The notes under the pieces: model-generated
Database searches by the model: none
Told to the model about the DNA's origin: nothing
What the model saw: only the letters and a program-made list of their open reading frames with translations
From: Wohlfahrtiimonas chitiniclastica DSM 18708
Lineage (GTDB): Bacteria; Pseudomonadota; Gammaproteobacteria; Cardiobacteriales; Wohlfahrtiimonadaceae
Assembly (NCBI RefSeq): GCF_000375345.1
Contig: NZ_AQXD01000003.1
Location: 62,001 to 126,000, forward strand
Length of the DNA: 64,000 nucleotides
Direction of reading: 5' to 3'
Position numbers and translations under genes: made by a program
Shown here: piece by piece, positions 1-64,000 of the stretch
Layout of the letters: each line of letters starts with the position of its first letter
How positions within the stretch are numbered: position 1 is the first letter of the stretch

Positions 1-864
1 AACTCCATTTTAGTGGGTTTACTCAACCCTTATCAAAATGCAGATGTGGTCAAAGCGCTTCAAGCGAAAAACATCACGTCATTTGCGATGGAATTGATTC
101 CAAGAATCACACGTGCTCAAAGCATGGATGCCCTCTCCTCTCAAGCCACCATTGTGGGCTATGAAGGTGTATTGATGGCCGCTTCCTTGTCACCACGTTT
201 ATTCCCAATGTTAACCACAGCGGCAGGCACCATTCGCCCTGCAAAAGTTGTGGTCATTGGCGCAGGTGTTGCAGGCTTACAAGCCATTGGTACCGCACGC
301 CGCTTAGGTGCACAAGTGGAAGCCTATGACATTCGCCCTGATGCGAAAGAACAAGTGGAATCTTTGGGTGCTAAACTCATTGATACAGGTGTCAATGCAG
401 CGGGTGAAGGCGGTTATGCCCGTGAGTTAACAGAAGAAGAAGTGGCCATGCAAGCGGCTGCCCTTAAAAAACATTTGAGTAAAGCCCATGCGGTGATCAG
501 CACAGCTGCCATTCCGGGTCGTAAAGCGCCTGTGATCATCACAGAAGATATGGTCGAAGAGATGCCAGCAGGTTCTGTCATCATCGATTTAGCAGCAGAA
601 ACAGGCGGCAACTGCGCATTGACGCAAGTGGGTAAAATTGTGCAATACAACAATGTCACCATCTCTGGCCCTGTGAATGTTGCTTCTCGCGCAGCCCTTC
701 ATGCATCAGAAATGTATGCAAAAAACATCTTTAACTTGCTCTCACCTTTTATGGCCGAGGGACAATTGACTTTAGATTATGACGATGAAGTGATCGCGCA
801 ATGCCTCTTAACGAAAGATGGCAAAATCGTGCATGAACGCGTTCGTCAAACATTGGAGAAATAA
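1..864 (+). CDS. pntAA: NAD(P) transhydrogenase subunit alpha part 1, 5'-truncated
   Basis: Soluble NAD(H)-binding subunit of the proton-translocating transhydrogenase, which moves hydride between NADH and NADP+ using the proton gradient. The frame is open from base 1 with no stop, so the true start lies left of the window; the GTG at 13 is internal. A dinucleotide-binding GAGVAG motif lies at 259-276 after VVVI, followed by the RRLGAQVEAYD strand typical of the family. About 287 residues are visible of the roughly 370-380 expected. Two bases separate its stop from pntAB, so pntAA, pntAB and pntB form one operon. The alpha chain is split into two genes here, unlike the fused alpha chain of E. 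coli. Confidence 0.95.
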   Translation, partial: NSILVGLLNPYQNADVVKALQAKNITSFAMELIPRITRAQSMDALSSQATIVGYEGVLMAASLSPRLFPMLTTAAGTIRPAKVVVIGAGVAGLQAIGTARRLGAQVEAYDIRPDAKEQVESLGAKLIDTGVNAAGEGGYARELTEEEVAMQAAALKKHLSKAHAVISTAAIPGRKAPVIITEDMVEEMPAGSVIIDLAAETGGNCALTQVGKIVQYNNVTISGPVNVASRAALHASEMYAKNIFNLLSPFMAEGQLTLDYDDEVIAQCLLTKDGKIVHERVRQTLEK

Positions 865-866
865 TC

Positions 867-1148
867 ATGATTACACTTTTCGTCATCGCACTTGCGGCGA
901 TTGTGGGGTTTGAAATCATTTCAAGGGTGCCTGCAATCTTACACACGCCGTTAATGTCCGGTTCTAACTTTATTCATGGCGTCGTTTTAATTGGCGCAAT
1001 GATCGCACTTGGCGAAGCTGAGGGCTTTTGGCAAACAACTTTAGGTTTCATCGCAGTGATTTTTGGTGCAGCAAATGCTGTGGGGGGTTACGTTGTGACC
1101 GAACGCATGCTCGAAATGTTTAAGCCAAGCGATAAAAAGGGGAAATAA
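867..1148 (+). CDS. pntAB: NAD(P) transhydrogenase subunit alpha part 2 (membrane)
   Basis: Small inner-membrane subunit of the transhydrogenase, carrying the membrane segments that are fused to the C-terminus of PntA in E. coli. The 93-residue product has about three hydrophobic helices (near residues 2-20, 37-52 and 57-77) and the conserved segment HTPLMSGSNFIHG around residues 26-38, which contributes to the proton path. The ATG follows the pntAA stop by two bases and pntB begins three bases after its stop, so the three are almost certainly co-transcribed. A split alpha subunit of this kind is well known, for example in Rhodospirillum rubrum. Confidence 0.95.
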   Translation: MITLFVIALAAIVGFEIISRVPAILHTPLMSGSNFIHGVVLIGAMIALGEAEGFWQTTLGFIAVIFGAANAVGGYVVTERMLEMFKPSDKKGK

Positions 1149-1151
1149 ACA

Positions 1152-2576
1152 ATGAGTGGATTATTACAATTTATCGTTAATCTTGGCTATTTTGCCACGG
1201 CGATCACTTTTATTTTTGCGCTCAAACGCATGAGCCATCCTTCAACAGCACGTTCAGGGATTGTTTGGGCAGGTTACGCGATGGCTTTTGCCACCCTCAT
1301 CACCTTCATTCATCCTGATGTGCATAGTAACTACTTACTCATCATCATCGCCATTTTAATCGGTGGCATCATTGCGAACATTACGGCAAAAAGCGTCAAA
1401 ATGACGGACATGCCACAAATGATCGCCATTTATAACGGTGTGGGCTCAGCCTCTGCAGCATGTATTGCTGCCATCACATTGCTTCGTACAGGCACATTGG
1501 TGGAATTACACAGTGGCGCAGACTTTAGAAGCGTACCGCCTATGCTGTTGTTAGCGGGCATTGGTGGTTTAATCGGTGTGATCTCCTTTACTGGTTCCAT
1601 CATCGCATGGATGAAATTAGACGGTCGCATGAACAAAACCGTGCGCATCAAAGGTCGTAACCTCATCAATGCAGGTTTATTGATGGCAGCCATTTTATTT
1701 GTGATCATGCTGGCTAATGTGGCACCCGATGCCACACACCCAGATTACTTCTATGTGGTTTTATTGTTTGTGGTGGCATCTGCATTAGGCATTTTGATCG
1801 CCATTCCAATTGGCGGCGCGGACATGCCTGTGGTCATCTCTTTATTCAATGCGTTAACAGGTTTAGCTGTGGCATTTGAAGGGATCGCAACCCATAACTA
1901 CGGCTTAGTGGTTTCCGGTATGGTTGTGGGTGCAGCGGGTTCTTTATTGACCATTTTAATGGCCAAAGCGATGAACCGTTCATTGTCTAACGTATTGTTC
2001 TCTAACTTTGGTGATGCACAAGCCAGTGCTGAAGAGATCACGGGCAGCTTAAAGCCAGTGGGCGCAGGCGATGCAGCGATGACCATGGCGTATGCGCAAA
2101 AAGTCATCATCGTTCCGGGGTATGGTTTAGCAGTGGCGCAAGCGCAGCACAAAGTGGCTGAATTGACAAAATTGCTTGAAGATAAAGGCGTGGATGTGAA
2201 ATTTGCCATCCATCCTGTGGCCGGTCGTATGCCAGGACACATGAACGTATTGCTTGCAGAAGCTGGCATTCCTTATGACTTGATCTTTGACTTAGATGAA
2301 ATCAACGATGAGTTTAAAGACACGGATGCGGTTTTAGTGATCGGTGCAAACGACGTTGTGAACCCTGTGGCACGTACAGATAAATCCAGCCCAATTTATG
2401 GCATGCCAATCTTAAATGCGGACATGGCAAAACAAGTGTTTGTGATTAAGCGCGGTCAAGGCGCGGGCTTCTCTGGCATTGAAAACCACCTCTTCTACCT
2501 CGACAATACCAACATGGTGTATGGCGATGCTCAGAAGATGGTCAATGATATGATTGCTGCAGTTAAATCTGTGTAA
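1152..2576 (+). CDS. pntB: NAD(P) transhydrogenase subunit beta
   Basis: Beta subunit of transhydrogenase: an N-terminal membrane half (about residues 1-265, some eight or nine hydrophobic helices) and a C-terminal NADP(H)-binding domain. The latter shows the PGYGLAVAQAQ nucleotide-binding loop near residue 325, then HPVAGRMPGHMNVLLAEA and the VIGANDVVNP motif. The 474-residue length is normal for the family. Last gene of the pnt operon, with a strong hairpin terminator 15-40 bases after its stop. The operon is expected to supply NADPH for biosynthesis. Confidence 0.97.
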   Translation: MSGLLQFIVNLGYFATAITFIFALKRMSHPSTARSGIVWAGYAMAFATLITFIHPDVHSNYLLIIIAILIGGIIANITAKSVKMTDMPQMIAIYNGVGSASAACIAAITLLRTGTLVELHSGADFRSVPPMLLLAGIGGLIGVISFTGSIIAWMKLDGRMNKTVRIKGRNLINAGLLMAAILFVIMLANVAPDATHPDYFYVVLLFVVASALGILIAIPIGGADMPVVISLFNALTGLAVAFEGIATHNYGLVVSGMVVGAAGSLLTILMAKAMNRSLSNVLFSNFGDAQASAEEITGSLKPVGAGDAAMTMAYAQKVIIVPGYGLAVAQAQHKVAELTKLLEDKGVDVKFAIHPVAGRMPGHMNVLLAEAGIPYDLIFDLDEINDEFKDTDAVLVIGANDVVNPVARTDKSSPIYGMPILNADMAKQVFVIKRGQGAGFSGIENHLFYLDNTNMVYGDAQKMVNDMIAAVKSV

Positions 2577-2592
2577 TCAGTTCTGCATCATT

Positions 2593-2618
2593 AAAAAAGC
2601 CGACAATGTCGGCTTTTT
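2593..2618. terminator. Bidirectional rho-independent terminator (pntB / aspartate dehydrogenase)
   Basis: A GCCGAC/GTCGGC stem is flanked by six A on the left and six T on the right. It lies between the convergent pntB and nadX-like genes and can serve both. Confidence 0.9.
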
Positions 2619-2643
2619 TATTGTCTAAATTTCATCAATCAAT

Positions 2644-3435
2644 TTATGCAATGACCATGGGATTGATTAAATCATAACAAAAACGCACCACACTCATCGC
2701 AGCTAATTGCGAGGTTTTCGGGTTATCCTTAAGGGGATCACCTTCAATCACCAATGCTAATTGCCCAAAAGCGCCGCGTGCCTTCACTTGATGTTGATTG
2801 CGACCAATATTCGGATCTGCAGTGAGCTCCACTGTTGTTTGATCCATGCCAATGCCTGCCAACGCAAGGGTTGCTGCCACATTGGTATTGGCAGGAAATA
2901 GCTGAGCAGCCTCCCGAGCAGTCCCACGATAAAATGTGACCGCGTCTGTCAATTCAGATAAATTCACCAAATGCTCCGCATGGCTCCCTTGCCAACCGGC
3001 AGGCGGCTTTCTGCCTTGATAGATCACTTCATCTAAGCCTGCATGCTTCGCAGCACTCAATGCATCAACACCTGCAATCGCCCCAGATAAAATATGCAAA
3101 CGGCTGCCATATTTTTCCGCGGATGCCACCATCGATTGCTGCCATTGATCATCTGCAAATGCACCGACAGAAATGATGCCAATCGGCACGCCAAAGGCAA
3201 TGGCTTTCGGTAAATGCATTTGTAGGGCACTTTGCCCTGCCACTTCAATCACCGCATCGGGCGCGCCTTGAATGTCATCAATATTTGACACCACTTGAAT
3301 GTGGCTACCCACTTCATGCTGCACCGCTTGAACCTTGCCCTCACGCACCACCAACCATCGAATGGCCATCTCTTTAGGCAATGCTTGCATCACCACTTTT
3401 GCCATTGCACCATAACCCACCATCAGAATTTGCAT
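2644..3435 (-). CDS. nadX: L-aspartate dehydrogenase (NadX-like)
   Basis: Predicted NAD(P)-dependent oxidoreductase converting L-aspartate to iminoaspartate or oxaloacetate, which can feed NAD synthesis in place of L-aspartate oxidase. The N-terminal Rossmann loop is VGYGAMAK (about residues 6-13). The C-terminal half carries FPANTNVAATLALAGIG and the DPNIGRNQH segment typical of aspartate dehydrogenase. Length 263, normal. A GGGAG sequence precedes the ATG. It is not next to nadA/nadB/nadC here, so the link to NAD synthesis comes only from family knowledge. It is transcribed divergently from the helicase gene. Confidence 0.85.
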   Translation of the reverse strand: MQILMVGYGAMAKVVMQALPKEMAIRWLVVREGKVQAVQHEVGSHIQVVSNIDDIQGAPDAVIEVAGQSALQMHLPKAIAFGVPIGIISVGAFADDQWQQSMVASAEKYGSRLHILSGAIAGVDALSAAKHAGLDEVIYQGRKPPAGWQGSHAEHLVNLSELTDAVTFYRGTAREAAQLFPANTNVAATLALAGIGMDQTTVELTADPNIGRNQHQVKARGAFGQLALVIEGDPLKDNPKTSQLAAMSVVRFCYDLINPMVIA

Positions 3436-3530
3436 TCACTCTCCCGCAATTTAGTCGCTCAATCTTTTATGATCTTTGTTAGAATAGCACTTTTGTAATA
3501 TCACCTCGATCTTATGACTTTGCCTAAATA

Positions 3531-5087
3531 ATGAAGCTGACCCCCGAGCAAGATGCGATTCTTGCAATTGATGCCAACTTAAAAGTGAATGCGGTTGCTG
3601 GCTCTGGCAAGACAACCACCATCGTTGCCTATGCAAAATCCCGTCCGCTTGATGCTCGGATCCTCTATTTAGCCTTTAACCAAACCGTCAAACAAGAAGC
3701 GATGATTCGCTTTCGTGACGCACAACTGTACAATGTGACGGTGGAAACAGCCCACTCATTGGCCTATCGTTATATTGTGCGCCGCGGTGGTTATCAGATC
3801 AAAAATAATGGTTATAGCCTGCCTGAGATCGTTCAGATTTTAGAGCTTGGGCAATCGATGCCCATGCAGCGCGCTTATTTAATGGCGCACCACATTGATC
3901 AACTGATGATGCTCTATTGCAATAGTGCCATCCGAAGCGCTTCTGAGCTTGATTACGCAGCCACTTTGAGCGATGCGAAAGCTAAAGCCTTTGTCAATAA
4001 TAATCACCATGAAATCACTGAACACACGCGCACGTGGATGCGCAAAATGAATCAGGCTGACATTGCCATCACCCATGACTTTTACCTCAAAAAATTCCAA
4101 TTATTGAGCCCACAATTGCCCTTTGATTACATTTGCTTTGATGAAGGACAAGATGCATCGCCTGTGATGCTGGACATTTTCTTAAAGCAACCTGCGAAAA
4201 AAATGATCGTCGGGGATCGTCATCAACAAATTTACAGTTGGCGTTATGCCGTCAATGCCTTGGAGGAGACAGACTTTGTCACCTTCCCTTTAAGTTGTAG
4301 CTTTCGATTTTCTTCAGACATTGCCCAATTAGCGCAATCAATCTTGGCATGGAAATCCCATCTACACATCAAAGAAGATGCCAAAATCGAAGGCATGGGC
4401 AACCGTGCAAACCAACATCAAAAGATTGTCCTCGGGCGCACCAATTTAGGCTTATTGCGTGAAGCCATTCGTTATATTCATGATCCATCCCTCACAGGTA
4501 GCCTTTACTTTGAAGGCAGCATTCATGCTTATACCCATACGGAGGAAGGCACATCCCTTTATGATGTGGTGAATTTACATTTGGGCAAATTCGATAAAAT
4601 CCATAGCCCGATGATTAAAACCTTCCCAAGCCTTGAAGCCCTTGAGGAATATGCCGAAACCACCAATGATGCACAACTGAAAATGCTGATTGAGCTTGTG
4701 AGACTCTATGGCGCGAATATCTTTAATGTCATGAAAAAGCTCAAAGCGCGTTTAGTGGATAAAGAGGACAAAGCCACGGCAGATTTAGTCTTTTCAACGG
4801 TTCATCGCAGCAAAGGGCTTGAATATGATGAAGTCTATTTAGTGGAGGATTTCATTACAGAAGATGAAGTCAAACGCTTAGCAAAAAGCGCAGATGCCAG
4901 CCAAATCCTTAAAATCATTGAAGAGATTAATCTCTTGTATGTCGCCATCACGCGCACAAAACACACGTTATACATTGCCGAATCAATGTTGCCGAAAGAT
5001 TTTCCTAAGCTGCCTGGCATTCGCATCATGAGTCCAAAGCAGCGTGTCAATTATTTACAAGAATTTTATCGTCTCGGGAGGCCATAA
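3531..5087 (+). CDS. UvrD/Rep-type superfamily 1 DNA helicase (short form)
   Basis: ATP-dependent 3'-5' type SF1A helicase. The helicase motifs appear in order: motif I AVAGSGKTTT (about residue 22), motif II FDEGQD (about 203), motif III GDRHQQIYSWR (about 227), SCSFRFSSDIA (about 255), motif V STVHRSKGLEYDEV (about 425) and motif VI LLYVAITRTKHTLYIA (about 463). At 518 residues it is clearly shorter than UvrD or Rep (about 670-720), so the inserted 2B region must be reduced. Its exact role is unknown; repair or replication restart is inference. Its stop overlaps the start of the ArsC-like gene by one base (TAATG), implying translational coupling. Confidence 0.85.
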   Translation: MKLTPEQDAILAIDANLKVNAVAGSGKTTTIVAYAKSRPLDARILYLAFNQTVKQEAMIRFRDAQLYNVTVETAHSLAYRYIVRRGGYQIKNNGYSLPEIVQILELGQSMPMQRAYLMAHHIDQLMMLYCNSAIRSASELDYAATLSDAKAKAFVNNNHHEITEHTRTWMRKMNQADIAITHDFYLKKFQLLSPQLPFDYICFDEGQDASPVMLDIFLKQPAKKMIVGDRHQQIYSWRYAVNALEETDFVTFPLSCSFRFSSDIAQLAQSILAWKSHLHIKEDAKIEGMGNRANQHQKIVLGRTNLGLLREAIRYIHDPSLTGSLYFEGSIHAYTHTEEGTSLYDVVNLHLGKFDKIHSPMIKTFPSLEALEEYAETTNDAQLKMLIELVRLYGANIFNVMKKLKARLVDKEDKATADLVFSTVHRSKGLEYDEVYLVEDFITEDEVKRLAKSADASQILKIIEEINLLYVAITRTKHTLYIAESMLPKDFPKLPGIRIMSPKQRVNYLQEFYRLGRP

Positions 5088-5447
5088 TGTGGACCATTTA
5101 TCATAATGACAATTGTTCTAAATCTCGTGCAGCATTGGCGCTGCTGACAGAAAAAGGGGTGACATTTAATGTCATCAACTACTTAAAAACCCCACCAAGC
5201 CTTGCGACATTGACAGAGATTGCCGGTTACCTTGATCACAACATTGATGCCATGGTGCGCATGAAAGATGATGCATTTGCCCCTGTTAAAGATCAATGGG
5301 CAACTTGGTCAGATGCTGAAAAACTTGCCCATTTAGCCGATAACATCGCCCTACTAGAACGCCCGATTGTGGTGACGGATGATCACCGTGCGAAAATTGG
5401 TCGCCCGGATCATACAGCGCTCCTAGAACTTTTTGAGGAGAATGCTC

Positions 5448-5455
<8 letters not shown>
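5087..5455 (+). CDS. ArsC-family reductase
   Basis: Thioredoxin-fold protein of the ArsC family, 122 residues, the usual size. The predicted nucleophile is the Cys in NDNCSKSRAAL (about residue 9), in the place of the ArsC catalytic cysteine. The C-terminal part has the LERPIVVTDDHRAKIGRP segment characteristic of arsenate reductases. No arsR, arsB or acr3 lies nearby, so arsenate reduction is only a family-level call; a housekeeping disulfide role such as YffB-like proteins is possible. Its start overlaps the helicase stop and its end overlaps the DUF423 gene by 8 bases. Confidence 0.8.
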
Positions 5456-7216
<1,761 letters not shown>

Positions 7217-7240
7217 TATCCAATATTATGGAATCATAAG

Positions 7241-7264
7241 AGGCTGAATTTTCAGCCTTTTTTA
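7241..7264 (+). terminator. Terminator after purB
   Basis: AGGCTGA/TCAGCCT stem followed by a run of six to seven T, 25 bases after the purB stop. Confidence 0.85.
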
Positions 7265-7292
7265 TTGCCAATAAAATTAAATGCCGGAAATG

Positions 7293-7318
7293 AAAAAACC
7301 CTGCACAATGTGCAGGGT
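7293..7318 (-). terminator. Terminator of tRNA-Arg copy 1
   Basis: ACCCTGCAC/GTGCAGGGT stem. On the minus strand it is followed by six T (A6 on the plus strand at 7293-7298). It sits about 10 bases beyond the tRNA 3' end. Confidence 0.88.
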
Positions 7319-7327
7319 CTTCATCAA

Positions 7328-7405
<78 letters not shown>

Positions 7406-7424
7406 ATTCTCAAAAGAGGCAATC

Positions 7425-7452
7425 ATTATAGCGTGATTTTTAAATCTGTCAA
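7425..7452 (-). promoter_or_regulatory. Promoter of tRNA-Arg copy 1
   Basis: Minus strand TTGACA (7447-7452) and TATAAT (7425-7430), both perfect consensus, separated by 16 bases. The -10 box lies about 20 bases upstream of the mature tRNA. Confidence 0.92.
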
Positions 7453-7487
7453 ACAAATGTTTCGATCATTTTTCATCCGCTCAATAC

Positions 7488-7517
7488 CAAAAAACCCTAC
7501 ACTTTCGTGCAGGGTTT
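7488..7517 (-). terminator. Terminator of tRNA-Arg copy 2
   Basis: ACCCT.CAC/GTG.AGGGT stem with one mismatch and a TTTC loop, followed on the minus strand by a T run. It corresponds to the hairpin after copy 1 but has diverged in the loop. Confidence 0.85.
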
Positions 7518-7524
7518 CTATCAA

Positions 7525-7602
<78 letters not shown>

Positions 7603-7622
7603 TTGTCTCAAAAGAGGGGCTC

Positions 7623-7650
7623 ATTATAGCGTAATCTCCGGCGCTGTCAA
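7623..7650 (-). promoter_or_regulatory. Promoter of tRNA-Arg copy 2
   Basis: Minus strand TTGACA (7645-7650), 16-base spacer and TATAAT (7623-7628): perfect consensus boxes, like those of copy 1, with the spacer sequence diverged. Confidence 0.92.
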
Positions 7651-7662
7651 ACTTTATTGCGC

Positions 7663-8025
7663 CTATTTTTTGAGCATGTCCGCCAATCCTGCAAAAGGAT
7701 TATGTTTTACCTCAACTTTTTCATCTTCGCTGACATGATATTTTGCACGCAAAGCTTCCTCTTGGCGCTGATGCTCATTGTCATGGCAATACAAACACAA
7801 CAATTCCCAGTTGCTGCCATCAGGCGGATTGTTGTCATGATCATGATCGCGGTGATGCACCGTCAATTCAAATAGATTGCTGCGATCAAACTCACGCGCA
7901 CAGCGACCACAAATCCACGAGTACATTTTAAGGGCACGTTCACGATAACCTGCGGCACGCTGATCCGCCTCTTTTCTCGCTTTTGCCACAATTTCATCTA
8001 AGCGACTTTTTGACATCGTCACCAT
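7663..8025 (-). CDS. yajD: HNH nuclease-family protein (YajD-like)
   Basis: Small HNH-domain protein, 120 residues, closely resembling E. coli YajD. The CxxC pair in WICGRCAREF (about residue 40) and the second pair in LLCLYCHDNEH (about 76) flank the HHRDHDHDNNPPDGSNWEL core that forms the beta-beta-alpha-metal fold. It ends in the YajD-like NPFAGLADM tail. Substrate and cellular role are not known. Start at 8025 chosen because the ATG overlaps the smpB stop (TAATG) and AAGGAAG lies just upstream; the longer reading from 8067 would intrude into smpB. Confidence 0.85.
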   Translation of the reverse strand: MVTMSKSRLDEIVAKARKEADQRAAGYRERALKMYSWICGRCAREFDRSNLFELTVHHRDHDHDNNPPDGSNWELLCLYCHDNEHQRQEEALRAKYHVSEDEKVEVKHNPFAGLADMLKK

Positions 8026-8501
8026 TACACACTTCCTTTTAACACACGTTGTTTCTCGATGTTCCATTCGCGCTCTTTGATGGTTGCGCGTTTGTCATGA
8101 TCTTTTTTACCTTTCGCCAAACCAATTTCCACCTTCACCATGCCTTTTTTCCAATACATTGCCAATGGCACGATGGTGTAACCTTTGCGATCCATGCTAC
8201 CCATCAAGCGATCAATCTCATGCTTATGGAGCAACAATTTACGCGTGCGGATCGGATCAGGATGCACATGGGTCGATGCCGACATCAACGGTGCAATGTG
8301 CGCCCCAAAGAGAAACGCCTCACCATTTTTAAAAGTGACATACGCCTCTTTCATCTGCGCTTTGCCGGCGCGAATGCTTTTGACTTCCCAACCTTCTAAG
8401 CTGATGCCTGCTTCGATCTTCTCTTCGATGAAATAATCATGAAAAGCCTTTTTATTCGCCGCAATCTGCGGATTGAACGCAGGTTTACTTTTTTTACTCA
8501 T
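8025..8501 (-). CDS. smpB: SsrA-binding protein SmpB
   Basis: tmRNA-binding partner required for trans-translation: it carries tmRNA to stalled ribosomes and mimics a tRNA anticodon arm. The 158-residue product shows [12 protein letters not shown] (about residue 37), [10 protein letters not shown], the [13 protein letters not shown] segment and the basic tail [16 protein letters not shown]. The ATG at 8501 was preferred over 8510 because AAGGA lies 9 bases upstream of it, but abuts the earlier ATG. It precedes and overlaps the yajD-like gene. The tmRNA gene is not in this window. Confidence 0.95.
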
Positions 8502-8611
8502 TGAATTCATTCCTTCAACATTTTAATGCTGTAACATGCTCATAATCTAACATATTGCGCGATCTTTGAGAATTTATCCCCACAAAATTATGTGCTTCTC
8601 GTATTTGTGCC

Positions 8612-8644
8612 TATAATAGGGAATCATCATTTATTGATCAATAA
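8612..8644 (+). promoter_or_regulatory. Promoter -10 box and palindromic operator of the TetR gene
   Basis: TATAAT at 8612-8617 is followed by a perfect 14-bp palindrome TTATTGATCAATAA at 8631-8644, which touches the ribosome binding site AAGGA (8643-8647). A palindrome here is where an autoregulating TetR dimer would bind. The operator assignment is inference, and no convincing -35 box is seen. Confidence 0.55.
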
Positions 8645-8655
8645 GGATACAGCAG

Positions 8656-9261
8656 TTGAGAAGCCAACGTTTACACAAAGATGAACGCCATGAACAGTTA
8701 TTGTCGGTTGCCAATCAGATCATTCGTGAAGAAGGCACCGAAGCCCTCACTTTGATCACATTAGCGGATAAAGCAGGCGTCACAAAACCCATCACCTATC
8801 GTCATTTTGGCAATCGTAAAACGCTGCTTCACATCCTTTTTCAGCAAACTTATACACAAGTGGCTGAAACCATGCAGCAACAAATCCTCAAAGATGCCAC
8901 TTGCCTTAAAGATGCGGTGCGCATTTTTGCCGGCACTTGCATCAATTGTATGGACAATCATGGCAAAGAGTTCTCTGCCATCATCTCTGCCCTCAAAGCG
9001 TATCCTGAATATGAACAGATTGATCTAGAAGTCCAAGACTTTTATTGCAATACGCTTCAATCTTCCCTTGCCCCATTTTTACCCGAAGGCTACCAAATTC
9101 CAAAGCTCACTTTGATCATGATCTATGGCGCCACCAATGCCGCAGGCGGCATGCTGCTCAATGGCTTGATCACCAAAGATGAGATGGTTCACAATGTCAC
9201 CCGTTTAATCTGTACGCAATTAGCGCATGGCTGCGACCATGCAATCAACCCTAAGGAGTAA
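8656..9261 (+). CDS. TetR/AcrR family transcriptional regulator
   Basis: DNA-binding repressor-type protein, 201 residues. The N-terminal helix-turn-helix spans about residues 12-55, with LTLITLADKAGVTKPITYRHFGNRKTLL typical of TetR proteins; the C-terminal half would be the ligand-binding and dimer domain. The start is TTG at 8656: AAGGA at 8643-8647 is 8 bases upstream and no nearer ATG fits. It is followed after 4 bases by the DsrE-like gene, most likely its co-transcribed target. A perfect palindrome lies between the -10 box and the start. The inducer is unknown. Confidence 0.9.
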   Translation: MRSQRLHKDERHEQLLSVANQIIREEGTEALTLITLADKAGVTKPITYRHFGNRKTLLHILFQQTYTQVAETMQQQILKDATCLKDAVRIFAGTCINCMDNHGKEFSAIISALKAYPEYEQIDLEVQDFYCNTLQSSLAPFLPEGYQIPKLTLIMIYGATNAAGGMLLNGLITKDEMVHNVTRLICTQLAHGCDHAINPKE

Positions 9262-9265
9262 TGTT

Positions 9266-9631
9266 ATGGCGGATTTATTGATCACTTTAACGCAACACGA
9301 ATCGAATGCAAACAATGTCACCATCGCTTTTACGATGGGCAATGAAGCCTTAAATAAAGGCTACAGCGTGGACATTGTGCTGCTCTCGGATGCTGTGGCT
9401 TTAGCACAAAAAGGCTATGATGAGAAAATTGACATTGGCGCACCCTTTAAAGCGCTGCATGAGCTCTTGCCTACCTTTTTACAAGCGGGCGGCAAACTGA
9501 AAGTGTGTAAGACTTGCATGATCCACAATGGCATCAAAGAAGAGGATTTACTCAAAGATGCCCTCATCATCACAGCGCCAGATGTGATTGATCTTTTAAT
9601 GGAATCTAAAAAATCATTGCAGCTCAATTAA
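9266..9631 (+). CDS. DsrE family protein
   Basis: Small DsrE/DsrF-like fold protein, 121 residues, of the group including YchN and TusD relatives. It begins ADLLITLTQHESNANNVTIAF, with a conserved GYSVDIVLLSD strand and a Cys pair in KVCKTCMI (about residue 76) where sulfur-relay members hold their active cysteine. A sulfur-transfer or redox role is possible but unproven. The start at 9266 has AAGGAG 7 bases upstream; the longer frame from 9227 would overlap the TetR gene. It follows that regulator by 4 bases. Confidence 0.85.
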   Translation: MADLLITLTQHESNANNVTIAFTMGNEALNKGYSVDIVLLSDAVALAQKGYDEKIDIGAPFKALHELLPTFLQAGGKLKVCKTCMIHNGIKEEDLLKDALIITAPDVIDLLMESKKSLQLN

Positions 9632-9654
9632 TTGCTAAACTTTAAAGCCATATG

Positions 9655-9683
9655 AAAAAACCTCAGCATGCTGAGGTTTTTTA
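9655..9683. terminator. Bidirectional terminator (dsrE-like / DUF3892 gene)
   Basis: CCTCAG/CTGAGG stem around CATG, flanked by six A and six T, between convergent genes. Confidence 0.9.
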
Positions 9684-9704
9684 TCATCTTAAATATATGT
9701 TCAA

Positions 9705-10028
9705 TTATAAAAATTCAGGCAATTGTCCTAAATCATCTTTGGCAATCTCAGCGTCATCAATGCGTAAATATTCCGCATCTCCAATGATCACTAAATTCAC
9801 CGCGTGCATTGGCGTCCACACTTTTTGATTTTTCGCATAATGCGCCGTGGCAAAGGCAATCTTTTGTGTTTTCAATAGATCACACAACAATGATTTGATG
9901 GCGTAACGTGAACTTTTCACGGAAATTTTGCCCGCTTGATCAACATCGACACGTCGAATTCTCGCGCCTGCAATGTTACCTTGAGCATCTTTTTTAATTT
10001 TATAGATATAAAAATCAGCAGTTGTCAT
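9705..10028 (-). CDS. DUF3892-like protein of unknown function
   Basis: 107-residue soluble protein without signal peptide or membrane segment. The opening ADFYIYKIKKDAQGNI and the ending YLRIDDAEIAKDDLGQLPEF resemble DUF3892 proteins, a small beta-rich family of unknown function. The start at 10028 is supported by AAGGA 8 bases upstream; the longer frame from 10124 would run into the tRNA-Ser terminator and lacks a binding site. It stands alone between two terminators. Confidence 0.7.
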   Translation of the reverse strand: MTTADFYIYKIKKDAQGNIAGARIRRVDVDQAGKISVKSSRYAIKSLLCDLLKTQKIAFATAHYAKNQKVWTPMHAVNLVIIGDAEYLRIDDAEIAKDDLGQLPEFL

Positions 10029-10105
10029 TCTTTTTTTCCTTAAGATGATCTGTCCATTTGGCACAGAAATCATTGTGTCACAATGAAATTTAAATATTAG
10101 GCAAT

Positions 10106-10130
10106 AAAAAAGCCCTTGAAACAAGGGCTT
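10106..10130 (-). terminator. Terminator of tRNA-Ser
   Basis: AGCCCTTG/CAAGGGCT stem followed by T6 on the minus strand, 13 bases past the tRNA CCA end. Confidence 0.88.
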
Positions 10131-10142
10131 AATTACATTATC

Positions 10143-10233
10143 TGGCGGAGAAGGAGGGATTCGAACCCTCGATACGCTATTAACGTATATCCGCTTTCCA
10201 GGCGAACGCCTTCAGCCACTCGGCCACTTCTCC
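10143..10233 (-). tRNA. tRNA-Ser (anticodon GGA)
   Basis: Minus strand, 91 nt. Acceptor stem GGAGAAG/CTTCTCC, anticodon loop CTGGAAA giving GGA (serine UCC/UCU), a long variable arm typical of tRNA-Ser (TACG.TTAATAG.CGTA), T loop GGTTCGAATCC and an encoded CCA. Confidence 0.98.
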
Positions 10234-10252
10234 ATTAATGCTTGAGGGCAGA

Positions 10253-10281
10253 AATATACCCGATTTAAAACCAAATAGCAA
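10253..10281 (-). promoter_or_regulatory. Promoter of tRNA-Ser
   Basis: Minus strand TTGCTA (10276-10281), 17-base spacer, TATATT (10253-10258), about 20 bases upstream of the mature tRNA. Confidence 0.75.
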
Positions 10282-10282
10282 A

Positions 10283-10963
10283 TTATTGGTTGATCGTATA
10301 TTTACCACTTCGGATGCCGACATTCGGAACCTTATGATATTTCTCAAAATAATCATACCCTTCTTTCAACTCTAACCAAAAAGCATAATGGGGCGAATGT
10401 TTCTCTCGGCTCAAGCGCGCATCCGTCATTTTAAAGGGAAACACATGCACCGGCACAGAGCTTTGACCACGATTCAATGAAGCGGCCACCAACTGATAGA
10501 TCTCATCCATTTGCTGATCAGTCATCGCATAGCAACCCACAGAGACACAATCGCCATGCACCATCAAATAGTCGCCCGTATAACCTTTAAAACGGTCATA
10601 TTGATTCGGAAAACCTAAATCAAATGATTTGTAATATTGGCTATAGGGATTGAGCGCGCGACGCGTCACCTGATAAAAACCTTCAGGAGATACCTTATCG
10701 CCCTGCCGTTTCTTTGGCCCTAAAGGACCTGAGTAATAGCAAATGGGATAATTGGTCAATTGCTGATATTTGCCATGTTTTTCATACCAAATTTCAAGCA
10801 TGCGTTCTTCTTTAAAAATGCGCACAAAAATGGGATCACCCTTTTTCGCACGAATGCTCTTTAAGCGCTGCTCAAGGGGTGCATCCGTCATATACGGCGC
10901 ACGAGAAGGTGTGCTGCATGCGACAATGATCCACACACAGCACAAAATTAAAATGTTCTTCAT
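10283..10963 (-). CDS. YafK-like L,D-transpeptidase-family lipoprotein
   Basis: Probable peptidoglycan-acting enzyme with a YkuD fold. The N-terminal MKNILILCCVWIIVACS has a lipobox (IVAC, Cys about 16), so it is predicted to be a lipoprotein. The catalytic YkuD signature is MVHGDCVSVGCYAMTD (about residues 134-149), with His, Ser, Gly and the nucleophilic Cys. Length 226 and the segment PICYYSGPLGPKKRQGDK match the YafK/DpaA group, whose E. coli member releases Braun lipoprotein from peptidoglycan. Assignment to hydrolysis rather than cross-linking is by similarity only. The next gene upstream is a phosphatase on the same strand, 21 bases away. Confidence 0.85.
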   Translation of the reverse strand: MKNILILCCVWIIVACSTPSRAPYMTDAPLEQRLKSIRAKKGDPIFVRIFKEERMLEIWYEKHGKYQQLTNYPICYYSGPLGPKKRQGDKVSPEGFYQVTRRALNPYSQYYKSFDLGFPNQYDRFKGYTGDYLMVHGDCVSVGCYAMTDQQMDEIYQLVAASLNRGQSSVPVHVFPFKMTDARLSREKHSPHYAFWLELKEGYDYFEKYHKVPNVGIRSGKYTINQ

Positions 10964-10984
10964 ACAATCCTATGGCGAGCGTAT

Positions 10985-11755
10985 TTATTGAAGATAACTC
11001 AATACCGCATCGTGCAATGCGCCATTTGTTGCCACGATGTTTGTGCTCTCTAAGCTCAAAGGCTGACCCGCTAAATCTGTCACTTTTCCGCCCGCTTCCG
11101 TCACGATGATGGAAAGTGCTGCAACGTCTAAAATCGTCACATCAGATTCCACCACAATGTCCACTTTGCCAGCAGCTGTGTAATGATAATGCAAGAAGTC
11201 GCCAAAGCCGCGCGTGCTGTTGATCGCTAAGAGCAATTGGCCATAGTTTTGCCATTTTGTGCTGTCTTTTGCCAATGATTTAATGTTGCCTGAGGAAAAT
11301 ACGGCATCTTTTAATTCAGTAATGTCGCTCACATGTACGCGCTCACCATTGATGAATGTGCCATTGCCTTTTGTGGCATAAGCCATTTCTCCTTCGCCAA
11401 AGCATGGCGCCGATGACACACCTAAAATGATCTCACCTTTGTACATCAACGCAATTTGTGTGGAGAAAAATGGACGGCGGCGAATAAAGGCTTTAGTCCC
11501 ATCAATCGGATCAATGAGCCACTGATAATCGGACTCTGGATTGATCATGCCACCTTCTTCACCCCAAAATCCATGCTCAGGAAAATTTTCAACAATAATT
11601 GATCTGATCAGGGTTTCCACATTAACATCGACCTCGGTAACTGGTGTATAATCACCTTTAATCGTAATGTTAAAACCTTGTGCTTCGTACGCTTTACGAA
11701 TCATTTTTTTAGACTCTTGTGCGGCTAAAAGTGCAACCTTTAAAAACTGTTCCAT
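10985..11755 (-). CDS. Inositol monophosphatase-family phosphatase (HisN/CysQ-like)
   Basis: Mg2+-dependent phosphatase of the IMPase superfamily, 256 residues. Metal-binding motifs: WGEEGG (about residue 67), WLIDPIDGTKAF (about 81) and the C-terminal TILDVAALSIIVTEAGG (about 205). The pattern is close to histidinol-phosphatases of the HisN type, but substrates in this superfamily (histidinol phosphate, inositol phosphate, PAP) cannot be told apart by eye. The start at 11755 is supported by GAGGA 5-6 bases upstream; an extension to 11809 has no binding site. Confidence 0.82.
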   Translation of the reverse strand: MEQFLKVALLAAQESKKMIRKAYEAQGFNITIKGDYTPVTEVDVNVETLIRSIIVENFPEHGFWGEEGGMINPESDYQWLIDPIDGTKAFIRRRPFFSTQIALMYKGEIILGVSSAPCFGEGEMAYATKGNGTFINGERVHVSDITELKDAVFSSGNIKSLAKDSTKWQNYGQLLLAINSTRGFGDFLHYHYTAAGKVDIVVESDVTILDVAALSIIVTEAGGKVTDLAGQPLSLESTNIVATNGALHDAVLSYLQ

Positions 11756-11909
11756 ATTTTCCTCAATATTAAGATGTAAACTATGACAAAATGACATTAC
11801 CTTGCCCAATTAAGCACAAAATTAACGATCATTTTTTTACTTTCTGTTAGAATTGAGACCAACTCTTCACAGACAAATGTAAAAAGATAAAAATTACATG
11901 GAGTATTAT

Positions 11910-12671
11910 ATGTCAACAATCTCTTTTTCAATAGCACCAGACATCGCGCCACAACGTCTACCAGGTTGGTATATCTTTGCGACATGGCTATCAAAACAGA
12001 TCAACACCCCCATTACAACGACTGACTTCTCATCTTTCGAAAAACAAAAACAAGCGTTATTAGATGGCAAAATAGATTTCTTATACGCCAATCCATACGA
12101 TGCTGGCTGGCTTGTGCGTGAACAAAAGTTCATTGCCTTAGCCCAACCGACAAGTGATGTGGCAGAAGTGACCATCGTGACGAAGGTCAATGGTGACATT
12201 CAAGAAGTGGTGAATATTCCAAAAGGTGTCAATGTTGCAGCGGCAGACAATGCGGATCTTCGCATGTTAGGCGCCATTTTATTAGAACCTGCGAACCTGA
12301 CTAAAGAAGATTTTACCTTTGTGGATGTGAGCAACCATATTTTAGCCATCAAAGCGTTATTGTCTGGCAAAGCGGACATTGCGATGATTCCCACTAAAAT
12401 TTTCAATGGCCTCAGTAAAACGATTGCCAATGATCTTAAAGCGTTGGTATCAACCCAAGCACGTGACATCGAAAGCGTTGCCCATTGCTTTGTGCTCTCA
12501 CCACAAATGGCTGAGTTTGCAGAGCCCATCAAACAAGTGCTCAAAGAGATGAAAAACTTGCCCAATGGTCAATCCATTTTAGATGATATTGGCGTCACGG
12601 ATTGGAAAATCCTTGAAAATAAAGATGAAATTGCCTTTATGATCGATTTGATCTACGCATTACAAGTCTAA
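11910..12671 (+). CDS. PhnD-like substrate-binding-domain protein without signal peptide
   Basis: Phosphate/phosphonate-binding (PhnD) type periplasmic-binding fold: PDIAPQRLPGWYIFATWLSK, LLDGKIDFLYANPYDAGWL, IKALLSGKADIAMIPTKIF and the end NGQSILDDIGVTDW are typical. It has no signal peptide or lipobox, so it should be cytoplasmic, and no phnC/phnE transporter genes flank it. It may therefore be a sensor or enzyme-like stand-alone member. GGAG at 11900-11903 lies 6 bases before the ATG at 11910, favouring this start over 11898. It stands as a single gene, closed by a terminator. Confidence 0.75.
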   Translation: MSTISFSIAPDIAPQRLPGWYIFATWLSKQINTPITTTDFSSFEKQKQALLDGKIDFLYANPYDAGWLVREQKFIALAQPTSDVAEVTIVTKVNGDIQEVVNIPKGVNVAAADNADLRMLGAILLEPANLTKEDFTFVDVSNHILAIKALLSGKADIAMIPTKIFNGLSKTIANDLKALVSTQARDIESVAHCFVLSPQMAEFAEPIKQVLKEMKNLPNGQSILDDIGVTDWKILENKDEIAFMIDLIYALQV

Positions 12672-12685
12672 TATTCTTCGGCAAT

Positions 12686-12713
12686 AAAAAAGCGATCCAT
12701 GGATCGCTTTTTT
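12686..12713. terminator. Bidirectional terminator (PhnD-like / glyQ)
   Basis: AGCGATCC/GGATCGCT stem flanked by A and T runs, between convergent genes. Confidence 0.92.
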
Positions 12714-12728
12714 CATGTTCAGATTTTT

Positions 12729-13622
12729 TTAATCTTTCAACATCGGGAAACCTAAAGCTTCACGGCTGTTGTAATATGCTTCTGCCACTGATTTGGCCAA
12801 TTCACGCACACGTAAAATGTAAGATTGACGTTCTGTCACGGAGATTGCTTTACGCGCATCTAACAAGTTAAAAGTATGCGATGCTTTTAACACCATTTCA
12901 TACGCTGGCAATGCCAATTTTGCTTCAATCAAGCGTTTGGCTTCTTTCTCATAAAAACTGAATGCCGTTAATAAGAAATCCACATCCGCATGTTCAAAGT
13001 TATAAGTCGATTGTTCCACTTCATTTTGATGGAACACATCGCCATACGTGACGATGCCAAATGGACCTTCTGACCACACTAAGTCATAAACGCTCTCTAC
13101 ATTTTGTAGATACATCGCCAAGCGCTCTAAACCATAGGTGATTTCACCCATTACAGGTTTACACTCTAAGCCGCCCACTTGTTGGAAATAGGTAAATTGC
13201 GTCACTTCCATGCCGTTTAACCACACTTCCCAGCCTAAGCCCCAAGCGCCAAGCGTTGGAGATTCCCAGTTATCTTCCACAAAGCGCACATCATGCACTT
13301 TGGTGTTGATGCCAAGCACATTTAACGACTCTAAGTAGAGCTCTTGGAAATTCGCAGGCGAAGGTTTGATCACCACTTGGAATTGATAGTAATGCTGCAA
13401 GCGGTTAGGGTTTTCACCATAGCGGCCATCGGTTGGGCGACGAGAGGGTTGCACATAAGCAGAAGCCCAAGGCTCAGGGCCTAATGAGCGTAAGAATGTC
13501 GCTGAATGGAATGTACCTGCGCCCACTTCCATGTCGTAAGGTTGTAAAACCACACAGCCATGTTCTGCCCAGAATGTTTGTAGTTTGAGGATAATTTCCT
13601 GAAATGTTAATACTTTTGACAT
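12729..13622 (-). CDS. glyQ: Glycine--tRNA ligase alpha subunit
   Basis: Alpha subunit of the bacterial alpha2beta2 glycyl-tRNA synthetase; it carries the class II catalytic core that activates glycine. Family motifs: [20 protein letters not shown] (about residue 23), [17 protein letters not shown] (about 58), [20 protein letters not shown] and LERLAMYLQ. Length 297 is normal. Unusually, the beta-subunit gene glyS does not follow it: downstream is a terminator and a convergent gene, upstream an MscS-type channel gene. glyS must lie elsewhere in the genome. Confidence 0.97.
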
Positions 13623-13674
13623 AATTCCGTTATACCTTAAAAAATTGACGACATTATAGCGAGTTCAACCCCAT

Positions 13675-15963
13675 TTAATCACTTTTTTTGAACAATGATA
13701 ACTGAACTTCGCGCAGATCATCTTTAAAACTCTTCTCCACTGTATCATCTTCAAAGGGCTTAATGGCCATTGCACTCTTATCTCTAAAGCGCAATTCACT
13801 TTGTGGCACAGGGACTTCAATGTTATTGACTTTCAATGCAGTATCAATCGCCCACATATATGCAGCATGTACGCTGTTTGGGCGTTTAACTGCACGCGCG
13901 GTGAGCCACACAACGAGCTCAAATTCATAATAATAATCCCCAAAGCGATTGAGCCACACGGCAGGATTGCGCCCTGGAATCCCTTTTAAAGTGTGCGGCA
14001 CCTCTTCTGCGTATTTAAGCACTGCTTCACGCACCAATTCTTTATCCGTGCCATAGGCCACCCTAAATGGATAACGAATGCGGCGATGGGGCTCTGTGAG
14101 CGTCCAGTTGAGCATTTTGGTGTTGATGAGCTCTGAGTTTGGAATCACAATCTCCACATTATCATTGTCCGCAATGATTGTGGCACGCACGTTAATCGCG
14201 CGCACTTCCCCACGCAAATTACGGTCTTGTAATTCAATGAAGTCACCCACTTTAATCGAGCGCTCAAACAAAATGATCAAGCCTGACACAAAGTTATTGA
14301 CGATCGATTGCAACCCAAAACCCAGCCCGATTGCAAGCGCACCGGCAACCAAAGCAAAGTTCGTAAAGTCAATCCCAATGATGGTGAGCCCACCTAAAAA
14401 TCCTACCAAAATGATGGAATAATAAGTTAAACGCCCTGTTAAATAGAAGGCAGGCAATTTATCTCCGCCATTGCGATTGCCCACACGCAGTAACAATTTA
14501 TTGAGCCAAAAGGCAATCCACCAAGAGACGAACAATACCACCACAAAGCGCACCAAACCGCTTGCCGTCACGGGCGTTTCACCCACTTTAAAGAGGGATG
14601 TGGAAGTAGATTCTTTAGCCGTTTTCCAAGCATCGCTTAAAAATAAGCGCGCTTTGTAATACGTATTGCGCCAGCCGCCACTTAAGGCTAAGACCTTTTC
14701 TTTAGTCAGGCGCGAAACATAATTGCTGTCCTCAATCAACACATTCAAACGCTGCAAAGTGATGGAGGTGTCTTGAATGAGATTTGAGCGATCTTGAATG
14801 ATGTTGCGCAAAAAGAGGGATTGCTCACCATCGGCATGCGATTCAGCCAACAATTCTGTGGAACGAATGCGCTCAATCTCATTTTGCTCTGTACGGCTGA
14901 TGGCTTTGGCATTGAGCTCACTGAGCTCTTTATCATATCGGCGCACCATTTTCATGGCTTTTTCATTGTCTGAATGGCCATCAAAGAGCAATTGCAGGAG
15001 ATTTTCTTCCATCTTATACAGCACAATTTGCGCTTGAATGGTGGCCAAATGCACTTGTGTATTGAGGACACGTAACTCACGATAACGGGCAACGGCGGCA
15101 TCTTCTTTAGTGCCAGAAGAATCCATCAAGGCGGCAAATTGCTGCTCACGGGACAATTTAGCCGACAACTCCTGCATTCGCTGCTCGGATTGATTGATGG
15201 CATCACGCAGCTGCTGAATCTCCGTTTCTGAGGTGACCAAGCTATTGACCGCAACACCCATCACCATTTTGACATCATCTAACTGCTTTAAAATGCCTTC
15301 AAGCTCAATTTTAATGGCTTTATAGCGCTCATCGATCAACACAGCATCTGTTTGTAACTGAATGATGTTGAGCCCTTCATGGAAGCGGTGACTGTCAGTG
15401 CTCGTCATTTCTAAATAACGGGCTAAACTGGTGTTGAGCTGACGATCAAGGGCACGCAACTGCTTTTCATATTCGCTCACTTCTAAGCGAAGGCGCTGGG
15501 CATTGCCCTCTAAATCCCGCTCCTGATGCATCAAATCAATGAGCTGTTTAATGCTGTATTGCTGAGCAATGACGATTTTAGCAACGTTGGTTTTCTTCAC
15601 AGACTTACGTTTAAACGCTTCATAGGCCGTTAAGTTTGCAGAAATTTGATTCACCACCGTTTGATACTGTTTTTGCTCTTCTGCGGGCAATTGAGCAATT
15701 TGCTCACTCACATGTTTGGTGAAAGCCTCAATTGCCCCTTTTAAATCATCTTCATTTTTACTTGAAAAATATCCCCACCATGTGGCGCTGAGCTTTAAGG
15801 GATCTGGCAATTCATGTTGTTTGGTTTCGCTCTTCTCGCCCCCTAAACCATCTTTGAGAATCGTATTGATGGGTAACGCTTGGCTCATCGCAATATTCGT
15901 AGGCAGATCAATGAGTAATCCACAGAACATCAAGGATAGCAAAGCCACGATTCTTTTGTTCAC
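13675..15963 (-). CDS. Large MscS-family mechanosensitive channel
   Basis: Predicted inner-membrane tension-gated channel, 762 residues. An N-terminal signal-like segment (about residues 5-28) leads into a long, charged, mostly helical periplasmic domain with coiled-coil character to about residue 445. A hydrophobic segment lies near 463-490, then TM helices around 507-530 and the pore-lining GALAIGLGFGLQSIVNNFVSG (two adjacent stretches near 545-565), followed by the MscS beta domain (FERSIKVGDFIEL, NVEIVIPNSELI). It is larger than MscS (about 286) but smaller than MscK or MscM (about 1,100). Osmotic protection is inferred from the family. Confidence 0.88.
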   Translation of the reverse strand: MNKRIVALLSLMFCGLLIDLPTNIAMSQALPINTILKDGLGGEKSETKQHELPDPLKLSATWWGYFSSKNEDDLKGAIEAFTKHVSEQIAQLPAEEQKQYQTVVNQISANLTAYEAFKRKSVKKTNVAKIVIAQQYSIKQLIDLMHQERDLEGNAQRLRLEVSEYEKQLRALDRQLNTSLARYLEMTSTDSHRFHEGLNIIQLQTDAVLIDERYKAIKIELEGILKQLDDVKMVMGVAVNSLVTSETEIQQLRDAINQSEQRMQELSAKLSREQQFAALMDSSGTKEDAAVARYRELRVLNTQVHLATIQAQIVLYKMEENLLQLLFDGHSDNEKAMKMVRRYDKELSELNAKAISRTEQNEIERIRSTELLAESHADGEQSLFLRNIIQDRSNLIQDTSITLQRLNVLIEDSNYVSRLTKEKVLALSGGWRNTYYKARLFLSDAWKTAKESTSTSLFKVGETPVTASGLVRFVVVLFVSWWIAFWLNKLLLRVGNRNGGDKLPAFYLTGRLTYYSIILVGFLGGLTIIGIDFTNFALVAGALAIGLGFGLQSIVNNFVSGLIILFERSIKVGDFIELQDRNLRGEVRAINVRATIIADNDNVEIVIPNSELINTKMLNWTLTEPHRRIRYPFRVAYGTDKELVREAVLKYAEEVPHTLKGIPGRNPAVWLNRFGDYYYEFELVVWLTARAVKRPNSVHAAYMWAIDTALKVNNIEVPVPQSELRFRDKSAMAIKPFEDDTVEKSFKDDLREVQLSLFKKSD

Positions 15964-16141
15964 ATAACCACCTTATTCAAAATATGAGCGCCCGATAATG
16001 ATTGCGTTATTCGTTTTTTCTAAAGCAAAAAGACAAAGAGCTAGTATTATATACTTCATTTGAGTAAAATTGCAGAGTTTAACTCTGTCATGACATATGT
16101 TTTTGACCATTCCATTACTTTACAATTAACCGAGGAATATT

Positions 16142-16426
16142 GTGGCAAAACGCAAAACTGGCGATGAAAGCATTGAAAGTAAACTCACCTCAATCGAACA
16201 GATGATTGAGCAGCTTGAGTCTGGTGAATTGAGTTTAGATGAGTCGTTAAAACTCTTCACAGATGGCACACTGCTCATTCAAGATTGCCGCACATTATTA
16301 GATCAAACGGCTCAGAAAATTGAAGCCATCACCCAAAAAGATGCTGACAAAACACCAAAAATCACGCCACCTTTTAGCGATGATATCTTTGATGATTCCG
16401 CCAATCATGATGACATTCCCTTTTAA
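16142..16426 (+). CDS. xseB: Exodeoxyribonuclease VII small subunit
   Basis: Small subunit of exonuclease VII, 94 residues. The family helical hairpin IESKLTSIEQMIEQLESGEL is followed by SLDESLKLFTDGTLLIQDCR. The C-terminal tail is acidic and low-complexity. Start codon is GTG at 16142, with GAGGA at 16132-16136 five bases upstream. First gene of xseB-ispA-dxs, the same order as in E. coli. Confidence 0.93.
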   Translation: MAKRKTGDESIESKLTSIEQMIEQLESGELSLDESLKLFTDGTLLIQDCRTLLDQTAQKIEAITQKDADKTPKITPPFSDDIFDDSANHDDIPF

Positions 16427-16449
16427 TGAGATAGCCTTTGAGTATAACC

Positions 16450-17313
16450 ATGTTCGAATTTAGAGAAGCCTTCGAGTGCTATCTAGCACAATACTTAGAT
16501 CAACTGCCCACCGTGCCTTTATTGAAAGAAGCGATGAGCTACAGTGCACTCGATGGTGGTAAACGCATTCGCCCATTGCTCGTCTTTGCGGGCGGACAAT
16601 TGAGCGGTGCAGACAATACCGCGCTATTGCCAATTGCCGCGGCCATTGAAATGATCCATTGCTATTCATTGGTGCACGATGATCTCCCTGCGATGGATGA
16701 TGATGATTATCGCCGCGGCAAACTCAGTAACCACAAAGCCTATGATGAAGCCACCGCCATTTTAGTGGGCGATGCATTATTGACCGAAGCCTTTGCCCTC
16801 CTTGCCCATGCGGATGTTTACAGTGCTGAGCAAAAAGTTGAACTCTTTAAACTATTGAGCACAGCCTCCGGCGCGCTTGGCATGATCAAAGGTCAATTTT
16901 TGGACATGCAAGCGGAGCATCAACCGATCACATTAGAAGGCTTGCAAGAGATTCATCTCCATAAAACCGGCGCACTCATCAAAGCGAGCATTTTAATGGG
17001 CCATTTAGTGGGTCCGCAATTTAACCGTGCAGCCTTTGATCAGTTGGCAATTTATGCAGCGAAAGTGGGCTTAATGTTCCAAATTCAAGATGACATTTTA
17101 GATGCCACAAGCACCGCAGAAGTGCTCGGCAAAAGTGTCGGTAAAGATGCGGCACAAGAAAAAGCCACATATGTGAATCTTCTTGGCATTGAAACGGCAC
17201 AAGATTATATGAATCGCTTAACGACAGAAGCCTTGTCGATGCTCGCGCCCTTTGATGCCGCGGCCGATGCCCTCAACACTCTTACTCATTATGTGATCGA
17301 AAGGCAGAATTGA
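16450..17313 (+). CDS. ispA: Farnesyl diphosphate synthase (polyprenyl synthetase)
   Basis: Condenses isopentenyl diphosphate with dimethylallyl and geranyl diphosphate to make farnesyl diphosphate for undecaprenyl-P and ubiquinone synthesis. Both aspartate-rich motifs are present: LVHDDLPAMDDDDYRRG (first, about residue 77) and FQIQDDILD (second, about 217), plus the GGKRIRP isopentenyl-binding motif (about 36). About 287 residues. An upstream TTG at 16438 is also in frame; ATG 16450 was chosen because it matches where homologues begin, although neither start has a strong binding site. dxs starts 2 bases after its stop. Confidence 0.94.
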   Translation: MFEFREAFECYLAQYLDQLPTVPLLKEAMSYSALDGGKRIRPLLVFAGGQLSGADNTALLPIAAAIEMIHCYSLVHDDLPAMDDDDYRRGKLSNHKAYDEATAILVGDALLTEAFALLAHADVYSAEQKVELFKLLSTASGALGMIKGQFLDMQAEHQPITLEGLQEIHLHKTGALIKASILMGHLVGPQFNRAAFDQLAIYAAKVGLMFQIQDDILDATSTAEVLGKSVGKDAAQEKATYVNLLGIETAQDYMNRLTTEALSMLAPFDAAADALNTLTHYVIERQN

Positions 17314-17314
17314 T

Positions 17315-19165
17315 ATGTCACTTTTGAACCAAATTCAAACACCGCAAGATCTTAAACGCTTATCGATGCCAGAGCTTGAGCAGCTGACGGCTGAGCTGCG
17401 CCAATTTTTGATCGACAGCGTGTTGAAAAGTGGTGGACACTTTGCCTCTGGCCTTGGCGTCATTGAATTGACAGTGGCATTGCATTATGTGTTTGATGCG
17501 CCGAATGATGCCATCATTTGGGATGTGGGGCATCAAGCGTATCCCCATAAAATTCTGACAGAGCGCCGCGAACAGCTCAACACCATTCGCCAAAAGAATG
17601 GTTTAAAGCCCTTCCCTTGCCCGAAAGAGAGTCGTTATGATGCCTTTACCGTTGGGCACTCTTCAACATCCGTGAGTGCTGCCCTTGGCATGAGCATTGC
17701 CAATCAGCTTTTGCACAATCCCCATCATGCCGTGGCGGTCATTGGCGATGGTGCATTAACGGCTGGGATGGCATTTGAAGCCCTCAATCATGCTGGCGCC
17801 ATCAAAGCGGATATGTTGGTGATTTTAAACGACAACAATATGTCCATTTCCCCAAATGTGGGCGCACTGAGCAACATGCTCACCAAGACATTGTCGAACC
17901 CCATTTTGCAATCTTTGCGCACAGAGAGTAAGCGACTCATAGAAAAATTGCCGCTGCCGCATGCTTTAGAGCTTGCAAAGCGCACCGAAGAACAGATTAA
18001 AAGTATGGTCGCTGGTGATGGCGGTTTATTTGAAGCCCTAGATTTCCAATATTTTGGACCCGTCAATGGGCATGATTTACCCTCATTGATCGCCATTCTC
18101 AATAATTTAAAACAAAAGCGTGGCCCAAAACTCCTGCATTTGATCACACAAAAAGGCAAAGGCTATACGCTCGCTGAATCTGCACCCATTAAATTCCATG
18201 CGGTCTCTGCACCTGCAACACCGAAACCTGTTGAAGCAAAACCTAAAACCTATACGCAAATCTTCTCCCAATGGATTTGTGATGCGGCTGCGCGTGACCA
18301 TAAAGTTGTCGCCATCACGCCTGCCATGCGTGAAGGCTCAGGTTTAGTGGAATTTGAACAACGCTTTCCCAAGCGCTTTTTTGATGTAGCGATTGCTGAG
18401 CAACATGCCGTCACCATTGCCGCTGGCATGCAAATGAAAGGTTTAAAGCCTGTGGTTGCCATCTATTCCACTTTTTTACAACGTGGATATGATCAGCTCA
18501 TTCATGATGTGGCTTTACAAGATTTACCGATTGTGTTTGCAATTGATCGCGCAGGCGTTGTAGGCCCGGATGGCCCGACACACATTGGCGCATTTGATTT
18601 GGCATATTTACGCATCATTCCCAATATGGTGGTGATGGCGCCTTCAGATGAAAATGAGCAATATCACATGCTCAATTTAGCGCTGACGATTGATCACCCA
18701 ACCGCTGTGCGCTATCCACGTGGCAGCGCTCAAGGCGTTGCCTTAACAGAAACCTCTGACATCACCTTTGGTAAAGGGCGTACAATTCGATCAGGTCACA
18801 CAATTGCCATTTTTGCAACGGGCACATTGCTGCATGTGGCCAAACATGCCGCAGAAGTGTTAAATGCCACGTTGATTGATCTTCGCTTTGTTAAACCGCT
18901 TGATCAAGCCTTGATTTTAGAGGCGGCTAAAACCCATGATTATCTCATCAGCATTGAAGATGGCGTTGTCACAGGTGGCGTTGGCAGCGCGATTTTAGAG
19001 CTTTTAGCCCAACACTTCATCTATAAACCCTTCAAAGCCTTTGGTTTACCCGATGAATTTTTAGAGCATGGTGAACGCAATGAAGTGCTTGAGATGGTGC
19101 GTTTAACGGATGAATGTTTCTTAGAGGATATTCAAGCCTTTGTTGAACAAGTCAAATTGGCCTAA
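17315..19165 (+). CDS. dxs: 1-deoxy-D-xylulose-5-phosphate synthase
   Basis: First enzyme of the MEP isoprenoid pathway; joins pyruvate and glyceraldehyde-3-phosphate using thiamine diphosphate. Visible: IIWDVGHQAYPHKIL (about residue 64), the ThDP-binding region AVIGDGALTAGMAFEALNHA ending in LNDNNMSISPN (about 140-175), the transketolase pyrimidine domain with AEQHAVTIAAGM (about 365) and VVGPDGPTHIGAFDL. Length 616 is normal. AAAGG lies before the ATG, two bases after ispA. A strong terminator follows. Confidence 0.97.
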   Translation: MSLLNQIQTPQDLKRLSMPELEQLTAELRQFLIDSVLKSGGHFASGLGVIELTVALHYVFDAPNDAIIWDVGHQAYPHKILTERREQLNTIRQKNGLKPFPCPKESRYDAFTVGHSSTSVSAALGMSIANQLLHNPHHAVAVIGDGALTAGMAFEALNHAGAIKADMLVILNDNNMSISPNVGALSNMLTKTLSNPILQSLRTESKRLIEKLPLPHALELAKRTEEQIKSMVAGDGGLFEALDFQYFGPVNGHDLPSLIAILNNLKQKRGPKLLHLITQKGKGYTLAESAPIKFHAVSAPATPKPVEAKPKTYTQIFSQWICDAAARDHKVVAITPAMREGSGLVEFEQRFPKRFFDVAIAEQHAVTIAAGMQMKGLKPVVAIYSTFLQRGYDQLIHDVALQDLPIVFAIDRAGVVGPDGPTHIGAFDLAYLRIIPNMVVMAPSDENEQYHMLNLALTIDHPTAVRYPRGSAQGVALTETSDITFGKGRTIRSGHTIAIFATGTLLHVAKHAAEVLNATLIDLRFVKPLDQALILEAAKTHDYLISIEDGVVTGGVGSAILELLAQHFIYKPFKAFGLPDEFLEHGERNEVLEMVRLTDECFLEDIQAFVEQVKLA

Positions 19166-19175
19166 ATGTAGACAA

Positions 19176-19204
19176 TAAAAAACCCCGAAATTCGGGGTTT
19201 TTTT
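19176..19204. terminator. Bidirectional terminator (dxs / ihfA)
   Basis: ACCCCGA/TCGGGGT stem with A-run on the left and T8 on the right, between convergent operons. Confidence 0.93.
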
Positions 19205-19215
19205 ACAGCTGATCT

Positions 19216-19518
19216 TTATTCGTCAACACTGATGCTAGATAAACGAGTTTTTAACTTTTGACCGACACGGAAAGTCACCACACGACGCGCAGAAACTGGA
19301 ATGTCTTCACCAGTTTTTGGGTTACGCCCAGGACGTTCCTTTTTGTCACGAAGTTCAAAACTACCAAAACCAGACAATTTGACAGATTCGCCTTTAGTTA
19401 AAGCTTCACGAATTTCATTGAAAAAATCTTCAACAAATTGTTTCGCTTCTTCACGCTGAATGTGATTAAAATCATGATACAGATTTTCCACAATCTCAGC
19501 TTTTGTTAAAGTCGCCAT
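19216..19518 (-). CDS. ihfA: Integration host factor subunit alpha
   Basis: DNA-bending nucleoid protein subunit, HU/IHF family, 100 residues. It has the N-terminal [13 protein letters not shown] helix, the [26 protein letters not shown] signature split across the beta arm (about residues 46-70, with the intercalating proline), and the C-terminal [20 protein letters not shown] lies just before the ATG. It is last in the thrS-infC-rpmI-rplT-pheS-pheT-ihfA series, the same place as in E. coli. Its partner IhfB is not in the window. Confidence 0.96.
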
Positions 19519-19533
19519 TTTACCCCCTACGAA

Positions 19534-21900
19534 TTATTGACGCAAAAACACCTGAACCTCACCGAGGTTCTTGAGTATATTGGTTAGTATAGTATCAATC
19601 TCTTCATCTTTGATATTTTCCATATCATTTTGGAAAATCAGGCCAAAACTGAATGATTTTTCTGTTTTGTCTTCTTTTGCCAACTGATAAATATCAAAGA
19701 GTTGAATGGATTGAAGGAGTGGCGATTGAACTTGACGCATTACATCAATCACAGCAGCGACAGTCATGTGCTCAGGCACCACCAATGTTAAGTCACGACG
19801 TGATTGTGGGAACTTAGACAAAGGCTTAAAGACTGTGGGTTGTGTTGTTTTGATGGCAGCTAAATTTAATTCAAACAAATAAATGTCCGCGCTGACGTCG
19901 AGCTCTTTTGCCACTTTCGGATGAATCTTGCCCATGTAACCGACAGATTCACCGCGTACAAAAATTTCTGCACTTTGGCCAGGATGCAATAAATCAAATG
20001 CTTTGGCCACAAATTGCACTTCGCTCTCGTGAGCGGATAGAGCTAACAACGCTTCCACATCATTCTTCACATCGAAGAAATCCACTTTACGCGCTTTTTC
20101 GCCCCATTGTTCTGAGACTACATCGCCCACAACCGCACCGCCTAAATAGGCTTGTTGCGTCACGTTTGCCAATTCACCTTTAAAGGTTAAACCTGTTTCA
20201 AAGATGCGCACACGTTTTTGTTGGCGTTTTAAGTTGTAATCAATCGTTGCAATGAGCCCTGCTGCAAGCGTTGTTCTCATCACAGAAAGATCGGCGGAGA
20301 TTGGGTTTTTCAACGCAATCGGCGCTTGAGTTTTGTCAATGATGGCTTGCCATTTTGGCGCCACAAAACTCATGGTGATCACTTCGTTATAACCACGATC
20401 CACCAACACATTGTTAAACGCATTCACAGGCGTTGTGTACTCTGTCATTGGCGTCATGGTGGAGATGCGGTTATTAAAATGCGAATGGATGTTGTCATAT
20501 CCATCGATGCGCGCAATCTCTTCGATCAAATCATTTTCAATTTCAATGTCAAAGCGATGAGAAGGCGGCACCACCACAGCATGATCCTCTGCCACTTGAG
20601 TGTCCCCAATGCGGCTTAAGATTTCTGTGATGCGCTCGATGGCATAATCACGACCCACAAGTTGGCTAATGCGTGCAAAACGCACAGTGATCGCTTCACG
20701 TTTTGGCAATAAAGCCACATCTTCAGCAACGGTTACAGCGCCTGCTTGTCCACCTGCCAATGTCACCAATAAATGGGTGGCATATTCAAGGGCAATCATC
20801 GGTAGATTAAAGTCTACACCGCGCTCAAAGCGGTGCGATGCATCTGTATGTAAGCCATATTCACGCGCACGACCCGCAATCGCCAATGGATTGAACCATG
20901 CAGATTCTAAGAAAATTGCAGTGGTGTTGTCATCACATACGCTGTTATCGGCACCCATGATGCCAGCAAGCGCCACAGTTTTTTCATCATCAGCAATCAA
21001 CAATGTGTTCGCTTTTAATGTCACTGTATCGCCATTTAGCAAAGTAACGCTTTCACCTTGTGCAGATTGACGAACATGGACATTACCCACCAATTTATCT
21101 GCATCAAACGCATGCAAAGGTTGGCCAAGCTCTAACATCACATAGTTGGTGATGTCCACTAAAATTCCATGAGGACGCACGCCTGCGCGGCGCAAACGCT
21201 CTGTCATCCAAAGCGGAGAAGGCGCGCTCATGTTTAAGCCGGTAATTTTACGGCCTAAATAACGTGGGCAAGCCACTTTGTCTTGAACATTCACGGCAAC
21301 TTGATCCGCAATCACGGCATCAACATGATGCTGTGGCAGTGCTTTTAAAGCTGCCCCTGTGCTCAATGCTAAATCACGCGCAACACCATAAATGCTTAAG
21401 CAATCACCGCGGTTGGGCGTCAAATCGATTTCGAGGATTTCATCATTTAAGTTGTAATACTCACGGAAATCTTTACCAATTGGCGCATCTTCTGCCAAAA
21501 TCATCAAGCCGCCGTGATCATCACTTAAGCCCAACTCACGGGCAGAACACAACATGCCGTAAGACTCAACGCCACGCAATTTGGATTTTTTAATTTTAAA
21601 ATCACCCGGCAATACAGCACCAATCACAGCCGTTGGCACTTTAATGCCCACTGCCACATTTGGCGCACCACACACGATTTGTAATGGATCAGCCTCTCCC
21701 ACATTCACTGTGGCAATGCGCAATTTATCAGCATCTGGATGCGGTTCAACCGTTAAAACTTCACCCACCACAATGTTTGTGAAAGCAGGTGCTGCCAACG
21801 CTTCTGAGTCAACCTCTAAACCAAGCATCGTCAAATGATTGGAAATGTTTTGTGGAATTTCATCAATCCACTCTTTTAACCATGAGATAGATATTTTCAT
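19534..21900 (-). CDS. pheT: Phenylalanine--tRNA ligase beta subunit
   Basis: Large subunit of PheRS (alpha2beta2). N-terminal tRNA-binding OB domain EPHPDADKLRIATVNVG (about residues 51-67), B3/B4 editing region, DNA-binding-like B5 domain, and the C-terminal ferredoxin-fold anticodon-binding domain starting near FKPLSKFPQSRRDLTLVV (about 700). 788 residues, normal length. It lies between pheS and ihfA with 15-40-base gaps. The ribosome binding site is weak, consistent with coupling to pheS. Confidence 0.97.
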   Translation of the reverse strand: MKISISWLKEWIDEIPQNISNHLTMLGLEVDSEALAAPAFTNIVVGEVLTVEPHPDADKLRIATVNVGEADPLQIVCGAPNVAVGIKVPTAVIGAVLPGDFKIKKSKLRGVESYGMLCSARELGLSDDHGGLMILAEDAPIGKDFREYYNLNDEILEIDLTPNRGDCLSIYGVARDLALSTGAALKALPQHHVDAVIADQVAVNVQDKVACPRYLGRKITGLNMSAPSPLWMTERLRRAGVRPHGILVDITNYVMLELGQPLHAFDADKLVGNVHVRQSAQGESVTLLNGDTVTLKANTLLIADDEKTVALAGIMGADNSVCDDNTTAIFLESAWFNPLAIAGRAREYGLHTDASHRFERGVDFNLPMIALEYATHLLVTLAGGQAGAVTVAEDVALLPKREAITVRFARISQLVGRDYAIERITEILSRIGDTQVAEDHAVVVPPSHRFDIEIENDLIEEIARIDGYDNIHSHFNNRISTMTPMTEYTTPVNAFNNVLVDRGYNEVITMSFVAPKWQAIIDKTQAPIALKNPISADLSVMRTTLAAGLIATIDYNLKRQQKRVRIFETGLTFKGELANVTQQAYLGGAVVGDVVSEQWGEKARKVDFFDVKNDVEALLALSAHESEVQFVAKAFDLLHPGQSAEIFVRGESVGYMGKIHPKVAKELDVSADIYLFELNLAAIKTTQPTVFKPLSKFPQSRRDLTLVVPEHMTVAAVIDVMRQVQSPLLQSIQLFDIYQLAKEDKTEKSFSFGLIFQNDMENIKDEEIDTILTNILKNLGEVQVFLRQ

Positions 21901-21937
21901 ACGATTATTCTTTGTTTAAAATTTAGGATTCGGATGA

Positions 21938-23008
<1,071 letters not shown>

Positions 23009-23041
23009 TCAATCTTGAAGGTTCAGTATCAATACTGACAG

Positions 23042-23398
23042 TTAAGCTAAAGCTGCTTTTGCTTGCTCTGCTAAAGCACGGAATGCTTCTTTTTCAAATA
23101 CAGCAATATCAGCTAATACTTTACGATCGATTTCAACGTTTGCTTTTTTCAAACCATTGATGAAACGGCTGTAAGACAAACCACACTCACGTGCAGCTGC
23201 GTTGATACGTACGATCCATAAAGAACGGAAATCACGTTTTTTCTGACGACGATCGCGGTATGCATATTGACCCGCTTTGATAACTGCTTGGTTAGCAACG
23301 CGATAAACACGTGAACGTGCACCGTAGTAACCTTTTGCTTTCTTTAAAACCTTTTTGTGACGCGCGTGAGCGATAACACCACGTTTTACTCTTGCCAT
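23042..23398 (-). CDS. rplT: 50S ribosomal protein L20
   Basis: Early-assembly large-subunit protein, 118 residues, strongly basic. It begins [20 protein letters not shown] and contains [20 protein letters not shown] and [20 protein letters not shown], all conserved in L20. GAAGGAG lies 8 bases before the ATG. It follows rpmI in the thrS-infC operon. In E. coli, L20 represses its own operon by binding the mRNA; whether that holds here was not assessed. Confidence 0.98.
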
Positions 23399-23415
23399 GA
23401 TCTAAACTCCTTCAA

Positions 23416-23613
23416 TTATGCGTAAGGCAACATGCGGTTAACCATTTTTGTATCTACTTTCTTGATAACAGAAGCATTACGTAAATGGCGTTTACGCTTA
23501 GTTGATTTCTTAGTTAAGATGTGGCTACGGTGTGACGCGTGACGCTTAAAGTTGCCGCCACCGTTTTTGCGGAAACGCTTTTTAGCGCCGCTGTTTGATT
23601 TCATTTTAGGCAT
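23416..23613 (-). CDS. rpmI: 50S ribosomal protein L35
   Basis: 65-residue basic ribosomal protein beginning [19 protein letters not shown], with [15 protein letters not shown] and the C-terminal VNRMLPYA typical of L35. It lies between infC and rplT, the standard order. Confidence 0.98.
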
Positions 23614-23677
23614 AGTTTTTTAACTCGCATTTCTCAATCAATAATTAAAACAAATAGGAACAAAATAGACGGGTAGA

Positions 23678-24196
23678 TTACTTCTTAGCAGGTGCTAAAA
23701 CCATAACCATTTGACGACCTTCAAATTTAGGACGCTGTTCAACCACACCATATTCTTTCAAATCTTCTTCAACTCTGTTCAGAAGCTTCATTCCCAACTC
23801 TTGGTGAGCCATTTCACGGCCGCGAAAACGCAGCGTGATCTTGGTTTTATCACCATCACTAAGGAAACGGATCAGGTTGCGTAGTTTTACCTGATAATCC
23901 CCTTCATCAGTTCCTGGACGGAACTTGATCTCTTTGACCTGGATCTGTTTCTGCTTTTTACGCGCTTCGTGTTGCTTTTTCTGTTGTTCGAATTTGAATT
24001 TACCATAATTCATAATTCGGCAAACAGGCGGAGCGGCATTTGGAGAAATCTCCACAAGATCAAGGTCGCTATCATAAGCCATATTGAGGGCTTCCGCAAG
24101 TGGAACAACCCCTTTTTGCTCGCCCTCTGCATCGATCAAACGAACCTCACGTGCAGTGATCTCGTCATTTAACCTATGTTCATTCTGTGTGCTAAT
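23678..24196 (-). CDS. infC: Translation initiation factor IF-3, AUU start codon
   Basis: IF3 binds the 30S subunit, prevents premature 50S joining and discriminates against non-canonical start codons. Reading only from ATG/GTG/TTG gives an artificially short 153-residue protein starting inside the N-terminal domain. The frame continues upstream without a stop to ATT at 24194-24196, giving [20 protein letters not shown], which matches the N-terminus of IF3, and GGAG lies 8 bases before that ATT. The total is 172 residues. AUU is the known autoregulatory start of infC in E. coli: IF3 represses its own translation through it. Other motifs: [23 protein letters not shown] (about 58-80) and [18 protein letters not shown]. 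Confidence 0.95.
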
Positions 24197-24216
24197 AACT
24201 CTATCTCCATTAAGTA

Positions 24217-26133
24217 TTAATCTTTATTCATTAAGTCGATGGCAGCTTCTAAAGTCATCGTGCCAAGATCTTCGCCTTCGCGAGTTCTCACGGACACTAA
24301 GCCTTCTTCTGCCTCACGCTTACCGACAACTAAAAGGTAAGGGATTCGACCAATCGTAGCTTCACGGATTTTATATCCAATCTTTTCATTTCTCAAGTCA
24401 ATTTTCGTACGGATGTTCGCTTTTTTGAGCTTCGCTTCAATCTCTTTGACGTAGTCGTCTTGATGACTTGTGATCCCTGCCACAAATGCTTGGACTGGCG
24501 CTAACCAGAATGGGAAAGATCCTGCATGATGCTCAATTAAAATGCCAATGAAGCGTTCAAATGAGCCTAAAATTGCTCTGTGAAGCATAACAGGACGTTT
24601 ACGCGTATTATCTTCATCTACAAATTCTGCGTCTAAACGTTCTGGTAATACAAAGTCTAACTGAATTGTACCCACTTGCCAAGAACGGCCAATGGCATCT
24701 TTGATGTGGTATTCCACTTTCGGGCCATAGAATGCGCCTTCTCCTGGCAATTCTTCCCACTCAACGCCCGCAGCTTTCAATGCAATGCGTAAACCTTCCT
24801 CGGCTTTATCCCACACTTCATCAGAACCCGCGCGCTCTTCAGGGCGAAGGCTCAATTTGATGGCAATGTTTTCAAAGCCAAAGCGATCATACACACTCAT
24901 GGCAAAACGGTGGAAGTTTTCCACTTCGCTCACCACTTGATCAATGCGACAGAAAATGTGCGCATCATCTTGCACAAAGCCACGCACACGCATAATGCCG
25001 TGAAGAGCGCCCGAAGGTTCATTACGATGACATGAACCAAATTCAGCCAAACGTAAAGGCAAATCACGATAAGAGTGCAAACCGTGGTTAAACACTTGAA
25101 CGTGACATGGGCAGTTCATTGGTTTAACGGCATAATCGCGGTTTTCAGAAGCCGTCGTGAACATGTTTTCACGATAGTTTTCCCAGTGACCCGATTTTTC
25201 CCACAAGGAACGATCAACCACCATTGGGGTTTTAATTTCTAAATAGCCTTCTTCTTTTTGGCGCTCACGCATGTATTGCTCGATGATCTGCCAAAGCTGC
25301 CAACCATTAGGGTGCCAAAACACCATGCCTGGCGCTTCTTCTTGCAAATGGAACAACTCTTGTGCTTTACCAATGCGACGATGATCACGCTTAGACACTT
25401 CTTCTAAGAAGGCTAAATGTGCTTTCAACTCTTTTTCAGAGGCAAATGCCACCGCATAAATGCGCGTCAACATTTTATTGTTTGAATCACCGCGCCAATA
25501 AGCACCCGCAACATTCATCAATTTAAATGCAATGTTCGCTTTTTTAATGCTAGGTAAATGCGGACCCACACATAAATCTGTAAAAACATCTTCCCCATTG
25601 TCGCCTTGGCGATACAAGGAGATTTCTGTTTGATCCTCTGGCGCACGCGTAATGATGTCCACTTTATAAGTTTCACCGCGCGCGGCAAAGTATTCGATCG
25701 CTTCTGCACGTGGGTGCATTTCACGCGTCACATCTAAACCTTCTTTGATGATTTCGCGCATTTTTGCTTCAATGGCAGGCAAATCTTCAGGCGTGATGGG
25801 CGCTTTAAAATCGATGTCGTAATAAAAACCATTATCGATGGTTGGGCCAATGGCCAGCAATGCATCTGGATACAAGGTTTTCACAGCACGCGCTAAAACT
25901 TGCGCTGCCAATGTGTGACGAACAACCTCTAAACCTTCCTCATCTTTCGGCGTGAGAATTTTGACCGTTGCGTTTCCCGTTATTACCGTGGAGAGATCTT
26001 TTTGGGTACCGTCAACAACCATTGCCACAGCGGCTTTTGCAAGACCTGGGCCAATACTTTCTACAATATCAAAACCTGAAACAGGATTTGGGTACTCTCT
26101 TTGACTACCATCTGGCAGGGTAATAACAACCAT
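24217..26133 (-). CDS. thrS: Threonine--tRNA ligase
   Basis: Class II synthetase charging tRNA-Thr, 638 residues. Domains in order: N-terminal TGS (about 1-62), editing domain with SAD-type motif (about 65-225, including the metal-site [11 protein letters not shown] region), catalytic core with motif 2 region [19 protein letters not shown] (about 355-375), NCPCHVQVF (zinc Cys about 335) and [21 protein letters not shown] motif 3 halves, and C-terminal anticodon-binding domain. GGAG lies 6 bases before the ATG. First gene of the translation operon; a TATAAT at 26171-26176 on this strand is the likely -10 box. Confidence 0.97.
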
Positions 26134-26170
26134 TCAAAACTCCACGGATTGACTATTTAACAAACCATTA

Positions 26171-26176
26171 ATTATA
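26171..26176 (-). promoter_or_regulatory. Probable -10 box of the thrS operon
   Basis: TATAAT on the minus strand about 38 bases upstream of the thrS ATG. No good -35 box is seen at 16-18 bases, so this rests on the -10 alone. Confidence 0.45.
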
Positions 26177-26278
26177 TACCATTTAACAGAATAGCGATAT
26201 ATTTGCTGCATATAAAATTAACAACCGTGATATGATGCGCGCTCAGTCATTAATTTTATATACAACGAGTGTCAAAAC

Positions 26279-26683
26279 ATGAAAAAAATCCTTTTATATC
26301 CTTTGGTTATCTTATTTTCATTCTTCATTGTTGCCTGTTCAGATGACAATTCTCCTGAAGGCATCACCAAGCATTTCATCGAAAGCACCTATAAAGGCGA
26401 TGCTGAAGCGATGGTTAAAGCATTAGATTTAGGTAAAGATGGCGAAGATCCTATGGTTCAACAAATGATCGTCGGTAAAATGAGCATGGCAGCGGCTGAA
26501 GCTAAAGCAAACAGCGAAGCACAAGGCGGCATCTCTAAAATTGACATCAAAAATGTGAAATATCTTAATGACGATCAATCACGCGCCACTGTGAATTTTG
26601 TTGTGATATTCAAAAAAGGTGAAGAAGACGCTGGCGACATGACGACAGTGAAAACAGCCAAAGGCTGGAAAATCGCACTTTAA
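26279..26683 (+). CDS. DUF4878-type small lipoprotein
   Basis: 134-residue predicted lipoprotein: MKKILLYPLVILFSFFIVAC is a lipoprotein signal with Cys about 20, followed by SDDNSPEG. The mature part (SPEGITKHFIESTYKGDAE near the start, YLNDDQSRATVNFVVIFKKG, ending KTAKGWKIAL) looks like the NTF2-like DUF4878 fold of lipoproteins of unknown function. The next gene, a secreted cysteine-hydrolase candidate, begins one base after its stop, so the two are probably co-expressed. Confidence 0.75.
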   Translation: MKKILLYPLVILFSFFIVACSDDNSPEGITKHFIESTYKGDAEAMVKALDLGKDGEDPMVQQMIVGKMSMAAAEAKANSEAQGGISKIDIKNVKYLNDDQSRATVNFVVIFKKGEEDAGDMTTVKTAKGWKIAL

Positions 26684-26684
26684 G

Positions 26685-27281
26685 ATGATCATTGCATCAT
26701 GGATTAAAATCAGTGTTGTGAGCCTCACAGCACTTTTTTTATGCCCAAGCGTCAGTGCGAAAACACTTGCCCTTGGGGACATTGTGCTGCGTACTGGTAA
26801 TAATGTTGATAGCCTGATCATCCAAAAATTAAGTGGCGGTAGGTTTTCCCACATTGGCATCATTACCGATCTCAATCCTGTGATGGTCACACATTCCACC
26901 ACCGATGATGATCCGATGCATCTCAATCAAGTGATCACAACGCCACTGCCAGATTTCTTAGCTGCGCACATGGCCAAAGATTATGTGATCATGCGCCCTG
27001 CCTTTTTGTCAGAATCTGAACGCGTGCAGTTGAGCCATCACATCAAAAGGCAACTTGGCAGCCCGTATGTGCTCAAAGCACGCACAGAAGAGAATCTTTA
27101 TTGCACCACGCTCATTGAGCAGCCTTTGATGAGCCTAAAACCTGAGCTTAAGCTCACTTGGCAATCGATTGATGTCGGGCCTTTTCAAGGTCAATATCTG
27201 TTTCCCGATGCTTTTTTGCAGCTGCCAAACATGATGATTGTCGATGAGTTTAGCGAAGAGAGAGAAAATTCAGTACAATAA
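26685..27281 (+). CDS. YiiX/YebB-like NlpC/P60-superfamily cysteine hydrolase
   Basis: Secreted protein, 198 residues, with an N-terminal signal peptide ending near SVSA-KTLA (about residue 25). The permuted NlpC/P60 core shows GDIVLRTG (about 31), the catalytic-His strand GGRFSHIGII (about 51-60) and the Cys motif NLYCTTLIEQ (about 146-155). Note the order His before Cys, as in permuted papain-like members such as YiiX. Substrate unknown; related enzymes act on peptide or lipid amide/ester bonds. It is coupled to the preceding lipoprotein gene (stop TAA, one base, then ATG). Confidence 0.78.
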   Translation: MIIASWIKISVVSLTALFLCPSVSAKTLALGDIVLRTGNNVDSLIIQKLSGGRFSHIGIITDLNPVMVTHSTTDDDPMHLNQVITTPLPDFLAAHMAKDYVIMRPAFLSESERVQLSHHIKRQLGSPYVLKARTEENLYCTTLIEQPLMSLKPELKLTWQSIDVGPFQGQYLFPDAFLQLPNMMIVDEFSEERENSVQ

Positions 27282-27322
27282 CCATAACCCATCATTTTCA
27301 TCACTTTAATGGAATAATGATT

Positions 27323-28063
27323 ATGTTACTTTCTCGTTTATGCACAATTGCGCTCATCGGCAGCATCGGCAGCGTTGCCCTTGCCGATTCATTTAAACTG
27401 GGTGTCTTAGGCGAAATTGATCGCTCACCCTATAAAGGCATCGATCATGACAACAGCGTGCAGCCTTACATCAACTATGAAAGTCCTGTTTTTTACATCG
27501 ATGGTTTAGAAGCGGGCGTTTATATTCTCCATTCAGATACGCAGCAACTGACATTGGGCGCACTGTATGATCAAACGGGTTTTAAGCCAAAAGACAGCGA
27601 TGATTGGCGCATGAAGCAACTCAATCGCCGCAAAGAAAGCGTGATGGCAACCCTTGATTACACTTTGATCACAGATTTTGGCGGCTTTGGCGCAACCCTC
27701 AATACTGATCTGCTTGGCCGCAATAAAGGCACAACATTTGCCGTCAATTATTCCGCAGCCTTAACGATGCAAGATTTAACCTTAATGCCTGTGGTTGGGC
27801 TTGAGTGGCACAATAAGCGTTACAACAACTATTATTACGGCATCAATCACAGTGAATCGATGCGTTCTGGCTTGCCTGAATACACCAGTAAACAAGGTGT
27901 TAATCCCTATTTAGAGCTCAATTTAAGTTATCAAGTGACGCCAAAATGGGAAATTATGGCCACCGGCCGTTATGATCACCTGCATAAAAACATTCGCCAC
28001 AGCCCAATGGTGGATAAAAGCGATTTATACTCATTTCAACTCGGCGTTGCATATGAGTTTTAA
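27323..28063 (+). CDS. MipA/OmpV family outer-membrane protein
   Basis: Predicted outer-membrane beta-barrel of the MipA/OmpV family, 246 residues. A signal peptide ends around VALA-DSFKLG. The mature protein shows alternating aromatic strands, YKGIDHDNSVQPYINYESPVFY near the start and the C-terminal barrel signature YSFQLGVAYEF ending in Phe. ATG 27323 is chosen since GGA lies 9 bases upstream; ATG 27317 is only 3 bases from it. MipA-like proteins have been linked to murein-synthesis scaffolds and porin functions; the role here is unknown. A strong terminator follows. Confidence 0.82.
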   Translation: MLLSRLCTIALIGSIGSVALADSFKLGVLGEIDRSPYKGIDHDNSVQPYINYESPVFYIDGLEAGVYILHSDTQQLTLGALYDQTGFKPKDSDDWRMKQLNRRKESVMATLDYTLITDFGGFGATLNTDLLGRNKGTTFAVNYSAALTMQDLTLMPVVGLEWHNKRYNNYYYGINHSESMRSGLPEYTSKQGVNPYLELNLSYQVTPKWEIMATGRYDHLHKNIRHSPMVDKSDLYSFQLGVAYEF

Positions 28064-28111
28064 CCCAATTTTGGGGTCATGTTACAAAAGTCACACACAA
28101 TCATAATACAC

Positions 28112-28146
28112 AAACCGCACCATATTTCCGATAATGGTGCGGTTTT
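28112..28146 (+). terminator. Terminator after mipA-like gene
   Basis: AACCGCACCAT/ATGGTGCGGTT 11-bp stem with a 10-base loop, followed by TT; strong stem, short T run. Confidence 0.8.
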
Positions 28147-28205
28147 AGAACAACAATTGGCAACAATAACAATATTTCATTCATTGACAACATGGAGCTT
28201 TGCAC

Positions 28206-29591
28206 ATGGAAAAACATTCTATCGATGAACAACAATTACTGAAAGATGAAGCGAAATACTGCTCATTTGGCGACACTGTTCACTATGTCAATCCCCCAAA
28301 AATTTTCACGGATTGTAACGGCAGCTATTTATATGATGCCAACGATGTGCAATACCTTGACCTTCAAATGTGGTATTCCGCCGTTAACTTTGGCTATAAA
28401 AACGAACGCTTAGACAATGTGTTAAAACATCAAATCGACACATTGCCACAAATGGCGAGCCAATATTTGCACCCAACAAAAATCGAATTGGCCAAAGCCA
28501 TTGCCACCGATATGGAACGCAAATTTGGTAAAGAAGGCCGCGTACATTTTAACGTGGGCGGTTCTCAGTGTATTGAAGACTCCTTAAAATTGGTGCGCAA
28601 TGCAACGAATGGTAAAAGCTTAATGTTTGCCTTTGAAGGCGGCTATCATGGTCGTACATTAGGTGCATCTTCCATCACATCAAGCTATCGTTATCGCCGC
28701 CGTTATGGTCACTTTGGTGAACGTGCACAATTCATTCCATTCCCTTACCCATTCCGTCGCCCGAAAGGCATGACGGCAGAAGAGTATGGCGAACATTGTG
28801 TGAATGATTTTGCACGCCTCTTTGAAACAGAATACAACGGCGTTTGGGATCCTAAAGTTAAAGAAGCTGAATATGCAGCATTTTACGTTGAAGCGATTCA
28901 AGGCACCGGTGGTTATGTGATTCCGCCACGCAACTTCTTTAAAGGCTTGAAAAAAGTCTTGGATCAATACGGCATTTTATTGGTGGTGGATGAAATCCAA
29001 ATGGGCTTTTACCGCACCGGTAAATTATGGGCGATCGAGCACTTTGATGTGACACCAGATGTATTAGTATTTGCCAAAGCCTTAACCAATGGTTTAAATC
29101 CACTTGGCGGCTTATGGGCACGCGAAGAACTCATCAACCCAGATGTCTTCCCTCCAGGCTCAACACACTCAACCTTTGCCTCTAACCCACTTGGTACTGC
29201 CCTTGGTTTAGAAGTGATGAAGATGACCCAAGAAACTGACTATGAAACCATGGTGATGAAGAAAGGGGAACACTTCTTAGAAGGTTTGCGTGATCTACAA
29301 AAACGTCACAAAGAAATTGGTGATGTTGATGGTTTAGGTTTAGCGCTTCGTGCAGAAATCTGTACAGAAGATGGCTTTACACCGAACAAACCATTGTTAG
29401 ATAAAATGGTGGACATCGGTTTAGCCGGCGACTTAGATTGGAATGGTAAGAAAATGGGCTTAGTGCTTGATGTGGGCGGTTACTATAAAAACGTCATCAC
29501 CTTAGCGCCATCGCTTCATATTTCAACAGAAGAGATTGATCAAGGTTTAGCCTTATTAGATCAATTATTAACACGCGCTAAAAATAGCTAA
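28206..29591 (+). CDS. Class III (PLP) aminotransferase
   Basis: Pyridoxal-phosphate enzyme of the class III aminotransferase family (ornithine, GABA, diaminobutyrate and putrescine aminotransferases), 461 residues. Motifs: FNVGGSQCIEDSLKLVRNAT (about residues 118-137), FEGGYHGRTLGASS (about 147), LLVVDEIQMGFYRTGKLWA (about 260-278) and the Schiff-base Lys in VFAKALTNGLNPLGG (about 298). Start 28206 has GGAG 8 bases upstream; the TTG at 28200 is discounted. The substrate cannot be read from the sequence; its neighbours (acyltransferase-like, ureohydrolase-like, SMR exporters) point to an amine or polyamine compound. Confidence 0.88.
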   Translation: MEKHSIDEQQLLKDEAKYCSFGDTVHYVNPPKIFTDCNGSYLYDANDVQYLDLQMWYSAVNFGYKNERLDNVLKHQIDTLPQMASQYLHPTKIELAKAIATDMERKFGKEGRVHFNVGGSQCIEDSLKLVRNATNGKSLMFAFEGGYHGRTLGASSITSSYRYRRRYGHFGERAQFIPFPYPFRRPKGMTAEEYGEHCVNDFARLFETEYNGVWDPKVKEAEYAAFYVEAIQGTGGYVIPPRNFFKGLKKVLDQYGILLVVDEIQMGFYRTGKLWAIEHFDVTPDVLVFAKALTNGLNPLGGLWAREELINPDVFPPGSTHSTFASNPLGTALGLEVMKMTQETDYETMVMKKGEHFLEGLRDLQKRHKEIGDVDGLGLALRAEICTEDGFTPNKPLLDKMVDIGLAGDLDWNGKKMGLVLDVGGYYKNVITLAPSLHISTEEIDQGLALLDQLLTRAKNS

Positions 29592-29608
29592 TCATTGACG
29601 CGTTTCAG

Positions 29609-29638
29609 ATGGATCATAAGTCACTTATGATCCATTTG
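29609..29638 (+). terminator. Strong hairpin after aminotransferase gene
   Basis: ATGGATCATAAG/CTTATGATCCAT, a perfect 12-bp stem with TCA loop, 18 bases after the stop. Only TTTG follows, so it could be an imperfect terminator, an mRNA-stabilising hairpin or an attenuator between this gene and the next, rather than a full stop. Confidence 0.55.
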
Positions 29639-29663
29639 CATTGTAGAACCATCAACAAGGGGG

Positions 29664-30737
29664 ATGACAGTGCAGTACCTCACACAATTAGAACCTGATT
29701 CACTCATCAGAGCCTTTGAGCAATCTCCGCCCTACCATTTTGTGGTGCAAACGGACGTGCCCAATGTGCCTGCCTTTCGCGCACCCTTTAATCTATTGAC
29801 CACGCTTGAGGCCGATGCCCTTAAAAAAATTGCGCGCCTGCCACTCCAAAAGCTGATCCACCGGGCACTGACGTGGCAAACCACGTTTATTGGCACCACA
29901 GTGTCTGAATATTGCTTAATCGGTGATGACGATGCCACACAAATCGCTCGCGCCATTCGTGCTGCGTATGGTCAAAAAACCGCACTCACCATTGTCAAAG
30001 ACATTCCGAATCAGTCGCCCCTATTGAGTGATGAGGCCAACCAAAAAGCCGCTGAATTAAAAGCCGCATTGATGGCAGAAAATTTCATCACACTCTCTGG
30101 CCAAGCCTTAGCATGGGTGCCAATTGATTTTAAAAACTCAGAAGAATACATCGCGCGCCTCTCTAAATCCCGCAGAAAAGACATGCGCCGCAAACTCAAA
30201 AGTCTTGCGGACATTGAGATTCGCGAAATCAAAACCGGGGATGCCATCTTTCAAGATGACGCCATCCTCAATGAATATTATGATCTGTATCTCAATGTGT
30301 TTCATCAAAGTGAGATCCATTTTGATCAACTGAGCCGTGAATTTTTCAAAACCATTTTGCAAGATGCACAAAGTGGCGGCATCATTTTCACCTATCATCA
30401 CAATGATCAATTGATTGGGTACAACATCTGCTATGTGCTCAATCAGCGCTTGGTGGATAAATATGTAGGCTTTGTTTATCCTGCAGCGCGCGAACACAAT
30501 TTGTATTACCTCAGCTGGTTTTACAATTTAGATTATGCCGCACAGCATCAATTGACCCATTACATTGCCGGTTGGACGGATCCGCAAATCAAAGCGTATC
30601 TTGGTGCCCAGTTCACCTTCACAGAACATGCTGTGTACATTAAAAACCCAATGTTGCGTGCCATTTTGAGCCGCTTGAGCCGCTATTTTGAGAGTGATCA
30701 AAAAACTTTGGATCAACTCAATCAGGAGAACCCATGA
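29664..30737 (+). CDS. GNAT/FemAB-like N-acyltransferase-family protein
   Basis: 357-residue protein without signal peptide, resembling the BioF2/FemAB-like GNAT acyltransferases often labelled peptidoglycan biosynthesis proteins. The central SKSRRKDMRRKLKSL basic segment (about 167-181), GYNICYVLNQRLVDKYVGF (about 252-270) and LSWFYNLDYAAQ near 283 fit the GNAT half. Substrate unknown. ATG 29664 directly abuts AAGGGGG; the GTG at 29670 is better spaced and may be the true start (355 residues). Its stop overlaps the next ATG (ATGA), so acyl transfer and the ureohydrolase-like step are probably coupled. Confidence 0.72.
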   Translation: MTVQYLTQLEPDSLIRAFEQSPPYHFVVQTDVPNVPAFRAPFNLLTTLEADALKKIARLPLQKLIHRALTWQTTFIGTTVSEYCLIGDDDATQIARAIRAAYGQKTALTIVKDIPNQSPLLSDEANQKAAELKAALMAENFITLSGQALAWVPIDFKNSEEYIARLSKSRRKDMRRKLKSLADIEIREIKTGDAIFQDDAILNEYYDLYLNVFHQSEIHFDQLSREFFKTILQDAQSGGIIFTYHHNDQLIGYNICYVLNQRLVDKYVGFVYPAAREHNLYYLSWFYNLDYAAQHQLTHYIAGWTDPQIKAYLGAQFTFTEHAVYIKNPMLRAILSRLSRYFESDQKTLDQLNQENP

Positions 30738-31591
30738 AAACACCATTGATTCTCGACTTTGATCACAGCGTATCGCTTGAACACGCCACAACGATTGATT
30801 TATCGAGTTGGCAAGAAGCCATCCGCTTTGGCTCAAGCCTGAAAACATATCAACAATTGAGCCACTATTTAGCGCGCATTTTGCCATCTAACTATGGCAC
30901 CGTTTTCATGGGCAGCGGCGATTATCATCACATCAGTACGCTATTGATTGAGCGTATGCCCATCAATGAACCTTTTGATGTGGTGATCTTTGACAATCAC
31001 CCTGACAACATGCGTTTTCCCTTTGGCATTCACTGTGGCTCATGGGTGGCGCACATTGCAAAATTACCCCAAGTGCATCACATTCATGTGTTGGGCATCA
31101 CCTCAAATGACATTGGCATTGCCCATTCATGGGAAAATCATTTGCGCCCACTTTATGGCGATAAACTCACTTATTGGTCCATGAAGGTCAATACGCGCTG
31201 GGCTCAATGGATGGGGCTGAAAAAATCGTTTCAATCCTTTGAGACAAGTGATGATTTGATCAATACATTTTTGCAAACGCAAGCGAACAGCACGCGCCCT
31301 GTTTATCTCTCGATTGACAAAGATGCATTGAGTGATCAGGTGGTGCAAACCAATTGGGATCAAGGAATTTTAGAGGCGCACCACATGATGGCGGTGATTG
31401 ATGCGATCAAACCCCGTTTGATCGGTTCGGATGTCACGGGAGATGTCTCTGAATACACGTATCAAACCGGTTGGAAACGCTTATTGAGCCGTTTAGATCA
31501 ACAAGCGCCCATTCCTTTAGACAAACTCACAGCATGGCAAGCGACCCAAAACGCCTTTAACCAAAACATTTTAGATCGCTTAATTCCTTAA
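30734..31591 (+). CDS. Arginase/ureohydrolase-fold family protein
   Basis: 285 residues. Degenerate but recognisable ureohydrolase metal-binding motifs in order: MGSGDYHHIS (about 56-65, place of GGDHS), FDNHPDNM (about 83-90, place of DAHxD) and LSIDKDALS (about 194-202, place of SxDxDxxDP), so the Asp and His ligands for two metals are largely kept. This suggests a metal-dependent hydrolase of a guanidino- or formamidino-type group, but not clearly arginase or agmatinase. Translationally coupled to the acyltransferase-like gene. Its 3' end overlaps the convergent SMR gene by 4 bases. Confidence 0.75.
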   Translation: MKTPLILDFDHSVSLEHATTIDLSSWQEAIRFGSSLKTYQQLSHYLARILPSNYGTVFMGSGDYHHISTLLIERMPINEPFDVVIFDNHPDNMRFPFGIHCGSWVAHIAKLPQVHHIHVLGITSNDIGIAHSWENHLRPLYGDKLTYWSMKVNTRWAQWMGLKKSFQSFETSDDLINTFLQTQANSTRPVYLSIDKDALSDQVVQTNWDQGILEAHHMMAVIDAIKPRLIGSDVTGDVSEYTYQTGWKRLLSRLDQQAPIPLDKLTAWQATQNAFNQNILDRLIP

Positions 31592-32001
31592 TCGGCGGAA
31601 GTTTTTGCTTTCTCAGCTGCTTCGAGCGCCATCGCTTGTTTTTCTGCAAAGGCCAAACAGATGATGCCAATCACAATCAAAAGCGCCCCTAAAAATCGCC
31701 CAAACGTGATGTGATCATTAAAGAGCCAAATGGAGACAATCATCACCGTGACCACTTCCATGTGGGCAGCCGCAAATGCAGGACCAACGGGCGCATGGCG
31801 CAGCAATGTCATCCATGCTAGAAAGGTGACAATGTAACCAAAGATCGCCACATACACCCAAACATTCGTAAAGACGCGCACCACCCAATCCATGCTCATC
31901 GCTAAAGGTTCTGCGGCCGTTGCCGCCAATTTAAAACTTGTTTGCCCTAAGGTGTCAAAGAGCAACAAAATGCCAAAACCAATCAAATAGAATTTTTTCA
32001 T
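31588..32001 (-). CDS. SMR/DMT-type small multidrug transporter, partner B
   Basis: Four-helix inner-membrane protein of 137 residues, SMR/EamA-like. The first helix contains FDTLGQTSFKLAA; aligned on the conserved Lys, its Asp lies where EmrE has the essential Glu14, and the same Asp occurs in the adjacent paralogue. The C-terminus has a soluble Ala/Glu/Lys-rich tail (about residues 118-137) that the partner lacks. Paired SMR genes usually form heterodimers (MdtIJ exports spermidine). It overlaps the partner stop by one base (TGATG) and ends overlapping the arginase-like gene. Confidence 0.82.
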   Translation of the reverse strand: MKKFYLIGFGILLLFDTLGQTSFKLAATAAEPLAMSMDWVVRVFTNVWVYVAIFGYIVTFLAWMTLLRHAPVGPAFAAAHMEVVTVMIVSIWLFNDHITFGRFLGALLIVIGIICLAFAEKQAMALEAAEKAKTSAD

Positions 32002-32360
32002 CAGAAGATCCCCACAATGGCAACGCCAGCTGTGATGAAGGCAATGCCAATCACACGCAGCGGAATGAGTTTTTCATTGAACAATAAGCGCCCTGCAATC
32101 ATGATGGTGATGATGTTCATCGCCGCAAGCAACACGCCTTTTGATAAGGGCACCAACGTTAAAAATGCCAACCACAAAAAGAATTCCACAATGTAGGCAA
32201 TCACGCCAATCCACAGCCATTTTTGACGCAACAATCCTTGCCAATAGCTCGCCATGGTGTCATTTTTCGTTTCGATGGTGGCCGCGTATTTAAAAGCAAT
32301 CTGCCCTAACGTATCAAAGGCAACATTTGCGATCCATAAAACAAAGATCAATCCGGTCAT
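32001..32360 (-). CDS. SMR/DMT-type small multidrug transporter, partner A
   Basis: 119-residue four-helix membrane protein, SMR-like. It shares the first-helix signature FDTLGQIAFKYAA with the next gene, with Asp in place of the usual membrane-embedded Glu; ends GIAFITAGVAIVGIF. Start overlaps the stop of the alpha/beta hydrolase gene (ATGA) and stop overlaps the start of partner B, so hydrolase and both transporters are tightly coupled. Export of a cationic or amine product made by the neighbouring enzymes is inferred. Confidence 0.82.
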   Translation of the reverse strand: MTGLIFVLWIANVAFDTLGQIAFKYAATIETKNDTMASYWQGLLRQKWLWIGVIAYIVEFFLWLAFLTLVPLSKGVLLAAMNIITIMIAGRLLFNEKLIPLRVIGIAFITAGVAIVGIF

Positions 32361-33184
32361 AATTCTCCTTGTACCACTCGTTCTACAAAGTCCACTGATT
32401 GCTCAATCACCACTTTGCGCTCACGGTCAATGGTGATGAGGTGATAGCTGTCATCTAATGGAATGAATACCGTCGGGCCGCTGACATTTTTCTCAATCAC
32501 GCGGGCATTGGTATTGATGTTCGCAATGTCATCATTGCTTGAATGCATGATGAGGCATGGCGCTGTGACTTTAGGCAGATTTTTACGTACATCTCTCGCT
32601 AACCACTGCATCTCTGCCAATGCTGGGTATGGATTGCTCGCTAAACCTGCAGATGCAGCATCGCCGCCTAACATGCTGTCTGACACCACTTTTCGGATTT
32701 TCTCATCTTTTAAGCCATAAGGGGGCTCTTCAAAAAAGGCTTTGTGCTGAAAAATGCCGAGTTTTTTAAACCAGGTTAAAAGGAAAAATAGATGCTTGGC
32801 ATAAAACGGCAAGCTCCAACCATCGTAACGGAAGGTTGTGGCATAAGTCATCACGCCTTTGATCATATCAGGGCGCTCTTCTGCCAATTTCAGGGATAAC
32901 ACTGCGCCCATGGATAAACCTGCCACAAATAGATGATCAACTTTATCATTTAATAATTCTGCGGCCGTTTCAACGCTTTGATACCAATCTTGCCATGTGG
33001 TTTTGCACAAATCGGCTTCTGTGCCGCAATGGCCAGCAAGCTGCATTGCATACACTGTAAATCCTGCTTTATTGAGTCCTTTGGCAATGATGCGCATTTC
33101 ATTCGGCGTTCCTGTTAAACCATGAATCAATAACACGCCAATGTTGCGATCACCTTCGAGCATAAAGCTCACATCTTCAATCAT
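32357..33184 (-). CDS. Alpha/beta hydrolase (carboxylesterase/lipase-like)
   Basis: Cytoplasmic serine hydrolase, 275 residues. VLLIHGLTGTPNEM oxyanion region (about 17-30), nucleophile elbow GLSMGAVLSL (Ser about 95), acid in HSSNDDIAN (about 222-230) and His in DDSYHLIT (about 247-254), so a complete catalytic triad is visible. It resembles monoacylglycerol-lipase/carboxylesterase Est30-like enzymes. It lies between the HAD phosphatase and the SMR pair on the same strand and overlaps the latter. It may deacylate or hydrolyse an ester or amide intermediate in the same pathway; that is inference. Confidence 0.83.
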   Translation of the reverse strand: MIEDVSFMLEGDRNIGVLLIHGLTGTPNEMRIIAKGLNKAGFTVYAMQLAGHCGTEADLCKTTWQDWYQSVETAAELLNDKVDHLFVAGLSMGAVLSLKLAEERPDMIKGVMTYATTFRYDGWSLPFYAKHLFFLLTWFKKLGIFQHKAFFEEPPYGLKDEKIRKVVSDSMLGGDAASAGLASNPYPALAEMQWLARDVRKNLPKVTAPCLIMHSSNDDIANINTNARVIEKNVSGPTVFIPLDDSYHLITIDRERKVVIEQSVDFVERVVQGEL

Positions 33185-33231
33185 ACTTCTACTCTCTTTT
33201 CTCTATTATCTATCTGTGTATTGATGTTTAA

Positions 33232-33885
33232 TCATTTTAGCAGCGGCGCGACGTGGGGCAAAATGTCCGCAAATTCTGTAATGGCGTGATGAGGCAATCC
33301 ATGTTTATCACAATAATGGATGAGTTTGCCTTTTGCATAGACAAAGTCGATCACATGGGAGACACAAAAGTCTGAAGTGCCATCGCCCACATACAGCACT
33401 TGATCATAAGTTTGATACAAAATGTCCGCTTGATGACATTTGCAATTGCCGCTCTGTTTCTTACAAAATGTGGTGGCATACGGAAATTCTAAGTGCCAAG
33501 CTTCATCCCCATCATACACCAAGTGATTGGCAATGATCGGCACATTCGTGATGCCATGGCGCTGTAAAATATAGTCAATCGCGTAATCTAAACCATCGCT
33601 GACGATGGCAACGGGTACTTCAGCTTTGGCCATTGCCTGCAAAAAATCTACAAATGTGGGATCAATCGCAATGGTGTCTAAACATGCATTGAGCGCCGCT
33701 GTATCGGCTTTAAGCAACGCAATTTGCCCTTTCATGCACTCAAGTGAGCCGATCATACCAGCTTCCCACGCGGCTTCTAATTCATCACATCCCGCTTGCC
33801 CAAAATGTTCGATCAATGTGTCGGTGACATCTTTGAGGCTGATGGTGCCATCAAAATCACACAAAAAAATGCTGCTGATTGTCAC
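33232..33885 (-). CDS. HAD-IB phosphatase, MtnX-like
   Basis: 217-residue HAD phosphatase: nucleophile motif I FLCDFDGTISLKDVTD (about 7-22), motif II AIVSDGLDYAI (Ser about 96), and motif III/IV YVGDGTSDFCVSH (about 166-178). It has a Cys-rich insert FCKKQSGNCKCH (about 141-152). MtnX-like proteins are named for methionine salvage, but no other mtn gene is near, so it more likely dephosphorylates an intermediate of the local pathway. Start is GTG at 33885 with AGGA 9 bases upstream; no ATG fits. It precedes the hydrolase by 47 bases. Confidence 0.8.
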   Translation of the reverse strand: MTISSIFLCDFDGTISLKDVTDTLIEHFGQAGCDELEAAWEAGMIGSLECMKGQIALLKADTAALNACLDTIAIDPTFVDFLQAMAKAEVPVAIVSDGLDYAIDYILQRHGITNVPIIANHLVYDGDEAWHLEFPYATTFCKKQSGNCKCHQADILYQTYDQVLYVGDGTSDFCVSHVIDFVYAKGKLIHYCDKHGLPHHAITEFADILPHVAPLLK

Positions 33886-34055
33886 AAGTAATTGTCCTAT
33901 TTGAATAATAATTGTGCTGTATTATCCTAAAAAATCCGCCAGCTGTTGTGATTGTTCTGTGTAGTTTGTGTAACCATTCATCAGCGAGAGCATATCGGTG
34001 ATGTGCTATACTCAATGGATAACATGACGATAAATCATCGAGTACGAGAAACATT

Positions 34056-34736
34056 ATGTCTAAACATATCCTCATTATAGAAGATGATACACGGCTTGCA
34101 GCATTGACCAGTGAATACTTACAAATGCACGGCTTTACCGTGACGTGCCATGCGCGCGGCGATACAGCTGAAGCCACGATTTTACATTTATCACCGGATT
34201 TGGTGATTTTAGATGTGCTATTGCCAGGTAAATCAGGCTTTGACATCTGCCGCGATGTGCGCCCTTTTTACACGCAGCCCATCTTAATCTTAACGGCGAG
34301 TGAAGATAACATTGACGAAATCATTGGGCTTGAGCTTGGGGCGGATGATTATTTAACCAAACCTGTAGAACCTCGCCGCTTATTGGCCCGCATCCGTGTA
34401 TTGCTGCGCCGCCAAGTGCCGAATCATCCACAGCGCTTAGTGTTTGGTGATTTAACCATCGATGGCAGCAATCGCACCGTGCAAATCGCCCATGAGCTTT
34501 TAGATTTCACCACGGCGGAATTTGATCTTTTATGGTTACTTGCGAGCAGAGCGGGCACCATTTTAACACGCGATGATCTGCTCAATGATCTGCGTGGCAT
34601 TACATTTGATGGTGATGATCGCTCGATAGATGCAAAAATCTCCCGCGTGCGCAAAAAGCTACAGGAAGATCCGGACAATCCCACGTGGATCAAAACGGTG
34701 CGCGGTAAAGGTTATCTCTTCACCCTAGATAATTAA
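34056..34736 (+). CDS. OmpR-family response regulator
   Basis: 226-residue two-component regulator. Receiver domain (about 1-120) with acidic pair EDD (9-11), phospho-acceptor Asp in VILDVLLPGKSG (about 53), Thr in LTASED and Lys in YLTKPVEP. Winged-helix DNA-binding domain (about 130-224) ending KTVRGKGYLF. It resembles RstA in gene context and size, but the target genes are unknown. The kinase gene begins immediately after its stop. The divergent neighbour is the HAD gene of the putative small-molecule cluster, so this system could control it; that is inference. Confidence 0.92.
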   Translation: MSKHILIIEDDTRLAALTSEYLQMHGFTVTCHARGDTAEATILHLSPDLVILDVLLPGKSGFDICRDVRPFYTQPILILTASEDNIDEIIGLELGADDYLTKPVEPRRLLARIRVLLRRQVPNHPQRLVFGDLTIDGSNRTVQIAHELLDFTTAEFDLLWLLASRAGTILTRDDLLNDLRGITFDGDDRSIDAKISRVRKKLQEDPDNPTWIKTVRGKGYLFTLDN

Positions 34737-34754
34737 ATGTTTCATAAGGATCGC

Positions 34755-36092
34755 ATGGGCAAATCACAACAATATTCTCAGCAGCCATCCCTCACTTCAC
34801 GCATCATTTTGTATTTACTCATCATGCTTGTGGCGCAAAGCATCATTGTATATGGCGCGCTCCATATTTTTGTGGCATTGCCCCACGAATGGACGGGGCT
34901 CAGTGAAGATTATGAGTTCTATCAAAAAATGCTGGGCGAAAGCGCAAAGCTGCTCGCAGAGCAATTCACTGGCGACCCTATTCATGATCAAGAAGTCGTT
35001 AATACCATCGCCAATCGCTTTAACTTCAATGTGGAGATTCTGCCGCTTGGCACTGAATTATCAAGTGACGTTTTAGCCCAATTCAACGGGGATAATTTAG
35101 CTTATGATGATCGCTTAAATACGCTCTATCTTCGTTATGGTCCGAATGCCCAATTGCTGCAAATTGGTCCGCTTGCCAACAATGACATTTTAGATGCGGA
35201 CACTTCTGCCCTGCTCATTTTTATTTTGGTCTGTTCTGTGGTCAGCGCTTTGATCTTTGTCTGTTTGCTCTTTATGGCACTGCTGCCCTTATGGCGAGAT
35301 GCCATGCGCCTACGTTCAACGGCAGCCCAACTCACCATTGGTGATCTCTCTGCCCGTGCACCTAAAGCCCACAGTTGGTTATTTAAAACACTGACAGAAG
35401 TGGTCAATACCATGGCAGATCGGCTCGATCAACAAGTGCGCAACAGTAAAATCATTTTCCATGCCATGGCGCATGAACTACGTACTCCGATTGCGCGCCT
35501 GCGTTTTGGGCTCACCATGATGGCAGAGTCAGACAATAAAGAGGCATTTAACCGCCAATTGCCCGGCATTCATCATGATCTAGAGGAGCTCGAAGCCCTC
35601 ATCAATACCAGTCTCAACTTTTTTAAAATGCAGCAGCAAGATGTCTTGCCCAATAAGCAACCGGTGGACATCGTCACATGGGCACATCAATTGTGTGATG
35701 CCCTCTCACCCATGAAGCCACACCATGTACGGGCAACATTAGCGATTGAGGATACGACCTTTATGCTTGATCAAAAATTGGCCACCATCGCTGTGAATAA
35801 TTTACTGCTCAATGCCTTTAAATACACATCAAGCCGCGTGAAACTCGCCATCTTCACGGTGGATGATGAATTACACATCGCCGTCAGTGATGATGGCGCA
35901 GGCATCCCAAAAGAGGCTTATGATGAGATTTTCCGCCCATTTTCCCGCTTAGACAACAGCCGCACACGAGAAACCGGCGGCCACGGCCTTGGGCTTGCGT
36001 ATGTGGAACTCATTGCCAAATCCCATCAAGGCGCCATTGAAGTCAATAAGAGTGAATGGGGCGGCGCAAAGCTCACATTAATCTTGCGCTGA
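34755..36092 (+). CDS. Sensor histidine kinase (RstB-like)
   Basis: Inner-membrane kinase partner of the preceding regulator, about 445 residues. TM1 near residues 15-37, a periplasmic loop of about 110 residues, TM2 near 152-180, a HAMP linker, HisKA with FHAMAHELRTPIARLR (phospho-His about 244) and HATPase motifs NNLLLNAFKYT, SDDGAGIP and GGHGLGLAYVE. ATG 34755 is preferred because AAGGA lies five bases upstream; ATG 34737 abuts the regulator stop and has no binding site. Its 3' end overlaps the convergent TPR gene by 15 bases. Confidence 0.9.
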   Translation: MGKSQQYSQQPSLTSRIILYLLIMLVAQSIIVYGALHIFVALPHEWTGLSEDYEFYQKMLGESAKLLAEQFTGDPIHDQEVVNTIANRFNFNVEILPLGTELSSDVLAQFNGDNLAYDDRLNTLYLRYGPNAQLLQIGPLANNDILDADTSALLIFILVCSVVSALIFVCLLFMALLPLWRDAMRLRSTAAQLTIGDLSARAPKAHSWLFKTLTEVVNTMADRLDQQVRNSKIIFHAMAHELRTPIARLRFGLTMMAESDNKEAFNRQLPGIHHDLEELEALINTSLNFFKMQQQDVLPNKQPVDIVTWAHQLCDALSPMKPHHVRATLAIEDTTFMLDQKLATIAVNNLLLNAFKYTSSRVKLAIFTVDDELHIAVSDDGAGIPKEAYDEIFRPFSRLDNSRTRETGGHGLGLAYVELIAKSHQGAIEVNKSEWGGAKLTLILR

Positions 36093-36887
36093 TTGTTTCA
36101 AATAAAGCTCAGCCCATGCGTGTGCCGTATCATTCCATTCAGGTTGGATGCTACTCAAATGGGCACGCGCTGCTGCTAAATCACCTTGCGCTTGATAATG
36201 TTTACCTAAATTCAATTGTGCCTGCCCAAAGCACCATGCTTGATCCTCAAGGGCAATCGCTTGCCAATGGCGCACAGCGTCTACCATATTGCCCTTTGAT
36301 TTTGCCAAATCTGCCAAATAGAGTTGTGCCCAAGCAAAGGATTGTGCATCATCTTCTCGATGAATGGCACGCCAATAATGTTCGGCTTTCTCTAGGTTAC
36401 CGCGCTGCTCTTCTAACTCACTTAAATGGAAAAGCGCTTTGGCATAGCAATTGCGATCCCACTCGGCATCAATTGATTGCCAATGGTGAATCGCTTCAGC
36501 TTCATGACCGCGATCAAGCGCAAGCTCGCCTAAATTGAGCTGCGCGCGAGCATAACAAGTGGCATCCCAATCTAATGCAATGGTTTGCCAATAATATTCT
36601 GCGCCTTCTAAATCGCCCGCAGATTCTGCCAAATCCCCAAGATAAAGCTGCGCCACCGCATAAATGGGTAAGCTCCAACTCATCTCAATCATGCGCCAGG
36701 CCACAAAGGCAGATTCTGCATCATGAGCTTTCGCATGCGCCATGCCAAGCAACATATAACGGCGCGCAGAATCAAAGGGAAATTCAGTCTCTAAATCACT
36801 CAATAGTGCAATGGCATCAAAATATTTCTCTTCATGCAATAAAGCTTCAGCGCTGTTTAAACGCTGATCAACGGTAGAATTTTGCAT
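36078..36887 (-). CDS. TPR-repeat protein
   Basis: 269 residues built almost entirely of tetratricopeptide-like repeats about 36-37 residues long. Each has a recurrent core such as YYWQTIALDWDATCYARAQL, HHWQSIDAEWDRNCYAKALF and HYWRAIHREDDAQSFAWAQL, so tryptophan positions are unusually conserved between repeats. No signal peptide or catalytic motif is visible, so it is probably a cytoplasmic protein-protein scaffold of unknown partner. Same strand as the following Sel1 gene but separated by 52 bases. Confidence 0.78.
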   Translation of the reverse strand: MQNSTVDQRLNSAEALLHEEKYFDAIALLSDLETEFPFDSARRYMLLGMAHAKAHDAESAFVAWRMIEMSWSLPIYAVAQLYLGDLAESAGDLEGAEYYWQTIALDWDATCYARAQLNLGELALDRGHEAEAIHHWQSIDAEWDRNCYAKALFHLSELEEQRGNLEKAEHYWRAIHREDDAQSFAWAQLYLADLAKSKGNMVDAVRHWQAIALEDQAWCFGQAQLNLGKHYQAQGDLAAARAHLSSIQPEWNDTAHAWAELYLKQSAQD

Positions 36888-36939
36888 CTCTCTCTCCTTA
36901 AATGTTGGCGATGATTTTACGTGATTTTAAGCCCAAGCC

Positions 36940-38394
36940 CTAATGCTCACGCAAGAATGCATAATATGGATAACAATACCACGCATCATCATCGACATCG
37001 CACTTCATCAGTTTGGCAAAATAGATACCCTTTTCTGCATCAAAATGCTCCCCATATTCTTGATCTAAATAGAAAGACAACAACTCATGCTTGACAGTGA
37101 CATCGTCTGATGTTGCAACCCCTTCCTGCAAATGTAGCGCTTGTTTAAGATCTTGTGCCACGCCTTCACCATTAATGTAATATCTTGATAAGCGCATCAT
37201 GGCTCGTGGATACCGCCCAGCGGCAGCTTTTTTCAAAAACATCAATCCTTGTTGCTGCATGGTGGGATCATCAATCATTAAAGCATCAATCGCCACATTG
37301 TATTGCCACTCTGGGGACTGAATGCGTTCATACAGCGCATGTGCTTTGTCTGCATTTTGCGACACAATCGTACCCATTTCATATAATCCGCCTAAATGAT
37401 AAAGGGCGGGATCATGGTTGAGATTCGCCGCCTTCTCCACAATGCTCAACATTTGCTGCTGCATCGCCACATCATTTTGACTGAAGACATAACCACTCAA
37501 TGCTTCATACGTTTTCATCAATGCTGAAGGATCACTGCTGTTCACTATATTGGCTAAATGCGTGGCCAACAATGCTTGATGTTTCGGGGCAACGGTTCGG
37601 ATTGTGCCATTGATCGTAGTGGTTTCTGTCAATAAGCGCTCTAATGCATCAACGTTACCCGCTTCGGCGGCGCGCTCAAGCCACGTATAAAAACGCTCCT
37701 CATCCATCTCACTGCCATCATTTAAAGGATTGAGGTAATACCAATCCGGGCTCCATGCAAAGAGTGACATTAAGCGATCAATTGCAGGGGCGCCGCCCAT
37801 TTTAGCGGAGGACTCAAACAAAGCATCAGCTTTTTTAAGATCCATGGGCACAATTTCCCCCTCTGCATATAATATGCCAAGCATGCGTTCTGCATTGTAA
37901 TTTCCTGCTTGAGCGGCTTTTTCTAACACAGCGAGAATGTTTTGATCTGTTTCTTTAGATCGCATGTCAGCTTCCACATTAAAATATTGCACGCGCGCCC
38001 ATTCATACGCAGCATCGGTTGAGCCCAATGCCATCGCGGCTTGCAGTGCTGCCATGCCCGCTTGATATGCGTCATCCATGCCTTCGGCTTGCTGAAAGTG
38101 TGCATGTGCCAAACCCATCCACCCTTCTGCATTGTTTTGCTGAGCGGCGGCACTGAACCACTGCTCCCCTGCCAGATAATCCGCATGACTGCACAATGTA
38201 TCGGCGTCACACTCCACATATTCACGGGGCGTATTGTCTGCAAGGCACTGCCCATAACGCACTTGATCGGCTGCATTGCCAGCATCAGCCGCAGCTTTAA
38301 GACTTGCACACTCAGTCAGTGCGACGGCTGAGGCATATCCACCCAGCACAAGCGTGATCGACAACATTAAACCACTGATTTTAATTAATTTCAT
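36940..38394 (-). CDS. Secreted Sel1-like repeat protein
   Basis: About 484 residues with a signal peptide (MKLIKISGLMLSITLVLGGY then ASA) and many Sel1-like repeats: AQAGNYNAERMLGILYAEGE, FESSAKMGGAPAIDRLMSL, KKAAAGRYPRAMMRLSRYY. Cys residues early and late in the mature chain (DADTLCSHAD; KCDVDDDAWYCYPYY) suggest disulfides in the periplasm. Start 38394 was chosen because it begins the signal peptide and GGA lies upstream; the frame extends to 38439 without a binding site. Sel1 proteins usually mediate protein contacts; no partner is evident. Confidence 0.75.
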   Translation of the reverse strand: MKLIKISGLMLSITLVLGGYASAVALTECASLKAAADAGNAADQVRYGQCLADNTPREYVECDADTLCSHADYLAGEQWFSAAAQQNNAEGWMGLAHAHFQQAEGMDDAYQAGMAALQAAMALGSTDAAYEWARVQYFNVEADMRSKETDQNILAVLEKAAQAGNYNAERMLGILYAEGEIVPMDLKKADALFESSAKMGGAPAIDRLMSLFAWSPDWYYLNPLNDGSEMDEERFYTWLERAAEAGNVDALERLLTETTTINGTIRTVAPKHQALLATHLANIVNSSDPSALMKTYEALSGYVFSQNDVAMQQQMLSIVEKAANLNHDPALYHLGGLYEMGTIVSQNADKAHALYERIQSPEWQYNVAIDALMIDDPTMQQQGLMFLKKAAAGRYPRAMMRLSRYYINGEGVAQDLKQALHLQEGVATSDDVTVKHELLSFYLDQEYGEHFDAEKGIYFAKLMKCDVDDDAWYCYPYYAFLREH

Positions 38395-38474
38395 GACCTG
38401 ATTCCAATAAAAATGACCATTGATTATCCATGAAATCAATGGTCACCGATAGCGCTTTTGATGGATTTTTTGTA

Positions 38475-38500
38475 TAAAAAAACCGAGCTAAGCTCGGTTT
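38475..38500 (-). terminator. Terminator of the purine operon
   Basis: Minus strand AAACCGAGC/GCTCGGTTT stem followed by T7, 19 bases after the ade stop. Confidence 0.9.
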
Positions 38501-38518
38501 AATTTTATCGCTCTTAAA

Positions 38519-40255
38519 CTAAATGGACACATCCACAAGCTCAAAGGCTTTCACATCGAATAAACCATTGGACGTGAGTTTAATCTCAGGAATCACTGGC
38601 AATGTCATAAAGACGAGCGTCATCAAAGGATGAAAAGCATCCGAGAGGGCAAATTTTTCACGCGCTGTGTGAATGAGATGATCAATCACAGTCGCCACGG
38701 CTTCTGCACTTTGATTTGTCATCAAGCCACCAATCGGTAAGGGTAAATGCGCCAACACTTTCCCATGTTGTACTAAAGAAAAGCCGCCGCCCATGGCTTC
38801 AATGTCTTTAACGGCGCAAAGCATGTCTGCATCATTGTCGCCCACCACCACAATATTGTGGGAATCATGGGCCACAGAAACGGCAATCGCACCATTTTTC
38901 AAGCCATAACCAGACAAAATACCCAGCCCCATATTGCCCGTGGCATGATGGCGCTCGATCACTGCCAACTTATTGAGCCCAGGATTTAGATCAGCCTGAA
39001 ACTGCCCGGCTGCATCACGCGCGACTGTTAATGTGAGATTTTTGGTCACCACACTTTTAGGAATCACGCCGATGGCTCGCACTTGATCACTCGTTAAAGA
39101 CAAAGCAAAATCCGCTTCACAAATGGGCGCGATGTTGATGGTATTGAGCACATCTTCACAATGATATTCCGGCAACTCCACCAACATTTTGCCATCGCGC
39201 GCCACTTCTTGCCCCATGGAAAACACATGGCGCGGCGCAAACTCTATCAGATCATTGACGATCAATAGATCCGCATCCTTACCCGGTGCAATCGCACCTT
39301 TATCATACAAGCGGAAACATTCAGCGCCATTGAGGGTTGCCATCGTCACGGCCAATAAAGGATCGATCCCATATTCCACCGCTAAACGCAGACTTTTGTT
39401 GATGTGCCCTGTGGTTAAAATGTCATCAGGCTCACGGTCATCCGTACAAAATACGCAGCGGCGCGCATTGCTTGGCGTCACTGCGGGCAATAGATTCAAT
39501 AAATCCTTACAGGTTGAACCTTCACGCAGCAAAATGTATTGCCCCATCGTCAAACGCTTTAACATGCCTTCTGTGTCCGAGCACTCATGATCCGTCATGA
39601 TGCCCGCTGCCACATACGCCGTTAAATCCAGCCCTTTCATGCCGGGGCTATGACCATCAATCACACGATTGTGACGCTTCGCCATCATGATTTTGTTCAT
39701 CATTTTATCTTCATGATGCGTGACGCTTGGATAATCCATCACTTCGCCTAAGCCTAATACGCCATCATCGGCAAACAGTGGCTCAAGATCTTCTGCCTCT
39801 AACACAGCGCCCGCAGATTCAAAAGGTGTGGCAGGCACGCAAGATGGCAATTGAATTTTCACATGCAGCGGCAAATTGCGGCTGGCATCGAGCATATATT
39901 GAATGCCCTTCACGCCGCATACATTGGCAATTTCATGCGGATCGGCAATGATGGTTGTGGTGCCAAACGGTAAAATGGTGCGTGCAAATTGCACAGGCGT
40001 TAATGAGGAAGACTCAATGTGCACGTGCCCATCAATGAGCCCTGGCATCACAATGCCACCTTTGGCATCCACAATGTTTTTGGCATCATAATCATGGCCA
40101 ACGCCCACAATTTTACCGCGCCCAATGGCGAGCGGTCCTGGCATCAACCTTTGGTTATACACATCCACCACCTGACAATTGATGATGAGGGTATCAACCG
40201 GCATGCGCCCGGCTGCCATGTCAATCACAGCATTGAGATTCTCTTTATCCAACAT
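38519..40255 (-). CDS. ade: Adenine deaminase
   Basis: Converts adenine to hypoxanthine and ammonia for purine salvage; amidohydrolase superfamily, 578 residues. Metal and catalytic motifs are complete: GLIDGHVHIESS (about 80-91), IIADPHEIANVCG (about 110-122), IDGHSPGMKG (about 206-215), TDHECSD and VFCTDDREPDD (about 285), with the adenine-deaminase C-terminal domain. Start 40255 is fixed by AAGGAGGAG just upstream, which begins inside the end of the preceding gene. Third gene of the permease-paralogue-ade operon, followed by a terminator. Confidence 0.94.
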   Translation of the reverse strand: MLDKENLNAVIDMAAGRMPVDTLIINCQVVDVYNQRLMPGPLAIGRGKIVGVGHDYDAKNIVDAKGGIVMPGLIDGHVHIESSSLTPVQFARTILPFGTTTIIADPHEIANVCGVKGIQYMLDASRNLPLHVKIQLPSCVPATPFESAGAVLEAEDLEPLFADDGVLGLGEVMDYPSVTHHEDKMMNKIMMAKRHNRVIDGHSPGMKGLDLTAYVAAGIMTDHECSDTEGMLKRLTMGQYILLREGSTCKDLLNLLPAVTPSNARRCVFCTDDREPDDILTTGHINKSLRLAVEYGIDPLLAVTMATLNGAECFRLYDKGAIAPGKDADLLIVNDLIEFAPRHVFSMGQEVARDGKMLVELPEYHCEDVLNTINIAPICEADFALSLTSDQVRAIGVIPKSVVTKNLTLTVARDAAGQFQADLNPGLNKLAVIERHHATGNMGLGILSGYGLKNGAIAVSVAHDSHNIVVVGDNDADMLCAVKDIEAMGGGFSLVQHGKVLAHLPLPIGGLMTNQSAEAVATVIDHLIHTAREKFALSDAFHPLMTLVFMTLPVIPEIKLTSNGLFDVKAFELVDVSI

Positions 40256-40265
40256 ATTCTCCTCC

Positions 40266-42068
40266 TTAACCTTTGATGCGGCCATGGCTACAGCTACATT
40301 TTAAAACAGGTTCTGTCACCGCTTGGGCAGCAAAATCAATGACGCCTAAATCCGTAATGGCAAAATCTGGAATCGCCGTAATTTGTAAACAACACATGTA
40401 AAAAAGCGGATCCGGCAAATTGCACCCTAATTGACGGGCAAGCATTAAGAGCTTTTCTTCTTCTTTAGCCATCGCTTCAGGCTCTAAATCAGAGACAATC
40501 CCGGCAATCGGTAAGGGTAAGAAGCCTAAAATCTCGCCATCTTTGACGATCACTTGCCCGCCGCCATTGCTGGCTAAATGGTTCACGGCCAATGCCATGT
40601 CTTCGCTGTTTGTGCCGATGCACACCACGTTGTTATCATCTGGGGCACACGAGCTTGCCATTGCGCCCGCATTCAATTGCCAACCCGACACAAAGCCCAC
40701 CGCAGGCTTCACATTCGTGATGCCAAAGCGCTCAATCACCGTGGCATATAACACATCTTGCTCAATGTCTGGCAGGACGATGCCATTTTCGACATTCAAT
40801 TCCACATCGCGGGCTTTACGCACAAAGGGTACATCAAAATCCACAGCGAGCGATAAAGCATGCACGCGGTCACTCTCAAGTTCTGTGCGCACACACATGT
40901 CAACAGCTTGAACAGGTTGCATCTTCATGGTGTTCAATAAGAGAGGGCTACGCACGGGCGGCGTCAATGTTTTGCTCATTTTGCCATCGGTGACCACTGT
41001 TTCCCCTTTGGCAATCACGCCATCGATCTCAAATTTCACCAAATCTTCCACCAAGAGAATATCCGCATAGCGCCCAGGGCTGATTGAACCCACTAAATGG
41101 TCAATGCGATAAGCTTCGGCTGAGTTCAAGGTGCCCATTTGAATGGCAGTCAATGGATCAACGCCGCTTTGAATGGCCATGCGGATCAATTTATCCATGT
41201 GCCCATTGGCCAAGATTTCTGAGGCCACCACATCATCCGTACAAAAACTCACGCGGCGCGCCACACGTGGATTTAAATGGGTGACGATCTTCATGTTCTC
41301 TTCTAAAAAGTGAGAAATGGAGGATTCACGAATGATGACAAACATACCTTTACGCACTTTTTCCATCATCTCTTCATGATTATAGCTTTCATGATCAAGG
41401 CGTACGCCCGCGCATAAGACTGAATTGAGTTTCTCGCCGCGATTCATGGGCGCACAACCAAAAATGGGCAAGCGATTTTCACGCGCAAGCTCTAAAGCAC
41501 GCATCACATCCGGATGCTTATTTTCCACAAACTCGGACACAGTTTCCCAAACACCATACACTTCTGGCCATTTTTGTACCGTTTCATGCACTTCTGCCGT
41601 CACATTGAACGCCACATTGCTTTGCGGCAATGTATACGGCGTGAAAAAAGGTAAGCCCCAAAACACATGCAGTGGTAATTCATCAATCTCTGCCAAAACC
41701 TCTTTGATGCCTTCTAAACCTGTGGTCACCACATATTGATCAAGCCCCGAGACAATGCTCGTGGTTCCATGTGGAACCACCGCTTTAGCAAAACTGGTCA
41801 TGGACAATTTGCTGCATTCAATGTGCAAATGCCCATCAATTAAGCCCGGCACCAAATATTTGCCTTTGGCATCGATGATTTCTGTGGATTGCCCAATGTA
41901 AGCATCCACATTGCCAGTGGCAACAATTTGTGTTTTGTAAATGGCCACATCCGCAGGATAAATCTCGCTTGATGTAACATTCACCAATAAACCGTTTTTA
42001 ATGACACGATCTGCGGGGATTTTTGCAGCACCTGCATCAATCATTTCTTGAATGGATTCTTTTCTCAT
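40266..42068 (-). CDS. Adenine deaminase paralogue with altered metal-site motifs
   Basis: 600-residue paralogue of the next gene. It keeps GLIDGHLHIECSKL, RLDHESYNHEE and SFCTDDVVASEILANGH, plus the adenine-deaminase C-terminal domain. Two blocks differ: IIADPHEIANV of true Ade is replaced by IVSGLDQYVVT, and the GHSPG histidine block reads GCAPM. These positions carry metal or substrate ligands in the family, so it may act on a different purine, or be a non-catalytic partner. The C-terminus adds a Cys-rich tail (KCSCSH) near the end. It lies between the permease and ade with short gaps, clearly co-transcribed. Confidence 0.85.
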   Translation of the reverse strand: MRKESIQEMIDAGAAKIPADRVIKNGLLVNVTSSEIYPADVAIYKTQIVATGNVDAYIGQSTEIIDAKGKYLVPGLIDGHLHIECSKLSMTSFAKAVVPHGTTSIVSGLDQYVVTTGLEGIKEVLAEIDELPLHVFWGLPFFTPYTLPQSNVAFNVTAEVHETVQKWPEVYGVWETVSEFVENKHPDVMRALELARENRLPIFGCAPMNRGEKLNSVLCAGVRLDHESYNHEEMMEKVRKGMFVIIRESSISHFLEENMKIVTHLNPRVARRVSFCTDDVVASEILANGHMDKLIRMAIQSGVDPLTAIQMGTLNSAEAYRIDHLVGSISPGRYADILLVEDLVKFEIDGVIAKGETVVTDGKMSKTLTPPVRSPLLLNTMKMQPVQAVDMCVRTELESDRVHALSLAVDFDVPFVRKARDVELNVENGIVLPDIEQDVLYATVIERFGITNVKPAVGFVSGWQLNAGAMASSCAPDDNNVVCIGTNSEDMALAVNHLASNGGGQVIVKDGEILGFLPLPIAGIVSDLEPEAMAKEEEKLLMLARQLGCNLPDPLFYMCCLQITAIPDFAITDLGVIDFAAQAVTEPVLKCSCSHGRIKG

Positions 42069-42091
42069 TATGAACTCCTAACAATCAATAC

Positions 42092-43393
42092 TTATAAAAA
42101 AATGTAGCGCAACAAAAATAAGAGCGCCATTAAACCGGTACAAACCGTAATGTCTTTGAATTTTCCTGCCACCAATTTCAGCACCACATACGTGATGAAA
42201 CCTAAGGCAATGCCTTCTGTGATGGTGAATGTAAAGGGCATCGCAACAGCTGCGACAAAAGAGGGGGTGGCTTCTGTAAGATCATCCCAATCAATTTTAG
42301 AGAGCTCGGAAATCATCAAAACGCCAATGTAAAGCAATGCCCCTGTGGTGGCATACAGGGGAATCATCTTCTCAAGGGGTGAGAAAAAGAGGAGCGCCAA
42401 AAATAAAATGCCCACTGCAAAAGACATCAAACCAGAGCGACCACCGACCGCAACGCCTGAGGCGCTTTCAATGTATGCCGTCACCGCAGATGTGCCCATG
42501 TATGAGCCCACAGCAGAAGCACTACTGTCAATCAATAGGGATTTTTGTTGATTTGGATAATGCCCTTTGTCATCGGCTAAACCGGCTTTGGTGGTCACGG
42601 CAATGAACGTGCCCGATGATTCAAATAAGTTAATCAACATGATGGATACAATGACGCCCACCATAGAGAAACTTGCGATCTCTTTAAATTCCAATTGCCC
42701 GGTGACTGGCGCAATGGAAGGCGGCATACTGACTAAACCATGATAAGAGACTTCAGGATCCACAACTAAAGCAATGGCTGTGATCACCACAAAGGAGATC
42801 AATACAGAGGCATACACATTGCGCTGCGCTAAGGCAATCACAATCAGGAAACCTAAAGATCCCAAAATGAATGACAAACTTTTTGGATCACCAAGTGCCA
42901 CCATCGTGTCAGGATTCGCCACAATGATGTGAGCATTATGCAGACCAATCAACGTGATCAATAGCCCACAACCCACACTGATGCCAATGCGCAGCGAGTG
43001 AGGAATGTTTGAAACCATCCAATAACGGATTTTAAAAAGCGACAATAGAAAAAGAGAGACGGCACTTAGGAAAATGAGCGTCATGCCTGTTTGCCAAGTG
43101 AGGCCATTTGACCCCACTAATACATACGCAAAATAAGCATTGATGCCCATACCGGGCGCGAGCGCAATTGGCAGTTTTGCCACCACACCCATCAACACAG
43201 AGGCAATGGCAGTGATTAACACCGTGGTGACAAAAACAGCTTGTGTGTCCATACCGGCGGCGCCCAAGATTTTTGGGTTCACAAACGCGATATAGACCAT
43301 CGTAATGAAGGTGGTGAAAGCAGCGATGAGTTCCTGCTTGAGGGATGTATTGTGGCGCTTTAGTTCAAAGTATCGCTCAATAAAAGCTAACAC
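42092..43393 (-). CDS. NCS2-family purine permease (AzgA/AdeP-like)
   Basis: Proton-linked nucleobase transporter, 433 residues and about 12-14 hydrophobic helices. AzgA-type signatures: GAAGMDTQAVFVTT near 44, PIALAPGMGINAYFAY (about 74-89), INLFESSGTFIAVTTKAGL (about 254-272) and YIESASGVAVGGRSG (about 310-324). It likely imports adenine, hypoxanthine or guanine to feed the deaminases behind it. Start is GTG at 43393 with AGGAG 6 bases upstream; an in-frame TAG at 43403-43405 excludes any longer start. It is preceded by a long structured leader. Confidence 0.92.
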   Translation of the reverse strand: MLAFIERYFELKRHNTSLKQELIAAFTTFITMVYIAFVNPKILGAAGMDTQAVFVTTVLITAIASVLMGVVAKLPIALAPGMGINAYFAYVLVGSNGLTWQTGMTLIFLSAVSLFLLSLFKIRYWMVSNIPHSLRIGISVGCGLLITLIGLHNAHIIVANPDTMVALGDPKSLSFILGSLGFLIVIALAQRNVYASVLISFVVITAIALVVDPEVSYHGLVSMPPSIAPVTGQLEFKEIASFSMVGVIVSIMLINLFESSGTFIAVTTKAGLADDKGHYPNQQKSLLIDSSASAVGSYMGTSAVTAYIESASGVAVGGRSGLMSFAVGILFLALLFFSPLEKMIPLYATTGALLYIGVLMISELSKIDWDDLTEATPSFVAAVAMPFTFTITEGIALGFITYVVLKLVAGKFKDITVCTGLMALLFLLRYIFL

Positions 43394-43640
43394 GGGTGAC
43401 TCCTAGATAATAGATGTTGCATCATGTGTGATGCGCGAGAAGGTAACTTAAGTTTGTTTTTCTTATGGGTATGTCTTTAAGTCACCTCCTTCACCTATTT
43501 AATCTAGCGTCGCCTAGCGAATGTTAGAAAGGAGGAGGATACAGCGATGCTGATCCCGCGGTCGCGGTATCTTTGGGGGTATCAAAATGCGATAGAACAT
43601 TTTCTTCCTTGTGCGCTGTATTCAGTGAAAAATAAGTTTC
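43394..43640 (-). promoter_or_regulatory. Long structured leader RNA of the purine operon (riboswitch candidate)
   Basis: About 240 nt of transcribed leader with no credible ORF. On the RNA strand: P1 ATACAGCG (43614-43621) pairs with CGCTGTAT (43539-43546), closing about 67 nt that holds an AAAATG/CATTTT hairpin and a TGATACCC/GGGATCA helix with a CCGCG/CGCGG alternative. Next, CCTCCTT (43529-43535) can pair with AAGGAGG (43485-43491), while the overlapping GGTGACTTAA (43477-43486) can pair with TTAAGTTACC (43442-43451). A GCATCA/TGATGC hairpin (43419-43434) precedes the ribosome binding site. Classic purine-riboswitch sequence motifs are absent. Confidence 0.6.
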
Positions 43641-43642
43641 GT

Positions 43643-43670
43643 ATTTTATGCCTCTTTTTTCGAAAGTCAA
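43643..43670 (-). promoter_or_regulatory. Promoter of the purine operon
   Basis: Minus strand TTGACT (43665-43670), 16-base spacer, TAAAAT (43643-43648), placing the start of transcription near 43636 just upstream of the P1 helix. Confidence 0.8.
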
Positions 43671-43674
43671 TCAT

Positions 43675-43708
43675 AAAAAAAAGCCACAACCCCGAAGATT
43701 GCAGCCTT
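43675..43708 (-). terminator. Terminator of the RhtB-type exporter gene
   Basis: Minus strand GCTGCAATC/GGTTGTGGC stem with G-T pairs and a TTCGG loop, followed by T8. It separates the exporter gene from the purine promoter. Confidence 0.8.
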
Positions 43709-43726
43709 AATTGACCATTAAATCCA

Positions 43727-44344
43727 TCAATTGATGGCAATGAAACCTGCCGCAATTAGCAATAAACTCCCTGAAAATCCTTCCACGACTCTGCGGCGCG
43801 TATCGCTTGGCGCACCCTTATTGCCAAGGCTCGCTAAGCTTAAACCGATTAAACTATAAACAACGGCGCAGCTCACAATGAAGATGCCTGCGAGCATTAA
43901 GGCTTGCAATGCATAAGGCTCTGAGGATTTAATAAAATTCGGTAAAATCGCCAAATAAATGAGCAAACCTTTCGGGTTTAAAAAGCTCGTTAAAAAGCCC
44001 TTACGAAAAAGGTGCTGCGTGATTTTGGCATCTTTGGCAATCTCTAAAATCCCACGCTTCATGGCAGAGCGGATCATGCATGCCGCTAAATATAGTAAAT
44101 ACGCAACGCCCACCCAACGGATCACATTAAATAAAATTGGGGAGGCTGCCACCAATGCCGCCACGCCAAGGGCGCTTAAAATGGCATGCACACAATAACC
44201 GGTTAAAATCCCTACATTGGCAATCATCACCGCGCGCTTCCCTGCTGTTAAACCTTGAGAAGCAATGAATAAAACATCGGGCCCTGGCGTACACACCAAA
44301 GGAAAAACCGCGATCCCAAATAACAACACATTATCAAAAGCCAT
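43727..44344 (-). CDS. LysE/RhtB family amino-acid exporter
   Basis: Six-helix inner-membrane exporter, 205 residues. Family signature PLVCTPGPDVLFIASQGLTAG near the N-terminus (about 15-35), NVGILTGYCVHAIL, and RKGFLTSFLNPKGLLIYLAILPNF in two parts near 110-135. It probably exports an amino acid or homoserine lactone-like compound. ATG 44344 chosen with GTGGA upstream; the GTG at 44353 is an alternative. Divergent from an Lrp-family gene with inverted repeats between, the usual arrangement for a regulator and its exporter. Confidence 0.88.
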   Translation of the reverse strand: MAFDNVLLFGIAVFPLVCTPGPDVLFIASQGLTAGKRAVMIANVGILTGYCVHAILSALGVAALVAASPILFNVIRWVGVAYLLYLAACMIRSAMKRGILEIAKDAKITQHLFRKGFLTSFLNPKGLLIYLAILPNFIKSSEPYALQALMLAGIFIVSCAVVYSLIGLSLASLGNKGAPSDTRRRVVEGFSGSLLLIAAGFIAIN

Positions 44345-44415
44345 GAGTTCCACCCCAATACAAAACGGCTGCTATTGTAGTCTTTCATTGTTGAAATTTT
44401 TGATTGTAGTTATCA

Positions 44416-44458
44416 TTCATCAATGATATTTTGCCATTTTATTTCAAATATTGATGAA
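44416..44458. promoter_or_regulatory. Inverted repeat between exporter and Lrp-type regulator
   Basis: TTCATCAAT (44416-44424) and ATTGATGAA (44450-44458) are exact reverse complements spaced by 25 bases in the divergent intergenic region. This fits sites for the Lrp-type regulator encoded at 44469; binding is inferred. Confidence 0.55.
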
Positions 44459-44468
44459 AAATTAGCAT

Positions 44469-44936
44469 ATGACACCGATAAAATTAGACAGCATTGATCG
44501 CCGCATTTTAAGGGCATTACAAAAGGATGCAAGCTTAGCGAATACTGATCTTGCCAAACTTGTGGGATTATCCCCTTCTCCTTGCTTGCGCCGCGTGAAA
44601 TTACTGCAAGAAGCTGGCGTGATTAAGCGCTATGTGGCCATCATTGATGGCGCAAAAGTGGATGCAGGCTTAACCCTTTTTTCCCGCGTGTGGTTTAAAG
44701 CACAAGATGCGAAAACCATCGACAGTTTCATTGATGCCATTCAAGACATGCCAGAGATCATCGAGTGTCATTTAATGGCGGGCGAATGTGATGCATGGCT
44801 TCGCATTGTGACAAAAGATTTGGACAGTTATCGCCATTTTCATGCCAATAAGCTCACCACCATCAAAGCGATTTTGAGTGTCAAAACTGATGTGCCGATG
44901 GATACCGTCAAACTTACCCACAGTTTGCCAATTTAG
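44469..44936 (+). CDS. Lrp/AsnC family transcriptional regulator
   Basis: 155-residue regulator: N-terminal helix-turn-helix (about 8-55; LDSIDRRILRALQKDASLAN then LAKLVGLSPSPCLRRVKLLQ) and C-terminal RAM effector domain with ECHLMAGECDAWLRIVTKDL (about 98-117). Divergent to the LysE/RhtB exporter, so it most likely senses the exported amino acid and controls that gene. Followed by a strong terminator. Confidence 0.92.
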   Translation: MTPIKLDSIDRRILRALQKDASLANTDLAKLVGLSPSPCLRRVKLLQEAGVIKRYVAIIDGAKVDAGLTLFSRVWFKAQDAKTIDSFIDAIQDMPEIIECHLMAGECDAWLRIVTKDLDSYRHFHANKLTTIKAILSVKTDVPMDTVKLTHSLPI

Positions 44937-44942
44937 CAGCAT

Positions 44943-44969
44943 AAAAAAAGCGCCTTTCGGCGCTTTTTC
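44943..44969. terminator. Bidirectional terminator (lrp-like / ftsH)
   Basis: AGCGCC/GGCGCT stem flanked by A7 and T5 between convergent genes. Confidence 0.9.
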
Positions 44970-44977
44970 ATCATCCA

Positions 44978-46855
44978 TTAAACAAAGTCTAAAGTCGGTG
45001 GTGTCGGCTCAGCTGCTGAACCGCCATCATCTTTTGGCTTACTGTTTAATGAAGAGTTACTGAGTTCGCGATCATGCATGATGTCATCCACTTGCTGTGC
45101 ATCGATGGTTTCCACATCTAACAACACATTCGCCATACGGTGTAAGCGCTCGATGTCATCTTCTAACACTTTTTTCGCACGGGCATAGTTTTCGTTCACA
45201 ATGCGGCGCACCTCTTCATCGATCAATAACGCTGTCTCATTTGACATTGTATCCTGACCTTGAGATGGGCGACCCATCATGCCACCATCACCATCGGGTG
45301 CATAAAATAGGAAACCTAACTTGTCAGATAAACCCCATTTTGTCACCATGTTACGCGCCATGTTGGTGGAATGCTGAATGTCACTCATTGCGCCAGTGGT
45401 CACTTTGTCATAACCAAAAATAAGCTCTTCGGCAATGCGGCCACCAAAAATCATCGCCATTTTGTTGTTGAGCCATTGACGTGAATTGCTGACGCTGTCA
45501 TTTTCTGGCAATGTCCAAGTCACACCCAATGCTCGGCCACGCGGAATGATGGTCACTTTATACACAGGATCAGATTTTAAGCGATACGCCACAATGGCAT
45601 GCCCAGCTTCATGATACGCTGTTAAACGCATTTCATCTGCCGTCATCATCAATGAGCGGCGTTCTGCCCCCATGAAGATTTTATCTTTGGCAGATTCCAT
45701 ATCATCCATGCCCACATCATTTTTATTTTGACGCGCTGCAAAGAGTGCTGCTTCATTGACTAAGTTTGCTAAATCCGCACCTGAAAAGCCTGGTGTTCCT
45801 TTTGCTAAACTCAATACATCCACATCTGCAGCTAACGGCACTTTACGCAAATGCACTTTTAAAATCGCTTCACGGCCTTTAATGTCAGGCAATGGCACAA
45901 CCACTTGACGGTCAAAACGACCTGGGCGCAACAATGCAGGATCTAAGACATCCACACGGTTTGTCGCTGCAATGATGATGATGCCTGAGTTATCGCCAAA
46001 GCCATCCATTTCCACAAGCATTTGGTTCAAGGTTTGTTCACGCTCATCATGACCACCGCCTAAACCTGAGCCACGATGGCGACCGACCGCATCAATTTCA
46101 TCGATGAAGATGATGCAAGGGGCATGTTTTTTCGCTTGTTCGAACATATCACGCACACGTGCCGCACCCACGCCCACGAACATCTCCATAAAGTCAGAGC
46201 CTGAAATCGTGAAAAATGGCACGCCCGCTTCACCGGCAATGGCTTTAGCCAATAAGGTTTTACCGGTTCCAGGTGGGCCAACCATCAAAATACCTTTGGG
46301 CATTTTACCGCCTAAACGCTGGAATTTAGTGGGATCACGTAAGAATTCCACCACTTCGCCCACTTCTTGCTTCGCTTCATCGGCGCCCGCAACGTCTGAA
46401 AAACGGGTTTTCACTTCATCGGCGTTGAGCATCTTCGCTTTAGATTTACCAAAGCTCATCGGGTTTTTACCACCGCCCCCTGATTGACGCATCATGAACA
46501 TGATGAGGCCAAATAAAATCAATACAGGCAATAAATTCAAGATAATGGAGAGCAAAATTCCGCGTGAACGCATCTCTTTACCCACGATCGTTACATCTTT
46601 TGCACGCAACAAATCGATCAACATACCATTATTGGTTTCAGGATTATATGTGGTAAAACGCTGACCGCTGCTGTAGGTACCATTGATTTCCGGTCCTGCA
46701 ATTGTCACTTCTTTCACACGCCCGTCATCGATGGCATTCAAGAACTCTGAATACGCCATGCCTTGCCCTGGGGTGCTGCCAAAGTTTTGAAACACCAACA
46801 ATACACCAAGTATTGCGACGATCAAAACAATGATATCTCTTCCGTTATATTTCAA
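44978..46855 (-). CDS. ftsH: ATP-dependent zinc metalloprotease FtsH
   Basis: Essential membrane-anchored AAA+ protease that degrades misfolded membrane proteins and regulators such as LpxC and sigma-32. TM1 (about 7-25), periplasmic domain, TM2 (about 104-124), AAA domain with Walker [10 protein letters not shown] (about 192), Walker [12 protein letters not shown] (about 250), second-region-of-homology arginines in LRPGRFDRQ, and the zinc site [12 protein letters not shown] (about 415). Length 625. rlmE lies upstream on the same strand with a 135-base gap. Confidence 0.98.
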
Positions 46856-46990
46856 AAGATTAACCTCTTGCTAAGTTAAAAAATTGTGGTTTATGAGAAT
46901 AAATTTCAAACTGCAACTATACCGAATATCTTGAATTTAGTCACCATTGACACATGAATGGGGCTAAATATATTAAATTCAATGGCTGCA

Positions 46991-47626
46991 TTACTCTTTG
47001 CGACCTTTAAAGCCGCGCGCTAATAAATAAATCTCTGAACTGCGAGCACGTGAGGCTTTTGGCTTACGCGTGAGGACTTTGTCGAAATTCTCGCGCAATT
47101 GCTTTAAATACTCCTCAAAGCCTTCCCCTTGAAAGATTTTCATTAAGAAATCGCCGCCCGGTTTTAAATGGTGATAAGAGAAATCAAACGCTAAATCTAA
47201 CAAATACATCATGCGCGGCTGATCCACACCTTTCATGCCGCTTGTGTTTGGCGCCATGTCCGAGATCACCACATCAATTTTACGACCATCTAATAAGGCT
47301 TCTAATTCATGTAAGACGCTCTCTTCACGAAAGTCTCCAGTAATGATGTCCACGCCTGCCACAGGATTCATTGGCAAAATGTCTAAGGCGAACACCTTAC
47401 CATTGTGCCCCACTTTATGCATCGCGTATTGCGACCAACTGCCAGGCGCTGCCCCTAAGTCCACAATCGTCATGCCCGGTTTAAATAAACGATCTTTCTC
47501 ATCCATTTCTGAAAGTTTATAGATCGCGCGTGAACGCCAGTTTTCCTTGCGTGCACGTAATACATATTCATCATCATGATGCTCTTTAAGCCATCTTGAA
47601 CTGCTTGGCGTACGTTTTTTACCCAT
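46991..47626 (-). CDS. rlmE: 23S rRNA 2'-O-ribose U2552 methyltransferase
   Basis: SAM-dependent FtsJ/RrmJ methyltransferase acting on 23S rRNA of the 50S subunit. SAM motif [14 protein letters not shown] (about 55-68), the catalytic Lys-Asp-Lys-Glu set including [10 protein letters not shown] (about 120), [11 protein letters not shown] and the C-terminal [17 protein letters not shown]. 211 residues. Upstream of ftsH as in E. coli, where yhbY is divergent; here an RsuA-like gene and a small membrane-protein gene are inserted between rlmE and yhbY. Confidence 0.96.
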
Positions 47627-47637
47627 AATTATTCACT

Positions 47638-48348
47638 TTAATATTGCAATTGGGCACAATCCCAGAGCATTTTGACCTCACTTGGCGTCAATGCCCGAAA
47701 TTGTCCCGGTTGTAAATCATGGCCCAAACAAAGTGGACCATACTCAATGCGTTGAAGCTCTAGCACGTAACGATCAACCGCTAGAAACATCTTTTTCACT
47801 TGATGAAATTTGCCTTCTGTTAAGGTTACAAAAGCTTCGCTCATCGTTTCACTGCTGCTTATAATATCAAGTTTAGCAGGCGCACAACAAATCCCGCCGA
47901 TAAACTCAATGCCCTGCATAAATTGTGTCACCATTTGTTCAGTCAACGCACCATTGACCACCACGCGATATTTTTTGGTCACATGATATTGTGGCAATGG
48001 CAAGCGGTAACACAGTTGTCCATTGTCCGTTAAAATTAATAAGCCTTCTGTATTGCGATCAAGGCGGCCAATGGGCACAACGCCTTTTGGCAATCGATCA
48101 CACACCGTCGGATGCGCAGCATCTTTGACGGCACACACAACGCCTTTAGGTTTATTCATTAAATAATAGTGATGCTGTTTAAGGGAAAAAGGCGCGCCAT
48201 CTACTAAAACCTCATGCAATTGCCCATCCACTTCAATGGCATCATCATACACACATCGACCATTGATGAGGACTTTGCCCCCTTTAAACAATTGATGAAT
48301 GCGCTTTTTAGCGTAGCCGCCATCTAACAACAGTTGAAACAATCTCAT
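47638..48348 (-). CDS. rsuA: 16S rRNA pseudouridine synthase (RsuA-like)
   Basis: 236 residues. N-terminal S4 RNA-binding domain (about 1-60), then the RsuA/RluB-type catalytic core with catalytic Asp in IGRLDRNTEGLLILTDNG (about 92-109), KKYRVVVNG and LTEGKFHQVKKMF (about 177-189). The size and the single S4 plus core fit RsuA (U516 of 16S rRNA) better than the longer RluB/E/F forms, but the target base cannot be proven here. Start overlaps the stop of the small membrane-protein gene (TAATG). A stop 12 bases before rlmE suggests co-transcription. Confidence 0.85.
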   Translation of the reverse strand: MRLFQLLLDGGYAKKRIHQLFKGGKVLINGRCVYDDAIEVDGQLHEVLVDGAPFSLKQHHYYLMNKPKGVVCAVKDAAHPTVCDRLPKGVVPIGRLDRNTEGLLILTDNGQLCYRLPLPQYHVTKKYRVVVNGALTEQMVTQFMQGIEFIGGICCAPAKLDIISSSETMSEAFVTLTEGKFHQVKKMFLAVDRYVLELQRIEYGPLCLGHDLQPGQFRALTPSEVKMLWDCAQLQY

Positions 48349-48611
48349 TAATGTTTCGAGGTTTTATTTTGTTTTAATGTAAAAGAACGCGCCCTGGCCA
48401 TTAAGAAACCGCCACTGACCAATCCATAAAAGATCAATAGAATGAATTCATCTCGTTTTGATAAAGAAAAGAATGGTAAAATGGCCACCAAGATTATGCC
48501 CGCAACCAAAAATGTCACGGCAAGCATTCTTAAGCTTAAGAAAAGCTGTTGGATTTTGTGAGGTTGCGATAAGCTTGCCTCCACTTTTTTTTGACTAGGA
48601 TCGTTACTCAT
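48348..48611 (-). CDS. Small two-helix membrane protein, unknown
   Basis: 87 residues with two hydrophobic segments (about 28-48 and 57-72) and short charged ends. Not recognised. The start codon overlaps head to head with the yhbY start (CATG at 48609-48612 serves both strands), so both promoters must lie within the opposite gene. Only weak Shine-Dalgarno (GAG) precedes it. Its stop overlaps the rsuA-like start, supporting that it is translated. Confidence 0.65.
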   Translation of the reverse strand: MSNDPSQKKVEASLSQPHKIQQLFLSLRMLAVTFLVAGIILVAILPFFSLSKRDEFILLIFYGLVSGGFLMARARSFTLKQNKTSKH

Positions 48612-48912
48612 GACTCAAATGAAATTAACCAAAGAACACATTCACTCTTTAAAAGGTCTTGCTCACTCCATGAAGCCAGTTTTAATCATGGGCGAGAAAG
48701 GCGTGACAGAATCATTCTTAGCAGAAGCAGAACGTGCGTTAGAATACCATGAATTGATCAAAATTCGTATCGCTGGCGATGATCGCGATGCGAAAAAAGC
48801 CATTGCTGCACAAATCACGGAAGCCTTAGGCGCAACGATGATTCAACACATCGGCAACGTGATCACCTTGTTTAAGCGCAATCACGAAGAGCCAAAAATT
48901 TTCTTTAAATAA
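48610..48912 (+). CDS. yhbY: CRM-domain ribosome-assembly RNA-binding protein YhbY
   Basis: 100-residue CRS1/YhbY domain protein associated with pre-50S ribosomal particles. Conserved LKGLAHSMKPVLIMGEKGVTE (about 14-34, including the GxxG-like MGEKG loop), ALEYHELIKIRI and IQHIGNVITLFKRN. AGGA lies 8 bases upstream of ATG. Divergent from the RsuA-like/rlmE/ftsH genes with no intergenic space. A terminator follows. Confidence 0.94.
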   Translation: MTQMKLTKEHIHSLKGLAHSMKPVLIMGEKGVTESFLAEAERALEYHELIKIRIAGDDRDAKKAIAAQITEALGATMIQHIGNVITLFKRNHEEPKIFFK

Positions 48913-48914
48913 AC

Positions 48915-48945
48915 AATTAACCCCTCACATAGGGGTTAATTTTTA
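48915..48945 (+). terminator. Terminator after yhbY
   Basis: TTAACCCCT/AGGGGTTAA stem followed by T5. Confidence 0.88.
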
Positions 48946-48951
48946 TCCACA

Positions 48952-49479
48952 TTATGGTTTTTTCGCTGGCTGAGCCGGCGCTGCCATCACTGAACTGATC
49001 ACAGTAAAGGTATCGAGCACCTGCGCAATGATTGTGGTGCGATACATGCGATAACGCTTTTCATCTGGATTTAAGCCCAAATTTTGGATCACATAATACA
49101 CTTGTCCATTGCCAGAAAACGTCCCTTTCATCGCGAGGTTTTTCCACTCTCCACCATTATCAATCTTTGAAGGCGCTTTACCTTCTCGCATCTCTGTCAC
49201 AGCTTTATTGAGTGCATTTTCTGAAATGGCATCACACAAAACACCTGTTTTTGTTGTGCACGCTTTCCATGCATTGTCTACGCTGATTTGAGTCTCTTCA
49301 ATCTGATTCAAAGCGCGCATCGCAAGATCTTCCGTCTCTTGCTTAAAGCTCACATACTGAACACTTCGAGTGGCGCTGGTGTTTTGCTGATACAAACCTA
49401 AACCAATGATGGCAAAAATGATCAACATGATCAACGTAATGTATAAGATGAATCCTTGTTGTTTTTGAAGTATACGCAT
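48952..49479 (-). CDS. Minor type IV pilin PilX-like
   Basis: 175-residue type IV pilus/fimbrial assembly protein. The N-terminal prepilin segment KQQGFILYITLIMLIIFAII (about 6-25) has the Gly cleavage site and a hydrophobic helix lacking Glu5, as in PilX-type minor pilins. Two Cys in WKACTTKTGVLCDAI could form a disulfide. It overlaps the pilV-like stop (TAATG). No PilW- or PilY1-like gene is present, so this is a partial minor-pilin set, with the rest presumably elsewhere. Confidence 0.78.
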   Translation of the reverse strand: MRILQKQQGFILYITLIMLIIFAIIGLGLYQQNTSATRSVQYVSFKQETEDLAMRALNQIEETQISVDNAWKACTTKTGVLCDAISENALNKAVTEMREGKAPSKIDNGGEWKNLAMKGTFSGNGQVYYVIQNLGLNPDEKRYRMYRTTIIAQVLDTFTVISSVMAAPAQPAKKP

Positions 49480-49853
49480 TATTTATTCGGCTCCGGTTCA
49501 CGACGGCTATCATCAAGCACCACTGTATAAGGTGTTTTAATGGCGGGATCATCTAAATCAATAATGGTGATGGTTGGGCCATTCACTGTCACATCTTTTA
49601 ATAATGCATTGGCCGTCTTTTTCAGTGCCGCAACCGACGCAGGATCTAACACATTATTGTCTTTTGGCTGTAAATTGAGGCGATCTGTAAAATCGGCAAT
49701 CAAAATGGGCACTGCCATCTCTGTGCGAACTTCACCAAGATCCTTGACTGCTCTGTTTTGTAATTTCACAAGCCCCACCAATGCGATGGAAAAAATGGCC
49801 AGCGAGATTAAAAACTCCAACAGAAATGAGCCTTGTTGTCTTTTTATTGTCAT
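49479..49853 (-). CDS. Minor type IV pilin PilV-like
   Basis: 124-residue prepilin. Class III signal KRQQG followed by SFLLEFLISLAIFSIALVGL (about 8-28) with Glu at mature position 5 and a 20-residue hydrophobic helix. It resembles PilV, a minor pilin that primes pilus assembly. AGAGGGTAAG precedes the ATG. Shorter than typical PilV. Translation-coupled to the PilX-like gene. Confidence 0.8.
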   Translation of the reverse strand: MTIKRQQGSFLLEFLISLAIFSIALVGLVKLQNRAVKDLGEVRTEMAVPILIADFTDRLNLQPKDNNVLDPASVAALKKTANALLKDVTVNGPTITIIDLDDPAIKTPYTVVLDDSRREPEPNK

Positions 49854-49901
49854 CTTACCCTCTGAGTATAATTCGGCATACGGCGGCTATGATAACAAAA
49901 A

Positions 49902-50516
49902 TTAATCACCTTCGTCATCACTGTGACGCTCACAGAATGAAAGATCAAATGCCACACCATAGCTGTCGCAATCATAGGCAAGATTCACCGCCTCAATTTG
50001 CCGTAAGGTTTTGCTCATTTCTTGATTTATCTCATGAAATAATGCGCCACATCCCTCATCATCTTCAAGGCTCAACCCACGAAACTTAGCCTCATAATCA
50101 CGCAATGATTGTGCCCACAATGACTGATGATGCAGCTCATGGGCTTTGAGGGCAGCATACTCTTTTGCAAACGCCTTTTCATCAATTGAGCCCTTCTTTA
50201 ACATGGGCAACACCATCTCTCCATCGAGGGTCAGTGTTAAATCTGTTAAGACGCAACGCTGATGCTGCGCATCATAATGATGATCTAGGGATTGAAGGGC
50301 CACCGATGCGGCATAACTGCTCACAGCGTGGTGATCATGCCCAAGATCTGACGCCGCTAGATTAGGCACTGACCGCGCTGCTTTAAGCATCGCATCATCT
50401 AACGATTGCCCCGACTCAATCACCACAGGATAATGATGGATGGACAATTCAACCTCCAACGCATTAAGAGGCGCACACATGCTCAGCATGAAACCTAAAC
50501 TCAAGCGTCTTTTCAT
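49902..50516 (-). CDS. Secreted DUF922 putative zinc protease
   Basis: 204 residues with signal peptide (MKRRLSLGFMLSMCAPLNA). The HExxH-type motif LKAHELHHQSLW (about 132-143) defines the DUF922 predicted secreted Zn-dependent protease family. Four Cys occur (two of them in EGCGAL and YDCDSYG). Substrate unknown. Start 50516 overlaps the lplT stop (ATGA), better than 50528. It is therefore the third gene of aas-lplT-DUF922, possibly an envelope-maintenance unit. Confidence 0.72.
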   Translation of the reverse strand: MKRRLSLGFMLSMCAPLNALEVELSIHHYPVVIESGQSLDDAMLKAARSVPNLAASDLGHDHHAVSSYAASVALQSLDHHYDAQHQRCVLTDLTLTLDGEMVLPMLKKGSIDEKAFAKEYAALKAHELHHQSLWAQSLRDYEAKFRGLSLEDDEGCGALFHEINQEMSKTLRQIEAVNLAYDCDSYGVAFDLSFCERHSDDEGD

Positions 50517-51697
50517 GTGCAATGACATCTTAAATGAATGAACAGCCCCACAACGCCGAGCATAAAAAAGAGACCAAAGCTCACCATAAGTGCCAACACG
50601 GGCACCTGTTGCGCCGCCAGCACGCCAAAGATCACCATCATCATGATCATCACGCTGTTTTCAGCAAAGTTCTGTACAGCAATCGCCGTGCCTGTACTTT
50701 CAAAGGATTGACCGCGGGTTTGCAATAATGCATTCATGGGAATCACAAATAATCCTCCCATCGCACCAATGCAGATCAATAAGCCATACACCATGATGGT
50801 GTCAGTCTGATACGCAAACACCACACATAAAATGCCCATCATCAAACCTGCCCATAAACAATATCTTAAGCGTTCAATTGTTATGAACAATGATGCCAGG
50901 AGTGCACCCACCACAATCCCGATGCTGACAATCGCACTTAAAGCGGCCACCATTTCTGTGCCACCGCCTAACACTTCGCGCACCCAGTCATTGAGCAATA
51001 AACGTAACGTGGTGGCAGCGCCCCAAAAAAGGCTGGTGCCCAAAATGGCAAAACGCGCGCCAGGATCTCTCAGTAAGCGCCATAAAATCTCACCAAAGCT
51101 TTTGAGCAATGCGCTAGGCGTAAAGCTGTCATGACGCGCACGTTTAATTTTCGGAATGAACACATTAAAGATTAAAGCAACGCCATACATTAAGCCTGCA
51201 AATAAAAAGGCCATCGTCATGTTCCATTCTGCCAATAAGCCGCCCACATACGCGCCCAATAATATGGCTAAAATGGTCGAGCCTTCCACCAATCCATTGA
51301 CTTTGACCAACAAGCGCGTTGTCACCAATTCGCTTAAAATGCCAAATTTCGCCGGTGAATAGATCGCCGCGCCAATGCCCACAATGGCATATGCCACAAA
51401 TGGTGATGCCCCAACAAATAACAGTGCGACACCCAATAGTTTGGCGCCATTGCCCAGCATTAACACCCTGGATTTTGACTGATTGTCCGCAAATAATCCC
51501 ACAAAGGGCGCAAGCAAAATATATGCCGCTAAAAAGCACGCTTGCAATAGATATGTGCTCTCTTTTAATGCACCTAAATGGTCGAGCAATTCTAGGAGGG
51601 CAAAAAAGAGTGCATTGTCCGCCAATGCTGAGAAAAACTGCGCATTGACCACACTCAATACGCCCCGATTGAACAAACGATCCGACACCATTGTCAT
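50513..51697 (-). CDS. lplT: Lysophospholipid transporter LplT
   Basis: MFS transporter, 394 residues and about 12 helices, which flips lysophosphatidylethanolamine to the inner leaflet for re-acylation by Aas. N-terminal VNAQFFSALADNALFFALLE (about 17-36) and the MFS loop FADNQSKSRVLMLGNGAK (about 69-86). The start overlaps the aas stop (ATGA), so it is coupled to its enzymatic partner, as in other gammaproteobacteria. Confidence 0.93.
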   Translation of the reverse strand: MTMVSDRLFNRGVLSVVNAQFFSALADNALFFALLELLDHLGALKESTYLLQACFLAAYILLAPFVGLFADNQSKSRVLMLGNGAKLLGVALLFVGASPFVAYAIVGIGAAIYSPAKFGILSELVTTRLLVKVNGLVEGSTILAILLGAYVGGLLAEWNMTMAFLFAGLMYGVALIFNVFIPKIKRARHDSFTPSALLKSFGEILWRLLRDPGARFAILGTSLFWGAATTLRLLLNDWVREVLGGGTEMVAALSAIVSIGIVVGALLASLFITIERLRYCLWAGLMMGILCVVFAYQTDTIMVYGLLICIGAMGGLFVIPMNALLQTRGQSFESTGTAIAVQNFAENSVMIMMMVIFGVLAAQQVPVLALMVSFGLFFMLGVVGLFIHLRCHCT

Positions 51698-53835
51698 GCA
51701 CCCTCTTCCATCACTTGTTCGGTTAAGCCTGCATAATCGACTTTCCCAGAACCTAACAGCGGAATTTCTTTCACAGCGCGCACATCTCGCGCCACTGACA
51801 ATTCAGATAAACCGAGCTCTTTTGCCAATGTGCTCACTGTTTTGCGATCAATTTCATCCGCTGTTGTGAATAAGACAATCGCCTCACCTTTGCTCGCATC
51901 TTTACGCACCACAGCTGCATGATCATGCTCAGGATATGCCAATTTAAACAATCGCTCTGTGGTTTCTAATGTCACCATTTCACCCGCAATCTTCGCAAAG
52001 CGTTTGACGCGCCCTTTGATGGTTAAATACCCTTCATCGTCCATCGCCACAATATCGCCTGTGTTGTACCAACCCTTTTCACCTTGATATTCCGTTGGCA
52101 CCAACTGATTCGGCGCATTGTAAAAGAGATAACCTTTCATCACATTGCCACCTTGCACGATCAATTGTCCGCCTTCTGCGATGCCGTCGATGGTTTCTAA
52201 TCGGGCGCGCATGCCCGGCAAGATTTTACCAATCGTATTCTCTTTATAGCTCATCGGCACATTGATCGAGATCACAGGTGAGCATTCAGTTGCGCCGTAG
52301 CCTTCTAAAATACGGATGCCAAATTTTTCTGACCACACATCACGCACCGATTCAGATAAGCGCTCTGCCCCAGCCACCACATAACGCAGCGTGCGAAAAT
52401 CATACGGATTGGCAAAGCGTGCATAATTTTGTAAAAATGTGGAGGTGCCAAACAGCACCGTTGCGCCTGTGTCATACACCATTTCAGGAATGACGCGATA
52501 ATGCAGCGGCGATGGATACAAAAAGATGCGGCAACCCGAACGCAACCCCAAAAGCGTGCCTGCCGTTAAACCAAAAGCATGGAAGATGGGCAATGCTGAG
52601 AAAAAGATATCTTTAGTTGTAAAGTCTGCCACCGTAAAGAGCTGCTCCACATTCGTCAATAATGAGCGGTTGGTATGCACAACGCCTTTAGGTTTACCTT
52701 CAGAACCTGAGGTGAATAAAATCACGGCTTCTGCATCTGGATCAGGCTCAGGTAAATAACGCTTGGGCATGAGTTTTGCTTTCACCACCCAAAGTTTATC
52801 CTCGGTTGTGATCGCTTTACGTAAATCTTCTGCATACACCCAATGGATCTCAGGAAATGCCGCGACTAAATGGGTTAAATTGCCTTTCTCTAAAAAGATG
52901 CGTGAGGTTAACACGGTTTTCACATTCGCGGCTGTGATCGCAGCATTCATCCCATCCACGCCCGCGGTGTAATTCAATAATGCACAGACGCGCCCCGTTA
53001 AATTCAGCGCCATAATCGTCGCAATTGAGCCGCTGGCGTTTGGTAGTAATACGCCCACATGTTCATGTTTTTCTGTCAAGCGCTCAACAATGCGGCTGAT
53101 GCCTAAAATTTTGGTGATCAATTGTCCATAAGATTCAGGTTTACGCTGAATGTCTTCTAAACAGATGGCATCCATGCCAAAGCGACGCGCCGATTGCACC
53201 ACCATGTCAAATAAAGAGGTGGGCGCAAAAATCTCAATGCGCATGTCCATCATCAATTCATGCGTGTATTTTGCCAAATATTGGCGGCGCGCTTTGCCGT
53301 GTAAATGCTCTGGCGTTGGCACATTAATCGGCGCGCCCATTGTGATGGTGATTGGCGTAAATAAACGCTGCTTCACCAATCCTTTTAAGCGGCTGAAATA
53401 TGAGTATTCTGCGCCTTCAAGCATCACAGGAATCAAAGGCACTTTTGCTTTACTCGCCACAAAGGCTGCCCCTTCATAAATTTTCATCAGGCTGCCTGTT
53501 AATGTAATGCGCCCTTCAGGGAAGATCACAATGGTGCGGCCACTGGCCACCACTTTTGTCAGCAATTTAACAGACATCGGGTGCAAGGGATCAACAGTTA
53601 CATGGTCAATGAATTTTAAAAAGGGTTTAAAGTACCAACGATTGGCAATGTCTGTATTGATCACAAACAACGGGCGCTGTGGCAAAAAGACGCCAAGAAG
53701 TACACCATCTAAAAAGGACTGATGGTTACACACCACAACGCCATGGGTTTGACATGCTTGTGGGTCGAGCTTTGTTTGAATGTTAAAGAAAAGCTTAAAA
53801 ATGACTCTTAAAATTGTTCTCATAAATTTGACCAT
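51694..53835 (-). CDS. aas: Bifunctional acyl-ACP synthetase / 2-acyl-GPE acyltransferase
   Basis: 713-residue Aas: N-terminal PlsC-like acyltransferase with VVCNHQSFLDGVLLG (HX4D, about 33-47) and IFPEGRITLTG (about 104), and C-terminal AMP-forming synthetase with ILFTSGSEGKPKGVVHTN (about 377-394), GYGATECSPV and YNTGDIVAMDDEGYL. It re-acylates lysophospholipids delivered by LplT. Two in-frame ATGs (53835, 53823) are equally plausible; neither has a strong binding site. Confidence 0.95.
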   Translation of the reverse strand: MVKFMRTILRVIFKLFFNIQTKLDPQACQTHGVVVCNHQSFLDGVLLGVFLPQRPLFVINTDIANRWYFKPFLKFIDHVTVDPLHPMSVKLLTKVVASGRTIVIFPEGRITLTGSLMKIYEGAAFVASKAKVPLIPVMLEGAEYSYFSRLKGLVKQRLFTPITITMGAPINVPTPEHLHGKARRQYLAKYTHELMMDMRIEIFAPTSLFDMVVQSARRFGMDAICLEDIQRKPESYGQLITKILGISRIVERLTEKHEHVGVLLPNASGSIATIMALNLTGRVCALLNYTAGVDGMNAAITAANVKTVLTSRIFLEKGNLTHLVAAFPEIHWVYAEDLRKAITTEDKLWVVKAKLMPKRYLPEPDPDAEAVILFTSGSEGKPKGVVHTNRSLLTNVEQLFTVADFTTKDIFFSALPIFHAFGLTAGTLLGLRSGCRIFLYPSPLHYRVIPEMVYDTGATVLFGTSTFLQNYARFANPYDFRTLRYVVAGAERLSESVRDVWSEKFGIRILEGYGATECSPVISINVPMSYKENTIGKILPGMRARLETIDGIAEGGQLIVQGGNVMKGYLFYNAPNQLVPTEYQGEKGWYNTGDIVAMDDEGYLTIKGRVKRFAKIAGEMVTLETTERLFKLAYPEHDHAAVVRKDASKGEAIVLFTTADEIDRKTVSTLAKELGLSELSVARDVRAVKEIPLLGSGKVDYAGLTEQVMEEGA

Positions 53836-53984
53836 GCAGAATAATAAAACAGTGTTTAGTTTAAAAGATTCTAAATATTAATCAATGTTTATTTAAAGAT
53901 TTTTTGCCTTTACGGCCACCTTTCCATGCAAGCACTGTAATCTAATTGCCCAGCATCGGCATTATATTTTCAGCATAACTTCAG

Positions 53985-53990
53985 TATAAT
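53985..53990 (+). promoter_or_regulatory. Probable -10 box of folA
   Basis: TATAAT 31 bases before the folA ATG. The -35 position shows no good match, so only the -10 is called. Confidence 0.5.
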
Positions 53991-54020
53991 CGCGCCTCAC
54001 CCATTATTTATGAGGATCAT

Positions 54021-54539
54021 ATGTCGTCTTCAACCCTCTCTTTGATCGTAGCGATTGCCAACAATGGCACCATCGGCATCAACAATAGTTTGCCCTGGCA
54101 TTTGCCCGATGACTTAGGATTTTTCAAACAAAACACTGTGGGTAAACCCATCATCATGGGTCGCAAAACCTATGAATCCCTAGGTCGTCCGCTGCCTAAG
54201 CGCCCAAACATCGTGATCAGCTCGCAAAGCGCCCCTGAAAATTTGCCAGAGAATGTCCATTACTTTACAAATTTAATGACGGCGATAGAAACTTTTAATG
54301 ACGCGCCTGAGATCATGATCATTGGCGGCGCCCAGCTTTATCGCGCAGCCATCCCGATGATGAATCGCTTATATGTCACGCGTGTGGATGCGGACATCGT
54401 GGGCGATACACAACTGCCTGAAATCCTTAATTTACCGTTTGAAACGGCAACACTCGTGAGCCGTGAGCATCATCTTATGGATGAAAAACATGCCCACCCA
54501 TTCACCTTTGAAATCTGGGATTTTCCCTCACAAAACTAA
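54021..54539 (+). CDS. folA: Dihydrofolate reductase
   Basis: NADPH-dependent reduction of dihydrofolate to tetrahydrofolate. Motifs: LIVAIANNGTIGINNSLPWHLPDDLGFF in two stretches (about 8-34, with the active-site Asp), IIMGRKTYESLGRPLPKRPN (about 45-64) and IMIIGGAQLYRAAI (about 95). 172 residues. GAGGATCAT precedes the ATG. Confidence 0.97.
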   Translation: MSSSTLSLIVAIANNGTIGINNSLPWHLPDDLGFFKQNTVGKPIIMGRKTYESLGRPLPKRPNIVISSQSAPENLPENVHYFTNLMTAIETFNDAPEIMIIGGAQLYRAAIPMMNRLYVTRVDADIVGDTQLPEILNLPFETATLVSREHHLMDEKHAHPFTFEIWDFPSQN

Positions 54540-54605
54540 TTTGTAAACCTTCTGTAAATTGACGGGGAATCCGTTTTTAGCTACTGCAAAATTTAGCAAC
54601 TTCGC

Positions 54606-54611
54606 TATAAT
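54606..54611 (+). promoter_or_regulatory. Probable -10 box of the ccm operon
   Basis: TATAAT 30 bases before ccmC; -35 weak. No terminator is seen between folA and ccmC, so read-through is possible. Confidence 0.45.
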
Positions 54612-54641
54612 TGTGCATTATGTTTTTAAATCGAGTGAATT

Positions 54642-55382
54642 ATGGCTGTGACCACCAAAAAAGTCAGTTGGTATAAGAAATATGCCAGCTATAAATACTA
54701 TGTGCCCTTGGCCAATGCCATTGCGCCTTATTGCTTATGGCTCAGTTTAATCTTGGGCATTGTGGGTTTAACATTGGGCTTAGGCTTTGCCCCAGCTGAT
54801 TATCAACAAGGCAACAGTTTTCGCATCATCTACATTCATGTGCCTGCCGCGATGCTCTCTACTGCACTTTACATCACCATGGCGGTGATGAGTTTATGCT
54901 TTTTGATTTGGCGCGTTAAACTGTTAACGTTAGTGGTCAGAAGCATTGCCGTTGTGGGCGCAACCTGTACGCTCATCGCCTTGGTCACCGGTGCCATTTG
55001 GGGCGCACCGACTTGGGGCACTTGGTGGGTTTGGGACATTCGCTTAACTTCAGAGTTGCTCTTACTCTTTTTCTACATTGGCTACATTGCCTTTGACCAT
55101 GCGATCGAAGATCGCCAAACAGCAGACATTTTCACCTCCATCCTCGCAGTGATCGGCATTGCGGTGGCCATTTTGGTGAAAGTTTCTGTCTTTTTCTTTA
55201 ACTCGCTTCATCAAAAGAGTACAGTCTTTGCCTCTGGCGGACCGTCGATTCAGATGGAGATGTTTTTACCACTGATTTTAATGATCTTAGCTTATGGCCT
55301 CTTTACTTCAGGGTATGTGCTCAAAAAGAGCGTGAACCTCATCTATAAAGAGAAACTCATGAAGCACTATTTAAATCAATAA
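54642..55382 (+). CDS. ccmC: Haem exporter/handling protein CcmC
   Basis: Inner-membrane protein of cytochrome c maturation system I that loads haem onto CcmE. Six hydrophobic helices. Periplasmic tryptophan-rich WWD-type motif WGAPTWGTWWVWDIRLTS (about 122-139) and flanking haem-ligand His in YIHVPAAM (about 65) and a later FFNSLHQKSTVF. 246 residues. First gene here of a ccm operon running C-D-E-F-G-H-I-A-B. Confidence 0.95.
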   Translation: MAVTTKKVSWYKKYASYKYYVPLANAIAPYCLWLSLILGIVGLTLGLGFAPADYQQGNSFRIIYIHVPAAMLSTALYITMAVMSLCFLIWRVKLLTLVVRSIAVVGATCTLIALVTGAIWGAPTWGTWWVWDIRLTSELLLLFFYIGYIAFDHAIEDRQTADIFTSILAVIGIAVAILVKVSVFFFNSLHQKSTVFASGGPSIQMEMFLPLILMILAYGLFTSGYVLKKSVNLIYKEKLMKHYLNQ

Positions 55383-55396
55383 CCCACGGAGTATCT

Positions 55397-55570
55397 ATGA
55401 CATTTGCATTTGGGAGCTTTGCAGAATTTCTGCAAATGGGGAAGCATGGTCTCTACGTCTGGTTAAGCTACGGATTCTTTTTGATCTGTCTGCTCAGCCT
55501 TGTGGTTCCGCTATTGAGCGAGAATAAAAAATTACGCAACACTATGAAACAAGAGGGGATTGACTCATGA
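55397..55570 (+). CDS. ccmD: Haem exporter subunit CcmD (small)
   Basis: A 57-residue ORF between ccmC and ccmE: MTFAFGSFAEFLQMGKHGLY start, one hydrophobic helix (about 21-40, VWLSYGFFLICLLSLVVPLL) and a basic tail. This matches CcmD, the small single-helix subunit that helps release holo-CcmE from CcmAB-C. Start ATG 55397 has GGAG 5-9 bases upstream. The stop TGA overlaps the ccmE start (ATGA). Confidence 0.9.
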   Translation: MTFAFGSFAEFLQMGKHGLYVWLSYGFFLICLLSLVVPLLSENKKLRNTMKQEGIDS

Positions 55571-56037
55571 CGCCAAAGCAAAAACAACGTGCCATCATTG
55601 TGGTGGGTTTAGTGGTGATTACCTTAGCCGCCATTGGTTTACTCATTTATGCATCAAGAAGTGAACTCAACTATTATTATTCGCCTGTGGAAGTTAAAGA
55701 AGGCAAAGCGCCGGTGGATCGCTCAATTCGCATTGGCGGACTTGTGGCACCGGGTTCATTGGTGAAAAGTGACGAAGTGATTGACGTGGCGTTTGACATC
55801 ATGGATGGTCAAGATCGCGTGCATGTCACCTATGACAAAATGTTGCCAGACTTATTCCGCGAAGGCCAAGGCGTGATTGCAACAGGTGTATTAGATGACA
55901 ATCATCACTTCACCGCCACAGAAATCCTTGCAAAACACGATGAAACTTATATGCCACCTGAAGTGAAAGCTTCACTTGAAAAATCTGGCATCGTGATTGA
56001 TGAAAACTCTAGACACCCCGGCGCTCCGAAGGAATAA
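55567..56037 (+). CDS. ccmE: Haem chaperone CcmE
   Basis: Membrane-anchored periplasmic OB-fold haem chaperone, 156 residues. N-terminal TM helix (about 7-29); the haem-binding His in ILAKHDETYMPPE (about 121-133) with the conserved Tyr. It starts inside the ccmD stop. It carries haem from CcmABCD to the CcmFH ligase. Confidence 0.96.
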   Translation: MTPKQKQRAIIVVGLVVITLAAIGLLIYASRSELNYYYSPVEVKEGKAPVDRSIRIGGLVAPGSLVKSDEVIDVAFDIMDGQDRVHVTYDKMLPDLFREGQGVIATGVLDDNHHFTATEILAKHDETYMPPEVKASLEKSGIVIDENSRHPGAPKE

Positions 56038-56039
56038 GC

Positions 56040-58022
56040 ATGCTACCCATTGGTGAATTAACACTTTACGTTGCGCTCGCGACAGCGCTTTTATTGCTCT
56101 TTCTGCCGTTGATCGGACTTGTGACACACAACACAAAACTGATGCAAACGGCCAAACCTCTAACCTTATGGCTCTTTGTGCTGCTGCTCACCTCGTTTGT
56201 GAGCTTAGGTTATGCTTTTTATACCAATGACTTCAGTTATGCGTATGTGTTCAGCAACTCAAACACGCAACTGCCCGCCATTTTCCGCCTAACAGCGATT
56301 TGGGGCAGCCATGAAGGCTCGATGTTATTGTGGGTCTTCACGCTCTCTTTATGGATGTTCGTGGCGATCTTCTTTATGCGTAAATTGCCCATCGAATTGA
56401 CGGCAACCACGCTAGCAATTTTAGGCGCCATCATCGCCTCTTTCATCGCCTTTGTGATCTTCACATCGAATCCATTTGAACGCGCGATCAACAGCATTGT
56501 GTTTGATGGCCGTGACTTAAATCCATTGTTGCAAGACGTTGGGCTCATCATCCATCCGCCTTTACTCTATATGGGTTATGTGGGCTTTGCCATTCCATAT
56601 GCATTTGTGTGCGCCATTTTGATCAATGGTTACATTGATCGCACCACTGTGCGTTGGTTGCGCCCTTGGGTATTGGCGGCTTGGGGCTTTTTAACCCTCG
56701 GCATCACCGTTGGCAGTTGGTGGGCTTACTATGAATTGGGCTGGGGCGGCTGGTGGTTCTGGGATCCTGTGGAAAATGCCTCCCTCATCCCTTGGATTTT
56801 ATCCACCGCTTTATTGCACTCATTGATCACCACAGAAAAACGCCAAGTCTTCTCCGTTTGGTCTGTGCTGATGGCCATTCTTTGCTTCTCATTGAGCGTT
56901 TTGGGTACATTCTTAGTGCGCTCAGGCGTTTTGACTTCGGTGCATTCATTTGCTGCCGATCCTCGCCGCGGTGCCATCATCCTCATCATTTTAGCCTGTG
57001 TTGTGATCTTCGGAATTGCGTTGTTACTCATGCGCTCAAGCCGCATTCGTCAGCACAATGGTGTCGCATTATTATCGCGTGAAACTGGCATTTTACTCAA
57101 TAACATCTTCTTATCTGTGGTCTGTTTTATTGTGGTGCTTGGCACACTCTATCCGCTCATTGTGGACATGTTACAAATCGGTAAAATCTCTGTGGGACCA
57201 AACTTCTTCAATAAAACCGTCAATCCATTAGCGATGATTTTATTGGTGATCCTTGGCATCACACCACTTGTGCGCTACAAGAAAGATCAATTGAGCCGCA
57301 TTCGTAAACCGCTCATCATCATGGCGATTGCTGCGGTGATTATGGGTCCTTTATCGAACGCTGCCTATGTTTTATATGTCAATGGTTTATTGCCAGAAGG
57401 TCATGCTGATCGCATGCCGCTCATCAACCCGATGGTGACATTGAGCCTCATTTTATGTTACTGGGTATTTTTCGGCATTTTGGCAGAAATTGCGATGCAT
57501 AAACCCCGCAATGCCAGCTTCATCAAAGGCTTCTTTACGCAGTCAATGTCCCGCGTTGCCATGAACTTAGGTCACTTAGGTGTGGTGGTCACCATCGTGG
57601 GCATCACGATGACCAGTTACTACAGCGTTGAAGCGGATCGTTTACTCAAAGTTGGGCAAACGGAAGTGGTGCAAGGCTATGAATTTAAACTTGAGAATTT
57701 AGAAAACATCAAAGGGCCAAACTACTTTGCCACCAAAGGGACATTCTCTGTGAGCTATCAGGGCAAATTCTTACGCATGATGCATCCTGAAAAACGCATC
57801 TATGCCGCAAGTGGCATGCCCATCAGTGAAGTTGCGTTGCGCGCTTCCCTCTTTGATGATCTCTACATTGCATTGGCAGAAGAGCGCCCCGGTCAAAGCT
57901 GGGCGATTCGCTTGTATGTCAAACCTTTCATTCGTTGGATTTGGTTAGGCGGCGTGATCATCTCGATTGCAGCATTGCTTGCCATGTTGGCATTGCGCCG
58001 TCCTGAACGTGCGGAAAAATAG
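56040..58022 (+). CDS. ccmF: Cytochrome c haem lyase subunit CcmF
   Basis: Large polytopic component of the haem ligase, 660 residues and about 13-15 helices. Markers: FRLTAIWGSHEGSMLLW (about 82), IHPPLLYMGYVGFAIPYAF (about 171), WWD motif GWGGWWFWDPVENAS (about 231-245). The start comes 2 bases after ccmE. Confidence 0.97.
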   Translation: MLPIGELTLYVALATALLLLFLPLIGLVTHNTKLMQTAKPLTLWLFVLLLTSFVSLGYAFYTNDFSYAYVFSNSNTQLPAIFRLTAIWGSHEGSMLLWVFTLSLWMFVAIFFMRKLPIELTATTLAILGAIIASFIAFVIFTSNPFERAINSIVFDGRDLNPLLQDVGLIIHPPLLYMGYVGFAIPYAFVCAILINGYIDRTTVRWLRPWVLAAWGFLTLGITVGSWWAYYELGWGGWWFWDPVENASLIPWILSTALLHSLITTEKRQVFSVWSVLMAILCFSLSVLGTFLVRSGVLTSVHSFAADPRRGAIILIILACVVIFGIALLLMRSSRIRQHNGVALLSRETGILLNNIFLSVVCFIVVLGTLYPLIVDMLQIGKISVGPNFFNKTVNPLAMILLVILGITPLVRYKKDQLSRIRKPLIIMAIAAVIMGPLSNAAYVLYVNGLLPEGHADRMPLINPMVTLSLILCYWVFFGILAEIAMHKPRNASFIKGFFTQSMSRVAMNLGHLGVVVTIVGITMTSYYSVEADRLLKVGQTEVVQGYEFKLENLENIKGPNYFATKGTFSVSYQGKFLRMMHPEKRIYAASGMPISEVALRASLFDDLYIALAEERPGQSWAIRLYVKPFIRWIWLGGVIISIAALLAMLALRRPERAEK

Positions 58023-58031
58023 GAGAATTGT

Positions 58032-58583
58032 ATGAAAAAGCCTGTCATCATCGCCATCACCGCGAGCGTATTGGTTGTGATTTTTGCCTTCTTCTTCATC
58101 ACCCTTGGCAATGATCCGAGCAAATTGCCTTCCACGCGTGAAGGTAAACAAGTGCCTGAATTCAGTGCCAGTAAATTGGTGGAACCTGGGCACATTGCGG
58201 AAATCATCACCAATGAGGACATCAAAGGCCCTGCCCTACTCAATGTTTGGGCAACATGGTGCCCAACATGCCGTGATGAACATGCCACCTTGAATGTGTT
58301 AAAAGATCAAGGCGTCAAAATTTATGGCGTCAATTACAAAGATGATCCTGAAAAAGCATACGAATGGCTTGAAGAGCTAGGTAATCCTTATCTCTTTAAC
58401 TTTTTAGACATGAGCGGTGCAGTTGGCATCGAGCTTGGCGTTTATGGTGCACCTGAAACTTACTTCATCGATCAAAACAACGTGATTCATTATCGTCACG
58501 TGGGCGCGATTTTGCCGGAGATTTGGGACACGCAGCTTAAAGCCATCTATGAAGAGATCATGCAAACAGGAGATCCATCCTAA
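58032..58583 (+). CDS. ccmG: Thiol:disulfide interchange protein CcmG/DsbE
   Basis: Thioredoxin-like periplasmic membrane-anchored reductant for apocytochrome c CXXCH motifs. N-terminal helix (about 5-24), then active site NVWATWCPTCRDEHATL with the CPTC redox pair (about 73-76). Conserved Pro in YGAPETYFID. 183 residues. AGGAG lies 7 bases before the ATG; ccmH start overlaps its stop (TAATG). Confidence 0.95.
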   Translation: MKKPVIIAITASVLVVIFAFFFITLGNDPSKLPSTREGKQVPEFSASKLVEPGHIAEIITNEDIKGPALLNVWATWCPTCRDEHATLNVLKDQGVKIYGVNYKDDPEKAYEWLEELGNPYLFNFLDMSGAVGIELGVYGAPETYFIDQNNVIHYRHVGAILPEIWDTQLKAIYEEIMQTGDPS

Positions 58584-59041
58584 TGAGACGATTGTTAACA
58601 ATGCTATTCCTCATGAGCAGCTTTGCCTTGGCAAATGTGAATGTGTATGACTTTTCAGACAAAGTGCAAGAGACCCGCTTTAACCACTTAATCACAGATT
58701 TACGCTGCCCGAAATGCCAAAATCAGAACTTAGCGGATTCAGATGCACCGCTTGCAAAAGATTTAAAAGATCGCGTCTATTTGATGATCAACGATGGCCG
58801 CAGCGACAGTGAAATCCTCACCTTTATGGTGGATCGTTATGGTGATTTTGTGCTCTATACGCCCCCTGTCAAACCCATCACTTGGTTTTTATGGTTTGGC
58901 CCTGCGGTGATCTTATTACTTGTGCTCATCATCGTCTTTGCGCGCCGTAAAAAGCCGACTGAGGAAGTTGTTCAGCCCTTATCACCTTCAGAAGCCCAGC
59001 AACTTTCTGAGCTGTTAAATAAAAAGGATTCGCACCAATGA
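58583..59041 (+). CDS. ccmH: Cytochrome c maturation protein CcmH (N-terminal module)
   Basis: 152 residues; signal peptide, then the redox motif LRCPKCQNQNLADSDAPLA (about 33-51) and the DGRSDSEILTFMVDRYGDFVLY helix region, then one TM helix (about 101-120). It hands reduced apocytochrome to CcmF. Encoded separately from the TPR part (CcmI), in contrast to the fused CcmH of E. coli. Its stop overlaps the ccmI start (ATGA). Confidence 0.95.
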   Translation: MRRLLTMLFLMSSFALANVNVYDFSDKVQETRFNHLITDLRCPKCQNQNLADSDAPLAKDLKDRVYLMINDGRSDSEILTFMVDRYGDFVLYTPPVKPITWFLWFGPAVILLLVLIIVFARRKKPTEEVVQPLSPSEAQQLSELLNKKDSHQ

Positions 59042-60765
59042 TTCTCTTTTCCATCATCCTATTTGTCTTGACGATGCTCATCATCTTTTATCCGCTGTTT
59101 CAACACAAAACAGCCGCAGAGCCGACGCTGCAAGATATCTATACCCAAAATTATCTGGCCACCGAAACGCGCTTGAAAAAGAGTTTAGACAATGGCGTGA
59201 TCACGCAAACTCAGTATGAGCAAAAGCAAGCGGAAGCTGCCCGTGATTTATTAAAACTCACGAAAAAACATCAAAGTCAATTGTCAAATGGTGCGCGCAC
59301 TGTGATTTCTGTGGTGGCATTGATCTTCCCTGTGGCAGCCATTGGCGGCTTTTGGGCGCATTCATATACACAAGATGTGCAAGAATATGATCAAAAACGT
59401 GGCGAACTCACGCCTGAGTTACAAGCGTGGTTAGATCGCATTCCAGACAGCGAATTAGAAACCTTCAAAAGCATCGTGGAAGTTGAACCTCAGCCACCTA
59501 AACCTGAATTGTTTGAAGATTTGCGTTATGTGTTCCCAACGCTCTTTTACATGAGTGCAAAACAGACCCATGACAATCCAAAGTTGTTAAAATTGCTCGG
59601 TAAACTGGCATACAGCGCACAATGGACACCGGGCACTTTAGATGCTTATAACCGTGTATTAGAGCTTTCACCCACCGATTACATCGCCAATGTTTCTGTG
59701 TTAGAAGCTGACCTTCAAAGTGCGAAAAAGAAAATCCCTAAACGCCTTGTTGAGCGCTTAGATCACTTTTTCACCATGTATCCTAACGACACATATTTAC
59801 GCATTTTGTACGCAGAAGCCCTCTATGAGCGCGGACAATTTAAAGAGTCCATCGCCCAATGGAAAGAGATGCGTGACTTATTGGCAAAAAGCGCCAAAGG
59901 CAATCCGCAAGGTGAGCAAGCGCTCAAAACTTTGGACACTTTCATTGCTTCAATCGAACAAGGCATGATGGAAACAGCGCAAGTGCGTAACTTTGATGTC
60001 AAAACTGTGCTTGATGCTCCGATTGATTGGCAAAACATCACTTCCCCACTCATCATGACGCTGTATATGATGGACTTTGAGGACAATACACCGATTGCCT
60101 TTAAAGAGAGCTTAATTGCACCGAATCAAACAGTGCCTGATATGATAGTGCTCAATGACTTTAACCGCTTTGATACAGTGACGACGCCCATTCGTAATTT
60201 TGAGCATTTAGCTGTGTTTGGTACATTAAAGCCCATCGATAATGATGAGATTCTTTATCTCACGGATGTGGTTGAATTGCCAAAAGGTGCCTATGAAAGC
60301 GCAGTTGCCTTCATGCCAAGCAGTGAAGCCGATGCCATCAATGATGTGATGCAAAAAACCATCGATGCTGCAAAAGCAAAAACGGCTGCCCGTTATTTAG
60401 TGCAAATCAATGCGCCGGATGTGGATTTAAGCTCATTGCCTGACAGCGCACGTTTAACCCTCTTCATTTCCCAAGAAGGTTCACGCATGCCGCTTGCCGC
60501 AAAAGCCATTGATTCAGCGAACAGCTTAACCTTCCCTTTAACCCTTGAGATCACGGATCAAGATCGCTTAATGGCTGGTAACCCAAGCTTATTTGCCACC
60601 CCGAATTTAACCGTGGGCGCGCGTTTAAGCCAAGGCTCTGAAGCCGTTGGTCAAACCGGTGACATCGAAAGCGTGAAAATGCCGATTTCACCTGAGCATT
60701 CAAGCGTTGTTTTAATGCTTGATCAAATCCGTGAAACCTCTAAAACCTCACCGGTGGCCCCATAA
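59038..60765 (+). CDS. ccmI: Cytochrome c biogenesis protein CcmI (TPR)
   Basis: 575-residue protein binding apocytochrome c C-termini. N-terminal helix (about 1-20), basic linker, second TM helix (about 87-107; TVISVVALIFPVAAIGGFW), and TPR-like region (about 145-290, with VFPTLFYMSAKQTHDNPKLL and YAEALYERGQFKESIAQWKE). The C-terminal domain (about 350-570) has LAAKAIDSANSLTFPLTLEI and ARLSQGSEAVGQTGD motifs of the family. Coupled to ccmH and to ccmA by overlapping codons. Confidence 0.88.
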   Translation: MILFSIILFVLTMLIIFYPLFQHKTAAEPTLQDIYTQNYLATETRLKKSLDNGVITQTQYEQKQAEAARDLLKLTKKHQSQLSNGARTVISVVALIFPVAAIGGFWAHSYTQDVQEYDQKRGELTPELQAWLDRIPDSELETFKSIVEVEPQPPKPELFEDLRYVFPTLFYMSAKQTHDNPKLLKLLGKLAYSAQWTPGTLDAYNRVLELSPTDYIANVSVLEADLQSAKKKIPKRLVERLDHFFTMYPNDTYLRILYAEALYERGQFKESIAQWKEMRDLLAKSAKGNPQGEQALKTLDTFIASIEQGMMETAQVRNFDVKTVLDAPIDWQNITSPLIMTLYMMDFEDNTPIAFKESLIAPNQTVPDMIVLNDFNRFDTVTTPIRNFEHLAVFGTLKPIDNDEILYLTDVVELPKGAYESAVAFMPSSEADAINDVMQKTIDAAKAKTAARYLVQINAPDVDLSSLPDSARLTLFISQEGSRMPLAAKAIDSANSLTFPLTLEITDQDRLMAGNPSLFATPNLTVGARLSQGSEAVGQTGDIESVKMPISPEHSSVVLMLDQIRETSKTSPVAP

Positions 60766-61400
60766 TGTTTGCTGATTTCACCTTACAGATTGATCAAGTG
60801 AGCGCAACGCGCAATTATCGCAAAGTGTTTTCCCCCGTCACCTTGACCCTCAAAAATGGCGACAGCGTCTATATTGAAGGAGAAAATGGCGCAGGTAAAA
60901 CCACATTTTTACGCGTGATTGCAGGTTTAAACAGCATCTATCAAGGTGACATCAGCTTCAATGGACTCAATCGCAAAGAGCTTGCCCACACATATCATCG
61001 TCACATTTTGTATGTCGGGCACGCCCTTGGCTTAAAAGATGATCTCACCGCCTATGAAAACATCGATGCAATGCTCAAAATTCAGGGCATTCATCGCTCT
61101 GAGGCGGAGATTTTATCGGTGTTTGAAACGTTATTGATCCCCACACAAAACCGCGCGATGCGTTACTTATCCGCAGGACAAAGACGCCGCGTTGCCCTCT
61201 CTCGCTTATGGCTTGAGCCAAAAGCCATTTGGATTTTAGATGAACCCTTCACCGCTTTAGATAAGCGCTCTGTGGCGATTTTAGAAGCCGCCATTACAGA
61301 ACATCATCAACAAAATGGCGCAATCCTCTTCACTTCTCATCAAACGCCTTCAGAAGGTGTGTATAATAAGCACGAAATGATAGAGAGTTATAGGAAATAA
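60765..61400 (+). CDS. ccmA: Haem-export ABC ATPase CcmA
   Basis: ATP-binding subunit releasing holo-CcmE from CcmC. Walker A IEGENGAGKTTFLRVIAG (about 38-55), signature LSAGQRRRVALSRLWL (about 130), Walker B IWILDEPFTALD (about 152) and H-loop FTSHQ. 211 residues. It starts in the ccmI stop codon (TAATG). Placed after ccmI rather than at the head of the operon as in E. coli. Confidence 0.95.
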   Translation: MFADFTLQIDQVSATRNYRKVFSPVTLTLKNGDSVYIEGENGAGKTTFLRVIAGLNSIYQGDISFNGLNRKELAHTYHRHILYVGHALGLKDDLTAYENIDAMLKIQGIHRSEAEILSVFETLLIPTQNRAMRYLSAGQRRRVALSRLWLEPKAIWILDEPFTALDKRSVAILEAAITEHHQQNGAILFTSHQTPSEGVYNKHEMIESYRK

Positions 61401-61409
61401 ATCAGCCTC

Positions 61410-62078
61410 ATGAGTGTTTTTACTGCGGTCATCAAGCGTGACCTTCAATTAGGCATGCGCCAACGCTCGGAATTGCTCACCCCCATAATCTTCTTTTTGA
61501 TTGTGGTGAGTCTCTTTCCGCTTGGTTTAGGGTTAGATAATCAAAAAGTGCTCCATGAAGTTTCGCCCGCCATTTTATGGATTGGCGCGCTGCTCTCAAA
61601 CATGCTCATTATGGATCGCCTTTTTAAAAGTGATTATGATGATGGCTCCCTTGAACAGTTGATGATTTCAGGCTCGCCACTTGTGGTTGTGGTGCTCGCT
61701 AAAATCGTTGCCCATTGGTGTTTAACGGCGCTGCCCCTCATCATTGTTTCCCCGATTTTGGGCTTAATGCTCTATTTCTCGGTGCCAGATGCCCTTGAAA
61801 CCACATTTTTACTGCTCATTGGCACACCTGTCTTGAGCTGCATCGGTGCCATTTGCACCGCACTCACCCTACAATTAAAGCGCGCAGGTTTACTCCTTAG
61901 CATCATCGCCTTGCCGCTCTTTTTACCTGTTTTAATTTTTGGTGTGCAAGCCACATTACGCATCATCGAAGGCCATTCTGTGGTTGGTTTTTATGCCGTA
62001 TTCGCCGCCCTTGATTTGATCGCCCTTGCTGCTGCACCATTGATTACAGCTTTTGCGTTACGCATCAGTCTTCATTAA
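61410..62078 (+). CDS. ccmB: Haem-export ABC permease CcmB
   Basis: Six-helix permease partner of CcmA, 222 residues. Begins FTAVIKRDLQLGMRQRSELL, then LFKSDYDDGSLEQLMISG (about 71) and VLSCIGAICTALTLQLKRAGLL (two parts, about 140-162), with all family blocks present. Last ccm gene. The ATPase gene downstream starts 16 bases after its stop in the same frame. Confidence 0.94.
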   Translation: MSVFTAVIKRDLQLGMRQRSELLTPIIFFLIVVSLFPLGLGLDNQKVLHEVSPAILWIGALLSNMLIMDRLFKSDYDDGSLEQLMISGSPLVVVVLAKIVAHWCLTALPLIIVSPILGLMLYFSVPDALETTFLLLIGTPVLSCIGAICTALTLQLKRAGLLLSIIALPLFLPVLIFGVQATLRIIEGHSVVGFYAVFAALDLIALAAAPLITAFALRISLH

Positions 62079-62093
62079 AATTTCGAGTGTTAC

Positions 62094-64000
62094 ATGACAA
62101 CCAAAAAAACTACCACGCCCGCTTTGGACTATCCACAACAATTGTCGCCAATTGTGCATGCTTGGATTTTGACCACCATTTTAGATTTAGGTGGGCACCG
62201 TGAATTCATCCATAAAGATTTTTTCAGTGATGATCAACTCGCCACCGCCATCGGCTTAGATAAATGGCTCAACTGTAAGCCGCCGTTGAATCGTGCGGAC
62301 ATCCTCAAAACATTGCGTGATCAACAACAAAAATTATTGAATGATCCGGCAACGTTTGCCACGCCATACAATCTTGATCTGACCCACAACTTAGACAATC
62401 TCAAAGCCCTCATTCATTTATCGGATGTGGAATGTGCGCTCTTAGAGTTCACGCTCATCACATACAATGAGCCTTTGCTTAATAATGCGTTAGATCAACT
62501 TGGCGCAATCAGCTCAGATCAACTCAATCGCATTTTGGCATTTTTATTGCAAAAAACGCCGCAAGAAATTCAAGCGGCGCTCTCCTCAAATGGTGCCCTT
62601 GCCCGCACAGGTTTAATGCGCGTGCATCATGGTCCTTCGCTCTTTTTCCGTGGCAAAATTGATTTGTTGTCCCGCAATTTCATTGAAGCGATGTTCTCCC
62701 ATGAAACGACGCCTTATAACATCCTAAAAGATGTGGTGTCGAAAAGTAAGCCTGCGGCTTTATCTTTAAACAACTTTGGTTACTTAAACACTGAACTCAA
62801 TATTTTAGTGCCTTATTTACAGCACGCGCTTGATCACAACCAAAAAGGCGTCAATATCCTCATTTATGGTGAGCCCGGCACGGGTAAAACAGAGCTTGCG
62901 CGCACGTTGGTGGAACACTTTAAAGTGGCGGCTTATGAAGTGGTGTCTGAATCCATTCATGGCGAAGGCGTGGAAAAAGGCGAGCAACGCTTATATGCTT
63001 ATTTAGCGGCACAAAACTTCTTTTGTAATCAAAAATCGCTCATCATTTTTGATGAAATTGAAGATGTCTTTTTTGATGCAGGCGCAGATGGATTACCAAA
63101 TTTCTCTAAAGCGTGGTTCAACCATATTTTAGAAACCAATCAGATCCCCACCATTTGGATCTGTAATGATACGTACGACATTGATCCTGCCATCATTCGC
63201 CGCTTTGACTTTACTTTCCACTTAGCTTCTCCGCCAAAGTCTGAACGTAAAGCGATGCTTGAATCTGCCTTAAAAGGCAAACTCAGCCCCAATACATTAA
63301 ATACGCTTGCCCTTTCTAAAGCATTGGTGCCTGCCATCATTGATCGCACGGCAAAAGTGCTCAACACCATTTATGATGACGTGGCAGAAAACTTTGATGA
63401 AGCGGCCACCACAATCATCAATGGCACCTTAAAAGCCCAAGGCAATCCTGAAATTCGCGTGGCAAAAATTGGTGGGCTCAGTGATATTTATAATCCTGCC
63501 TTCACCAATACGGATTCAAATTTAGCGCTCCTTGCAGAACGCTTAAAAGTCTTCAACGAAGCGCGCATTTGTTTATATGGTGCTTCCGGCACCGGTAAAT
63601 CTGCATTTGCGCACTATTTAGCGGACTATTTGAATAAGCCATTACTCATCAAAAAAGTGTCTGATTTGATGGATAAATATGTGGGCGAGACGGAAAAACA
63701 AATCGCCGAAGCCTTTTATGAAGCCACCACCACAGGCGCCATTTTATTGATGGATGAAGTGGACAGCTTTTTAAGAGATCGCCGCTCTGCTCAGCAAAAT
63801 TACGAGATCACGATGGTCAATGAGATGCTCACTCAAATGGAAGAGTTCTCTGGCATTTTCATCGCCACCACCAACTTAATGGATCATCTTGATCAAGCAA
63901 TGCTCCGCCGTTTTGATTTTAAAGTGAAGTTTGATTACCTAAAAGCGGATCAAGCTTGGCTCCTCTTTAACGAGCAATGCCGTTATTTAGGTTTTCAATC
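62094..64000 (+). CDS. Tandem AAA+ ATPase, 3'-truncated by the window edge
   Basis: Open frame from ATG 62094 to the last base; 635 codons are visible. No signal peptide. An N-terminal region (about 1-245) is followed by two AAA+ modules. Module 1 has Walker A IYGEPGTGKTELA (about 258) and Walker B LIIFDEIEDVF (about 317). Module 2 has Walker A LYGASGTGKSAFA (about 494), Walker B ILLMDEVDSFLRD (about 549) and arginine-finger-like LRRFDFKVKF near 603. Arginine in IIRRFDF serves module 1. It resembles uncharacterised tandem AAA proteins rather than Clp, Vps4 or FtsH. It begins after the ccmB stop with only a GAG-type binding site, so it may be read with the ccm operon. Confidence 0.82.
   Translation, partial: MTTKKTTTPALDYPQQLSPIVHAWILTTILDLGGHREFIHKDFFSDDQLATAIGLDKWLNCKPPLNRADILKTLRDQQQKLLNDPATFATPYNLDLTHNLDNLKALIHLSDVECALLEFTLITYNEPLLNNALDQLGAISSDQLNRILAFLLQKTPQEIQAALSSNGALARTGLMRVHHGPSLFFRGKIDLLSRNFIEAMFSHETTPYNILKDVVSKSKPAALSLNNFGYLNTELNILVPYLQHALDHNQKGVNILIYGEPGTGKTELARTLVEHFKVAAYEVVSESIHGEGVEKGEQRLYAYLAAQNFFCNQKSLIIFDEIEDVFFDAGADGLPNFSKAWFNHILETNQIPTIWICNDTYDIDPAIIRRFDFTFHLASPPKSERKAMLESALKGKLSPNTLNTLALSKALVPAIIDRTAKVLNTIYDDVAENFDEAATTIINGTLKAQGNPEIRVAKIGGLSDIYNPAFTNTDSNLALLAERLKVFNEARICLYGASGTGKSAFAHYLADYLNKPLLIKKVSDLMDKYVGETEKQIAEAFYEATTTGAILLMDEVDSFLRDRRSAQQNYEITMVNEMLTQMEEFSGIFIATTNLMDHLDQAMLRRFDFKVKFDYLKADQAWLLFNEQCRYLGFQ

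Follow-up and report, generated by a model that had tools for sequence, protein, structure and literature searches.

A genus-restricted structured leader hides the start site of a purine permease operon in Wohlfahrtiimonas and may act as a ribosome-controlled attenuator

Operon and promoter

A minus-strand operon for purine uptake and deamination in Wohlfahrtiimonas chitiniclastica DSM 18708 is preceded by a long leader, which raises the question of whether this leader is a regulatory RNA and, if so, of which kind. The window analysed was a stretch of 64,000 nucleotides (contig NZ_AQXD01000003.1, positions 62,001 to 126,000), in which the leader is located 5' of the permease gene, followed by adeA and adeB.

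42092-43393, minus strand: permease of the NCS2/Xan_ur_permease family (Pfam PF00860)
40266-42068, minus strand: adeA, a divergent adenine deaminase paralogue scoring below the NCBIfam ade cutoff
38519-40285, minus strand: adeB, an adenine deaminase (ade equivalog; TIGR01178, 601.7 bits, cutoff 472.5)
43643-43670, minus strand: sigma-70-type promoter TTGACT-16-TAAAAT, identified by sequence match, with the -35/-10 elements kept in W. larvae and W. populi

The products of adeA and adeB were 33% identical, and the substrate of the former may be another purine. Both tandem genes (38519-42068, minus strand) were co-conserved with the permease gene in Orbus, Klebsiella indica and Leminorella, and the gene order permease-deaminase-deaminase was found again in Orbus hercynius, K. 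indica and Leminorella. In the stretch examined of a genome from the same family (G007), the permease and the first deaminase were present. The closest named record was Wohlfahrtiimonas sp. G9077, the permease of which was 99% identical to that of the window.

A preliminary description of this DNA had placed transcription initiation near 43636, far from the permease GTG, on the basis of the TTGACT-16-TAAAAT promoter, and we located the promoter at the same position. A single match of this kind in the region is about what chance would give. Both hexamers (-35, TTGACA; -10, TACAAT) were in place in W. larvae and W. populi, while the spacer and the upstream DNA had diverged, with no convincing alignment between the window and these species upstream of the promoter. 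The promoter call is supported because the positions of the two hexamers were kept while the spacer and everything upstream diverged. Its position predicts a transcription start near 43636-43641 and a leader of approximately 245 nt. A terminator-like hairpin (43680-43708, minus strand) follows the upstream LysE/RhtB-type exporter gene, with about 10 nt separating the end of the hairpin from the leader promoter. No intrinsic terminator was found inside the leader, so control is probably translational.

Predicted structure of the leader

43539-43621, minus strand: three-way junction closed by P1 (folding z -2.9, consensus fold, variable columns outside the helices)
43621-43614 with 43546-43539, minus strand: P1 helix, ATACAGCG paired with CGCTGTAT
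43603-43597 with 43590-43584, minus strand: P2, an inner hairpin (43603-43584) enclosed by P1
43571-43564 with 43559-43552, minus strand: P3, an inner hairpin (43571-43552) enclosed by P1
43387-43527, minus strand: long imperfect hairpin of about 40 pairs burying the permease ribosome binding site (RBS; z -6.0, consensus fold), with strands CUAACAUUCGCUAGGCGACGCUAGAU...AAUAGGUG (from 43527) and CAUCUAUUAUCUAGGAGUCACCCGUGUUAG (to 43387)
43490-43476 with 43451-43438, minus strand: apical helix, AAGGAGGUGACUUAA with UUAAGUUACCUUCU
43400-43404, minus strand: permease Shine-Dalgarno sequence AGGAG, with the start codon GTG at 43391-43393

The whole leader folded more stably than shuffled sequences (z = -4.3). 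The P1 domain (43537-43622), in which an 8-bp helix closes a junction with two inner helices as previously described, outperformed 198 of 200 shuffles (z = -2.9). The strongest-folding part was 43384-43533 (z = -6.0, no shuffle as good); the preliminary description had only hinted at it as further pairings leading to the RBS, and these pairings are present and constitute the main structure. Both the Shine-Dalgarno sequence and the GTG of the permease are buried in this long predicted hairpin, and the start codon was predicted to be nearly fully paired in the free leader of every species (unpaired probability 0.01-0.10).

Two further segments of this hairpin were recorded. The sequence AAGACAUACCC (43466-43475, minus strand), on the 5' side of the predicted apical loop, was fully conserved, and no pairing partner for it was found. 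The sequence AAGGAGGTGA (43482-43491, minus strand), a perfect 10-nt Shine-Dalgarno-like complement of the 16S rRNA 3' end, was kept in all leaders and may be a decoy, a standby site or a mere pairing strand. A second ORF following it was rejected, as its start codon was not conserved.

Conservation and selection

43514-43600, minus strand: predicted 28-codon upstream ORF (uORF) MFYRILIPPKIPRPRDQHRCILLLSNIR*, preceded by the Shine-Dalgarno-like AAGGA, with start, length and stop kept in all leaders
43466-43533, minus strand: 68-nt block identical across all three distinct leaders, comprising the uORF stop, the anti-RBS strand and AAGGAGGTGA

The leader was present in all four Wohlfahrtiimonas genomes with a permease orthologue, in three distinct sequences. 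Between the window and W. larvae or W. populi, the permease gene differed at 21% of bases and at 65% of four-fold sites, close to saturation, whereas only ten columns varied between the uORF AUG and the last base of the 68-nt block. An identical stretch of 68 nt beside nearly saturated four-fold sites points to selection on the RNA itself, and the leader is under strong selection at the nucleotide level.

The leader of the window alone was folded, and the positions of differences in the other species were then mapped onto the structure. Variable columns made up 21 of 140 paired and 46 of 113 unpaired positions (Fisher p = 6.6e-6), and rotating the structure 252 times never gave as strong an avoidance of helices. 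In the consensus structure, 97.7% of cells were paired, compared to 31-44% with slid partners. No predicted pair had changed on both sides among the three distinct sequences; the homologous leaders are so nearly invariant in their helices that they offer almost no covariation. The structure is thus supported by folding energy and by the location of variation, without covariation.

Distribution and the riboswitch alternative

The leaders of three species were searched against Rfam 15, at the gathering threshold and at E 5-10; all matches were unrelated, scored far below threshold and are attributable to chance, and no riboswitch family (purine, NMT1/xanthine, 2'-dG, preQ1, ykkC/guanidine, TPP, FMN) was among them. 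The preliminary description had likewise found no match to the classic purine, ykkC/guanidine, TPP, FMN or PreQ1 motifs. The xanthine/NMT1 type, which it raised as a possibility, does not hold, since the leader fits neither the Rfam model nor the two-stem fold published for that class (PMC7373994). Two covariance models, R1 and R2, built on the whole leader and on the P1 domain, gave no credible match among 32 genomes of the order or 369 sampled Gammaproteobacteria, in large scans run with stricter filters under which weak matches may be lost. Three weak R2 matches in the class and one weak R1 match in the order were treated as chance because their loci had no recognisable purine genes. The leader motifs were also absent at the related operons of Orbus, K. 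indica, Leminorella and G007, and together these results indicate that the leader is not a widespread riboswitch class. No match was found in a plasmid collection, nor in viral contigs searched with the exact pattern. A mobile repeat was rejected, as the genome held no second copy of the leader.

In Leminorella grimontii (L039, approximately 2550-3000), the operon is preceded by PurR-like palindromes (GCAAACGTTTGC) and by a short ORF (MKTVLLVGFIKT) with a strong terminator-like hairpin after it, suggesting different control of the same genes.

Like riboswitches in general, the leader is a conserved RNA structure 5' of a functionally linked gene. A riboswitch restricted to the genus, in which the P1-P2-P3 junction, perhaps with the conserved core, would bind a purine and toggle the RBS hairpin while the uORF was a chance frame, would account for the conserved joining segments UACCCCC and AGCA, for variable columns lying almost all in loops and joints, and for the purine genes downstream. 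Sequestration of the RBS is the common platform of NMT1 riboswitches of Proteobacteria, which are likewise associated with purine-related genes (RF03054; PMC7373994). However, NMT1 consists of two stems, P1/P2a-P2b, with a conserved internal bulge (PMC7373994), whereas in the fold predicted here P1 closes a junction with two hairpins. The guanine, adenine and 2'-dG riboswitches (RF00167 and variants) share the three-stem junction and the purine genes, but gave no Rfam match here even at E 10. The absence of homologues from the sampled Gammaproteobacteria and the orthologous operons also speaks against a riboswitch, as do the diverged joint of about 12 nt between P1 and P2 and the lack of a clear alternative pairing between the P1 domain and the expression platform: the best one tried, CCUCCUU/CUCCUUC with AAGGAGG, could form but would cost 11-15 kcal/mol relative to the best fold. 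We therefore regard a riboswitch as possible but rather doubtful. The structured regulatory leader suggested initially is upheld by conservation, folding energy, helix-avoiding variation and the buried RBS. Its candidacy as a riboswitch is not established: no Rfam family matched, the leader occurred in a single genus among the genomes covered, and an equally conserved uORF offers a ribosome-based route.

The upstream ORF

The uORF, overlooked in the preliminary description, begins with AUG at 43600 and ends with UAG at 43514; its Shine-Dalgarno sequence and AUG lie within the P1 domain. Its distance to the predicted transcription start was equal in all leaders. A Shine-Dalgarno-like sequence was kept in all species although about 12 nt before the AUG had diverged; in W. 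larvae and W. populi it is a differently placed GAGGA, and the peptide reads MFYRILIPPKIPRERDQH[C/S]CISFLSNIR. The final codons, UCU AAC AUU CGC UAG, make up the very strand to which the permease start GUGUUAG is paired in the predicted fold.

Substitutions in the uORF (about four synonymous and six non-synonymous) were near the chance ratio and all fell at positions that the RNA fold can accommodate; its conservation could therefore be a by-product of selection on the RNA. It is not very improbable that a 28-codon ORF with a weak Shine-Dalgarno sequence would arise in a 245-nt leader by chance. With a codon adaptation of 0.45, the uORF ranked lower than each of 1638 gene windows and fell among the values of out-of-frame windows. 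A run of rare codons (ATA, ATA, CGA, CGG) is present, but 7% of out-of-frame windows were as low in codon use, and it was dropped as evidence for this reason. A search for the peptide in the class gave only partial matches of 48-56% (E ~0.02), which were treated as chance.

A ribosome-controlled switch and its alternatives

A modelled ribosome footprint at the uORF stop lowered the cost of opening the permease RBS from 9.7-12.7 to 1.5-6.8 kcal/mol in the three sequences, and the drop was seen at all four mRNA lengths modelled per sequence. Footprints at uORF codons 5, 15 or 22 hardly changed this cost. The gain was smallest for the window sequence with 40-60 nt of coding sequence included, where the pairing probability of the start codon stays high because the start re-pairs elsewhere. 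Neither kinetics nor unwinding by helicases enters the energy model, and the same opening would follow from any other block on this strand. Since the uORF stop is positioned where a ribosome would unlock the permease start, the leader looks like a translation switch.

The leader is a genuine, genus-restricted cis-regulatory element that hides the permease start site. It combines a conserved uORF, with Shine-Dalgarno sequence and stop, and an RBS whose accessibility depends on ribosome position in the thermodynamic model, as in attenuators; we have moderate confidence that it is a cis-acting translational attenuator controlled by the ribosome on the uORF. The 28-codon uORF would be translated, and with a ribosome on its early codons the hairpin further down would stay intact (OFF). 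If a ribosome paused at the UAG or on the final codons before it, it would cover the CUAACAUUCGC-UAG-GCGAC strand and free the permease RBS (ON), allowing synthesis of the permease and probably of the deaminases too. The pause might be triggered by slow codons, by release-factor or tRNA status, or by a small molecule that acts on the growing peptide. The P1 domain may set the frequency of uORF initiation, possibly through ligand binding.

Such an attenuator has precedents in layout. The leader of the spermidine exporter operon mdtJI of E. coli is 278 nt long and contains the 34-codon uORF mdtU, which ends 106 nt before the AUG and has a predicted pairing of its 3' end with the RBS (PMC7815308). 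The present leader is similarly long (~245 nt), with one uORF of 28 codons that ends about 120 nt before the gene and is likewise predicted to pair with the RBS through its 3' end; it differs in preceding purine uptake and deamination genes and in having been found only in Wohlfahrtiimonas, and the likeness drawn here is one of layout. In the mdtU-mdtJI and speFL leaders, whose layout the present one matches, ribosomes on the uORF are thought or have been shown to reshape the leader RNA (PMC7815308). Release is inhibited at the uORF stop in SpeFL and TnaC (PMC7815308; PMC10314930), and stalling at or near this stop reshapes the leaders of speF and tnaAB, as is proposed for the present one.

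A more specific form of the attenuator would be a sensor of purine status that needs the ribosome, through arrest of the peptide (MFYRILIPPKIPR...SNIR*) at the stop in response to adenine or another purine, or through a junction aptamer governing uORF initiation, with the RBS of the adenine permease as output; we consider this improbable. We know of no purine-sensing arrest peptide.

There is also a slight chance that the leader is a docking site for a trans-acting sRNA or a protein that binds RNA (CsrA-, Hfq- or Rho-type), by which the RBS hairpin would be opened or closed: the 68-nt identity covers predicted unpaired bases (the AAGACAUACCC loop, AUUAAAU) that helices leave unexplained, and the leader has GGA motifs and C-rich stretches. 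A constitutive structured 5' UTR that merely keeps expression low or shields the mRNA would fit a hairpin that is very stable in all species, but is highly unlikely, as near-invariance including the loops exceeds the needs of a simple brake.

Significance

Related operons elsewhere carry no trace of the leader, and the same genes therefore seem to be controlled differently from one lineage to another. The leader adds an uncatalogued, strongly conserved regulatory element with a testable switch to adenine salvage in Wohlfahrtiimonas. Should the uORF sense a purine, purines would join amino acids and polyamines among the metabolites sensed by leader peptides.
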